NCBI RefSeq assembly: GCF_016906535.1
Contig: NC_057377.1
Coordinates: 1,612,001-1,676,000, forward strand
Direction: 5' to 3'
From: Rhizoctonia solani
Taxonomy: Eukaryota > Basidiomycota > Agaricomycetes > Cantharellales > Ceratobasidiaceae
DNA length: 64,000 bases
The translations under genes and the position numbers were made by a program. The notes under the pieces were generated by a model. The model was not told where the DNA came from. It worked only from the letters and a program-made list of their open reading frames with translations, and ran no database searches. This document shows positions 1-64,000 of the stretch, in pieces (within the stretch, counting starts at the first letter, position 1; every line of letters starts with the position of its first letter).

Positions 1-901
1 GCTATCAGAGATAGCGGGTATGTGATATTGATATTAGCTGTCGATCCAGGGTAGTGTACAGAGCGAGTAAAAGAACCGGATAGAAGTGATTGAAACACCA
101 ATCGTCGCAAGGACGGGGAAGGGCCTCTATATCGCCCCCCAGGAGATGGGTACCTAATTAAGCCTCTGTCGGTGACATTCCCAAGGTCAAGGGTTGGAAC
201 TAAACAAATTGAGGAAGAAGACCTGTCAACAGGTTTGATACGCAAAGTAGCTGGAGTAAAGACAGTGGCGATCGGTAGAAGCCATGCTACGATAGCGAGA
301 AGTAGAGCGAGTCTTGCTGAGCGGTAGAGGTCTGCTTGAAACAAACTTCTTGGGTCTCCTCCAAAAGCTCCGAATAAAGAATCAAGTGCCTTGACTGAGA
401 AGGTACTACCTCTCACAGATTTCCATACTTGCTGGGTAAATGCCATTCCCATCGAGGCCAATAGAGCTGTTTTGAGGCCCATAGCTAGCGCTGTCCCAAT
501 CCTAATAGCCCAAGCTTGATCGAACGAGGTTGTTAACCTTCCGTCCAGATAAGAATTGAACGCGTGGTGGGCTACCCCACAACCAACCCCTATAATTAAC
601 AGGCATGACATTAAAATAGTGGTCCATAGGTCTAATCTACCCGGATCCAAAAATGAGTCGTCAAGATTATCTTCCAGATCAAAGGCATGGACCTCGTGGA
701 GTATGTCAAAATTCACCTGCTTGGTGGGGCGAATATGAGCCACGACATTGCTGCGGGTGCCCTCGTGGACACCCAGTTGCAAGGAGGACCGAGTTTGGTG
801 GTGTCCAAGGAGGTGGGTTTCATCTTCAGATAAATTTACCAGTACGTTTTAAGTTTTACTTATTAGTGAGCGAAAATACGTTGACACTTACCCTCACTCA
901 T
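1..901 (-). CDS. Multi-pass membrane protein, uncharacterised (3' end outside window)
   Basis: A tiny first exon (892-901, ATG plus seven bases) is joined across a 68-nt GTAAGT...AAG intron (824-891) to a long exon that stays open from 823 to the window edge, so only the N-terminal part (about 275 residues) is visible. The protein starts MSEDETHLLGHHQT. It then has at least three hydrophobic segments: around WTTILMSCLLIIGVG, RIGTALAMGLKTALLASMG and ARLALLLAIVAWLLPIATV. A conserved-looking HHAFNSYLDGR motif follows the first segment. This layout matches a large family of fungal membrane proteins of unknown role that are sometimes misnamed 'formylmethionine deformylase-like'; that link is from memory and weak. 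Function is not known. A CACGTG lies at 1224-1229, about 320 bp upstream. Confidence 0.72.
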
Positions 902-2129
902 TTTCCGGCTTCAATAAAAGATATGAAAAGTCAGAAGGTCAGCCGGGGATGTAGAAATCGTGTTGTAAAATCAAGACTTTGGTCCAGAGTTAGGGCTTAG
1001 GAAATACCCGTGGAATGCCCTCGCCAAGTCGTAATAGAAACGTTAAAGCGAATAAGCACAGCCCGCCCACCCAAACCTGGGAGGTCGTGGTACACAAGTC
1101 AAATCTCTTCTTGGATCAAAAAAGAAAGTACATGTCAGGGAAGGCTCTACAATACGAGCATACTGTGCTTTGGTAAGAGTAGTATACAGCGCCAAGCTTA
1201 CTCAAGCTGCGCAGCCTTGTGATCACGTGTGGCATTTTTTAATACACCTCCATATATAAACAATGCGGGAGCTGCATGCGAACTGGGCAAACCGCTCATA
1301 AAACACCGAACCGTAAACCGCTACAACGAAACACAAGAGCTACAGAACCAGAAGCGGAGACAAAACAAAACACAAGGAAGTAGCGCGGTCAGAGGACAAG
1401 AAAAAGTCGGCGTATTCACATGTGGCATTGTCCGAGCAAACTTTGGGCTCAACCAGATCATAATTGACATGTGTCATCTTTTAAATAGGGGAGCCAGACT
1501 ATGGGTCTTTAGCAATAAATTTTGAGTGACATTGCTCGACACTCCAGGTCTAATTCGCCGGGCTGAACACGGCTTAGTGCTTGGGATTAATAATAGAGTT
1601 TGCATAAATCCTATATCAAACGAGTACTTCCAAATAAATGATTCTATGCTCGTATACATACATTCTGAAACGATCTTATAATTAAGCACAATTTTGTATT
1701 AGCGTATTCAGAAGTATAATAACGTTAACATACAAAACTAGCCTGGCAATAACTTTTTTAATGATTTAATGTAGAAAGAGTCGAGCTCCGACAGAATAAT
1801 TGAGTTGTGAATATGGCTCGCATTCATCAAACCGAAGCACGAATACGGGGTGGCTCCAGGCAAGGGCTCGTTCTTTTGTCTTATACACAAAGACAACCTG
1901 AGGATCCTGATCACTCGATCAGGAAGCATATACATGTCGGCGTTTGATCCATCGGTGTTGTGGTTAAATCCGAAGGCACTTCCAGCCGTGATAAGTGGCA
2001 CTGGTGTCAGGATGACAAGGGCTAGGCCAAGGAGGAGTGGGCTGTTTATGGATGAGGCTTTGCAGCGAGCATTATCTAGACGCGAATCGTCGAACACACC
2101 TTCATCAAGTCTAATACCTCTCTCCTATC
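902..2129. other. Intergenic, no supported gene
   Basis: This is the gap between the membrane-protein start and the F-box gene; the two are divergent. It contains a CACGTG at 1224-1229 and AT-rich stretches. A minus-strand open frame at 1738-2097 (119 aa) has one hydrophobic patch (LLLGLALVILTPVPLITAG). It has no clean signal peptide at its N-terminus and no recognisable family, so I do not call it a gene. Confidence 0.5.
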
Positions 2130-3416
2130 ATGTCATGCCCATTGCTTCCTCTGGAGTGCTGTTTAGAGATATTCTCCTATGTGTCAGACCCGGCCACTTT
2201 TATCTCGCTTATTCTGGCTAGCCAACAATTGTAAGGTTTCTTCCGTCTGTTCCGAAATTCGCCTTACTTACGGGGCTTGGTACCATGTGTTCACGATGCG
2301 GGATGAAAATTAGCCGGGAGTTAGCTACACCATTATTATATCAGAACGTCTCACTTTTTACTGAAAGTGCAGTGCGTCAGTACTGCAGATCCATTGAAAA
2401 CAACCCCAAGCTTGCATTACTAGTTCAATCTTTTAGTATTGCATCCTCGGCTACTCCTCAAGATGTCTCATCCCAGCTTACTTTTCTGCATGAGATTCAC
2501 AGCGCTCTCAAACGCATGTCTTCCTTGACCGAGCTATCTATTTTTTTGGACGAGAAACCCCCGTACCAGCAGCGCCACTGGTATGTTCAATATTATTACC
2601 ATCCGAACAACTTATCGTCTAACTTGAAAACGTATTTTTTTTTAATTTCGATCGATATGCGCCACCCCCACAAACCGCAGGATCTTCGAAGGTACAGCTT
2701 TTCGACTACGTTGCCTCAAGTTAGGAATGGACTACGATTCAGGCCTTATAGACTTCCTTACACATCAACCGTCTATTGAATCACTTACACTCCTTGGTGC
2801 TATTCCAAACCACCTCACTTCAATGCGTTTGGATCTCCCTGAGACCGCATTACCTAACTTGAGGCATTTCCATGGACATTACACCCAAGTACTGGCATTC
2901 GTTCCTCGGCGTCCTGTACAAAGCGTTTACATCACTCTAGTCGACGATACGGGTGAATTTGAAGACTCGGATGTTTTTACATGCCTCAAGGATACAGTCG
3001 AGACAATAGCACAGAACGCAGGGCCATTAGAAGAAATTACGTTCGAAGATGAGGATACGGATTATGGGTTATTGGAAGTGGTGTTATGTAATTTGCCACA
3101 CTTGAAAGCTGTTACATTGTGTGTTTCGCAATACGGACAAAGTTGGGTAAGTAAAATATTCCAGGAGCGTGTCTTCCTACTGAAAATCTTGATGGGAATA
3201 CAGCTACGGTACTCCAATCCTCAATGGTTTGGCTTCGTAAGGAGTAAATCGCCGGGCCAACTAGCTCAGTTACAAAGCTTAAACATTACACATGATATAT
3301 ATGCCTCACCTTTAGATCGCCCACCAGTGATCACCCTTGATTTCAACCCCATATTTGTCCTGAGGACTACGTTTCACGATTCTCTCTATGCACCGTTCCT
3401 ACGTTCGGAGGCTTGA
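2130..3416 (+). CDS. F-box-like / leucine-rich repeat protein
   Basis: The predicted protein is about 348-367 aa. The start MSCPLLPLECCLEIFSYVSD is a typical F-box opening (LPLE...I), which binds Skp1 in SCF ubiquitin ligases in this family. Exons are 2130-2230, 2314-2580 and 2681-3416. Introns 2231-2313 (GTAAGG...TTAG) and 2581-2680 (GTATGT...GCAG) restore one frame through RELATPLLYQNVSLF and FEGTAFRLRCLKLG. The middle and C-terminal parts have leucine-spaced LRR-like segments (FLTHQPSIESLTLLG, LPNLRHFHGH, LPHLKAVTLCVS). A stretch of 57 nt beginning GTAAGT at about 3148 and ending in CAG is open and a multiple of three, so it may be coding or a further intron. The substrate is unknown. Such genes are highly expanded in Agaricomycetes. 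Confidence 0.8.
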
Positions 3417-4831
3417 ATTCGACCCTCAACTAATTATCAACAGAACATGTGGATTAGCACACTCCCTATTTGGACAGAGCAAAATGCCGCCAATGCCCTA
3501 ATCACGCAACGAATCTCGATTGCTTTTACATTCATGCCATATCAACCTATCTTTGGCCTATATATTCCATCTTATTTATGTATGATTCTGTATGGTTGGT
3601 TGGTAGGAGCGTATATATGATGACTTTCAAGTTCGTGATTAACTCAGGGTTCGCGAGCGTTGTCTCCCTGTCATTCTTCGAGTGCTCACACTCTCATCAA
3701 ATGATATAGGATATTAATCTGCGTCCACGGCATACCAGCACCCTCAATTCCACTAAAAAGGCTAAACGGACCGAAGAATAAGGTCCCAATACACGGTTCG
3801 CCCTTGTGACCGGTGTGCTGAGTCCATTGGACAGCTGATAGAATTCACTTGTACCTGAAGGTTTCTCTTACAAACTTACAGGCCTGTAGTAGATCAGTTT
3901 CGCGACTGAGCCTTCCGGTGATGGGTGGGAGATCGTTCTTGATACGGAAAGGATTAAGAGTTTAGATAGTAACAACTTTCTAAGAGCTCGAATATCTTAA
4001 GGATACGCATGTTTAAGCATGGGTGGGCCTGGCCAGCCAGTTGCTCAACGTCCAAGAGTTTCGAATGCACTGTACGTGCTTTAGATTGCTTTAATAGGAA
4101 ACTTATTCATCAGTACAACCGTTGTTCTAAGCTTGGCCATGTTCGAGTTTGAACAGACCCCAGGAAGTAAAAGCCCAAGTGGATTTATATAGAAAAAGAA
4201 GAGAAGGATCTTTCATCCGGAAACCAGTAGGGGCTTTGAAAACCGACTTGCGAACAACTTTGCCGCGCCATCAAGTAACTTTGACACTGAAATCCGGTAG
4301 TCTGAGCCATGAGCTATTGGTAACCATATTGGTATCTTCCATGAGCCGTAGTTCAGATAGAATAGTATTACCTAGTTTCGTGAGAACAGGGTATATGGTG
4401 ATAGATGTTAACGGGGAGAAGCCAGATCCCTCTTAATTGATCATAAGCCGTACATTTACTCTGCAAATTTTACTGGAATTCATGAACACGAAAATGTTCA
4501 AGAAGCATAAACGAAATGATTATGATCATCTTACTTAAGCTTCTCGAGAATTTCGGGCTCATGAGCTCCGGTGGATTTTGTAGAGCATGTGTAAATTGAA
4601 GTCCGTCATGGAGTTTGTGCACAGTGCACAATCTCCACTATCCTCCAAGGCATTGAAGAATTGATTTCGCTATCGCTGATGTCGTTCGGCTCTACCAATG
4701 ACTATCATCATATTCATCGCCTCGTCCAGCGATTGGCAAGTTCAATATCCTTAGGAATCGTTAACTGAACTGTAGTATTATTGGTAGCCTCTGTGTAGTG
4801 AATCACGCTTGTACGGGCGCGCATTCATTCC
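3417..4831. other. Intergenic, no supported gene
   Basis: Only short, unrelated open frames occur here (for example 3470-3709 and 4149-4436). I see no splice-linked coding structure, tRNA or recognisable repeat before the inverted repeat that begins at 4832. Confidence 0.5.
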
Positions 4832-4901
4832 ATGTACTCGTGTTGACATAAAGTATGTGAACACAATAGATTGAGTTCCAGTAGCTGCAGATGTGACTTA
4901 A

Positions 4902-5093
4902 TCACTTAGTCTCAATAATAAAATATGTATATTGGAGTGCCTTGCATTTTATCCAAGTGTCAGAAAATCCAAAAGCTGAGACAGAGGGAGGTGAGGGTGC
5001 ACACATGAAAATGAGCATAAATCTAGCATAGGAAGGCAGCTAGATACAAAGAAAAGAAGTAAATAAAATGATAGTTGGAAGTGTCTTGACCAT
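4902..5093 (-). CDS. Mirror copy of the 39-aa micro-gene in left arm
   Basis: By symmetry of the inverted repeat (positions sum to 10365), exon 5048-5093, intron 4976-5047 and exon 4902-4975 encode the same 39 residues on the minus strand. The two copies are divergent. Their putative starts are about 180 bp apart across the 68-bp spacer, which would have to contain both promoters. The same caution applies as for the right-arm copy. Confidence 0.22.
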
Positions 5094-5271
5094 GTTTGCG
5101 CTTTGAAGCAAGTGTAAATGTTTTGTGGTTAGAGAGATACGTTTGATATAATATTGATGGTTTTGAGTATTTTCATATGTAATTCATAGGAATGATCAGC
5201 ATCCAGTACCATTTTGTATCAAACGTATCTCTCTAACCACAAAACATTTACACTTGCTTCAAAGCGCAAAC

Positions 5272-5463
5272 ATGGTCAAGACACTTCCAACTATCATTTT
5301 ATTTACTTCTTTTCTTTGTATCTAGCTGCCTTCCTATGCTAGATTTATGCTCATTTTCATGTGTGCACCCTCACCTCCCTCTGTCTCAGCTTTTGGATTT
5401 TCTGACACTTGGATAAAATGCAAGGCACTCCAATATACATATTTTATTATTGAGACTAAGTGA
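5272..5463 (+). CDS. Possible 39-aa signal-peptide-like micro-gene in right arm of inverted repeat
   Basis: Exon 5272-5317 reads MVKTLPTIILFTSFL and is followed by a GTATCT...CTCAG intron (5318-5389). Exon 5390-5463 reads on in phase (SFGFSDTWIKCKALQ...) to a TGA, 40 codons in total. The N-terminus has one Lys followed by a hydrophobic run, like a secretion signal. The mature part would be only about 20 residues with one Cys. The same structure exists in the left arm. A peptide this short can arise by chance, and no family is recognised, so this remains tentative. Confidence 0.25.
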
Positions 5464-5533
5464 TTAAGTCACATCTGCAGCTACTGGAACTCAATCTATT
5501 GTGTTCACATACTTTATGTCAACATGAGTACAT

Positions 5534-6855
5534 CAAAATATTTGACTTTGCTCTGTGCCGGCAATCTCAGAGCCTCGTGGTCCACCTTATGACTCGAAAC
5601 TACACCATAGCGCGATCAGTCTGGCCAACACTTCATGATAATACGTAGAAACCTAATTTGATGCTGAGAAGCTAGAATAATCAGAGAAGTTAGGACGATT
5701 GATGTCCCAGTCTTGCGCACTGGAGCTTGGACGAAACCATCTAAAAACTTCTGAATGTATGCGTGACCACGTGACCTTTCCGGCGCTTAGCCCCTATCTG
5801 ATATCTGCGTCCCTATATAGACCACCTTTCGTATGCCCCTTCCCCTTAGTTAGCTTCGCTATTTATCGTGGCCGCTGAGTTATTTGTCTCTCTTGCAGCG
5901 TTATAATGACCGGGACCCAATGCTCAAGGTGATTCTCAAATGAGGCTGAGTAATTGGGCCGCGGATGGTTGGCAAAATCTCAGCGTCGTTCGAATTTCCC
6001 GTACCTTTGTTGGATGCGCGGCGTGTTAGCACCGGTACGTGATGTGAGTGGTTAGCCTTGTTCGCTTGTAGCTCTTTAAATATGAATAAAAAAAACACCG
6101 GCACGTGACCGTATGGTCTTCGACGAAATCGTAGCCTCTCATCCCTATCCAATAGGGGGTCGATACATACCTGTATTGGCGATATCGCCCCTCCTCGCTC
6201 GTCTCCCGCCATACTGAGAGGTACCAGAAATCTAGTGGCTTTTGGGGTTCACCATGCGCTATTAGATCTCCGTACCGCTTATAGGTAGTGGGAGCGCATA
6301 TAAATGTCATTGAGTAAGGATAATGGGGGGGGGGGGTAATACGTATGCAAAAAGGGGAAGCCCGTGCGTCAGGAGATGCGCTGAGGATTGTGTGGCACAA
6401 GAGCTTGGGTGAGCGGGATCAAAACAAGCAAAGTGGGCCTTGTGAAAGTCCGCGATCTTCCGCCGGAGAGGACAAGTCGGGTGATTGACGATTCATGTTT
6501 TCGGCTGATCCAGGCGAGCTGCAGAACAACAGCCCAGATAGTCTCATGATGCAATGGCTATGGGACAAGGACAAGTAGGCAAGCGCGCATACCATCGGAT
6601 CTAGTAAACATATATCACCTCCACAAGCTATGGCAATATTCTATATACATACTTTTATTCATAAAGTCAGCTTTGGGGGTTTGTCTTATACCTGGCGTAG
6701 GCCGGAGTTTTGAAATACTTTCGTCGGATGAAATTAGGGATATTGCTAAGGCTTGCATGAGTTCATGCAAATAAATGTGCTCAAAAATACTACTTTGCTG
6801 CATTATAAATACATATCATCAAATCATCATCGAACTCGTAACTTCTCTTGTCTAC
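5534..6855. other. Intergenic, no supported gene; E-boxes and a poly-G tract
   Basis: No coding structure was found. CACGTG occurs at 5768-5773 (followed by a TATATAGAC-like AT box near 5813) and at 6102-6107. A run of about 12 G residues sits near 6327-6338. Overlapping minus-strand open frames between 5901 and 6803 have no recognisable protein features. Confidence 0.5.
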
Positions 6856-8903
6856 TTATGCGTCACCAGGATTGACAGTAAGAGGGGTATCCATAATCCA
6901 CCTGACAAACATATCCAACGCGGCCTCAGGTTGATCGTACGGGACCATGTGGCCGGCATCGTAAATCTGGACGTAGGTAACGTTTCCGGCGGTAAATTGG
7001 CCCTTGCCACCAGCAGTCTTGACAAAACCGGCAGGCTTGTTTGTCTTGCTAGATAGAGGAATGAACGGAACTTGCTTCGCGGCTTGGAAATCTGCCTGGA
7101 AGGAAGTCTCCAATCCCTCGAGCCATTGGAGATTACCCTAAAATGGCGTGTAAGAGAGCGGTAGAGCGCTTCGCAAAAACTACTTACGATCGCGTTGCAC
7201 ATAAAATCGGCGTTACCAGCGTAAATGAGCAGGCGGACACCGTCTTCGATAAGCTCGGGCAACAATGCGGCGGCATTGTGCATTCCGTCACCTTGCATCA
7301 TAAAGGCCTGGTTGACTTTCATATTGCAGCCTGGAAGTAAACGTTGATTAGTAAGACGCATGACAACGGGTTTGTCTAACTGACTCTTGAATTCACGATC
7401 ACCGACAGCACCAAGCTCGGACTTGACCTTGTCATCGTTCATGAAAGTCTCGATCCACTCAAGCTGGCGGTAGCAGAGATCACCATCCTCGGCCTTGTTG
7501 CACTTGCGACGTACATCGTAAGGGTTCAGACCAAGTTGCTACAAATACAAGTTTAGTCAGTTTTCTTATCCTTCCCTGGACGAACTTGCAACGCACTTGG
7601 AAGGAGCCAAACATCTGAGACCAGCAGTAAAGAGCGGCAGGGACACAAGACAAGCGGTTGTTGTAGTCATAACAACTCTTAATCAAACGCTGGCAAGTCG
7701 GAACCTTGGCACGCAAGCTAGTACACTGTGGGCCATTGGTGTCAAATACTGGGTAGGGACCATCGCAGGCGTATTCAGGGACCGACGCGAACTGTGTGTA
7801 TGGCTCGGTCAAGCCTTGCAAATAACCGGTCAACTCGGAGCTCACAGCTCGGTGATAGAGGGACGCACCGTTTCCAATTAATACACTGTCCAAATGCAGA
7901 ACCTTGACCTTGTTGTCAGGAAGGAGTCCCTGAGTGGCACGGGCCTTGATTTCCTTGTTCTTGGTATGAATCACGTGGGCAATATTAGGGAGATAAGTGC
8001 CTCCATATGATTCACCGGAGATATGGAGAGAACCTGAGTACTCGGGGAAGCGGTTGACGAAAAGTTCGAGGAATGACCACACATCCTCCGCGGCGACTGG
8101 AGAGGTATTCACGCCACCGTTCTTCGAGTACGAATAGCCAACATTGATGGGTTCTGCAGGAGGCACGTGAGCTAATGTAACAAGGAGACAAAGAGGTCTT
8201 ACGATCAAGGAACAACATATTAGCGTGAGTATTCCAAGAGTACTTGTTGTATGTAGTGTTTTGGCCGTTGTTTGCAATGTTGCACGGCCCGAGCTCGAAA
8301 AGCAAGCCAGTGGATGACGAACAGCCAGGTCCACCGTTCAACCAGAGCACCAGTGGTGCTTTGGCTGGGTTGGCGCGCGACTCGAAGAACCTATTTGTAA
8401 CCATTGGCTAAAAATGGAAACAAAAATGTGATTAAAAAACGCACCAGAAAAACAAATGCTTGTCATCATCAATATCGAGGTAACCGCTGTACTGCTTGAC
8501 ATTGGGGTCACAGAGCTGAGGTTTCTTGACACGGATCTGGTATCCTGGGAAAGATGCATGACGGAAGCGTTCATCTGCCATCAGGTCTTATCAGAAAACT
8601 GCGGCACAGCTTATCAGGTCGGCGCCACTCACAAACAATGTCGTTCTGCTTCACAAACTCGGTGTTCCCCACACTCCACTCCTGGACCGTGTCCTCCACC
8701 TTGTTCGAGATCTTTTCGCCGGCATGAAGAACTGTGTCAAGGAGGTGCTCGGCGCCACGGAAGACATCGCCAAACACGTTTTCAGCGGTTTCAGCAATAA
8801 TCTTATCGACGCTCATACGTAGCTGCGTGCTCTCTTCATTGGAGGCAGCCGGAGTGGCAGCTACAAGAGACGCAAGAGAAAGCAAAGCAAGTGCCGACTT
8901 CAT
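6856..8903 (-). CDS. Serine carboxypeptidase, CPY-like (peptidase family S10)
   Basis: Seven exons give a 574-aa preproprotein: 8633-8903, 8445-8574, 8203-8390, 7597-8153, 7385-7538, 7188-7330 and 6856-7137. All phases close. It starts with a signal peptide ([19 protein letters not shown]), then a propeptide of about 100 residues, then the mature enzyme ([17 protein letters not shown]). The oxyanion/substrate segment is [15 protein letters not shown]. The catalytic triad is visible: Ser in [12 protein letters not shown], Asp in [13 protein letters not shown], and His in [16 protein letters not shown]. The family removes C-terminal residues in the vacuole or outside the cell. Length and propeptide fit the vacuolar carboxypeptidase Y type. 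It is the most divergent of three S10 genes in this window. It diverges from SRP14 across 111 bp. Confidence 0.95.
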
Positions 8904-9014
8904 ATCGAATGGTAGTGGGTCGGAATGAGAGCCAACGCCCATGGCGCGGGACCCTTAATACCATGCGAGAATGGTCACGTGAGGATGAGTCAGACGTCAT
9001 CTCCGGCCACCACA
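8904..9014. promoter_or_regulatory. Compact bidirectional promoter between carboxypeptidase and SRP14
   Basis: Only 111 bp separate the two divergent ATGs (8903 minus, 9015 plus). The gap contains a CACGTG palindrome in the context GGTCACGTGAGG at 8976-8981, an E-box that bHLH regulators can bind. No clear TATA box is seen. Any promoter for either gene must lie here or inside the neighbouring transcription unit. Confidence 0.7.
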
Positions 9015-9668
9015 ATGGAACTCGTCCAGCATGAGGAGGTCCGTGAAACCGTAATGAATTACGTTTGTCTACTGATGTATGATTGTAGTTCTTGAAGAGG
9101 CTGTCGGAGCTATTTGACAAGTGCAATTCGTCCAAGGGTAGCATTTGGCTAACCCATAAGCGCTGTGAGTGAGTACGACACTCTGCTAGGGAACGACTCG
9201 AACTCACCCAATACGATATAGTGGCATACGAGCCTAATGGGCCACCCGAAGGTGAGGGCCCCGATCGGGAGTATCCATGCCTAGTGAGAGCAGTCGATGG
9301 ACGAGATGTCAAGTTTTCCACAACTGTATGTCTAGATAATTCGCCCTTGGCCCAATGCAAGACGGCTAATCGATTTATCTTATCGCTAGGTTTCTTCTGC
9401 TGAATTGCCAAAATTTCACGCAGCCTACAGTGCGCTTCTGCGACAGTCAATGCCCGGACTAAGAAAGCGCGATAAGAAGAAGGAGAAAGCTAAGGCTGAG
9501 GCAACGGCGGCGCGCAGACAAAAACTGGAGACGGACGTCGTCGTTACTGGCTCGAAAAGAGGTCGTGGTCGTGCGAAGCGCCAGCGTAAGGTCAAAGCGG
9601 CGATCAAGCAACAGGAGACCAGAAAGCTGATCGCAGAAAAGCAACAAACAAAAACTTCCAATAAGTAG
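9015..9668 (+). CDS. SRP14: Signal recognition particle 14-kDa subunit (SRP14)
   Basis: Four exons (9015-9038, 9089-9164, 9222-9325, 9390-9668) give 160 aa with consistent phases. The N-terminal part shows the SRP14 pattern: FLKRLSELFDKCNSSKGSIW followed by VRAVDGRDVKFSTTVSSAELPKFHAAYSALLR (split here for reading). The protein partners SRP9 to bind the Alu domain of SRP RNA and slow translation during targeting to the endoplasmic reticulum. The C-terminus is a long Lys/Arg/Ala-rich tail (KKKEKAKAEATAARRQK, SKRGRGRAKRQRKVKAA), usual for fungal SRP14 and suited to RNA contact. The first exon has only 24 nt. It shares its promoter with the divergent carboxypeptidase gene. Confidence 0.93.
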
Positions 9669-11064
9669 GATACAGTTCATGTGCCCATCATCGTGAAATG
9701 ACCCGAATAATGTGGAAGATCGCCCTAACGCATAAATGGAGCGGGATGGAACCTCGATGAAAACACGCTTTGCCATCTAGTTCAGCCTTGTACACCACGT
9801 TCTCAGGGCTGTATGAATTATTTTTTTTCGCTTTACGCGAGCGTGCTCTAGGCCTGGCGGATGATGCTGTCCAGCATTGATATTATATGAGCCACATTTC
9901 ATTCAGCCAGGTGCCGAAGTCATATTTCGCCTATACTGCCGTTCCTATTTTAGAACATCCTGAACCAATCTGTGGCGCGTTTACATGGTCAATTCAATTC
10001 AGACCCCGCGATTGTGGCTCGTGTGTGTGGGCCCTGACCTGATAGAATGTTCCCGCGCGGAAGAAAATAGCGACGAGGCTATCTACACGAGATGGACGAT
10101 ATATCCTAGTACGATCTTGGTACATCATGCAAGCCCGTCGGCAATGCCTGTACAATGAACTAAAAAGCGTCTGGAAATGTGGTGCATGGAAACAAAAATA
10201 CTGGCCGCCGCGTACTTATCCCGATATGCATGAGCCTCGGGCCAAGCCCGCTCTGCGAGTCGTCTTCTTTACCTCCACTCCAGCGATAATGCTCCCGTTT
10301 TTCCACTTCCCACTAAATCCTTTTTGGGGTAATAGCCCCTATGACACACCAAACTCCTTCCTGAGCTAACAATTGAGCGACCGGTTATTATCCACGCACG
10401 CACATTTGTACAAGTACATTTCACATTCAATACTTCTACCAGTGAAATCGGGCTATGCTGACGACTGCCGGTGTATGTCATCGTGAAGCCTGAATGTGAA
10501 TGCTTTTTTGATACACCGGCAGACCATAACCGGATGCTCTGTGGCACGATTCGTACCTTGCTAATCCTAATTTCGTAACCTTAGTGGGGACTCTGGGTCC
10601 CAAGCACGAAGCTGTCATCGCTTGTCAAACATGTCACACGCGATGGAGCGTCTGCAGGAAAATATCCGAGATGTAGTTCCACATCTCGGCGATCCAACTA
10701 ATGGTTCCGGTTCGAGGAACCACAATGTACGGGACAGCTACTATATGCATACCAAGGAAGGCACGACCCGGACATCCCACGGTCTCTGTTCGTGTTACCC
10801 CTAGGAATCACCATCACACCGGTACATGCGTGGCCGCTATCTTGGGCTAAGTATGTTGGTGGGTCAATTTTCTACCAGCACATCTTGGGGCACCTTGCTC
10901 TGCACATTCGCGCTAGCACGATCGAAACAATACCCCATCTAGATCACACCATGAAATTGAGTGTACCTGGCATTTCTACCGTGACGAACTTTAGCGATAA
11001 ATACTGGGATGCCACTGGCTTGACATCTGCACCAGGTGCTGGTCTCATCCCCTTTCTTGTCACG
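9669..11064. other. Intergenic, no supported gene
   Basis: This is a 1.4-kb gap before the esterase. An open frame continues upstream of the chosen esterase start to about 10792. Its translation there is not signal-like and resembles no esterase, so I treat it as leader sequence. No repeats or RNA genes were recognised. Confidence 0.45.
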
Positions 11065-12716
11065 ATGGTCTTCTGGCAACGCGCATCCGCTCTCCTATTC
11101 ACCTGTGCCCCTCTTATCAACGCGGCTACGCTCTCAGTGCGCGACACGTCCGTGTCATCTGACGGGTTGTTAGTCAACACAGCGTCTGGGAAGGTTCAGG
11201 GATTTTACAATAATACTGCTCACACCGTCCGTGCCTTCCTGGGTGTGCCCTTTGCAGCTGCCCCCACTGGTTCTCTACGATTCCTCCCTCCTCAAAAGCG
11301 TCAACGTTCGTCGAGCACAATCCAGGCAACGTCATGGCCACCCTCATGTCCCGGCCTGTATACCAACGATACGACCGTATACTCGCTGTTGCCGTACTTC
11401 CCTATCGCTGGGTATGATGAGGACTGTCTGTCCATCAACGTTTGGACACCGAGTACGTCCCGCTCAAAGAAAGGGCAGCTCTTTCCGGTGAACATTTACA
11501 TCTACGGCGGTTCATTCGACCAGGGCGGGACATCCATCCCTACCTACGAGGCCACTGATTTGGTTGCAAACCACGATGTAAGTGTGAATCTTATTCGTCC
11601 TCGGCACTGGTAATAACTAATTCAATGAAACAGGTCGTGTCCGTTCACATCAACTACCGAGTGACGATATTTGGCAACCCAAATTCCCCTTACCTCGCTG
11701 CCAAGGGTAGTTCAACTAACGTTGGGCTTCTGGACCAGCGCTTCGCCATCGAGTGGCTCCAAAAGAATGTTGCTGCGTTTGGAGGCGACCCCAAGCGTAT
11801 GATTGTGTTCGGTCAGAGTGCTGGTTCAATCAGTGCCGGCTACCTTCCTTTCGCCTACCCGAACAACCCTATCATTACTGGGATCGGTGAACTCAGCGCA
11901 TCTATCCTTATCCCTAACGCCGCCGTTATTATGCCTGAGATTGCACAAGGCAATTTTACCGACCTTGCGACCACTGTCGGATGCGCCTCAGGTACCGACA
12001 AGCAAATCTTCGAGTGTATGCAAAAAGTCCCTTGGAAGACGCTCATAGATAATATCGTCGGTCATACAGAAAAGAACTACCTGTTCCGCATTGTTGCAGA
12101 TGGTATTACTGCATTTAACGACATTCCTACTAGAATCGCAGCTGGTAAACTCGCCAAGATACCCCAGTTTAGCGGCCAGTTGGATCATGAAGCCGACTCG
12201 CTCGTTCCGTTCAGTTTTGACGGCATCAACCAGACTGCTGCGGATGAGTTTACCTATAACATCATCGTTTGCCCGGCGGTGAGGGAGGCACAGTAAGTTC
12301 CCACGTGTCTCACTCCACTCTTCTCTTATTGATCGTCACTCGACCACAGGCTTCGTGTTAACGCTGGGCTCACAACTTTCCGCTACCGCTACTCTGGCGT
12401 TTATCCCAACCTTTCACCCTACCCTTTTATTCGCGCATACCACACTTCAGACGTACCTATGTGGTTCGGCGCAGTGAACACGGTTCGGGGGCTCAAGGAG
12501 AAAACCACAGCCGAGCAAAAGAAACAATCCGCATACATGCAGGGTGCATTGGCGGCGTTTACCAAGGACCCAAAGGAAGGGTTGGCCAAGTACGGGTGGC
12601 CACTCTACCAAGGCAACAAGGGCAAGACTTTGGTTCACTTGGATCCAAGCAACAGCTCAAAGCTTGTCGTGCTTGAGAACCCGGCCGAGTTTGATGCCCC
12701 TTGTGGTTCCACATAA
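11065..12716 (+). CDS. Secreted type-B carboxylesterase/lipase (alpha/beta hydrolase)
   Basis: Three exons (11065-11577, 11634-12292, 12350-12716) give 512 aa. I chose the ATG at 11065 because it begins a plausible signal peptide (MVFWQRASALLFTCAPLINA); an in-frame ATG at 10951 is possible. Family landmarks: VRAFLGVPFAAAPTGSLRF near the N-terminus, DEDCLSINVWTP, the oxyanion-hole IYIYGGSFDQGG, and the nucleophile elbow MIVFGQSAGSISAG with catalytic Ser. A His lies in AYHTSDVPMWFG. The acidic triad member probably lies in FSGQLDHEADSLVPF, less canonical than usual. The family hydrolyses carboxylic esters; the natural substrate cannot be told. Length is slightly below the typical 530-560 aa. 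Confidence 0.92.
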
Positions 12717-14651
12717 TAGGGGTCATTTGATGAATTCATGATGTTTTGATATTTGCGATTTGTTTTCGATATTATGGACTTGAGATTGGCTGTTTGTACA
12801 TTTACTTGGTTCAATGGAATTAAACAAGGGCGATCTTGGCGAGAAGCAATTGGCTTTGTGATTATATACGCCAACAACAGGTTCTAAATCCCGTCTTGAT
12901 AACCCATTGCATCTTATTTCGCGCAACCCTATCCCTTGGACTGCCACAGAAATACAGCCCAGGGCCAAGGTCACACCCAGCAAACCCGCGTTGGGGACCG
13001 ATGAGCTTACCAATTTGTGGGTTCAACTGTATACTGAATACATCGGCTGTCTGTAGAGCGATCTGAGGACCGGGCAAACGTTGGGCAACAGCGATCGGCT
13101 GTGCTTTCTCACCTTGTGGCGCGAGGAAATCGATTCGATTCAAAAGTTCCCGAGTGGTTATGCGCGAGCCCTTATGCGAACCTAATTTGGCATAATTAGC
13201 GCCACTAGGAAACACGGTCATATGCATTGCGAAGCCCCTAGTGCTGGGGTATTTGCTTACCAAAGCACGCGCCACCTTCGGGCCCGTGGACTGGAAAAGA
13301 TTTCAAGGGACGCTACTTAAAACAACTGGGTGAGTATCGAGCCGTTGTTATTACAACATTCATAACAGCGGCTGACATCTACAAAGAGTTGCCACGTTTG
13401 GGACCCTACAGTCTCTCATAATCATGACGATGTAGCGCAACGCATGGCACTTCTCCGCGACCCACTCAGAATTCTGCTATGGTTGTTAGCCCAGAAGTCT
13501 CCTATGAATAATCTAGAATCCTCGATCAAATGCGACATAGGCTGTGATAGTACGGCGAGATTCTTTCAAAGGGCCAGTGGAGTGCGCAGATGGCGCATAC
13601 CATGGCCATTAGGAAGTTGGATGGGTACTTGCTTTGCTGCGGTCGTTTGCCTTTCGATCTACGTAGATGTAACTTCCAGGAGCGCGAATACCCATATAAT
13701 TCGATTTAGTAATCAGATTGGTATTATGCCAGCGTTCCGGATGATTTCCACCGCGTTGATGGTTCATCATAGCCCCCCTTCCAGTGTTCATACGGATGCG
13801 CGGATTAGCCGAATCCTATTGTTTTACGCCGTTCATGGCCAGTAGCCTGAGCTCACCGTGCAAATGCCTATTTCTGGCACTCCGAACCTGAGTGGCACTT
13901 ATTTTGGTCCAGGATTAGATGATCAGACGTTCGATTTTTCACGAATGAAACCTCCCAATAGCGGTGATCGCGCGATCTCAGATTAAAACATCAAATTGTT
14001 TTCCTTACTCCAAAAAGATGGACAGCTGACGCTGGAATGGGAATGGTTTCTATGCACATTCACAAGCATGAGAACAGATAATTAATCAAGTTGGTACAAT
14101 AGATTGCTCAGGCCGATTCGCAAAATAGTATTTTTCAGATTTGGGCTAAAAAATATGCCACTCGGCACCCGGTGATATGAAAATTTTCAAAAATAATTTG
14201 GAGTACCATTATTCAACGCATGGGGCTGGCTCCCACTTGCCTATTTGGGAGCTCAGAGTATCTCATCCTGGTTTCGGTCTATCGCTAATGAGCTGATTTA
14301 TCTTAGTTGAGTGGGGGCGCGTTTCCCCTTCTGAAAAGGGTTTTGTGCATGAGATCTCTATTTCTGCGAGAAAGTTGACGTTCCCAGAGAGCTCGCGGGG
14401 TCCTACTCCGATCGTCGTGAGGCAGCTACGGAGAGCCCTGTGAGCTACAGTCAGTTTGCTATTCGCGCAGACAATGATTGGTCCAAGCTCCCAGAAGGCT
14501 GCTAACGGACAGCTTACCACAACCGTATGTATGCATTTTCCCCGAAGTGATTGCTGTCGTACAACCGCGACGCGTAGTAACGCAGGCGCAAACACCGATA
14601 CACAGTCGAATTCAAATAGTGCGTCACCTCGATTTCTGGCTCACAACCGTG
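12717..14651. other. Intergenic; possible coding relic on minus strand
   Basis: A minus-strand open frame at 12862-13275 reads protein-like (ARALVSKYPSTRGFAMHMTV ... DVFSIQLNPQIGKL ... LGPGLYFCG). The last part faintly recalls LysM-type repeats, and a possible acceptor (TTTTCCAG) precedes it near 13291. I could not build a complete gene with a start. It may be a degraded gene or chance. The rest of the interval shows nothing recognisable. Confidence 0.3.
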
Positions 14652-15975
14652 ATGTCCAGCCAAGACTCTTCCTCGTCACCCGCATCCAGTACTGTCGACA
14701 TAAACTGGGAAAGTCCACCTCAGCACACACTTACACCCAACGAGGGCGCCACTGAGTTACCATCTCAGCAGAATGACGGTAGCCAAGATGTAGTTTCAGA
14801 GGCTGGTTGGTCAAGTCATGTACCAGTTGGCTAGAGCTGATTCTGACTGAGGAACAAGTTGAGCTTGAGGCGGATTCCAATGCTGAGCACTTGACTTCTA
14901 ACCTTGAACCGGCCCAACCGAAATCACATACGACTTCAACCACCCCCACTACCCCCACTTGTGATCCTGCGTTCAATTTTAACGATACTAATATTCAAAT
15001 AAGGGCGAGTACTTCCTGAGTCAAAGCCTGCCAATTGACCATAACGGCTCTACTCAGACGGGAAATCGCTTGTTTCGTATCCATCAATTCAAACTAAACG
15101 AATTTGACCGCCTACGACCGAAGCTCGAGCAAGCCACAAAGGACGACAAAGAGCGCAAAACGGTCAAGCTCCAGGACGACGCTGACGACTTTTATAACCT
15201 TTTACTTGTACTCTACTCTTCGTAAGTGTCAGCTTATACACTTGTGGATCCAGGACTTGACGTCTTTACTTTTAGAGTATACGATCTCCGTTTTTTTAGC
15301 AGTGAAATCCTCAAATCAACCCTCAAACTTGCAACCAAGTACGCCCACCCTACTCTTCGCGCGTTTGCCATCAACGAACTCGAGAAACACGAATTGGAAC
15401 CCATTGATCGATTTGAACTCTCTCGTCACTGTGGTGTTGCCGAATGGATGCCCAAGGCAATTGACGATCTATGTTGGCGAGAAGAGCCGATCACTGTAGC
15501 CGAAGCAAGGATTCTGGGCCCTGAAAAGCTTGTTGAAATAGCTACTAGGCGTGAGGGAATCAAGTTTGAGAGGGGGTCGCGCGTCAACATTAGCGGTGGG
15601 TTGTCAAGACAAACAATTGAAAATAAACCCGAACTACCGCCAGCAATTCAACCTATATCGCAAGACCTCGGGGGCATTCTTGTGGCCGGTAGTAGCCTTC
15701 TGGAGGCGACCTCGCAGGTTGCACATTCTACGTCCCAAGAAAGTCACCACACAACCAGTCCCCCCATTGATAATACTTCAACAATTCCTTTATCTGGCAA
15801 GGTATCAAGTGACACTCCTAAAACGCGGTCCACTGCCACCGCTCCAGAGTTCACTGGGTTTAGTCCTGGACCCTTTTCATTTGCGTTTGATGCCAAAGGC
15901 TCTGTATCTAAGGCCTCAGGTCCAGCCAGACAAATCAAGAACCTTCGAATGGATAGAAAGGGCCGTGCTGATTGA
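14652..15975 (+). CDS. BTB/POZ-like protein (5' exon structure uncertain)
   Basis: The 3' half is firm. An exon ending at 15221 reads GEYFLSQSLPID, RLFRIHQFKLNEFDRLRP and DADDFYNLLLVLYSS. It is joined by a GTAAGT...TTAG intron (15222-15275) to an exon 15276-15975 reading VYDLRFFSSEILKSTLKLAT, YAHPTLRAFAINELEK and FELSRHCGVAEWM. This is the pattern of Agaricomycete BTB-domain proteins, in which a short BTB fold is followed by helices; the role is usually protein-protein contact. The C-terminal 100 residues are Ser/Thr/Pro rich. The likely start is 14652 (MSSQDSSSSPASS). The frame changes near 14820 and again near 15010, so one or two introns there are unresolved; TACTAAT at about 14985 followed by AAATAAG looks like a branch site and acceptor. 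Confidence 0.65.
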
Positions 15976-16427
15976 GTACTATGACACAACCTGTTGCCGA
16001 AGCCTAAATGAGACGATATGGGATGTGGAATGTGGAATGTGGCTGGGATGCCCACAAATTGCAGTGGGTTATGATCATATTGATTGAGCGGATGCTATGA
16101 GAGTTATTTTTGATTCCGTGAACGTGTACTGTATTAGAATATCAATTATAGAGTCCGTCTGGCCTATATCCCTTGTGTAAGTTGAGTGCCCGTTTATTGT
16201 TGTTAAGCATTTCTTAAGACAGATTAATGCACAGCCCATTTTTCTATTGGAGAATCAGTGTTGGTTCACAAGCGTTAGAGAAGAAGCCCACACACATAAG
16301 GTTTCTAATCTAATTAAGCTCAAAATAGAGAGGAAGAAACAAGACATCTATTTTGATACTGGAAGGGCGTCTTGATTTCAGTTTGTAGTTTCGCAAATGA
16401 GATTCAATCCTGGGGCCACCTAAGGGT
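15976..16427. other. Intergenic, no gene
   Basis: This is the 3' flank of the BTB-like gene, up to the MITE at 16428. It is AT-rich and has no coding structure or recognised element. Confidence 0.5.
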
Positions 16428-16638
16428 CACGGTGGACCCCAAAAGTGCGGATTTCTGAACGTGAAAAATTGTGCGTTATATGCGGAGTGTTGGCAAAATC
16501 CGACCATTTTTTCCATGAATCCGCATCCTCAACTCACCCGTGTGTGTCGTTGAGGTGCGGATCCTGCTATTTTAGGTGCGGATGTCTGGCAAAATCTGGA
16601 CGTCATGCGGATTTTCCGCACTTTTGGGGTTCACCGTG
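16428..16638. mobile_element. MITE-like element, 211 bp with 24-bp terminal inverted repeats
   Basis: The left end CACGGTGGACCCCAAAAGTG (continuing CGGA) and the right end (16615-16638) are reverse complements over 24 bp with one mismatch (G/A at the ninth base). A GGT trinucleotide flanks both sides and may be a 3-bp target duplication. The element is non-coding and contains internal sub-repeats of the type GTGCGGAT...GGCAAAATC. Size, termini and lack of coding capacity fit a miniature inverted-repeat transposable element. A diverged relative lies near 38035-38237. Confidence 0.85.
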
Positions 16639-16737
16639 GGTACAACATTCTGTTTCTAAATACCAGAGGACAGACGATACAGCGTATACAAAAATCGGGT
16701 TTGATTCACGTTTGCGTTCTACAGAGGCTTGGCATAA

Positions 16738-18835
16738 CTATTTCTGAGAAACAAGTATAATGCCCATTTGAACCGCCCCCTCAAGCTTGAGACTTTTCAC
16801 CGTACCTTCGGTGATAGTAACCTTCCCCCCAATGGGTTCCCCGTAAACTTTGCTTTCACCCCGAAGTAAAAATTGCTCAGCATATTGATTCGCAAGTTTC
16901 AAGGCCTCGTTCACGTTCCGGCTAGGATTTTGTCTTCGGTGATCCAAGAACCAATTCTGGTAAATATAAAGCAGTGTGAGCAACGGGGTAGGAGGTTTAA
17001 GCGAGACTCTTGGACTAACCCAGTAAAACCCACGTGCAAATGAATCATCAGACAGCCGCGAGCGTAACCACATGCGAAAAGAATGAAGCAAAGATGCAGT
17101 GCTTTGTTTATTGCATTCGTTGTTCAAGGGATCCAGCGGGTACTGTTTGCTTTGGACAGATTGTGGCTGATTGATTTCGCTCTTGGCTAAAATCAAGGTC
17201 GAGTTCGGACATGTGAGGTCTTTACAAATTTGTATAGGTCAAATGTCTCGATGCAGAATAAGTAGAAGAACATACTGAGGTTCACTTTGGTTGGTGGACC
17301 GAGTTGAATTAATTGCGTATTTGACGAACTTGCAAGTCCAGCGATACTAGGAAGGGCGTTGCAACCCGGCCATAACAAAATGCCCGATTGCGCCGAATTG
17401 AACTTACTCGTAGCTGCGTCCAGTTTATCCTTCCTTGTAGACTGCGGGACTATTACACCAATCTTGACGTTTGCCCTCACCTATTAAATACAGATAACAT
17501 CTGTGTGAGTCTTTTGCAGTTAAGAACTTATATATGCGTGGGATAGAACTTACCATAACAGCGGCGCTTAAAGTTGCGGTAAGGCCGGAGTAATTATAGA
17601 GGCAAACCGTTTTTGGGAAACGTTTTGTGATGTGGCACAACGCAGGTAGTCCGTCGAAGCCAGAGTCAAGAATTATGCGAGTCGGACTTGATAATACTCC
17701 GGCCTTGGTATTATTAGACTGAGAAGCAATGGGGTTTGAGTTTGTACCCGCAGACTGACCAGGGCTAAACCAACGCGGAAGCACGTAGAGCTTAGGTTAG
17801 AATAGAATTGGCATATCCGTTGACCGAGTACTTACTTTGTGCTCCCACCGGGCTGTACTGAAATTTTTACGGGAGCTGGGGGAACAACGGCGGCCGAAGT
17901 TGGTTTGGCAGCTGGTTCGGGAGCTATTGCCGCTACCACGGGAGTGCTTCCGTTCGGCTGTGTACTAGGTTTCTGCCTTAAACAAGCAAATCAGTCCAAG
18001 CTGAGGTCTTGTACTTTTGATATCACTTACTTAGTATCATGTGATGGAGAATCAACCTTGTTAATGGACGGAGCAGTTGGGGGAATTTGTTTTGCGGTTG
18101 GTGATGATTGAGTGACACATGGGGTGCTAGAGGTAGATTGATTGGATGTGCTTGTCAAATGTGCTTCTGCCGAGGGATTGTGTGGCTTCGGTTTATTTGA
18201 GGCTAGTTTTGGGGGACATATGTCCATGGTACTAGCAGGGGTAGACTTGGGCTCACTAAATTCAACCCTATGACTCCAATATTAGTTGAATTCTCTGATA
18301 TAATACCCAGAAAACATACCTTTCTCCTTCCAAACTGGTTCCACATAATTCTCCCGCAAGAATAGCATCTTTTGATCCTGTAAGTTTATGGTTCGGGTCC
18401 ACAATATTTACTACAGAGTACAAGTTAATTTCCTATCGGCTCAGATCTCTGCAAGGACCTACCTCTCGGAGCGGGTATCTGTAAGAGATTATAGCTATCA
18501 TTTGTCCAATCTGGGGACTCAACCCAGTCTTTAGCACTCCCGAAATTCCGAGTGCGGAATGCGTAGACATCGTCATAATCAGAAACATTCATTGTTGAAA
18601 GCAATGCGGCAGCCTTGGACATAGCCTGCGCGGCAATTGCAAGTGTATTTGAGGCTTGTGATAGTGCCTGAGATGCTTGAACCATGGCTAATTTATTTGA
18701 TAGTAAATGGGGGTTGAACGCCGGAGACTTGTTGCCACCCGATGGCGATGGTGTGGTATCAGAATCTATTTCACGATCTGACGATCGCGAGCTCGGTGAA
18801 CTGAGCACTGATGTAGGTGTATAATTATCGCTCAT
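16738..18835 (-). CDS. Unrecognised 568-aa protein
   Basis: Seven exons (18463-18835, 18320-18377, 18031-18267, 17836-17976, 17554-17764, 17276-17480, 16738-17219) splice to one open frame ending in TAG. The first 270 residues are low-complexity, rich in Ser/Thr/Pro/Ala, with a helical Ala/Ser/Gln run (MVQASQALSQASNTLAIAAQ). The C-terminal half is ordered: IILDSGFDGLPALCHITKRF, VKIGVIVPQSTRKDKLDAAT, KFNSAQSGILLWPGCNALPS, LIQLGPPTK, then NWFLDHRRQNPSRNVNEALK. The block from IGVIVPQ to LIQLGPP is faintly like the C-terminal lobe of superfamily-2 helicases, but no nucleotide-binding motif is present and I do not assign it. It diverges from TRM5, 332 bp away. Confidence 0.75.
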
Positions 18836-19121
18836 ATTGCGAAGATATAGATAAGTTTTGTTTATCGAATTGAGGGGGAATTGGTGGGAACGTGGGATGT
18901 GGCTCAGCCATGTGGCTGTTCAAGCCTTCAGAGGGCCCTGCTTACTAATCACCTGTGTTCAACCCTTTACGACAGCAATGTTACTCACCACAATTGAGGG
19001 TATTCACAAGATCACGGCGACGAATGTATCAAAATGAGTTGCTTTCAAACCGTTTAACTATGCAACTTTGAACACTTGGTGAACCCTCACAGGTAAAAAT
19101 TCCATTTTTTTTTTGAATCAG

Positions 19122-19127
19122 CACGTG
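19122..19127. promoter_or_regulatory. CACGTG E-box upstream of TRM5
   Basis: A perfect CACGTG palindrome lies 41 bp upstream of the long TRM5 start and 116 bp upstream of the short one. It sits on the TRM5 side of the divergent interval with the 568-aa gene. Confidence 0.55.
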
Positions 19128-19167
19128 ATAATGGCGCTTAATTATGCTCTCCTTTCCAAATTGATTG

Positions 19168-21049
19168 ATGTTCCTTCCACATCGATTAATTTCCCGACAA
19201 ACATTGCCCAAATTATTTACTAGGAATCAAAGATACTTTAAAATGGAACTCGAGCCACCAGTGGACAGAACGATGCGAGACCTTGATCGTGCATTCTTTA
19301 AGAAAATTGTTCCTGTGACTGCAGCCCAAATTGAAGCTCGACGGACTGGTGAATTACTTAAGGCTCCCGTTTTACGACAGCATATATTGGATTTACCGAA
19401 GATCACCAATGTCGTCAGAACTAGCGATGGAGAAGAAGGAAAGAGGCTACTCTTATTGGGTGCGAATAGTCCAGGTATGTTCAGACATTTGTTACCAACA
19501 TATGGTTGTGTCGAGCAAAAAATTAGATCAGCTGCCTTCTGACGCAAAGGAGTATTTGGAATCAAAGGACGCAAAGCTCGTGTCCCATTCACTAGAACTT
19601 GATTACGATTACTGGACTGCAGATCAAATTTTGCGAGCAGTGCTCCCGCCGGAACTCGGGGAGGGATCTCCGACAGCCTTCTCGATCAATGGTCATATCG
19701 GTATGCTTATGGCCCTCATCCGGCTATATACGTGCTTCTAACTTGGAGCCATACCTATAAAGCTCATATGAACCTTCGAGATGAGTACTTGCCCTACCGG
19801 TTCCTCATTGGTCAAGTTATATTAGATGTAAGTAACATCTACTCAATACAAACTTTCAATTGAGTCTGACGGTGAAAGTCAGTAGAAGAACAAGGCAATT
19901 CGAACTGTTGTAAATAAACTCGATGTCATAGATACCGAGTTCCGCTTCTTCAAGATGGAAGTATTAGCAGGAGAGCCGGAGTTCATAATCAAGCACGTAA
20001 GCGCATTCATATCCTTACGCCCTGACTATATAAATACCCGAATTCCCCATTAATTTCCAGAGTGAATCAAACTGTACATTTACCCTCGACTTCTCTACTG
20101 TTTATTGGAACTCACGGCTCGCCCACGAACACGAAAGACTTGTAGACCTATTCTTGAAGCATGGTAACAATCCCACAGCCAATGACGCCCCTCACCAGGT
20201 ACCACTCATCGCCGATGTATTCGCTGGCGTTGGCCCATTTGCTGTCCCCGCAGCCAAGCGTGGTGCAATTGTATATGCCAACGACTTGAATGCGGAAAGC
20301 ACAAAATGGATGGAAGTCAACGTGAAAAACAACAAAGTAAGTGCATTCAGTTAAATCTCGTCATTTTACCTATCTTACTTCCGGCGGAATAGGTGGTGCC
20401 ACGCGTACGAATATCGACCCTTGATGGTCGACAATTTGTCAAGGATGTTGTCCAAACTGCATGGGCTTCGCCATTTCCTGCCGATGCATACACTAAGCCA
20501 CTTTCCGTCAAAGAACGTCGCTTAAAGCGATCTGCTGCAAAGAGTACCCCGCTTCCTATTTCTGCCACATCCACAGAGGCTTCAACAGATGATCGTGTCG
20601 CAAGTGATGAACATGTGGTCCATGAATCAGGCCCCCAGCCTCCGCCCGAGCGCAACTCCCGCCGGATCGATCATTTCGTCATGAATCTTCCGGCTACAGC
20701 CATCGAGTTTTTGGACGCCTTCCGGCCCGCATTTGCTTCTCTCCAAAGCCAGTACCGAGAGGAAGTAAAGGAGGTTTATGGCATTATGCCAATGGTACAC
20801 GTACATTGTTTCACACGAGAGCTGGGAGAGGACAAAGCGCGCAAAGACATTATACATGTAAGCGTCCTTTGAAGGCAATGGTATCATGCTAACATCCATA
20901 TCCAATAACTCTAGAGGGCTGAAGCAGCTCTCGGGCATGCGATAACCGAGAATGTAGTGGTTCATCATGTTAGAAAGGTGGCTCCCAACAAAGATATGTA
21001 CTGTCTTAGTTTCCGATTACCATCCAATTTTGTCGATAGCCAAGATTAA
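19168..21049 (+). CDS. TRM5: tRNA (guanine-37-N1)-methyltransferase TRM5
   Basis: Seven exons (19168-19474, 19527-19700, 19763-19827, 19886-19996, 20061-20336, 20393-20857, 20915-21049) give 510 aa. Trm5 signatures are [17 protein letters not shown] at the N-terminus, [20 protein letters not shown], the FEFR-like region ([16 protein letters not shown]), [15 protein letters not shown], the AdoMet-binding [20 protein letters not shown] region (read [20 protein letters not shown]), and the catalytic-loop block [17 protein letters not shown]. The enzyme makes m1G37 next to the anticodon and prevents +1 frameshifting. An internal ATG at 19243 ([10 protein letters not shown]) matches the usual cytosolic start. 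The 25 extra residues from 19168 ([20 protein letters not shown]) are basic and look like a mitochondrial presequence. A CACGTG lies at 19122-19127. Confidence 0.95.
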
Positions 21050-21139
21050 TAGTAGCATGCTAGTTATATAACGTATCTATCACCATGAACAAATTTATAC
21101 ATGTATTACTGTAAATGAAACCGAGGATCATATTTAATT

Positions 21140-24100
21140 TTACACAACAGGGATTGGCATTGCGATAGTATAGGTTGATCTCGAATTGCGAGGCAGTACG
21201 GTAATTTTCTGAGCCCCATCGGATTGCCAAGTCTCGCACGAAGGGCGGGGACCGCCTGAGTCGCTCCCAGGTTCCGCATTGATAATCGGAAGCGACAAAA
21301 TACCATGCCGGAGAGGAAGTAATGTCAAATTCAACGTAAATATACTCTTGTCCTTGACACCAGATGTTAAGGATGTATAGCAGATATGACCGTATAGACT
21401 CACCTGAGCGATATATTCACCACGCTTGGGTCCATTGACAAGCCAACCAGAGTCCATATCGGATAGCACATCGTAGCGCATCATGTATTTTGTCTCTGCA
21501 TCTTCTGATGAACCCGCCCAATGGAAAGATGCTTCAATTGATACGGTAATGTCTAGAGGTTGACCAGCATACATGGTAGTACTGGGAGGAAGTCGTGGGA
21601 CAACTTTGACGCGGTTGACAATCTAGTTGCAAACATTAATAATAATAAAAAAGTCGTAGCGTACGCATGACTGCCTGCTTACAGTCATGAGGGGTACGTC
21701 AAAGGGCATAGTTACTGTCCGCCATTTCGACCGTTCATCCAAGGTCTCCGTCTGAGAGTTTGCATCTGTTTCTCGCATTTCCTAAAGGGACTAAGGAACG
21801 GACGAAGCAATTGAAATTGAATCACATACCTTAATTGCGTTGAGAACGGTATCAAAATCCAGTGTGATAGGTGCGTGACCAACAAGTTGCTTCGCCCACG
21901 TCTCAGCCTCAATTTTAGGGGACTGACAAAATAGCTCCAGCATATCAATCCACCGACTATCGTTCAGTAAAGCGTTTCTGGACAAATCTCTCGACTCTTC
22001 TTGTTTTCGTGGATTCAGTGTACCATTGTATATTGCTGTGGCCCCGAGAATTGTGTCTAGATCTAATGTATGCACCGTAGGCTTTTATGGAGGGGCCAAA
22101 AGAATAAGCTCAAAGCTACGCACCTTCGTGCAGTGAGCGATAGGTAATCTTCAACTTCAAAGTCTCGCCCACTAAATAAGGGTTGTGAATTGAGATATCC
22201 GAAAGCCAGAAACATTTTTTTGAGCTTACTAGGCCGCTCGTTGGTAGTGCCTGATTGAATTTGGAACAGCCAAGGTACTGGCCTTGATGGCCTAACCAGC
22301 TAGGACGGATAGTGTCAAAACCAGAGATAATTTTAGGAGGAAGTGAATACATACCACCACAACAGGGGATCTTGCACATTGTTTTACAGAAAGCTTTGAG
22401 TCGGAATTGTTCACCAGCGTAGCTTTAGCTATACGTATCAGTTCTTGATTGGCCGAGTGAACCACGATATTAGTGAATAAACTGGAGGCGAGCATTAGCC
22501 GTAATTAAACATATCAACCGCTGTGAGCGCTCCGCACCGTTGGTCTCGGAACTTGTCATTGATATTCACAATCAATGGTAGCCCAACGTAAGATTTACAT
22601 GCACGTTTTATCATGCGTTTGACCTCAGGCTGTGCTACGGTCGTGTAGACAAAATTGAGTGTTCCCTAATTTCAAGTATTAGAGATCGGTACATAAAATT
22701 AATCCTTATCATACCTCTAGCTCGTCATTTCTGGGAGAACCAGAGAATGGTACGGAAAGGATAAGTTCGTAGTCCGTAGGGAGGTCCTCCACTGATATGC
22801 CCTCATTCGTACACCCAATCGATCCGCAAGGCTCTGGACGACATTAATAAGTAGAGATATTATGGTGGAAGGAGCTGCATACCACTGAGCACTTTGGTTG
22901 AAGCGAGATTGTACTTGATTTGACTACTTGAGGAGGTAACAGTCATTGTTCCTGATCGAAGATCATTCCTTCCTGTGAAAATCTTGAACAATACCCTCTG
23001 ATCTCCTAAAATTACTGGATTTCCGGATTAATTCACTAGCCATCATTGGGATGGGTGATAATACATACCATGGCGAGGCATCTGCATCATAACTTGAGTC
23101 GCTTTGTTGTCCTCAGGAATACGAACGTTCACCCGGACTTCAGATAAATTTACTTTCGTGGAAGAGACAGGATTTCGTGACTCTGGGGGGGTGACTTGAA
23201 ATAGTAGCCCCGAGATCTGATACTCCAATTCAGATACGACGAGCAGCCCAACAATCGGGTCCTGATATTTCGTGCGAGTTAGTAAACACAGATCAAAGCT
23301 ACAGAAAGAAAGAAGCTCACTGGACAGAACAAGGACAGAGACGAATTTCCAGGAGGGAATTCAGTGAGAGTTTCCTCAAAAGCAACACTGACACCGTCCT
23401 TCCCTTTGAAGGTAACCTTGATGTGTTTCACTTCGACAGCCTGCGCATACGAGGTTAGCTCCGGAGGGCCAGTAATGGTACATATTTACTTCGGGAAATT
23501 TGCTGCTTGCAATAAAATCCAAGAATGAGCCATCTTTTGAATTGTCCAGCCGAGCAATGTCACTGGCAAGCCTCAGGTCTACTGGTGAAAAATCCTGAAT
23601 GCGAAGAGCTATAGGCATTTCCGTTTGTTAGGATGACCTGTGAGCTAACCAAGGAAGCTTACGTGAACCAAGGTTACTCGATGCATGAAGTGCACTTTGT
23701 AATGTTTGCTGGATACGCTCCGAATATGCGCTATGCTGTGTCTGTTGCGATGACAGGAGATCCACCTTGAGGAGCGCAATTGCCCGATTCGCAAAGTCTT
23801 CTGGAGACGTATTCTCAAGAGATTTGCTGGTTTCGAGATGTAGAAACCGCATATATCCTTCCAGTAAGTTCCAGTGTTGATTCGCATAGTTAGCTGGGAG
23901 CTTGGCATATATGGACTGGGCGCTGGGAATATCGCCTCGGTGTCTTTTTGTTATTTCCTGTCAGAGCACATTCTGGTTCGGAAAGATTTTCCTTACAGGT
24001 AAAGTGCAGCAAGAATGCCCCGTAATTGTGCAGCTGTCCTTACTCTCCCTGATGATTGACATGTATCGATGATACGCACTACTAAGTTTTTATAGAGATC

Positions 24101-26032
24101 ATCGAACACCGTAATATTGTCGATCGCCTCCAGGAGGTACGCATTCGTGACGCCGAGCCGGGACATTCGATAATGTTCTTCGTTCTTCGACTCTGGCGCT
24201 GACGTAAAAGGATCGTATGTTGCGGAACTTGGTCGACTCTTTACTTCTTGTTCAGGGAGAGAAGCAGAAAATGGAGCCGTTCGAGGCAAATGTCCGGCTC
24301 GTATACCTATTTTATCTAACTAGGAGCACATAATCAAATTGATACATGAGAAATATTCAACTAAACTTACTTGGACCCTGGAAAGCTCCAATAATTCGCA
24401 CTTGGCAGCACTATAACTAATTCCTCTTGTATCCATCGGAGACTCCTGGCCATTGGCGCTCTCCATCCAAGCATCACACTCATCGACTACATTGAGGGCG
24501 CAAGAATAAATCCATGACTCTAAGAAAGGCTCACTGAGAGAGTTCTGCTCTTCGATTTTCTTAGAGACCAAGGGACTATAACTTTGAGAAAGAAACTTGC
24601 CTCATTTTCACGCAATGTCCGAGAGAACGTACTAATGAATCCCGAAGCTTTATTAGCCACGTGCGCAATGGCGCCCATTTTAGCTAACAAAAGGCACTGC
24701 CGTGCAACAAGGTAACACCTATCAAAGGATGTTGGTCAACCTACTGGTGGGTAATCGACCAGGCTCATACCTGAAGTCGAATACACTAATATTGTTCGAC
24801 ATTATCAGGTCGCGATATGGTTTTTTGGTCACTGAAAGCAGTGGGGCAGCATCGTCCCCTGGCGCTGTTCCTCCCAGCTTTCCGAACCATGAGAGATTTT
24901 TCTCTGATCAATGTGTCAATAACCTGCTCCGGACTAATCAATCGAACCGACCTTTGAGTACCTGATAAAAAGACGCCTCGAGTTCGGAATATTGGAGCAA
25001 TGCCGCGTCGAGTAACGTCATGCCTTCAAAAGATTCGGCTATACTTTCCTATTTCATAGATAAGATTGATACCAGGGGTTAGGATTAGAGCGTACCTTTA
25101 ATACAAAAAACGTGCAAAAATTCCACCCAGGAACAGCACGCTGTGCTTCAGTCCGCCTAACGTCGTCAATCCGGTCGGCGATTCGACTATCCAGTGTTGT
25201 AATAATGGCATCTTTAATCTTAGCTATTAATTCCGTCCATGCAGCAGGATCGTCTTGCCCTCCTGTCACATAGTTGAGCTGCACACATCTTGGGGTGATG
25301 GTTAGTAACGAGTTGATTTGTTTCATACTAGAACACAGCACCTACCTATCTCTTTTAGCTAGTGTAAAATCCGCCCTCATACGATCTATAATACTTCCTT
25401 TCATTTGGAATAATCGTTTTCCTGCGGATCCAGTTGCATCTTGGCCCGGTGATGAAATATTGACAAGGACTATTAGCCACTCTTGATCTCGTTTTGATTG
25501 AGTGGTAACAGACGCAACCCAATCTTTGAGTTGTCGGCGTACTACATTTTTATAGGTGTCTGCATCCTAACCCCTGAGTGAGCGATTAGAAGCCCTTTAC
25601 GCTGCAGGTTAACTTTACCTCGCACATCCCTAGCCATAGATTGATAAATGGTTTTGCGAGAACAGTTACAGGTATCTGGCTTCTTGTCATCCCATCCCCG
25701 CCGAATCCATCAACAGCGCTCAAACGGGCACTCGATATGCCCAAATCCAAGGGGATAAGCTCCGCATCGACTGATTGGATGGTTCGTATTGATGAGTTAG
25801 GTAGAGTTCCAGCACTAGGCTTCCAGTGCAAGTTCCTCAAAGGCTGAACACGGGACCTTAGAGATTCCAGTAAGACAGCAAAATGAGGGGAGGATTGAAT
25901 GGAGTGAGCTAGTGTATATGTAATCTTCACATTCCCATTACTAGCCAATGCACCTGGACCGGGAGATATTGGACTAGGGGTATATGCCCTTGATGAGATC
26001 GAAGCAGGCCTAGAGGGAGAGGATAGCTGCAT
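21140..26032 (-). CDS. TRAPP II complex subunit TRAPPC10 / Trs130
   Basis: A long multi-exon gene on the minus strand. The N-terminal exon reads VKITYTLAHSIQSSPHFAVL, LRSRVQPLRNLHWKPSAG and KPFINLWLGMCE. A GTAAAG...TTAG intron links this to DADTYKNVVRRQLKDWV, then WLIVLVNISSPGQDATGS, KGSIIDRMRADFTLAKRD and CVQLNYVTGGQDDP. This is the conserved N-terminal block of TRAPPC10/Trs130. The C-terminal exons (MYAGQPLDITVSIEASFHW, GPKRGEYIAQ, then KITVLPRNSRSTYTIAMPIP) end at 21140 and fit the beta-rich trafficking domain. The family tethers vesicles at the Golgi/endosome and, in TRAPP II, helps activate Rab11/Ypt31. I did not resolve every middle exon (roughly 23000-24600). It ends 90 bp from TRM5, tail to tail. 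Confidence 0.88.
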
Positions 26033-26796
26033 GTCGAATTAGTAGAACTATATCCAAGAAACTCTAGTGTCACGGCGGCAAGAGGTCGGTTTTCGAGGGC
26101 TACAACTTTTCTAGTTTCTCAGTTATTCCCGCGTTTAAATAGAGTGCATCAACGGCCGAATATCTTGTAGGGTACAAACTATCATACCAAGTTGAGCGAT
26201 TTACACGTGATCAGCTTACGCTGGCGCAAACCAGCGAAGTGGCGTGAAATGTTTTGTTTTATTTGCAGGCAGCTTCTGGGAGCATTGCTTTGCAAAGGCA
26301 TCAACCATTGGTTGTGAAAACCATTCATGCATTTGGCTCGAAGCCCAGAAGAGGTGCCGGTCATAATGCCCAACTATTTAGACTCGGTTCCTTCTGTACC
26401 TTAATGATATGTATTAATACATAAATATTTTATCATTGTACTGCGTATATGCCGCGTCAACAGACAGTTGTTGTGGCGTACAACGTCCTCTCGAGCTGGA
26501 ATAAATACCGTAAGACTCAATTCGTCCACTGACTATTAGGGATCAATATAAATGTTGTGTTCTATGAACGTTCAGATCTCCAGAGTTATGGCGCTTATAA
26601 GCCCGTTTTTTACACTGATCTAATATTGCAGCTTTGTGATCTGATGTGCTGACTGAGCATTTACAATCTAACGTTATTTCTTAGATACCGAAAACACCTT
26701 GAAAATGGTCAAAGAGATTCTGGAATGAAAGGGCCCCTATCACAATTGTGTACTCTACATCAGTCATCATACAAAACGTAAACTATAGTACGACAA
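26033..26796. other. Intergenic between TRAPPC10 start and carboxypeptidase B end
   Basis: No gene. A CACGTG E-box sits at 26204-26209, about 170 bp upstream of the TRAPPC10 start. The remainder is AT-rich 3' flank of the carboxypeptidase gene. Confidence 0.5.
26204..26209. promoter_or_regulatory. CACGTG E-box upstream of TRAPPC10
   Basis: A perfect CACGTG lies 172 bp upstream of the TRAPPC10 ATG. Confidence 0.5.
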
Positions 26797-28837
26797 CTAT
26801 CTCATAGACGGTTCGCCAGTTGCTAGCGGAAGGTTAAATATCCAACTAATTATAACTGATTCAGTATGCTCTGAAAGAGGGATTTCAGTCACTAACCGAT
26901 TGAACATGTCCAGGGTTGCTTGCGGTTGATCATGTGGGGCCAGGTGGCCAGCCTCGTGAATCTCCATAAGCGCAATCCGGCCTGAATCATTACCGCTGCT
27001 CGTGGTTCGAATGTGCCCAGCTATACGATCCCCCGATTGAGAGTTCTCGCGAAAGGAGTTTACAAAACTTTGCTGGAAGGTGGTGTTCAGGTTCTCGAGC
27101 CAAAGTATCATTCCCTGTTATCTTATTTCAGTGATTAAATAAGAGAAAGGCGACAAACCCACACCGATAATGCAGAAAGAAGATCTAAAGTAACAGCTAG
27201 ACAGTAGCTTAGTGTATACATGTGAAACGGTCCTTACCAGCATCCCCAGCATAGTTTAACATCCTCACACCTCCTTCGATCATTTCGGGGAGCAATGCAG
27301 CCGCATTTCGAATAGCATCCCCAGAATGAATAAATGCTTGGTTGATTACACTGGTGCATGCTATATCCCAGCACGGTTACTTCGGTTTTGTACTCTAAAC
27401 AAATGAATCTCTCACGTTTGAACTCGATGTGCGATGCGATTCCCAATTCACTCTTAACATCCGGGTAGTTGAGATACTTGGACATCCATCCAACCTCTGG
27501 ATAACAAGCAAAACTTCCGTTCCTAGCATCACAATTTGACCTTGCATCAAGAAGATTTAGTCCAGATTGCTAGCCCGAACCATTCAGCGAAGCTCCGAAA
27601 GTTACGTCGTGAAAAAAACACTTACATTAATCATGTCAGTCATTTCCTCAAGACAGAACTGAGCTGTAGCTCCGCATACAAGATCAGTGTCAACCTTGTC
27701 ACAGTACTAGGTTTCAAATGAGAGAGAAGCCCTCGAAGACTATAATATAACGAACTCGTACCTCGATCATGCGTAGACATGTGACCTCGTGCTTCTTCAG
27801 TTTCTTACATTCAGTACTGTTTTTCTTCCAGACCTGCCACTTCCCGCCCCCGCACCACCAGTCGTACGTAGCTCCAAACTGATACCAGGGGTGGGTAAGG
27901 CCTATCGTACCAGAAAACCACATAGTTCACCATAACTAGTTAGGCACCATGTACTCCAACTTACCACCTCCGATCATGATGCTAGTCAGATTGATTTTCA
28001 GCCAATCCCCGTTAAATTTATCAACTTGTTTGTTGTTTTCCCATATTTTATGGGCAATATATGGGATATATATCCCTGCATAGGACTCGCCTGCGACGTG
28101 CAGCTCGCCCGCATATTCGCCAAAACGCCGGTAAAATAGTTGCAGAAATACCCACATATCCTTTGCCGCTTCGAGCGAGTTGGTCATTGTCGAACCAGTG
28201 TTATATGAATACCCCACACCAGCAGGTTCTTCAGATTGACGATTATCGTTGGGTAGTTTAGCTGGATTGGGCAGAGGTACTTACGATCAATGAAGAGCAT
28301 GTTTACATTCGTATTCCACGACCACGGGTTAATAGTAGTGTTTCTTCCGCCTTCACTAACCGTGCAAGGGCCGAGCTCAAGAAACAGACCGGTGCTGCTG
28401 GAACATCCGGGACCACCGTTGAGCCATATTGCGACCGGTGCCGAGCCAGGGTTATTCCTGGCTTCAAAAAACCTGAAAATCACAGCATATATGTTATGAT
28501 GCGGTAGAGGATTTGGTGCAAGATAAGGAGAGGCTCACCAAAAGAACACATGTTTATCTTCGGAGATATCAAGATACCCGCTATACTGTTTAACACTTGG
28601 GTCGCACAATTTACTAGGTGACTTGACTCGGAGCTTAGAATTAGGTAAAGCTGTATGTGAGAAGTGCTCAACTAATAATTTCGTTAGACATCCAACTCAG
28701 TTGATCATAAACACTGACTCACATTGAACGTCATTGGTTTCTGGCTCAACGCCCTCTGGTTGCCCGTTCTGGAATATGACGCTACCTAGGGAAGGGCATA
28801 CGAAAGCGAGGCTAAGAAGTACTAGTCTAAACCTCAT
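26797..28837 (-). CDS. Secreted serine carboxypeptidase B (peptidase family S10), tandem copy
   Basis: About eleven exons splice into one frame. The N-terminus [20 protein letters not shown] is a signal peptide. Unlike the CPY-like gene at 6856-8903 there is almost no propeptide before [15 protein letters not shown] and [16 protein letters not shown]. Active-site regions: [16 protein letters not shown]; Ser in [17 protein letters not shown]; Asp in [11 protein letters not shown], made by splicing; His in [16 protein letters not shown]. It should remove C-terminal residues from peptides, probably outside the cell. Intron positions match those of the next gene upstream, so the pair arose by tandem duplication. 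The short exon after the catalytic Asp reads DLLSALS where the sister has DLLCPGT, losing its Cys and Pro. Confidence 0.92.
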
Positions 28838-29185
28838 GGACGGCGAATTCAGGATGCGAGGGCAAAGCTCGCTCCTTAAACCTCATATAAGTATTAATAG
28901 ATCCATGTGGTCACCATCAGCGAACGCAGTTAGGACAGTTTTGTCACACGGAATACTTTGCCCGAACACCTCGTGTGCATCGGCTTCGACCTCAAGGTCA
29001 CGTTATCAATCCACTTCACAGGAAATGAGTGTCAGGGAGGCAAAGGAAGCAGCAATGCATCAAAATTTGCATTCAAGACACTACCAATCATGACCTCAGA
29101 CTGAAATTTCAAGAAATTATGTATGTACTCATCAATACAAGTTAAAATCCAGTCCATCTAAACTTTTCGCCTTTACAACTGGCAT

Positions 29186-31214
29186 CTACTTCTCTCCAGA
29201 CAGTGGCTTGTTCCAGATCCAACTAATCACAGATAATTAGCATATAAAAAGAAGTTATTTTAAAACCATTTACCGATTAAACATGTCAAGTGCTGCGTCG
29301 GGTTGGTCATGCGGAGCCATGTGCCCAGCTTCGAATAACTCAACATAGGCTATGCGACCAGCTTCTTTGTTCCCGCCAGTTGAACGGACGAACCCAGCAG
29401 TGCGATTGTGCGTTCGGAAATCTGTAGCAGGGGAGTCTATGAATTTTTGTTGGAACATAGTGCCAAGGTGTTCCATCCAAAGAATTTGACCCTATTACGC
29501 ATAAGTCGGTTGTTCAAGATATTGATAAAAGTCCGATGACTTACTGTCCCAGGACACAACAGATCTATAATTGATGGTCATGAGTGAGCACAGAGTATAA
29601 TGATTAAACTTACCGGCATCTCCAACGTAGATTAACATCCGAACTCCGTCATTAATCAAGTCGGGTAATAAAAGTGCAGAATTCCGCGCAGCATCTCCAG
29701 ACCTGATAAAGCTCTTGTGCACGGTTATGTTGCAAGCTATGCCGGATGGTTGTGAGTTTAGGATATTGGAGAAAAACTCCGACCAATCACTTACATGTAA
29801 ATAAGACATCAGGGTGCCCACCAAGCTGTCTCCTTATCTCTGGCCTATTGAGATACATCGGAATCCACCTGCTGGCGTCATAGCATTCCGAATCCTCTGT
29901 ACGACCACACTTCATCCTCGCATCATAAGGATTTAAACCAGACTCCTATAGCCAATCATGAGTACTTCTCACTCTTCTACACAAGAACCTACGTACCGCA
30001 GCCCGAGCAAGTGTTCGGTCGAAACAGAACAACCCAGCCGTGCCGCACACAATGTCAGAACCGTAGTCTTCACACGACTGCGGCGAGAATGTGAGTAGAA
30101 GTCGATGCGAGCCAACATTGTTTACACATACCTTTAGGAGACGCTGACAGACTGGAATATCCCTGGCGAGCTGTTTGCATACCTCGCTATCCTGGTCATA
30201 CACGGGCCATTTGCCTTTTCCACACCACCAATCATACAACACTGGGAGTTGATACGATGGATTCGTCAAACCTGACCTCGCGAGATTAACTGCCAATCAT
30301 CATATTCAACGCGAACCGCTCACCGTTACCAATCAAAATACTCGTCAAATTCACCTTGACCAACTCGTCGCTCTTTCCAAGTTTTCGGTTGTTTTTCCAA
30401 ATCGCATTGACGATATGTGGAACGTATGTTCCGGCATACGATTCTCCAGCGACGTGCAGTTCACCTGCGTACTGGCCGAACCGCTTGTAGAATAGTTGGA
30501 GGAACGACCACATATCTTCGGCCGCAACGAACGAGTCGGTGACTTCGGGTCCAGTGTTGTACGAGTATCCGACTCCAGCGGGTTCTGTGTTTCAACGACG
30601 ATTAGGTACAAGTTCAATCTCAGGAAAGCGTAGAACCTACGATCAATGAACAACAGGTTCGCATTGTTGTTCCACGACCAATCATTTACTGTCGTGCCAT
30701 TTCCACCTTTTTCGATCGAGCAAGGACCGAGAGCGAAGAAAAGGCCCATAGCGCTTGTGCATCCCGGCCCTCCATTTAGCCAAATGACAATTGGTGCCGT
30801 CTCTGGATTGTTTCGAGCCTCGAAAAACCTGGCAAGTAGCGTCAGCCTCACGGTAAAACGAGAGAACGAGAGAACAATATAAATGGATTTAGAATTGGAC
30901 CGAAATAAACTCACCAAAAGAATAGGTGTTTACTTTCTGCGACATCGAGATAGCCACTATACTGCTTAACGGTAGGGTCGCATAGCCTGGGCTCCTTGAT
31001 CCTGAGCTTGTAGTCCGGTATGGCCGAATGAGAAAAATGCTCAACTGCCGGTATAAGTTTATTTAAACGATGTCACGACAAAATTACAAGACTCACACTG
31101 GACATCATCTAAGACTAAGCCTTGCTGAGCTCCTTGGCCAAGCACCCTCTCGGAAGGAAACGCGACAGCTTGTGTCGCCAGCGCGAGTATGATTCCTCCT
31201 AGTGGCAACCTCAT
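29186..31214 (-). CDS. Secreted serine carboxypeptidase C (peptidase family S10), tandem copy
   Basis: About eleven exons, same layout as copy B. Signal peptide MRLPLGGIILALATQAVAFP, then a short linker ending LDDVQ. Active-site regions: [20 protein letters not shown]; Ser in [17 protein letters not shown]; Asp in MLIYVGDADLLCPG; His in LFEAGHMAPHDQPDAA. It ends WIWNKPLSGEK. Oxyanion and triad residues are intact. The gene lies 348 bp upstream of copy B in the same direction. Its promoter has CACGTG at 31345-31350. Expected to act as an extracellular or vacuolar carboxypeptidase in protein breakdown. Confidence 0.92.
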
Positions 31215-31736
31215 GGGGGTAGGTCGTATACATATATTCGCTCAACTCTATCTTATATACTCGATGGGATAGAATTCCAGGATCCCCGAGAGCGCCTTGA
31301 TCACAGTGATCGTCGCAGTAAGCACCATATGGAACGCGGCATATCACGTGTACCCACGCGTAAACACATATCACACGTCAAATCGCGGTAAACTCCATGT
31401 ATGATAACGTTGCCAGTGCAACATGGTCAGCACATTTGTAGATACCCCCTTCTACTCCATACATCCCTAAAATACAGCCCTTCTAACGAGAGCGAGATCA
31501 AACGAGCGGAACATGCTCAACTGAGCATATACAGGCAGTAAAGTAATAAAGCCAATAACCAGGCCGGAAACACGAAATGCGACATTGGGAGAGATTGCAC
31601 AGATTGAAGATTGAAGATGCGAAATTGAATGCGTGATTAGAGCGAGATGAAGATGCGGCGCGATAATTAAGAAACGATATAGAGATGAGAGCGTCGATCA
31701 CCAGTCCTTGATTATACAGATTGGAAAAATAATATT
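31215..31736. other. Intergenic, no gene
   Basis: This is the 5' flank of carboxypeptidase C and the 3' flank of the Pumilio-family gene. Both genes lie on the minus strand. It contains the E-box at 31345-31350 and several GA-rich segments near 31590-31680. Confidence 0.5.
31345..31350. promoter_or_regulatory. CACGTG E-box upstream of carboxypeptidase C
   Basis: A perfect CACGTG in the context TATCACGTGTAC lies 131 bp upstream of the start. The tandem copy B, which lacks its own long promoter, has no equivalent in its 348-bp upstream gap. Confidence 0.5.
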
Positions 31737-34400
31737 CTAGTTCGTATTATGCTGAGCTTTCTGTAGGCAAAGATATTGAGTGGCTGAAGAAAATTCCAAA
31801 AATGGACCCACAGTGCGTTCAAAGAGCCAAACGATCCTGGAGCCCGATTTTGAACCTTTTAGAGTAACAATATGCCCCTTGACCTAATCCACTCTTGTCA
31901 GCGCCAAGTTACCAACGGTCGAGAATAACTCACTGATTCATGGAGCACGGACCACATGTTCTTGTTTAGCATTGGCAACAACATACTAATGAGTTGGCTG
32001 CCCATAGCACCAAGGGCCAAGTCGACAATTATTGGACGACGGCCGCTTGACCAGTCTTCAGATTAAAAGAGCATGGACTACGAATAGTCTACCTACCTTT
32101 TGGCAGGCTCACTCAACCGTCTAGCCACAATCTCCACAGAAGATGGACCACCCGACTTGATTGCTTTTTCAATAACCTTAATGCCTTGAGGGTCAAGAGC
32201 GAGCGTCGGGATGTGTTGAACAAGGGCGCTAACGGCCTGGGCGCGATCGCTTTCGGTTCCGTTTTCTAGTACTGTATTCGAAGTCAACGATTGAACATCG
32301 TGGGTGACGAGTCTACTTACAATGTTGAACAACCCAACCTATTATAAATGCGCATACATTTGTCAGAACTCCGCTTCAATACACCCACATGAGCAAAACT
32401 TACTTCCCCACTGGTCGGTCGCCAACACATCGATACTATCCAATACTTCCCTAACGCAATCGGCCTTGTCCGAGTCCTCCAAGTTCTCAAACGCATGCTG
32501 AACTATGAGTGATCTACAAGAAGAGTGATGAATCAATGAATCAATACAATAATGGATACAGACTCACCCAGTCTCATGGCGAGCCAAGTCGACCCAACGA
32601 CCTTGCATGGCTCTGTTCACACTATAACTCTTTTAGGTCAACGCACAGGAGGATAGGAAAGATACTGACTAGTCGAAGATTGGAGGTGCAGGATCAGACC
32701 ATGATAACTATTACTAAACGTCAGCCTCTCGTATCGCGAGGTCAAGGCATGGCCCACCTCCATAATCTTGGTCCAAACATGACTAGCGTGCTTATTCATT
32801 AAAGTCGTAGCCAAATCCCCTTGAAGCATCTCAGAGACGACCATCATCTACAGCCCTATTAACTTCATCCTCAAGTTTGACAAAAGAACACACCCGAATA
32901 GTCTCCGCACAATCAAGTGCCTTTTGAACGACATGTGTCCCATAGCAATTAGTCGCCAGCTCAATAACCCGACCCCTATTCTTTGTCGGTCCTGAAAAAT
33001 ATATAACAAGGTAATCTCAACTAACCTCATGACATCCGCAACACGCTTACGCTCCTTGGGAGAGCAAGGGGATTCAAGGCACCTTTGAACCGCCCAATTT
33101 CCAAACCGGTTCATCTAAAAGTCGCGCGTGAGCATTGACGCCACCGATCAGGCGCCACAACTGACCATCATGTCGATCCCTTGCTCCACGATCGCATCAA
33201 CGATTGGCTTGCGTGCCTCTTCAGAAGTCGCGGCCTTGAGTTTTTGTTGGAGGAAAATACTTGCTTGCTGATCCGAATTTTTGACGATACGTGTGACAAA
33301 TAGCCCATAAGGGGGCTGAGAAGTGGGTTGAAGTAAACGCAAAAAGTTGACAGGCTACAAAATGCATCGAATGAGCTGAGGAAGATAAAGAACATACATC
33401 AAGACTGACCTCATGAAGAGAAGCTTCGGTGATCTTACGATCCTGACAGACTGGGGTGTTGGCTTGTGCTTAAATAAAATACGAGATAAATTACTTACAT
33501 CGCGTCCGGTGAACCCTACGGTCTGACGGGATTGAGGGGGCTGCGACTGGGCATTCCACACTCCAGCTCCCATAGCGCGAGGAATATTCCACCCATGTGA
33601 CGTTGGTGGGTTGGTACCCGCGACCGGCATCGGAGCAGGCCCTGTGATCGGTACCCAATCTTGTCTCGGCGGCAACTGGCTAAGCGGAGCAAGGGCGGGT
33701 GAGCTCTGAGTCGAAGCCAAGTTCTGGCGTTGCATCCAGCTCATGACACGCTCATGAGAATGCGGAACAGGACCTCCAATGGTAGTCATCCGTGGGGGAC
33801 GGCTTGTTGTAGTATTACGGCGTGCTTGGGGACCAGAAACGAAGACTTCGTCAGAAGCGCTGGACATACTAATACGCCTAGCCGTCGGGGTATCTGTAAT
33901 TGATGAGAATAGGGTATGAGATGGAGGATCGGTAAACGTCGATGAAAAGAGTGGTGGTTCGATAACGCGAGTCGGAGTAGGCGTGTGAATCGTCGAGTTG
34001 GATCCAAGGGACATGATCTGAGTAGTCGGGCTTAGCGTTGGAGGTGTCGAGGGACTAGCAGGCCCATCGCCGGGAGTAGCGGCACTCGGTCGGGGAGAGG
34101 GAGTGATGCCCAGATTCCGAAGCATCATAGTAATATGCTCTGGAGACTCGGCGTCGGACTGTACAACCGTTATTCAACGAATATATGCGCATCAGTGCTA
34201 CTCACCGACTTGATAGGATCGCTTTTCGTAGGCCCAAAGAGCGGCTGGGATGGGCTCCAGCTCGAATCGGAAGCGAATGGGTCAAATGACGCGTTTTGAG
34301 GCGCCCAAATCGACGCCGACGTACCCCATTCACGCCGACGCGGGTTTGGGTCGAGTGACGAAGGCCACACAGACGAATTCATGCTGGATGGAGAAGGCAT
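31737..34400 (-). CDS. Pumilio-family (PUF) RNA-binding protein
   Basis: The multi-exon gene starts at 34400 (MPSPSSMNSSVWPSSLDPNP). Roughly the first 300 residues are disordered, rich in Ser/Thr/Pro (TPTPTRVIEPPLFSSTFTD, MTTIGGPVPHSHERVMSWMQ). Then come helical PUF-type repeats: FLRLLQPTSQPPYGLFVTRI, MNRFGNWAVQRCLESP, CAETIRVCSF region, LATTLMNKHASHVWTKIMEV, IPTLALDPQGIKVIEKAIKS and LINKNMWSVLHE-like segments (read LNKNMWSVLHESVKGH). The arrangement is like yeast Jsn1/Puf2-type proteins, which bind 3'UTRs and control mRNA stability or localisation. No RRM was seen. The last exon was joined by an AAG acceptor near 32048 and ends at a TAG at 31737; this end is less certain than the core. Confidence 0.85.
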
Positions 34401-34833
34401 ATGGAACAGAGAGTGGACGTCGTGGTCGACACAAAGCGATAGGGGTATCTACTGGTCTTTTAAACCCCTTTTGTTTGCTTCCGACAAATCCAGGTAAGCA
34501 AATCAATATAACGGATACAAACATGCCTAAGCAAATGAATGCGCGATTGGGAACTGCATACACTTAGATATAACTGTCTCACTCCCAAATACTACACGAA
34601 GTCGAGGAAGTCGGAAGGCATCTCGGAACCGATAAACCATCTAGACTCAATTGCATTGATGGAACGCCCAGAATAGAAAGAGTTCCGCGGCTCCATCGGC
34701 CATTATTCAAGGCGTTTCAGAATCGTAAAACTGCGTCCATTGAGAAAATCCATATATACAAAATGTATAAATGATAGAAAGGCCATAGTGTAAGAATAGT
34801 ACCAGCGATTAGAAATCGAAAATATTAAGAGAA
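34401..34833. other. Short intergenic region, no gene
   Basis: This is the gap between the Pumilio-family start (34400) and the tyrosinase stop (34834). Nothing coding was recognised. Confidence 0.5.
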
Positions 34834-36249
34834 CTACTCCTCGCATACGTAGCATAGATAGTCGCTGGCCGTTTCAAAGACCTCCGAGATCTTTACTGGA
34901 CGGGTCAATCCCACGGTGGGTAGCTCATTCGACTTTTCTGCGGCAGGAGGAGCGCCAACAGGGTATGTATCGAAATTAGCGAGATCCTGTGTCAGCCCTC
35001 CTCCATAGGCTCCCTTGTTCTTCTTGTTCGCACTCTGCCACTTTGCCCAAATGCAGTCAATGTTCTACAGTAAACACGTCAGTGATGATCATACGTAAAT
35101 CACCTGAAACTTACTGCATGATGCAAGTAGAATAACGCATCATTTGGCGACCATAACGGATGCGAAATATCACTAAGACAGTGAGTCCCGTTAGTCTCCG
35201 AGCACAGGATCTTACCTAACCAAGAAAGCAAACTCACCCGGGCATCATCAAGTGGGCGGCGTTGTGTGGACCTTGTGCGCGCACTCCATCAATCTTAAAA
35301 GCAAAATCTGTATAGTTCCCCACAGAGCCATTGATTATTGCGTTGATGTTGTCTGGTGCGAGAACATTGGGCGCGGCCAGCTCACGATCAGGAAAGTTGA
35401 ACGGGAAGGTATCGGTTCTGAATGGCTATACCCCCCCCCCCCAAAAAAAAAGCTAATATTGAACACAGTTGGTTAAGTAGAACGATCGGGAGTACATACG
35501 TAAGGGGTATAGGTGCGATTGATGACATGCGGTGTAGGGTACGCTCGATAGGAATTCTTGAATGCACCATCGGTCAATGGCGTCCCAAACGTTCCCAGCC
35601 CGGTTTCGGGATCAGCATCAAATACTGGAGCGGAAGTCATATTGGCCACGTCTACATTTAATCATAAATTTAATACTCGCGCCTCGTTGACCGAAAAAGA
35701 ATACGTACCTAAGGACCAATTCCAGTACGGCAACACGCCCTTGTATCCACATCGCTGCTTCAAAGCATCGTGGAAAGTATGCAAGTACCACCTGTGCCAG
35801 GGTAAAAATACTTCGAGCGCTAATTAGTACTCAGCTATACCTTGTCAACATGGAGTGCTTACGCGCTGTAAAGTGATCCTTGTTGTTAGAATCCATGTGT
35901 GCGTATACAAGATCGTCAAAGTATGAGGACTTCGAGTTGTAGGCTGGTATGCCTGGGGTATCCCCTTTAGGTGAAAGGTCACTCGTCTTTCCGTATTCGT
36001 ATGGCTTTTGAAGACACTGGAATACCATCCATGAGATCAGAGAAATTAGGATGAAAATCAACGAACGAAACGAACCTTGACAGCATCTATGAATGCCTTC
36101 CTGTCCTTGCGAGAAATGGTCCTCCATTCCTTGCGTTTGGCAGGCTGACGACATTTGTTGCCACCCCTCGCAAAGGAGTCGGCGTCCGAGTCGGCAGCGA
36201 ATGCACCCAACGCAAGAGCGGTGACAGAAAGTAGGCTGGCGAGCTTCAT
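34834..36249 (-). CDS. Secreted tyrosinase-domain protein 1
   Basis: Signal peptide MKLASLLSVTALALGAFA. The first exon is 36076-36249 and the second starts at 36016. The copper-A region is YFDDLVYAHMDSNNKDHFTA plus FLPWHRWYLHTFHDALKQRC, giving three His ligands. The family motif GVLPYWNWSL follows. The copper-B region has GPHNAAHLMMPG and HPLWSPNDALFYLHHA. The C-terminus reads WAKWQSANKKNKGAYGGGL, YPVGAPPAAEKSNEL, and ends CYVCEE. The family is a type-3 copper oxidase of phenols to quinones. The protein is short, lacks the long autoinhibitory C-terminal domain of mushroom PPO tyrosinases, and is secreted. It is a paralogue of the gene at 40471-41876. Its promoter has CACGTG at 36613-36618. 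Confidence 0.92.
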
Positions 36250-38034
36250 AGCAGAAGATCCAAGTGAGAATGTGGATACATCCCTTGAGGCCTGACCTTT
36301 AAATATACTCCCGTTACGCCAACACTGATGCGCACCCAAACATCAAGATTGACATAAGAAGCTTGGGTCTATTGACCCAGAATCGCATAAAACTAGTACA
36401 AATTCAACCCACGCACCAGAGTTTTGTATTGACCACGGCCACCCCTGGCCCATACTATGGAAGCATATCTACTTGGCAGGATCGGAGGCACCCATAGCCA
36501 TCCCAGATAGCACGATGCCGAGGGTAGGCACGTTGTAAGCAAGGTTGAGACCGCAACGCCAAGCTCTCCGTTGATCCCTCATGTCCCTCGATCATCAGCA
36601 GTTGCGTCATATCACGTGACGGTGTGTCTACCGTTTATCCATTTACGGGTGTGTCCACGGTGGACAAATTCAGGAGAAGGCTTCCTGGGCTTTTGAATGT
36701 GCTGAAAAGGACGTTTCGTCCTTGTGTAAGTAGAGCAGGGTTCCAAAAGTGGTCCAACAACACTCCAGTACCGCTCGGTTGAGGGTTTTGCCACTGGCCG
36801 TTAGTGTACTCGAGCCTCGCCACCTTGCATGTCATTCCACGGGCGATCGGGGCCACGGCACTGAACTCCACACAAACATTCCAGCATTGCTCTCGGCCCC
36901 CGGTCCGTAATACGAAACCATCTTCAGCATATTGCTAGATATGTATATATATATGTCCTGTTGGCCCACCGGCTACACAACAGATAGTGTTATGCCGTCC
37001 AAACGCACTCTTCAGCCACAGAGTAGTCAATTAACCAAGCCAGATACTCGGCCACAATCAAATTCAACCCACAAAGGTTCTGACAACGGCGATAATCTCC
37101 TATCTCAGCTCAGCCTGCGATCCGAACGCGTCTGGAATTATATTTCACCATATACTGTTTCTTCCGAGGAGCCACGATCAGAACCTCCTTCGACGTTGCA
37201 CCGAATTAGTAGGCGATGCTAGCGGATGAACACCTTGGGACAAGTTCGAGTTCGTCTTTGGTTTCACTACGCTCCTTCTGGTATATTTAACATTCAGGGG
37301 TATCTTTGGCTGTTGTGGTACGTAATTAATGCAGAGTCCACCAAGATCTATTTAGGTTTGATGGACTCCGATCAGTGATAAAATTTGACATTGGTGGAGC
37401 TTGAGTGGGGCCTAACCAATCAACATATCTTCCATTGGTAGTTGAAAGGGTGCCAACTACGTTCCAACACTTTGCGTAGATGTGTATACATGTATGTATA
37501 GATGATAAACGCCATCGAGAGAGTCGAGTCGTAGAACCACATGGTTAGCTGTGTATCTCTGACCCACTGGTGCTATCGATGGAGTCAATGAAGATAAAAT
37601 GGAGTTCGACAATCTTATGAAATTGATTATACTTAGAGTGTTCTATATCACTCTATCTCACGCTCGGTACCGGTGGTTTGGACCGGCACACTGAGTCTGG
37701 GTATCACCTAGGTTGCTCATAAAACGATTGGTTATAGGTGTTCTTTATATCGATGAGTAACCGTAACACATTCCCACATGCTTGAGGTTATAGAATCAGC
37801 TGGACAATCTTTCTATGGAGTCTTCTATCTCGACATGGTGTATCGATTGGTACTTTTACAGTAGCATATCCCGATTGGTGAGCCCTATAAGAAGTGGGTC
37901 CAAATGATTTATATGGGTGTCATTCTTGATCCAAATAGTAAGCACGCAAAATATGGGTTTGATAAAGATGTTTTCCCGACCTAGATCATCTGAATTAGGT
38001 TTATTGCATCTTACCTGAATCGAGTAGCATACAG
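36250..38034. other. Large intergenic region; one unexplained open frame
   Basis: A minus-strand frame ending at 36635 is open for about 85 codons up to about 36895 (REQCWNVCVEFSAVAP, MTCKVARLEYTNGQWQNPQP, LLDHFWNPALLTQG). It reads like protein but has no start or family I know. A plus-strand frame 36932-37222 is Ser/Gln-rich and unconvincing. The rest (37230-38030) has no coding signal. Confidence 0.4.
36613..36618. promoter_or_regulatory. CACGTG E-box upstream of tyrosinase 1
   Basis: A perfect CACGTG in TATCACGTGACGG lies 364 bp upstream of the start. Tyrosinase 2 has one at 42153-42158, 277 bp upstream. Confidence 0.5.
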
Positions 38035-38237
38035 TCCATTCGTGTGTGAGTTTTCCAGATGCACACAGCCGCATCTTACATACAGTGTGTTGGCAAAGTT
38101 CAGTAGTTGTTCCCACGGATCCAGGTTTCCAGCGCACCCTCTTGGCGCCACTCCAGTTGTGGACTCTGTGTTTCTAGGTGCAGATTCTCGGCAAAACCCG
38201 GACGTGGAACCAACTTTCTGTGGTCTTGAGGTTCACT
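38035..38237. mobile_element. Diverged relative of the 211-bp MITE
   Basis: It shares ordered blocks with the element at 16428-16638: GTGTTGGCAAA near 38090, TAGGTGCAGATTCTCGGCAA near 38178 (compare TAGGTGCGGATGTCTGGCAA in the other copy), a GGACGT block, and a GAGGTTCAC end (compare GGGGTTCAC). Terminal inverted repeats are eroded, so the edges are approximate. Confidence 0.6.
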
Positions 38238-38961
38238 CTGATTGAAATTGCCTATACCAGATGACTGGAAATCCCATGCCCATAATATGCAAATCGTATG
38301 TAAAACACTTTCAAAAAAGATCAAAACAAGTAAATTTCACGATTACATGAGCTCTAATATTGATAGGCTGGACAATCAAACCTATATTACCTAAGGTTTG
38401 GCTCCTGGTCACAAATCTGATTTCTCCGTAATAGTGAGCATCGCTAGAACGAGGCCAACCCGATGGAAACGTTGAGGTACTTCCCAATCCCAAAAAGGAC
38501 ACATGATCATGTACACCTTATTTTGGTATATCACGTTTCAAATTCTACTTCGTGTCCCTTAACCTTTTAAACATATATACTACTTTTGGTATTTACTAAA
38601 AAGGGGGTACTCGACTCTCTGCACTAGCAGTCATGGTATCGTCTTTGGGGAAGGGGGGAGCGCATATATGCGCCTAGAATTGTACAAAAAGCACCTGTGA
38701 CTTGTTCCTATTCATCGAAGTGCGTTGGCCCTTCCCGTGAAATTTCCTATTCGCTTCCTAAGTCATATGACCCAAATCAAAGTATTATTCATAGAGAGGG
38801 CGTTGGCTGGGAACTACACCATGCGTCGCACCTGCGGTTATTGATAATCTATACACAGGCGTAAACACCCCTCTGCCTGGGATAAAAAAGGTCATAACGC
38901 TCCACCCTTGCCGACCTTTAGACCACACACCCACCTGTTGATTTTCAAGAGGATTAAGGCC
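38238..38961. other. Intergenic, upstream of GST
   Basis: No gene was found. This AT-rich region leads to the GST start; a poly-G/A patch is near 38650. Confidence 0.5.
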
Positions 38962-39858
38962 ATGGTAACTGTCAAAATTTACGGAGTGAGTGATATTCAT
39001 GTCGTATCTAATCGCTATGTAAGGCTGACTAGGTCTGTGTGTGATAGATGCTACTGTCTCCGTATGCGCAGACGGTCATGATAACATGTGACGAACTGGG
39101 AATCAAATATGAGCTCATCGTGGTTGACCTTACAAAAGACGAGCAAAAAGCACCTGACTTTGTCGAGACAATGCATCCTTTTGCTGCTGTCCCCGTATTC
39201 GTGGTAAGTCGGTATCCATATATCTCGACAAACTTGAAATAGTAACATGCCATCTTTTCAACATCAATCAATAAAAAAGGACGAGGATGGCACCCAGCTT
39301 TTTGAGTCTCGGGCTATATGCCGCTACCTTGTAGCAAAATACGGACGAGACTCAGGGTTGGTTCCCGATCCACACGACCTGAAAGAGACTGCATTGTTTG
39401 AGCAAGCCGCAAGTATCGAGTATTCGACATTTGACCCTCACGCTCGAGCTCTCACATTCCAGCGTGTTTTTGCAAAGTAAATCTAATATACTACAAGTAT
39501 TCAATAACGTTTAACGTGATACCCGCAGGTTGCTCGGCATAGAGCCGGATGAAGCAGTTGCCCAAAAATCCATCAATGCGCTGAACTCCAAAATGGAAGG
39601 GTATGAAAGAATTTTGTCCAAGCAGAGATATCTTGCAGGCGACGTACGTCGGGTTTCCATCGGGATTAACGAATTGTTATTCTAACGCCTTTGCGGCAGA
39701 ACTATACACTCGCAGACTTGCTCCATGTTGGCTATGGAAAATATGTCTACGATGTCCACCCCGAAATATTTTACTCCAAGCCTAATGTGAAGAGATGGTG
39801 GGATGATATTACTTCCCGGGAGACTTGTGCAGCATGGAATGCGTTCCGGCTGGACTAA
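38962..39858 (+). CDS. Glutathione S-transferase, phi-like
   Basis: Five exons (38962-38985, 39048-39203, 39280-39476, 39529-39643, 39700-39858) give 216 aa. The N-terminal thioredoxin-fold domain reads VKIYGMLLSPYAQTVMITCD (the Ser after LL is the likely catalytic residue in phi-class enzymes), then HPFAAVPVFV with the cis-Pro, and GTQLFESRAICRYLVAKYG, where the E-S pair binds the glutathione gamma-glutamyl group. The helical C-terminal domain contains RYLAGDNYTLADLLHVGYGK, the usual N-capping motif. It is cytosolic by prediction. It conjugates glutathione to electrophiles. It lies between two tyrosinase genes, on the opposite strand. Confidence 0.93.
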
Positions 39859-40470
39859 GACGGGACCCATAGTCAATACCTTCTAAAATGTTCACTTACA
39901 TCTACAAATTCAGGTTTATAGCTATGAGTCCTTGTAAATTTGTGAATCGTTCTTGGCATTTCTCTTTGGTGGTGTACTTCTGTGGTGAGTGGCAGGACGC
40001 TCACTGTGCCTCCTTGTTGAAACTCCGTAGATCGAATGGAGATAGACTTATAGAATTCTCAATATCGCTACTAAGAGACAGGTTCACAGACACTCGGGGG
40101 GGTATTCAGAGGAAAAAAAGCACATGAAATTTTGGGATACACGGGCATTAAAAGGCGCCGCGCTACTATATAGGAATCTGTTCAAGGCCACGTTCAGTAA
40201 CGAAAATGAGACGAATGAGGAAATAGCTGACACGTAACGCTACGCTTCTCAAGCTCTGCTGATTCATTAGAAATTTCATAATAGTCTATAGATCTCGATC
40301 CTAGTGAAGAGTAGAATAACGTCTGTAATTGAATGCACCAGAAGAAAAATGTCAAGGTATCCAAATATTAACCTCTATTAATATTACATATAAATTCTCA
40401 TCATTACTAAATATATATCAGTAAAGTAGGGCCCCATGCACCGAGCTCATCGATTTCAAGGCACATTATT
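39859..40470. other. Intergenic between convergent GST and tyrosinase 2
   Basis: 3' flanks of two convergent genes. AT-rich, especially 40300-40430. No coding structure. Confidence 0.5.
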
Positions 40471-41876
40471 TTACCATATGCATTTGTAGCAAAGATTGCT
40501 CCTCTTGGTTGACATCATATCAGAAACCTGAGCAGGAGGACTGAGGCCTTCTGTGGGGAGCAGGGAGGAGAAATTGGCAGCAGGAGGAGCGCCAACAGGG
40601 TATAGGTGGTAGTTTTCAACATCTTGGGTAAGCCCTCCGCCAAACGCCATAGCATTTTCCGGGCGACGGTCTTGCCATTTCTCCCAGATACAGTCAATGT
40701 GCTGAATTTTCAAATTAGTTGAACTATTTGAGCTATTTGGGATGGATTACATACTGCATGGTGTAGATAGAAGAGTGGGTCATTGGGCGACCAGAGCAGG
40801 TTCCCCATATCACTAATTCCGGGTTCAATTAACAGGGCATTTGAAAGACATCAGAACTCACCCTCCCATCATCAAATGAGCGGCGTTGTGTGGGCCTTGG
40901 GCAGTGACGCCATCAATCTTGTATGCAAAATCAGTAAAGTTTCCTGTCGAGCCTTCCACAATGTTCTCCATCGCCTCTGGAGCAAATGGTTGGGTGGCAT
41001 GCATTTCAGGAGCATTAAACCCGAACGGGAACACGTGATTATCGAATGGCTAAAAATATATCACTGGACTATCCTGACTTAAATTGTGGCAAGGAGCTTA
41101 CGCGTGGATTGAACTTTCGGCTGACAACGTGGGGTACGGGGTAGGCTCGTATGGTGGTACCGAAAGCACCATCTTTGACTTCCCACTTGTCGTCCGCCGA
41201 GGTTCCGAACGTTCCGAGTCCAGACTCCGGATCGGCATCGAAGATAGGAGAGTTTGTGATATTTCCCACATCTGTAGATAGAGTTAACGTTGGAATGTAG
41301 CTATGATGCAAACTGGGGTTTGACTTACCCAATGACCAGTTCCAATATGGCATCACCCCACCATACGCGCATTTATCTTTCAGTGCCGTGTGAAATGTAT
41401 GCAAGAACCACCGATGCCAGGGTAAGAACACTATTTTTAGAGGCCGAATGGTTTAGGAAACTAGCATGTCCTTAAATGGAACGTTATCACTCACGGGCAG
41501 TGAAGTGGTCCTTGATGTTTGAATCTATGTGTACGTAGACAAAGTCGTCGAAATATGACGACGATAAGTTCATCGAGGGAATATCAGGCGTTGCTCCGAC
41601 TGGTGTCAGTTTTGGGTTATGAGGGAGTTCTCCAAGGCACTGAATATTAAAATATTCACTTTCAATGGGGGCGAGCAGGCAAACAAAAAGACAAACCTTG
41701 ACAGCATCGATGAAAGCCTTTCTCTCCGATCGATCTAGTGTTCGCCATTCCCTACGTTCTGCTGGTTTCTCGCACTGTGCGTTTTGGACTAGAGGAGTAA
41801 CTTCCAGGGGCGTTTCCTCGGAAACAACGACAGTGATAGAGAATAAGAGTGAAGTCAAGAAGGATGAGAGCTTCAT
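40471..41876 (-). CDS. Secreted tyrosinase-domain protein 2
   Basis: Signal peptide MKLSSFLTSLLFSITVVVS. The first exon ends in RSERKAFIDAVK, the same place as in tyrosinase 1. The copper-A region is YFDDFVYVHIDSNIKDHFTA then FLPWHRWFLHTFHTALKDKC, followed by GGVMPYWNWSLGK. The middle reads NSPIFDADPESGLGTFGTSA. The copper-B region includes GPHNAAHLMMGG-type sequence near 40880 and a His-His pair before NIDCIWEKWQDRRPENAMAF. It ends YPVGAPPAANFSSLLPTE and then CYKCIW. Expected to oxidise phenols outside the cell. Intron positions match tyrosinase 1, so the two are duplicates now separated by the GST gene. Confidence 0.91.
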
Positions 41877-43417
41877 TTAGGAGTTCTTGGTGCAAAGATG
41901 TGTGAGGTTATATTATCGAGAATTATACGGTGCTTATATACTGGTGCTATGGCTAGCATATTCAGTCGCTCCGCAGGCCTAGGCGACAGATGTCCGCTTC
42001 AAGCCTGGATTTTCGATGCGTGAAAGCTCTCGCGGAATACATTTCTTCGCAAAGGGATGGAGATGAAGACTTCCTATCAGGTGGTGATCGTAGGCAGGAT
42101 GAACTCGAAAAGGAGCTTCAGTCAGCATCATCGGCTTTAGTCGACTTCTTGTCACGTGATGGAAGCAGGCGGTCGGTTTCATTTTCCATTTTGGGAGGAT
42201 CTCTCTCGTGGCTGGGGGAGTTCGGCCTCAAGAAGAAAGGATCATCATAACAAACCGTCTACCTAGGTTACTATGTGGAACAGCGGCACTGACGAAGGAC
42301 ATGTATTCTGCGAATATTACTCATCTCTAATCGAATTTCATTATAGGCTACCGTTTATGATTGGGCCGGGTACATCTGAGTTCGTACATGCAGCCGGGGA
42401 TTCTAGTGCTTGGAACGTATCGTTAGGTAGAAGTTGGAGCATGGAATACCTGAATTGGCTACACAACTTACACAGGCTTTGCGCGTGCGGCTTTCAGGAA
42501 GTGAAGAACTCCATCGCTTGGTATAATTATATATCGTTTCTTGAACCGAGGGGGTTTTGAGAAAGTATACGTACACGAGGCCATGAGCCCATCCAATTCG
42601 CGCTGTATACTGTGGCGTAGGGCAGAGTGAACCCAGTAGATTCCCTAGAACTTGAAACCTTACGCAACCCTGCTCCCGGTAGTCCGTTCTGTGCAATCGG
42701 GCTGAGTTGTCCGCTCGGTTGATCTTTCTACACTTCTGCCGCTAACTTCGATAGATCACGTAGGAAGTACACGTAACCCAGCTATAGCATAGTGAGCGCG
42801 CTGAAAATGGGGGCACTGGACACCAATCGTAGCAAAACCAACGCCCATAACATTTTCTCTCGTGGTATGGGTGTTTGAAGCAGTCGACCAACTCTCTACC
42901 TGGAAGTCGATGATCCATCCCGGATCTAGTACTAACAGAGCTTCGATGACGAGGGCGACCTGCAACTAAAGAACTACCAGGATGACTGAACGCGATGAAA
43001 TGTGGAGCCGTATCGGCATAAAATTAATCCACGACCAAAGGTGAGTAGTCGACTGTGCAAGCGACCAAGTTAGTGTTTGGAGCAGAGCTCTGCGCTTAAC
43101 TTCGGGTCATGCCAACAATGTCAGATCTGAGATGTTGCGTATAGAACCCCCCCTCCTCCCGGCATCAAGGTCAAAGTTAGGGACTGTGGGTCGCGTTTTG
43201 CTAGATATTTTTATTAAACTTCGTGAAATCCCAGTGTCTCAATCCTGCGATACATGTATATATCATAGCGCTATAATCTACTCCACGCACAAAACCCAGT
43301 AAACTGGTGGTGTTGCCATCAGACATACGCATGACCGATAAAATGAGCACAAAAACCTCCAAGATCCCTATTACGTTGGGCTGCCAATTATATGATACCC
43401 AGTCAATATGTATTTAT
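41877..43417. other. Intergenic; one weak open frame
   Basis: A CACGTG occurs at 42153-42158, 277 bp upstream of tyrosinase 2. A plus-strand frame at 41990-42250 (86 aa: MSASSLDFRCVKALAEYISS, then an acidic helical stretch) is protein-like. It recalls a helical fragment such as coatomer epsilon only vaguely; I do not call it. Nothing else is recognised to 43417. Confidence 0.4.
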
Positions 43418-45289
43418 TTAATAAAAGGTGGACGTAGGAACTGGGATCGGCTTGTATAAGTCTATGCCGTGGGAAGGACCGATCAGTTGAAGCGAAAGCC
43501 TAATGAGCTGGGCGAATTTCTCACCATATGCAGGGATACCCCAAGGCGCGCTCGGTTTAACCCATCCAGCCGGAGCGGCTGTGGCCGTGGCACTAACAGT
43601 AGCATATTGTGTCGGAGTCGCCTTCGCAGGGAGCGATTTGATACAAGAGCCACTACTGGCACCACTAATCAGAGAGGCATATTAGTACAACGATCACCAG
43701 CATGGATGAACTGTGGTCTACTAAGTGCTACTGCAGCGGTCGATCACCCTATTCCCATTGAGCGTCCAAAAGTTAAAGTTCTTTACGTTAATGTTAACCG
43801 GAGGGTTCGTATCGCTTCCGACCATCACAATGGCCCCGCGATTTGCACCATGGTTCAAACTTCCTCGCCAGTCGGAGAAAGTAATGTTAGAAAGTTGGAC
43901 GTTTGAGGCTCCCGCGACAAAACTGTTCTGCCAGTATTGGGTGATATATGCGTTGTCTGAAAACCGGAAATGTTATAGGTGTCGAAGACTATTTCAATCT
44001 GGGTGACTCACACGTAACATCAATGTTTGTAAAGTTGCGAAGCACAACGTTCTTGACATATCCAGGGGAAGTGCCTCCGGGGTAAGTCTTTAACATGAAG
44101 GCGTTCGTGACCTGGCTTTGGCTCAGCGGAAAGGTTAAGGGAATACCGTTATTTGATCATACCTGATAATTCTCGATATTTTGGAACAGAATATTTTCGA
44201 TCACGCTTCCATCCTTCAATGATCCGATAGTCGATCCACCGCTCTGGTTGCATCGGATGTTCTCGATGGTAGCCTGTTTCGACGGACTCTTGACACATAT
44301 GCACTCATCACTGCACAAAACGGTAAATAGTTTTGGCCAGCAATTATAACGAAGCACCTTACCGGTTAGTGACCTCGACATGGTGCACGTGGTAGTTGGT
44401 CCCAGAAATATCAACGCCATCCAACCCGCCTTGGTTCCCTCCGCGAATAGTGATGCGATAAACCTCGGCGTTGACGGCTTCGCCCACAACCAAGTGGAAA
44501 GAGGGGGCGTCGACAAGTTTGATATCATGCACGGAGAAGTTAGTAGAGATGTGGACGCGCAAGAGACGCGGCCATCCAGAGCGGCCGTCCTGGTTGGGGC
44601 GTAGGCGATAGAAGTATCCTTGTCCTTGGGCCGGGAATTAGCGGCCTCGTCAATTATAGATTTGTCACCTTACCTTGACTAAGATCGCCAACGGGACCAG
44701 AGGGTGGGAGAAATTGCCCTCGAGTCAGCTGGGAAGTAGCACAACCAACAGAATACACTCACATTGCACCTTGGCCGTTGCTCGAATATAATTCAAACTC
44801 ATTCATACGTTGGAACACGAGTGCGTTCCCGGACACGGCGCCCGAGACGTAACCAGAGTAGTCAACAGTGATGAGACCATCGAGTTGGAATGCCCAATTG
44901 CTTGCCCCATTCAAGAGAACAGTACTAGACAGAAGGTAGTTTCCCTGATATATAGTTTGAAGATGAGCTTCCCTATTTATAAAATCCTTAATACAAGTCC
45001 TCACCTTTGGAACAATGAGGCGCGAATTTGGGTTCTTGACTACGCAATTGCTAAAGGCGCTTTTGATCGCTGGACCAATGTCGGTAGCATTATCGGCCTT
45101 GGCGCCATAATTGCTAATTTACCAATATTGGGGCTTCAGCTCGCTTAACAGCGGCCAAGTATAGACTTACAGTACGTTGCACTCGAACATCTTGGATGCA
45201 GCAGGTACAGCAGGTCCGACGCGGCCCACATGCTGCGCCTGACAGACACCGGCCAGAAGTGCGGCTACAGAGGCAAGTATCAAGCGCAT
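43418..45289 (-). CDS. GH28 rhamnogalacturonan hydrolase-type, secreted (3' frame anomaly)
   Basis: Signal peptide MRLILASVAALLAGVCQAQH. The parallel beta-helix body includes LNYGAKADNATDIGPAIKSA, NWAFQLDGLITVDYSGYV, FHLVVGEAVNAEVYRITIRG and GGLDGVDISGTNYHVHHVEV. The active-site block is TNRDECICVKSPSKQATIEN followed by CNQSGGSTIGSL. DEC and SGGxxxGSL, instead of the DD and GHG of polygalacturonases, are typical of rhamnogalacturonan hydrolases, which cut the RG-I pectin backbone. The late exon (QYWQNSFVAGASNVQLSNIT) runs into a stop at 43721-43723. A downstream exon with expected C-terminal sequence (SCIKSLPAKATPTQYATV, PSAPWGIPAY, ending PIPVPTSTFY at 43418) exists, but I find no GT donor in the right phase. 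Confidence 0.85.
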
Positions 45290-46285
45290 CAAAGCGTATC
45301 CCTTTGAAGTAAAGCAGTGCTACTAGAGCTGTTAAACGAAAGGAACGGATGAGAGTTGCGCCGGTCAAAAGAGTGCTACCGGAGCAAGACTAGACAAGCC
45401 ACAACAAGAAAATAAGAGGTAGAAGAGAGGTTTTGGGTCAACTGAAAGGTTGTAGCAGGTTATATACGACCTCATTGGCTACGTGGACGTATACATGGCA
45501 ACTAGGGAGAGGGAACCAGTCTCGGGCAGCACAGGAGTTTCATAATGTTGCTATAAGTCTTGAGATGAATAGTGCCGAAACAGGGATGCAGAATGTTGAA
45601 TTTGTATATACGTAATAATAGCCCTGCATGGTTGTCGTATGATAGCTGGAGCAATTAACGAAGAAGGCTCGTGAGCTGGATAGTTGTTCCTAAGGGAAGC
45701 CTCATTGATCAAGGTATCGTAACAACGCAATAGGTCTGGGCAACTCCGAAAAGGTTTGAATTAGGAATTAGCCCAGGTTCATAGATAATCAGCAGTTGCA
45801 GGCAGAATATGTTTATCAAGCGTGGGAGGTACGGAGCCCATAGCAACTACATGTTCGCCATTCGTCACATCTGGGTTTGAAAGTGATTATAATTGTAGGG
45901 TCAGAGTAGTTCAGCGTCGTGGTTTTAGGTAGCTATATGATGATAGGCCCCAGGAAGAAGACCGACCGGGCAAGGTATAAAAGAAACAAAATGCTGAAGT
46001 GTTTGTTGAACCGTGAGTGGTGGGAAATGCGAACGTAAGAAGATAGCCTGTAATTCAGTTTCTGAAAACACCCACAAACAAGTCTCCCTGCCTCCGCCCG
46101 TATGCGCCTGTGTGTGGAAGGGCGCACTTATGAATGGAGCTAATTATAGCTGCATTATTTTTAGCCTCAACTAGTGGCTGAATCACTATTCAACAATTGA
46201 AACACTGAACATTACAGTACACAAAATACAGGGCTCATTGTCCACAGATACAAGCAACGTTGTAGCTGTCATCGAATCTATTGTT
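45290..46285. other. Intergenic, no gene
   Basis: This is the promoter side of the GH28 gene and the 3' side of the phosphotransferase gene. I see only short open frames and no RNA gene. Confidence 0.5.
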
Positions 46286-48138
46286 TCACTCCTCCTTTTT
46301 AACAGCATCCTTCCACTCCCCGTGCTCGTCTTTCTTCCTAACCGTGAAGCATGCGATGCCAAGATAGTTTGTGATGTCGTTAATCACAGCAATACAGAAC
46401 CTGCCATAGGCCAAGAAAGAGGCCCCAAGAGAGATTAAAATAAATAAGAGAGGATTCGAGTGCAGAACAGGGGCCCTATAAGTTATTTGATAAATATATG
46501 CTTATAGTCGTTGAGCCGCAAGCCAGCTTACCGACCAAACAATCTCCAGCTCCACGCATCCACTAGACTTATGGTGGCCCAAATCCATCCTGCATCAAAC
46601 ATAGGGAACGGCTGGTGCGTCACATGCGCCAAGATTATTCGCCCAACCTGGTGGGCAAACTGCAACCCCCACATGCACAAGAACGGAACAAATGCAGGAC
46701 TGTGTAATAGTAGATCCTTTCCTGGCGCAATTTGAACTGCGGTGAATCCCTTGTGCGGGTCTACGGTACTATCCGCCGGGGTAATAGGATTCGAAGTGAG
46801 GTGAGAGGAAGGTGTGAGAGGGGCAGCGAGCCAAAGGATGTGGAGGGCAGTGGAAACGATGAAGGGAATGAGTCGAACGAGAGGGGTAATTGGGGATTCG
46901 TTATTTTTGCGGCACGACTTTAAAACATTCATGTACCTTGTTACAAATAATTAGGTGCATGGCTTATTGAGAACATGATCAGCACTTACGATGCTGCAAT
47001 GTTTCCTATCAGCCCAACGGCCCCCAGGACCATCAGCGTCTCATTTACTTTCAAATCGCCAACCAATCCTTTCACATTGAGCACTCCTGGGAGGAAGTCC
47101 GTTACCGGGCGATCCCAAGTCGAGGGTCCTGTGACACAGTGTTCGTCAGTCGCTCCACGCCCATTCAAGATTAGGAATGGACTGACCGTAGGCCCCAGTC
47201 AATATGTACAAACCAACAATCATAATAATACCCTCCACTGGACCAGAGAAGTATCCCAAATACAAGGTTCCGGTATGAAATTCTTCCCATGTGGTGAGGT
47301 AGAAATTGGCGAGCGTAGCGATTTGAGAAGAAATGGGCCACCAAGATCGACCGAGGTTAAGCGCGCGACAAGCGAGAATCACTTCGAGCTGCAGAATTCG
47401 GTTAAGTTTGAAAGCAAGGCAGATAGAAGACACGGACTGTTGTATTCAATGCGTCACACCCGTGGTCGAACATCTGGCCTAGAGGCCCTGCCATGCCCGT
47501 TCGGCGAGCTTGCTTGCTGTATCCGGGGTTTAGAGATAAGATAGAAGAACGGGCCGAGGGTGCTCACCCGTCAATGGCATCAAAGGACTGATACCAGAAG
47601 AGACCCGCAGCCCAGCTGTTTAAGAAAGATAGGAGTTCAAAAAGGAAAGTTGAGGTAAATGCGCATAATGGCAAGGCCCGCATGGATTAATTTATAAATA
47701 CGAATAAACCGGACCTCGCATATGCCAAGACTCACGTAAAGTAGACCCACTGCGGTGGACCACTAGCACCTGCCTTTTCTGTCAAGTACGCAGCGTCATA
47801 GTAGAGCAAGGTGGCAAAGTTGGTCAACACGAGACAAAGCCCAAGGAAAGTAATCTTCCCAAAAAAAAAAAAACCCGTATCAGATCGGGCCAGGCTCTGA
47901 CACATATGAAGCCTAAACTCACAGTATTAGGTGCAATGGTCCTCGGCCAAATCTTTACAAACTGGTTCCAGAACGGATTGAGAACGTAATTGCTCAGCAG
48001 TGATCTATTTTGCCGCATCAAGTCAACACCATTCAATTTGGCACAGTACACACATACTTACTTGTCGACGCCAGAGTATTTGTATTTCTTGAGATTTTCA
48101 AGAGCATGCTCGGGCACGTAGCCTTCAAAGAGCCCCAT
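46286..48138 (-). CDS. CDP-alcohol phosphatidyltransferase (choline/ethanolamine phosphotransferase)
   Basis: The multi-exon gene starts MGLFEGYVPEHALENLKKYK (exon 48062-48138) and continues SLLSNYVLNPFWNQFVKIWP, RTIAPNT. The family catalytic signature D-G-x2-A-R-x8-G-x3-D-x3-D is visible as [27 protein letters not shown], split over two introns. Several membrane spans follow (PVEGIIMIVGLYILTG, LIPFIVSTALHILWLAAPL, LFILISLGASFLAYG). It ends in a charged tail, DAVKKEE. The enzyme transfers phosphocholine or phosphoethanolamine from the CDP form to diacylglycerol in the ER/Golgi, the last Kennedy-pathway step. Which alcohol it prefers cannot be told. A 13-base A tract sits in an early intron near 47862. 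Confidence 0.93.
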
Positions 48139-48745
48139 CGTCGTGGATGATAACAATTGAAAAGTTTTGACGTCACCGGTTTTTTAATATAAAATATTTT
48201 TCCCCATTCGGACAATTCGGCGCTTGGGTGCACAAATCAAATTGATGTTAGTTCAAAACTTGAACTCGGCTTTCGTCATCAGGACGATCCTGAAGCTTAT
48301 TATGACTACTGCGTGAGACTTGACTGATTGATCGTGCTTGTAGAATACCCTCATCGCCTCTATGCATTCGGAAATTCCAACGATTCATCTAAAACCACGC
48401 CAGTCATCTCCTTGACAAACCGGGCCGACGGTTGCTGCGGTTGACTGCCTCACAGCCATCCGACGATTAACAGCCTTGACCAATTCATCACTCCCCAACA
48501 TCTTCCGTTCTATAATAAATCTCGAGTCTTGGTATATTAGAAGCTAGTATCGGGGCTATGATGTTTCGCGTCGCGCGCATCGCGCGTTACCCGGCCTGCG
48601 CTGTTCTGAACACTCGTCTATCGATACACGAGGGTTTATATACTGAGATGATGAACCGACGGTGAGCAACAACTCAATTTCTTCGGACTCTTCACACTTA
48701 CCCATACGGACACTTTGTTTTTTTTTTATAGATTGCCAGCGGACA
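48139..48745. promoter_or_regulatory. Divergent promoter region, phosphotransferase / RTA1-like gene
   Basis: A 607-bp gap lies between two divergent starts. A run of T residues near 48718-48727 lies just upstream of the RTA1-like ATG. No clear TATA box is seen. Confidence 0.4.
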
Positions 48746-50008
48746 ATGTTTTTCTCTAAATCTCGTTTTGTTTCTTTGTTTGTTGGGGTGGTTTTGCAGA
48801 GTGTATACGTATTAGCTCAGTCCGATTCTACCACGAAGGAGACCCGTAAGTGCTGCGATCACTCGTTTGATAGAGGACTAATGTTGGTGTATTAACAGCC
48901 CTCAAGTACACACCCAATAAAACAGCCGCTATAATCGCAGGGTCACTATACATGCTTACAGCCGGTGCGATGTGCATTTGGGGAACACGGTACTGGGGCC
49001 GGTACATGCTTTCCATGATCATAGGCTCAGCATGCTACGCTGGGGGCCTGTACCTTCGTCTCAGTGAGCCCATTCTATGCCCCACCTTCTTTGGGCATTC
49101 TAATTGATATGTTGGCAGTCGTGGGAGAAGACATGGGAAGCGTGATGAAATACGCTACTATGAACTTGATCATCCTACTTTCACCCTGTGGATTCATTGC
49201 TGGTGTTTATATGCTCCTTGGACGACTTGCGATCCACCTCGACGCGACCGACTTTTTGCTTATTAGGCCGAACATTCTGACCAAAGTCTTTGTGGTGCGT
49301 TTCTTCCTAGTTACTTTTGAATTGTTGACTCATTCTGGCGTGGTAGATTTCTGATGTCTTGACATTTTTCATGCAAGCTGCCGGAGGAGGTATGACAGCC
49401 GGCGACGATGCGAACATGAGGAATATTGGCGGCAAAGTTCGTCCTTCCTTACTCTCGCTTGATATCCAATTTGTACTCACGTCGGTACAGGTCTTCCTCG
49501 TTGGTCTAGTTGCCCAGTTGATTTCTTTCCTGGGATACACGCTCATCTTTGGCATCTTTGTGTACCGCCTCTGGACTCTGCGTCGCAACGAATGGAACTC
49601 GCGTCCTCATGGAATCATGAGTCATTGGTTGGCTCTGGTCGTTGCGATGGCCCTGAGCTGTCAAAATATCATTGTATGTGGTTGCTTTCTTCTGCTTGTG
49701 TACTCTGACTTATGACTGGTACTTCAAGGTCCGCTCGGTATTTCGTGTAATCGAGAACGCGCAGGGACGTAATGGAATTTTCGCCACCCAGGAGCAATAC
49801 TTTTACATGATGGATGTTGTAGTCCTTTGGGTCGCCGTCAGGTCCGTCGTTTCTCGCTCTTCTCTCTCTATACCAATATGCTGACAGTTGACATAGCGTG
49901 TTCATGGTAACCTGGCCACCAAAATATCTCACCGGTTACGCTGCCATGGCCGGAAAGAGAGGCAGCAACAGTCACGTCGAATTGATGTCCACCTCATCGA
50001 GGTTTTAA
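48746..50008 (+). CDS. RTA1-like 7-TM protein (lipid-translocating exporter family)
   Basis: Seven exons (48746-48845, 48899-49063, 49119-49294, 49347-49436, 49491-49673, 49729-49841, 49897-50008) give 312 aa. A signal-like N-terminus (MFFSKSRFVSLFVGVVLQSV) precedes YTPNKTAAIIAGSLYMLTAG, MLSMIIGSACYAGGLYLRL, NLIILLSPCGFIAGVYMLLG and a conserved RTA1 block, FFMQAAGGGMTAG. Later spans are FLVGLVAQLISFLGYTLIFG and RSVFRVIENAQG followed by FYMMDVVVLWVAVSVFM. The family includes yeast Rta1 and Rsb1, linked to sterol-drug resistance and sphingoid-base handling at the plasma membrane. The exact function here is unknown. Confidence 0.93.
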
Positions 50009-51236
50009 CATTTGACTTTTTTTTTGGCTTCGGCTGATCATGCAAGGTGGTCTTGCCTTATCTTTATGCAATGACGGTGCTGCCACATACCTTGGCTTCC
50101 GCTCCACAGTCGCACCCCGTCGCGCCCTCGGAATCGATATTGTATTTCACCCACATCTTCCTCACCCCCACATCGCATCCTGTTTATTTTTCACGTATTT
50201 TCTATTTCCGCCTTTTCAAGGTGCATACTTTATTTCTTACTGCTCACAACACGGACTCTTCCCTCTCGCTCGTTCCTTCCTTGTTCACACGATTTTTTGC
50301 CGAACCGGCGTAAATTGACGATTACCATTCGCCGTATAAATTTAGAAACGCCGAGTGAGGGGAACTGGCTCGCTACTTGAAATTACCCCTCTTCCGCCAA
50401 GTTGTAATTGACGTTTCATCAGTCGCGTGAGCGAGACAGTCCCCCCGAATTTTCATTTTCATTTCGTAGCACCGGCAATCGGACACCTACGACTTCCATA
50501 ATCCTAATATGGGGTTTATTAGACCCAATAGAAGCACCCCTGTTTGAACGGGCCCCACATTTCTGACGATCGTTTGCTTTCATATTCTCTACCTTGATCT
50601 CTCATCCGAAGAATCGTGCCAGCTCATTTGTTGGGACTGACATCATGGTATATCATGGTTCGGCCGCGTTGATACGGATTGGCACAGGATCAATGGCGCA
50701 ACCGTTGAATTCGGAGAGATATTCGGAGTGGGAGGGATGGGTTGGAAGGACAATATCCGCCGAGGAACATGCGAGAGATAAAACCTGCTTGCGAGGTCGG
50801 CCGATGTGCAAAGAGATCTCGTAAATGGAATTTATTCTGTACTTTATATATGTTTACATGGGGACGATTGTTGACGCTGGCGAGACTCGTAACCGGTGGT
50901 GAATCCGGGGGTGGACCGGTGCGGGGAAGGCACACCCGCTCAAGCGCCGAGACTGGGTCCCCCTCTCCCCTTCTTTGGACCACGGCCAAGCAAGGCACAG
51001 CAGCAAGTCCAGACACAATCACGAACGGGCTAGACACGGTCTCATATAGACTATTGGCTTATCGCGGGGTAAGGGGAGTGAGGTGGATGTGCGGAGATGC
51101 AAGTTGGACCCGGATAAGCGAATTGGGAATTGGCTGGGGGTCCATATAGAGCGAGGTGGGATCGAGATCTGAGTTACCCTCCGTGTCCCCGCCTGTCCTG
51201 TCCTGTCCTGCCCTCCTCCTCTCCCCCTCCGTCAGC
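50009..51236. other. Intergenic with CT-rich leader upstream of siroheme synthase
   Basis: No gene is supported; frames near 50040-50320 are CT/T-rich artefacts. A pyrimidine-rich tract at about 51181-51231 (repeated TCCTG units then CTCCTCCTCT) lies immediately before the ATG. Such tracts are common in strongly transcribed fungal promoters or 5' leaders. Confidence 0.5.
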
Positions 51237-53669
51237 ATGGTCCGATATCCAGAGCCGACAAGAGGTGCATCGTTGCTGATCGCACTAAAGCCAACACGGA
51301 AGCCGATACTTGTCGTCGGATCGGGATCGCTCGCCGCAAGCCGTATTTTCAGTGCGTTGGAGGCAGATGCGGACGTACTGATTGCCTCGCGAGGCTCTAT
51401 CCGACACGCATGCGAGGAAGTACAATGGAGAGTCTACCATGGCGATGCGGAATGGCTCGATGCGACCGATGCAGTCCAAGACGATCCGGACCAGCAGCAG
51501 ACCACGTTCGGAGCCCTACTAGACGCGAATCCCGCCATCCAGCTCGTGTGCGTCACCGATACACTCAATGCCACCGAGGCTCTCCCCAAGCGCTCTGCTG
51601 CGTCAGCAAAGGCCATTGCCAGAGCGTGCAGAGACAGACGCATATGGGTCAATGTCGCTGATATGCCGTCCCTCTGTGATTTTACGTTTCCGGCCACACA
51701 CCGATTCGCTCTTTCCTCCCAGTCCACCGACGATCCCAATTTGCGCACTGTTGATATCAAGGGGTCCGCACTTCAGCTTGCTGTCACTGCCAACGGCCAC
51801 GGATGCCGCCTCGCCTCTCGTCTCAAACGCGAAGTCGTCGCTCGATTGCCTCGTAATGTCGGGGACGCAGTCGACAATGTCGGCCGACTCAGACTTCTCG
51901 CCCGTTCCGAGGATGAAGATCCAGAGGCGCTGAGTTCGGCCATGACCATGCACGACTCGGGCGTGCAATTTTTCGATGAAGATGATTCCAGTCCGATTAA
52001 TAAGCCCGTTCCCCAGCGGTCTCACGACGAGTCCCCAGCCGAGCGCTGTGCGAGACGTATGAGATGGGTTGCCCAGCTCAGCGAGTATACGCCTCTGGAG
52101 CAGCTCGCGAGCATGGACAAGGCGGGAATGAAGGAGGTGCTCGAGTCGCGTCTTCCAGCCAAGCCAAGCGGGACTGGTAAATGCGGACGTGGAAGATCCA
52201 ATTCGCCGCTCAAGTCGGACCCGACTAAACCCCCCGCGGAGCCAGAAACGAGTATTCCCAGTCGCCATCACCTCGCACTTGACCCGCCCCCTCGCTCCGA
52301 TCCTACTTCCGGTCGTATCATCCTCGTTGGCTCTGGACCTGGTCACCCTGCGCTCCTTACACGTGCCGCACATCATGCCATCACCAATCTTGCCACACTT
52401 GTTCTCGCTGATAAACTCGTCCCCGGAGAAATCATGGCTATTATACCTAAACACGTCGAGGTGCGTTTCCTTTCAGTCCACTATATAGAATTCGCATCCA
52501 ACCGGTCCACAGGTCAAGGTAGCCAAGAAATACCCGGGCAACGCTGAACACGCCCAAGACGAGTTTATCCAACTTGCCATCCAAGGAGCCAGAGCTGGGA
52601 AATGCGTCATCAGAGTGCGTCTACCTCGTAGTTGCTCCGTCTCTTTTTACTTAGCCCCCCTTGGCAGTTGAAACAGGGCGACCCTTACCTCTACGGACGA
52701 GGCGGCGAAGAACTCCTCGCGTTCCAAGCCGCCGAACCACCACTCGCGCACCCACCACTCGTGATACCCGGAATCTCATCCGCACTCTCCGCCCCGCTCC
52801 TATCCACCATCCCCGTCACCCAGCGCAACGTTGCCGACTCGCTCGTCATTTGCACCGCCGTCGGAAAGGGCGGAAAGGGCGGGATCGTATGGGGCTACGA
52901 GCGCGCACGGTCGCTCGTTATTCTCATGGGCGTCGCCAGACTGGGGGAACTTGTTAGGTGCTTGGTCACTGGGAGCAGCGAAGGCGCGGTAATCGGCGGC
53001 GGCGGTGTAGCAAAACGGCTAGTTGGCGGGTTGTCAAGTACGAAACCTGTCCCAGTCGTCCCCGTCGCACCTGTGCCTCCTTCAACTTCTTCAGCACCCG
53101 CACAATCGAATAGCTCCAGACCCACCCCGACCCCCATCTCCACCACCACCACCACCTCGACTCCTCCACCCAACTCGACATTGACATCAACACCACAACC
53201 TCCCTCTCCAAACCCCAACGCGCCACCCACACCCATCACATCCCCACTCACCCTCTCCGGCCCGGTCTACCCGCCCTCGACGCCCATCGCGATCATCGAA
53301 CGCGCCTCGATGCCGGACCAAAGGCTCATCGCGACGAGTCTGGACAGGATCGAACGCGCACTGGAGCGCGAGGGCGGCGGGAGACCTCCGGGTATGATTA
53401 TCGTTGGCTGGGCCGTCGTCGCGCTCGCCCAGAGTCAGGTCCATTCTCGAACGCCATCATCACCATTGCCACCACCACCACCATCGTCGTCGTCGTCGTC
53501 GGCGGCACCGCCAAGAGACGGAGGGATTCTGGATATCAAGGGAGACGGTCTAGGCGCGTACGACGAGACGCGGGATCGGGAGAGACTCGAGCGGTGGTTG
53601 GGTGGGAGGGAGTACGTGACTCGTGAGGGCATGGAAGATGGATGGGAGGTGTTTGCCGGTTTGGCGTGA
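51237..53669 (+). CDS. Siroheme synthase: Met8-like NAD domain fused to uroporphyrinogen-III C-methyltransferase
   Basis: Three exons (51237-52460, 52513-52614, 52668-53669) give 775 aa. The N-terminal Rossmann domain (KPILVVGSGSLAASRIFSAL, then WVNVADMPSLCDFTFPA) resembles precorrin-2 dehydrogenase/ferrochelatase (Met8). The C-terminal domain starts GRIILVGSGPGHPALLTRAA; most relatives have GPGDP, so His replaces Asp. It continues LVLADKLVPGEIM, LKQGDPYLYGRGGEELL, VIPGISSALSAPL, IPVTQRNVADSLVICTA and LVILMGVARLGEL, all uroporphyrinogen-III methyltransferase motifs. The product siroheme is the cofactor of sulfite and nitrite reductases. A Pro/Thr/Ser-rich insert (residues about 565-645) interrupts the methyltransferase domain before IAIIERASMPDQRLIATSLD. 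A second Pro/Ser stretch, with (TCG)n codons, lies near residues 697-728. Confidence 0.93.
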
Positions 53670-56323
53670 TCGAGTCGTAGTCGGGAGGCCCCTCCCTGCG
53701 TACTTGGCTTGGTTTCTTTGTCTTTCTTTCTCGGTGGTTGACGGCGAGGCGGTACGACTTGAGGGCTGGAAGTGAGATGTATGTATATCACTCTAGACGT
53801 TCATGGACTGGACTTGTTTTTATTTGGCCTTTCTTCCCTAATTCTCGTTGTTGTGGTTATTTTCCGCTTTGTTGGTGGATAGATCGTCTGAAATGATAGT
53901 TTATTGAAGTGAACTTGCAACTGCTTTTTCCGGGGGCAGTGGGTGAGATGCATAGCTTGATGTCCCTGCTGTAATCGGTCTAACCCGACCCAGTCTCATC
54001 TTCCTCTCTCTCTAACCACCCCAAAATCAGTGGCGGTTTACGGTACTCGTACTGTGTGCTACTGATACAACCCAACACGCGCCTCGACCCCCCCCCCCTC
54101 CAAAAACAGCTGTCTAATCGAGTCCACACGGTCCAATGGGCTCCCCCTTCCTTATTTCAAACCTTATCCCTCGGTGCCTGGTCCATTTTAAGCAATAGCC
54201 CCGGGTGTGGCCAGGACCGACAAGAAAAAGGATCGCGAAAGTTTTGGGAACTTGAACTTTGGAGACACCACCACCACTTATCTGATGAGATCCATTCAAG
54301 TATATATATCTCATTTATGACGGCGTGTACCGTCGTTTCTCCTTTCCATGATTCCCCCTTTTTGTGTCCGTTTTTATGGCCGCAAGGGGTTAAACTTCTT
54401 TCGGCCAGTCCGAATCTTGTCTTTCCTGTGGGCGCGAGCACCGCACGAGTACAGAGAATCGGTATCCCGACGGCACACAGGGACGATGCCGAGATGCAGA
54501 TTGATAAAAATACCACTAGCCAAAAATATTTACTGGCCGCTCCCGCGCGCGCATATACACAACACGCGCGCGATTTCAAGTTTTTTTTTTTTTCAAGTCC
54601 CGACAATCCGCACTCTTGGGAGGAGTTTCGTCTGTGTATAATTTACCTTGAGACAAAAAACTGAAACTGGCCGCTTTTGATCCATGACATCTCAAGCAAC
54701 GCTAGCTCGGTGGATTCCATGAAAGGGCACGATCATCTACAAGTACGTAACTACCGGAGTGGGCTGGGGGGGCACTATGCGAGGTCCCATGCACGAGCAT
54801 GGAAAGAAACACAAACCAACACTCGATCTGTGTACCGTTATTTTTTTTCACGGACACACCCGAGGAGCCAGCTATATGGTGGGTATTTGGCATAAGCCGA
54901 CGAGAGCTCTCCGCAGTTAAGGCTATGCCTAACAGAACGTCACTTTTTTTTTTTTTATCTAGTGGCTGAATATCTAAACGTGCTTGTTGGACGGCGCCAA
55001 CCGTCGAAGGACTCGGACGAGCCTGTGCCGAGCTTCGTCCAAGATTCTGCGGTCAGGGTATGCCGAGGCCGTAGTTCAAGTTCCGCTATGCATCGGAAGA
55101 AAAAGAATACTGAGGGGCGGAGAGAACGGGGACTCGGTGCAAACAGGCGTATGGCTGAACATCGAGTAGTCGTGTAGATTTGCCACTCGAACAACTAGGC
55201 CAGGGTGGATTGAACTACCTTGGCCTGCCCTCTATCAAATTCGGATACATACGTATGAATAGAGTGCAAAGTTCGACAACTCACGTATCGGGCGTTGACA
55301 ACGAAACCACGTGTCGTATCGGTCCGAACTGGCAGCGGCACTTGTCGAGCCTGAAGCGATAGGCGCCAGTTGGACGGGATCCATCGCTAAGCGCGCGACT
55401 TTTGTCCATAGAATGTTTAAGGCGACTAGCGGCCTCGGGCAGTATGATGACAGGCCTCTTTGCTTGTCGGGATTATTTGAGAGAATCTACATTATCTGAC
55501 TGGAGCGTTGCTTCTCTTCTCTAACTTGAAGATCGAGCCTGGGAGCCCTTGAGCGGTGAGTGGACTGAATAGCTGCGTGAGCCGTGCATTAAGATCGTGA
55601 TCGACAAACTCACCAGTTTACCGGCTCTGGGGCATTCTCGATGACAGGCTGCAAACAGTCATCACCAGGGTTTTAATGAGCCAATCTTTCCAACACCGAT
55701 CACGATCGGGTAGTGGATCTTCAATGTAATTAAGGCGGTGGCAGTTGTAAGCCTAAATCTTTGACACACTCAATTTAGGTGAGGATCACCAGGGTAAGGG
55801 CAGAATATTAGCGGCTTTCCGGTGTTCCGGACCTGAAACCAGGTCATAAGAAAACCGTGTTCTTGGCGATAGGTCATCCCTATTGCAACTCTATCCTCTA
55901 CTTTAGGCCAACAAAAAAACGCACCCCATCGTTGAGTTGCTTAAGTCTAGGTGAGAATCTGGTTGAAATCTGCCCATATATGCGCCCAAGGGTTAGCTTC
56001 GGGTCTCACCGAAGCTGATTCTCATTGGGAACCCGGTATCTAAGCGAGGATTTCTCGCCAGGAATGTAAACCAATCAGGTAGGCGCGCTTCCTAGCCAAC
56101 TTTGCTATGTTCATCCCAATACATGAATGAAATGGATATCAAGCTATATACTTAGGCATATATATGTTTGACATGTACATGGATAACGGGCATATGAAAC
56201 GGACTATACAATAATACAGCAAAATTTCTAAAATGCATCGGCCCAAAAACATAGGGTCAAAGTAGTCCATATATATTTACAGCATACTGTCTTCAAAAAT
56301 AGCAATTGTTCGATACTAGCAAA
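53670..56323. other. Long gene-poor stretch (2.65 kb)
   Basis: The longest open frame, 54056-54664 plus strand (202 codons), has low-complexity, non-protein-like composition, including translation of a T tract. I regard it as chance. Homopolymer runs occur near 54088 (C), 54580 (T), 54841 (T) and 54945 (T). No RNA gene or repeat family was recognised. Confidence 0.5.
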
Positions 56324-57393
56324 TCAGAGAGTCGGACTGTCACTGCAGGGACTCGAATCTGAGACTAAGAACTCCTGCTTAAGCGGAAGTCTCGATGAAA
56401 TCCGCTGTCGGAGCTGGAAGCGTAATCAATATGAAAAGCGTATGGACGACTGCATAGAGTTGATTTACCTTTGTCCCCACAGGCTCTCTAATCGTGTGAG
56501 CGTTCGAGCACAATTCATCTTTGGCCCAATGCCTCGCCCTCGCGTCGGTTCGACGGAACGTTTGGCCACATCCAAGGCATTCGTAAGGCTTCTCATTCGC
56601 TAGGTGTTATATTTAGCTGTCCGAATAGGCATGACATCTCAATAACCGGACTCACTATGTAGACGCATATGCCGGTTGATATCGTGAAGCCGAGTCATTT
56701 GTACTGGGCAAAAATCGCAAGAATACTGAGCGCGCTATATCAATGAGTGTCAGAGGCTATTCTAGGAACAATTGTCATAACAAATACCAAGTGAGGTTTG
56801 CTACTCTTCCTCTTACCGCGAGCTCGTGTGGGTGTTGTAGTGTCTCGGGTACTGGGGCACGAAGGGAGATTGGTACTACTCTTGCTTGAAAAATCTGGCA
56901 GAAGTGTGGTCGCTGTCTTGTCAAATAAGGACAGCGGAACGAGTGGCGGGCTTGAGGTTGAATCGAGCTTTAAGTAACTCCATGGCATTTCTGACCAGTG
57001 ATCATGATGGCGATTGAACAATTGGAGTTCCTGATTGTTTGGTGAACCTTGATAGCGATCTGTATGGATGTCGCTTAAACCTAACTCCCAAGGAGTTTGC
57101 GAGATGGCTAACGCTTTTAGCATACGAGTGATGATGACGATAGTTTGCCGCATACCAGGGTGATCCAATGGGTTCCCGAAAGCCATGTCTTTATACGAAG
57201 ACGCTCCAACCTTGTCCCAGTCGAAGTTGATATTGTGGCTTGCCTGCTGGATTAGAGTTGTTGCGTCAAGGTATTTGTGATGAGAAGTCCAAAATGGGCT
57301 CCAGAGTGGGTGAATGCAAGGATACTGAAAGAACCGGTTAATCGATAGCTCGAGGGCAAAACAACAAAGAGCTCAAACTTCAGAACGTACCAT
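56324..57393 (-). CDS. C2H2 zinc-finger protein 1
   Basis: The probable start is an ATG at 57391-57393 as a 3-nt exon, joined by GTACGT...TTTCAG to YPCIHPLWSPFWTSHHKYLD. The long middle exon ends at a basic patch TPTRARGKRKSSKPHL, which may be a nuclear signal. Two fingers follow: CDFCPVQMTRLHDINRHMRL-H (C-x2-C-x12-H-x3-H) and CLGCGQTFRRTDARARHWAK. In the second finger, the position for the second His (three residues after the first) is Asp, and a Cys lies two residues on, so it may bind zinc as C2HC or be weakened. The last exon starts LRQRISSRLPLKQ and stops at 56324. It probably binds DNA in the nucleus. Paralogue at 61441-62399. Confidence 0.82.
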
Positions 57394-59495
57394 TGATGAA
57401 GCTGGTCTGATGAATTAGTAGGACGAAGAGAGGGAAACAAACACACCCACAGAGAGATGCGGCATGAGTCTTTTTATAGAGTAGCGCTCATAGTAGTATT
57501 CCCAGTCTCGAGTTTGACAAATCACCCTGACGTTACGCCTTGAGTATCTAATGGCGACAGTCCCGTTTCCCAGCCATGAGCTAACCGATTAATCCATGTG
57601 GATATCACTTGGCTCTGGAAGCACCATCGAAATCAGATCCATGCAATCTGAACGCTGTCAACTTTGTACGAATTCAACGGAGATAGAATCGTGTTCGTAA
57701 TGAATATGGCGGCATTCGGAAACACCTACGGGAATCGGAGGTTTTGGGGGTTTGTTTGTGGTGCAGAGACTAAACTGTAATGTTTACGGAATCAAATAGG
57801 GCTAGTGTGCTGAAGGGATGACGGAGTGACGAAACAAATTTGCAAAGCAGTATACGTGCAACCCCAACCGAGACCATGAAAAATGGGAACTTCACCATGA
57901 TTCGATGTTTGGTTAAATCAAAACATCCTAGCGGGACGGTGGCTGAATGCTCTCGCAAGAGAGGTATTTCAGGAAGGGAGGTGTCAAGATGTACAGGCTC
58001 TACTGAGATCTATGTAGGGCCTATAGTATCATTCGAAAAGGGCTCTATACCGGTAGCATGTCAATTTAAGCTGGCTAATCTTCAGCCAGGAACGCTCGCG
58101 TTGTGCCTCTTTGTTATGCATATATCACTTCAGATGACATCATGAGGATGATGCGCACGCGGGAATGTTACTGACTATGGGTCTGAAGTAAGCAGCCATT
58201 CTTGGGGTCTAGATCTGCAAAACGAGTTTTGATCGAGAGAATAGTGTGTATAGTGAGTGATCATATATACGGGGTGCTCGTGATAGCGACAATCTAGGTT
58301 AAATTCAGTGCTCTCAGGTGCTCCGCTGCTCATCAGTTCATATGACCAAGGAACGATAACCGCAGAGCGCCAGCTAAAAAGGCAGGTCTTCGCTATCGTG
58401 CTTGTTAGAGTTCCTCCATAGAGCTCAGGAGTAATCCCGAGTGCGATTGAGAAGGGGTGACTTTCGTCGGTCCCGATATCTAACTCTCATTCTCATCGAG
58501 AGTGGTACCAAATGACGTAGCACAAAGTATACTGGTGGATACATCATTGCGATACCTGGGGCACTGCAATGTGATTTTGGCAACAGCAACCATTGGTTCA
58601 TTAAACAAAGTCAACGTGGGCTACGTTCGCACTAGAATAGCGATGTTTTAAGATCGGGAGCTTATTCCTAGGATTTGTAAGCATCATAGTCGGGGTAGCG
58701 CCCGACGTGCTTGATACCTCAGGACCAGGGACTCGCGTACACATGCACATAAATATCATAACAAATGGTGGCCGGGGTTTGGATATGGTAGTGCATCACA
58801 ATGTTGGTTCGCGCGCGGGAATCAAGCGGCAGAATGTGATCTTCTGCCGTCGGTCTACTCCGACGGTACAAGCTTTGAATTCACTACTATGACATCACCA
58901 ATTTAAGCCTAGCTTACTTATTTGGACGATCTGGATCTATATAGGGGAAATGTTATGTTGGTGTTAAGCTTAAGGACTTGAGTTATGTAAAGCAGTAAGT
59001 GGGAGTACGATCGCGGAAAATTCGGGATTCGTATGATTAACATTCCCATAAGGCTTACTCGAGGCTTTGACAGCTTCAGAACCAGGACGACTCAAGTAAC
59101 CTTGCCGCTAACTGAGGTTTCACAAAGTACCTTACTCCTGGAACGATAACAATTAGCGCCCAAAACTTTCGGGAATCCCGCTGGCACGGCAACACCCTCA
59201 CCCAAGTCGGTGAAAAAAGCGCTAGAATTGAACCAATCTATCTATAATTCTGATTCTCGGCGCAAACATGTCTCGATTGGCAAGCACGCCTGTTAGGTTA
59301 GGGTCAAATTTCTGATTGGGTTATGGTGTGTCATGGATATGACACCAAGGCGTGTGGGCTGCGGAATGTTCCCCATGCGATCATTCCTTTGGCAAATCCA
59401 ATTTGCGCCAGAAATGCTTTAGTAAATTATGAACGCACGTGGTGAGTTTAAATGAATCGTTTTGTATACACTATAGGCTCAATCCTGGTGCTTCC
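57394..59495. other. Gene-poor stretch (2.1 kb)
   Basis: No coding structure with splice support was found. Small frames at 57840-58145 and 58707-58892 look random. No repeat or RNA gene was recognised. Confidence 0.5.
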
Positions 59496-60554
59496 TTAGT
59501 GAGATTGAGAGGCCATCTTACTATGCAACTCCCCAAATGACTTGCGCCACGCGTCAATCCCAGATTGCGAAAATCCAGCACCAATCTCTTCTTTCCCTTC
59601 GTCCCACCCCTTCTCAACATGCGCAATCCATTCTTCTTGAGTAAGCGCATGAGGGGAGTTTGATTTCCTATTTTAAGAATGATTGATATGGCCCACTAGT
59701 TTTGGTCTATGATATGGGCTTACTTGTTGTTGTTTGGATTATCATGGTCCCTGTGCAAGTCACTCTCGACCAGAGGCGGAGAGATCTCAATAACGCTTAT
59801 GTTTGTAGAACGCAATTGTTCGCGAAGTGAAAGAGTGAAACTCTTTACGAACGCCTAATAACATACGATTGAATGAGTTGATCAACAGGCTACGAAAATC
59901 ACTTCACCAACCTTGGTTGCACAGTACACTGGAACTACAGCAATCGGGACGTATGCCAATCCAGAAGCGACATTTTGGATAGATGCATGTTGCTTTTGTC
60001 TAAGATGAGGAATGAAGAGCGCACAAAGATGTACCTGGACAGTACAAGGTAGCAACAGTGTGTACTTTATTATTTAAAGATATAGCCTTACCAAGCCGGT
60101 GATGTTCGTATTGATTTCTTGGGTTATTGCGTTCAGGTCGGCTCCCTTCTCAAAGTTGAGGGGTTTCTATGACCATGATCAGTTTCAGCTTGATAATAGG
60201 GACAGAAAAGCGCCTACTTGAATTCCAGCGTTGTTGAGTAGACAGTCGATCTCCGGAGCTTCTTTGGTGACTTTATCCACGAAAGCAGGGAGTGAGGATG
60301 TATTACCGACATCGACAACAAAATATCCTGCAGCACCAATTTCCTTGGTCGTTTGTGCCAGATTCGATTCGGTCCGCCCGGCAAGGTAAACTTTCTTCCC
60401 ACGCTTAATTAGTGATTGAGCAAACACTTTACCCAGACCTAATTGATCGTAATAAGTGAGAATCGTCAGAATATACCCAGAAGACGATATGAACGACCAA
60501 TGTACCTCCACCACCACCAGTGATAAGCGCACAGTTCCATGGTTGAGAAGACAT
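59496..60554 (-). CDS. Short-chain dehydrogenase/reductase (SDR)
   Basis: Spliced start MSSQPWNCALITGGGGGLGK carries the TGxxxGxG NAD(P)-binding motif, with an intron (GTACAT...TTAG) inside the glycine run. Then VFAQSLIKRGKKVYLAGRTE, YFVVDVGNTSSLPAFV, the structural motif DCLLNNAGIQ, EINTNITGL, a Ser in IQNVASGLAYVP, and the catalytic YCATK (YxxxK). C-terminal SPPLVESDLHRDH precedes HALTQEEWIAHVEKGW. It ends KMASQSH. The order suits classical, DltE-like cytosolic SDRs of about 250 aa. The substrate is unknown. CACGTG at 60673-60678 is 119 bp upstream. Confidence 0.92.
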
Positions 60555-61440
60555 TTCACAGGACTGACGAGTTAGAATTGTCTGTCGGAGAGCGGTGCCG
60601 TTGAAGAGAGAGTAAAATCCCCCGCTTTATATATGGCATCGATGAGATCATCGTCGCTGCATAACTGCGATACACGTGACCTCCACTTCCTCAACCTGGC
60701 CGGTCGAGGATGACCGGTCGGCCACAATCCTTGATGTCCCTCCACCCCGAGTCTTCAATAAACAGAACAGAGCCTAATAGAGACAGGAAACGCGTGTTCC
60801 TCTTGGCTGGGATGCCCGAGTCTTGGTGGAGGTTTAATTGAAATAGCTCTCCGTATATGCGCGTGTGAACTGTTTATTTTACTCATGCCGCATGACACCT
60901 TCGATGTATCATAAATGGCAACATGTGTCTAATCGGGTTCTGAATATTTGGTTCGATTCATGGATACGATCCAGTATACAAATAAGGCAATCTGGGGCCA
61001 TCTATATAACCTACGGCGGTTGGTTTTGTAATTAACGGACACGGCCACCCCAATTCAAATCGCTTGGGCTCATGTACCCATGTCTGCCATTCTTCTCGAA
61101 AGGGTGTCTCTAATTTTACAGTGCAAAACTAGTCTTCGGATACTTCTCTTACTTTAAATAGTTCATCTTCAGTACATGGCCAGCGAGAAGGCCTTCAAAT
61201 AAACTCGCATATTATGATACACGACAGATACAATTAAGTTACCTCTCACGGCATTGCTTGCTTGCAAGAGACCCCCATTATTAACGTAAACTCTCCACTA
61301 TAGTATTACAGGTATCTTACAGGAAATCAATAATGCAAATGTCTAAACTATACTAATTCCAAACATGATGAACCACAATATATTGCGATATGATTCAACC
61401 AATTATGATGATACCCTCAACACACTCAGGGATAAGGATG
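60555..61440. other. Intergenic, no gene
   Basis: This is the SDR promoter region, with an E-box at 60673-60678, followed by AT-rich sequence up to the zinc-finger 2 stop. Confidence 0.5.
60673..60678. promoter_or_regulatory. CACGTG E-box upstream of SDR gene
   Basis: A perfect CACGTG in ACACGTGACC lies 119 bp upstream of the SDR start. Confidence 0.5.
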
Positions 61441-62399
61441 TCAATTGCTGTTAGAAATATTCCTATCCGTGATGAGCGAATCGTACTGAGCCCTCAATGA
61501 TATCCTCTGCCGAGACTAACAAACCGGTCAGTATGAAGAATTTATATGTCTATATATGTGTATCAAACTCACCCGAGCACCAGCAGGCTCCCTGATTCTG
61601 TGGGCGATCGAACATGATCCATGCTTAACCCAATGCCTTGCTCTAGCATCAGTTCGGCGGAATGTTTGACCACATCCGAGGCATTCGTAAGGCTTTTCAT
61701 TTGCTACGAATTTGATTATCATTTCAGCATGGAAAGATGGTTCTTTTGCGGATGAACTCACTGTGCAAGCGCATATGTCGGTTGATATCATGCAGTCGAG
61801 ACATTTGTACTGGACAAAAATCACAAGGATATTGTGCGCGCTGGTGCGATAGATGTGAGGGTGAGTTTGAGTTATTTTAAATAAAAGAAGTACCAAATCA
61901 GAGCGATCGTTTTTTCTCCCGCATCGAGTTGGCACGTGAAAGGTAACCGCTTGTGGAATTCTAGGGACTAACGGGACGTCAATCATCTCTGCTCCTGGAA
62001 ATTCTGGAGAGGAAGTGGCCGACTCCGTGTCTGAGAAGGGGTGATTTGATAAGGTGGAATTCGGGTTCAAGTCGATTCTAAAATATCCTCCATGTTTCTC
62101 CGAACAAGACATTCGGTCGTACGTGTAACTTCTTGTGGATGAGCCTTGGTCGTCTACTACGTGATTTTTTACAACACAACCAGAGCCAGGTAGCCGAGGG
62201 AGTGGGCAATGCTTATTATCAGCTTGATGGGGACGAGTACCATGGGACAGTCTTACATACCAGAATAATTCCAACCATTCTCATATGTGGGTATTTTATG
62301 AGAAGGTGCCTGGATGGCTTTCCAATCCAAGTCATGGTCATAATCTACCTGGTGAATCGACGGTACATGGCTCATCTCCGACATAGATTTCTCGGACAT
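61441..62399 (-). CDS. C2H2 zinc-finger protein 2 (paralogue of 56324-57393)
   Basis: The start is probably the ATG at 62397-62399 (MSEKSMSEMSHVPSIHQ). The first intron is unusually short if read as GTATGT...CAAG near 62250, so the 5' end is uncertain. The middle contains SDTESATSSPEFPGAEMIDV and VPRIPQAVTFHVPTRCG. The fingers are CDFCPVQMSRLHDINRHMRL-H and CLGCGQTFRRTDARARHWVK-H, both complete C2H2. The last exon reads SRQRISLRAQYDSLIT, matching the RQRIS.R ending of the paralogue. Intron positions inside the finger block are also shared. It is a likely nuclear DNA-binding protein. Confidence 0.8.
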
Positions 62400-64000
62400 G
62401 AGCTGCAAGAGACTTTCGGATGGGCGGACGCGAGCCTGATATTATCGATTCATTATTAGCCTTCATAAAGAGTTAATGGAAAAACAAACGAACTATTTTC
62501 GAGGTTGGCTCTATGAGACAGCTTGGGGACATCGGTGAGTCTTTGTAGATTCTTGCATTGTGCGGAGCCTTTATACGGAATTTGAGCAACGCCCACATGA
62601 TCCCTTACCGGGACCTGCGTAGAGCATCATCCGCTACTCTATTCTTTTAGTCCATCTCGGGTTACGAAGGAGGACCCGTGTTGTATTTACTGGCTGACGC
62701 AGTGATCCACATAGATCACGCTTCTTTCCGGAGGCATAGCATACACTGAATCAGTGCCACCAAAAGGCAAAACTCGAGTGATATACTGTACAAAAGGACC
62801 GTAGGCCGTTGCTTTGGGTGAAGGGTATAGGAAAACATCCGTGGGATACGAGAAACCCTCATTCAGATTGGAACGCCAACTGCAGTATCTGCGATGGTAA
62901 GTGAACCCGATATATTATTAGGCAACGGGGGAGGCTAAATATAGCAGTTTGCATGAACTACCATCCACGGTAGACATCCACACGTGGATACTTCTAACGC
63001 CCCAGTTCACCACCTGGCTGGACTCAGGGGCGCAATTAGTTTAGTAAATAGGGTATCGAGGCAAAGTATTTTTGATTGAAGGAGCAAACCTGCATATATA
63101 TTCTACCAATGCTTGAATATTATGTGCACCTAGATAACTTTAAGCTTCCGCATCATTCTGCACACATTAGCTTTCTAGTGAATACTACTGAAAAGTCCCA
63201 GTATTCTCTTTGGTCAATTGTTTCCCAATGCTGCTTGCCGTTGGACACTTGGATAACCACATCGTGATTACGTGTAGACCACATGTTATTAAGGTTATCT
63301 CGGGCTTGTGGCGGCGTTGTATTCAGTTGGGCAGAGCAATGTGGCTGTGACCGAAGGTCCCATGTCTAGCCGTTGCCGGACCAATCATATCTGACGTTGG
63401 GTCAAAGTTCATAACTCAATCGCTTGAATTGGCCCAGATGTCTCCAAGGTATGATAAAACGAGATCGATCTACAGTCCTGCCAATGAAATGTCCGATGAG
63501 TGTTTGAGTTCCCTGAAAGCGAAGGCCTAGCCTATCACTAAGTAGTGCTCACCTGAATAAACAGTGCAGCCCAGTACGGTAGAGCATGTCTTGCCCTATA
63601 ACGGCTGGTAAAACGAAGGTTGAGATACTGTTCTGGTAGTTCGCCTTTCACACGCATGTGTTCATAGCGGTAATAACTCAGACTTAAGTTTAGTGAGATT
63701 TGGTCACGTTCCCGGCTGCATGCCGCACGTACACTGCCACCTCGTCCGTCGAGTACTGACTACTTAATTTTATCGCTTATTCATTCCTGGTACTGTAATT
63801 GGTTTGCGATTTCGGTACTCTATGCAAATGATTCAGTAGGGTCCAAATATTCTTCTTCTAGGCTGATCCCAATTGTCAAGTCCACAGGTGTCTCCACATC
63901 GGTACGTACTGGCTTTTGGGGACTCAACCAAGGATGGAAGATCCAGCATCTTCCGATCAGTCTCTAACTATAAACCACTGTGCATTTCAAATCAAGTATT
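62400..64000. other. Right end of window, no supported gene
   Basis: No splice-supported coding sequence. The 63-codon frame at 63076-63267 has no recognisable features. The region may belong to the 5' or 3' flank of a gene outside the window. Confidence 0.45.

Follow-up and report, generated by a model that had tools for sequence, protein, structure and literature searches.

The palindrome at positions 4832 to 5533 of the window (the whole 64-kb stretch of Rhizoctonia solani DNA analyzed here) is, with a probability of roughly 85%, one copy of a 690-bp noncoding DNA transposon that is almost wholly palindromic, of the fold-back or long-TIR MITE kind, and whose two arms are homogenized within each copy. 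A repeat search gave arms of 323 nt, 99% complementary and separated by 56 nt. The left arm (4832 to 5154, forward strand) includes a GTAC motif and an outer AT, the right arm (5211 to 5533, reverse strand) is its reverse complement with 3 mismatches in 323 positions (4840, 5149, and 5152), and the spacer at 5155 to 5210 forms the loop. The 317-nt arms, 68-nt spacer, and single mismatch of the preliminary description correspond to the same repeat, trimmed at 5148 ahead of the last two mismatches. Between its two GTAC copies, the element body (4838 to 5527) is about 92% arm. Across the window, the search (seed 12) gave no other inverted repeat reaching 40 nt, and no tandem array was reported at 4832 to 5533 (score of 50 or more), so these are long TIRs without tandem repeats. 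The RNA fold of the palindrome reaches -597.7 kcal/mol, versus -161.4 ± 6.9 kcal/mol in shuffled sequences (0 of 20 as low), and the palindrome is far beyond chance.

We saw no coding capacity in the element body. The ORFs starting with ATG, GTG, or TTG were listed for the window copy with introns left out of account; the longest wholly internal one has 42 aa, and a 62-aa one exits into the flank. Such short internal ORFs, together with the occurrence of the whole arm-spacer-arm unit in five dispersed copies and of insertion-free paralogous sites for two of them, speak against the suggestion that the structure is an inverted duplication of a small gene.

Other repeats occur in the same window. 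Directly left of the element, at 4459 to 4586 (L064 and L065), lies a separate, older hairpin of about 130 bp that is MITE-like and has genome matches listed on both strands at 72 to 82% identity, and a stretch of about 75 bp at 6037 to 6111 has many matches of 83 to 98% elsewhere in the genome. There are also diverged direct repeats, pairing 35231 to 36144 with 40855 to 41765 and 56480 to 56736 with 61584 to 61842 (sets about 5.1 to 5.6 kb apart), with further ones at 8440 to 8512, 28534 to 28606, and 30910 to 30982; the diverged direct repeats are probably duplicated genes.

A siroheme-synthase-like ORF at 51156 to 52547 of the window matches a Rhizoctonia solani protein at 99% identity over 89% of the query, followed by other R. 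solani and Ceratobasidium proteins; on this one protein, the host is R. solani-like.

Comparing one arm with the genome, a check proposed in the preliminary description, did reveal further copies. With one arm as the query against the whole assembly (40.7 Mb in 16 contigs, match counts being lower bounds), the family comprises five full palindromes, one decayed copy, and two solo ends. Besides the window copy (C8), the full palindromes lie on contig C3 at 1459857 to 1460558 (C3b), contig C9 at 151998 to 152692 (C9), contig C2 at 2600991 to 2601688 (C2), and contig C3 at 283954 to 284834 (C3a), the last being interrupted by an LTR-like insert (174 bp, CTATC duplication). The decayed copy is a short palindrome on contig C5 with 81% self-identity. 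The solo ends, at C15:282844-282889 (L022) and C10:182589-182629 (L023), are 40 to 47 bp long and run into unrelated sequence; their two regions have only 40 bp in common. The ends of the family read TCRTGYTGACATAAAGTATGTGAAC. The solo ends may be what is left of deleted palindromes or may stem from a longer element since lost, and the shared end of about 41 bp is probably either the part recognized by a transposase or what palindrome deletion leaves behind.

A TRIM-like retroelement of about 436 bp was seen at L062 (C16:48019-48453) and L063, with a single LTR at L020:1463-1636. It has LTRs of about 174 bp (TG...CA), an internal part of about 88 bp, and 5-bp duplications (ATTTG and ACCAC), and there are at least 58 near-identical matches among those listed, with 40 of 350 candidates scored. 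Each LTR carries a compact stretch that we take to be tRNA-like, with A-box and B-box motifs.

All 10 ends of the five full copies read GTACT, and all five copies sit at GTAC. As this motif is palindromic, a duplicated GTAC looks like arm sequence, and the earlier statement that no target duplication flanks the repeat has to be withdrawn: the window copy carries GTAC at 4834 to 4837 and again at 5528 to 5531, which we identify as the duplicated target from the single motif in the empty sites of two sister copies. Empty sites were sought with the flanks of every full copy except C3a, and insertion-free paralogues were found for C3b and C2, while the same flank search of the genome returned none for the window copy. 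The empty site of C3b is at C6 1495577-1495833, with flanks 78% and 89% identical and one ATAC at the junction. For C2, 14 of 15 hand-picked paralogues align across the junction, 12 of these 14 with one GTA, and the full GTAC is present in 3 of those 12 (L045, L053, and L057). A high-copy repeat (L019:478-1007 and 1698-1753), with more than 50 matches at 71 to 90% identity among those listed, surrounds the C2 copy. The single motif in the paralogues of both copies indicates that empty sites have one target motif and filled sites have two. Since the motif is palindromic, the duplicated unit may be 2 to 4 bp, with TA, GTA, TAC, and GTAC equally consistent, and no shared flank repeat beyond GTAC was seen by eye in the five copies.

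These features are those of a nonautonomous TIR transposon, namely, dispersed copies with the same ends, terminal inverted repeats, and no coding capacity, to which a target duplication can be added for two of the five insertions (neither of them the window copy, and with the 2- to 4-bp ambiguity of the unit). Of the origins offered at first sight, the fold-back element is thus the one that held, given the dispersed copies, their common ends, and insertion at GTAC with a duplication visible against the empty sites of two copies.

The arms of this transposon agree with each other far better than its copies do. We compared the arm core (positions 10 to 315, about 306 positions) in the five full copies, so that neither the decayed palindrome on C5 nor the solo ends entered the comparison. 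Of the 44 core pair positions that vary, 35 distinguish copies while the two arms of every copy agree. At the other 9, the arms of a single copy disagree; these 9 reflect about six events, of which one is an indel region of 4 columns. Gap columns aside, the arms within a copy differ in the core at 0 positions in C8, 1 in C3b, 0 in C9, 3 in C2, and 2 in C3a (gap differences outside these counts being one in C9 and two in C2), versus 7 to 28 differences (median of 21.5 in 40 comparisons) between arms of different copies. For all 10 arms, the nearest relative is the arm's own partner; of the 120 ways of re-pairing the arms among the copies, none but the true one does as well, and the arm-pair clades have supports of 96% (C3b), 99% (C9), 68% (C2), and 98% (C3a).

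Changes on both sides of the stem account for 37 pairs and 54 cells, versus shuffled means of 17.1 and 18.7, and 0 of 500 shuffles were as high. Cells that pair make up 98.8%, versus 96.1% in shuffles. The test treated the C3a insert as unpaired columns, and of its five measures, one (the count of further pair types) did not rise above the shuffles (41 versus 43.0; 421 of 500). As the shuffle control ignores relatedness, more weight falls on the tree and on the slides, in which moving the partner by 1 to 3 columns leaves only 0 to 2 both-sided pairs. The site patterns of the left arms fit a single unrooted tree, (C8,C3b)-C9-(C2,C3a), with no conflict, which suggests that exchange operates inside copies. 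Mosaic exchange between copies was considered and set aside, as no left-arm site pattern conflicts with the tree.

The arms disagree in every copy only at position 9 and, near the loop, at positions 318 and 321. These exceptions sit at both ends of the stem, where they fit conversion or hairpin repair. At position 9 (4840 in the window), one arm has G and the other A in all five copies. Seen from the loop, four copies have the A on the same side and the window copy has it swapped, as one crossover between the arms would do, although this is a single case. Among the five copies, substitutions affect 2 of the 56 loop columns (4 columns vary if gaps are counted), versus 39 of 306 in the left-arm core; these are raw counts, to which CpG decay contributes.

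Taken from the sequences, recurrent arm-to-arm conversion, or mismatch repair at the level of the hairpin, appears to be the best account of the arm agreement, as independent mutation, selection for pairing, and re-duplication of an arm each fit badly. Independent mutation cannot readily produce such agreement, and the other two are weighed below. A common loop with the same asymmetric borders in all copies points to a single origin of the palindrome, whose arms would later have been homogenized repeatedly inside each copy, either through gene conversion or through mismatch repair acting on DNA extruded as a hairpin or cruciform. The differences that persist in every copy are confined to the outermost 9 bp and the loop side of the stem, places where the hairpin may fray or a conversion tract may end.

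The copies are also depleted in CpG. Observed/expected ratios are 0.22 in C8, 0.35 in C3b, 0.09 in C9, 0 in C2, and 0.04 in C3a (insert left out), and that of the window is 0.94; none of 210 overlapping 702-bp tiles of the window is as CpG poor as the window copy, the lowest tile being at 0.38. Exchanges among CG, TG, and CA account for 14 of the 39 variable left-arm core columns. This loss suggests that the copies were once cytosine methylated.

Selection on a functional long double-stranded RNA could, in principle, have kept the arms alike by removing unpaired changes, and such an hpRNA locus would explain the extreme RNA fold and the dominance of both-sided changes. Dicer processing of the hairpin is possible, as judged from its sequence, and two loci in the genome have the Dicer dimerization domain above the cutoff. 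Excerpts of a re-analysis of fungi (PMC9757828) also credit R. solani with the most confirmed and replicated mi/milRNA loci. We nevertheless consider this selection doubtful. It should leave many G-U intermediates, and we found 3 one-sided wobble cells against 54 both-sided ones; 9 of the 35 paired positions go beyond simple transitions, which account for the other 26; and dispersal and empty sites are traits of a transposon. In addition, none of the 20 distinct novel R. solani AG1-IA milRNAs of one table in PMC8304579 has a match in any of the five copies with up to 3 mismatches allowed; the same article also counts 128 known milRNAs, and PMC8004440 counts 171 milRNAs. No Rfam family reaches its gathering score in the window, and the subthreshold matches of Rfam miRNA models on both strands of the palindrome fit a generic hairpin shape. 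The weak point of the preferred account is that one assembly cannot show conversion in action, and selection for pairing is a less probable alternative.

Less probable still is that each copy was made anew by copying one arm, through template switching or snap-back replication, so that arm identity would mark the birth of the copy. Arms that are nearly identical in every copy would follow directly. However, the five copies have the 56-nt loop in common, with 2 substituted columns and a few 1-nt gaps, together with its asymmetric borders, and every copy has a G in one arm and an A in the other at arm position 9, all of which copying an arm would erase.

The preliminary description had left the choice between very recent origin and ongoing conversion, and the comparison of arms and copies favors conversion. 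A recent burst, in which the arms agree through the youth of the copies alone, could point to the absence of core mismatches in the window copy, but it is very improbable and is contradicted by copies that differ at 7 to 28 of about 306 arm positions where their own arms differ at 0 to 3, which makes the copy lineages older than their arm identity. Finally, long palindromes are a known type of assembly or library artifact, but a false inverted duplication is extremely unlikely here, as five diverged copies with the same loop lie at five different places and two of the sites have insertion-free paralogues.

For the transposon itself, we propose that the element would have been moved in trans by a cut-and-paste transposase reading the ends of about 41 bp. 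No transposase-bearing partner with the family ends was found in the assembly, a search that more diverged ends would escape. Searches with a 30-mer from the end, allowing 3 mismatches, and with a 16-mer, allowing 1, returned the known family only, plus one 1-mismatch 16-mer on C10, and a 20-mer (3 mismatches) gave 13 exact family matches and 5 others, versus 4 for a reversed control. Near the C15 and C10 solo ends, 19 stop-to-stop ORFs of at least 150 aa were listed, and the 9 that were scanned included no transposase (8 had no Pfam match and 1 was a pheromone receptor). Viral contigs contained no exact family 20-mer.

A further proposal, which we regard as speculative, is a self-homogenizing transposon, in which hairpin DNA makes the arms correct each other and the transposase-binding ends thereby stay matched, read-through double-stranded RNA drove CpG methylation and silencing, and the transposase belongs to a GTAC-targeting group undescribed in fungi.

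Among known elements, MITEs resemble the Rhizoctonia element in being short and noncoding, with inverted ends, a target duplication, and no transposase gene. They differ in that MITEs are usually high copy; the Rhizoctonia element has five full copies, few for a MITE, which counts against our preferred explanation, and its body is mostly arm. Foldback elements (FB, Tetris, and Tm1) are likewise mostly inverted repeat and nonautonomous. As far as part of PMC4079207 describes it, Tetris differs in its 8- to 10-bp duplications and tandem repeats within the TIRs, and neither of these marks of Mutator-type Foldback elements is seen in the Rhizoctonia element. In the same portion of that article, TIR repeats of Tetris group by copy in two of three complete copies, and homogenization is named as possible. 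Galileo of Drosophila (P superfamily), as described in sections of PMC2775673, also has long foldback-like TIRs around a middle part and two copies with higher identity within than between copies: the TIRs of GalileoN-1 and -2 are >99% identical within a copy and about 7% apart between copies, and those of GalileoN-4 and -5 are about 6% different within a copy, which its authors read as chimeras. Galileo differs in its 7-bp target duplication (consensus GTAGTAC), which the Rhizoctonia element lacks, and in TIRs of up to 1.2 kb, versus GTAC, 323-nt arms, and no transposase found. From what these sources report, within-copy arm identity in fold-back transposons has precedent, and the duplication length and TIR build argue against membership in either Galileo or the Mutator-type Foldback elements. 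With fungal hpRNA and milRNA loci, the likeness is a near-perfect long hairpin transcript, whereas the structure and spread of the Rhizoctonia element are explained by transposition. We therefore file it as a low-copy new member of the fold-back/MITE kind, placed in no superfamily. A narrow literature search found nothing on GTAC duplications in fungi or on inverted repeats and methylation in basidiomycetes, and no published description of this family appeared among titles and abstract openings.

As a transposon family, the significance of the element is modest. Arm-to-arm homogenization is familiar mostly from large palindromes and fly transposons, and the five copies here, which have the loop in common, a history that fits a tree, and 35 positions changed in both arms, provide a clean natural record of it in a short palindrome. 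As a low-copy, sequence-defined hairpin of a basidiomycete, the element makes siRNA production, methylation, and palindrome repair testable together.
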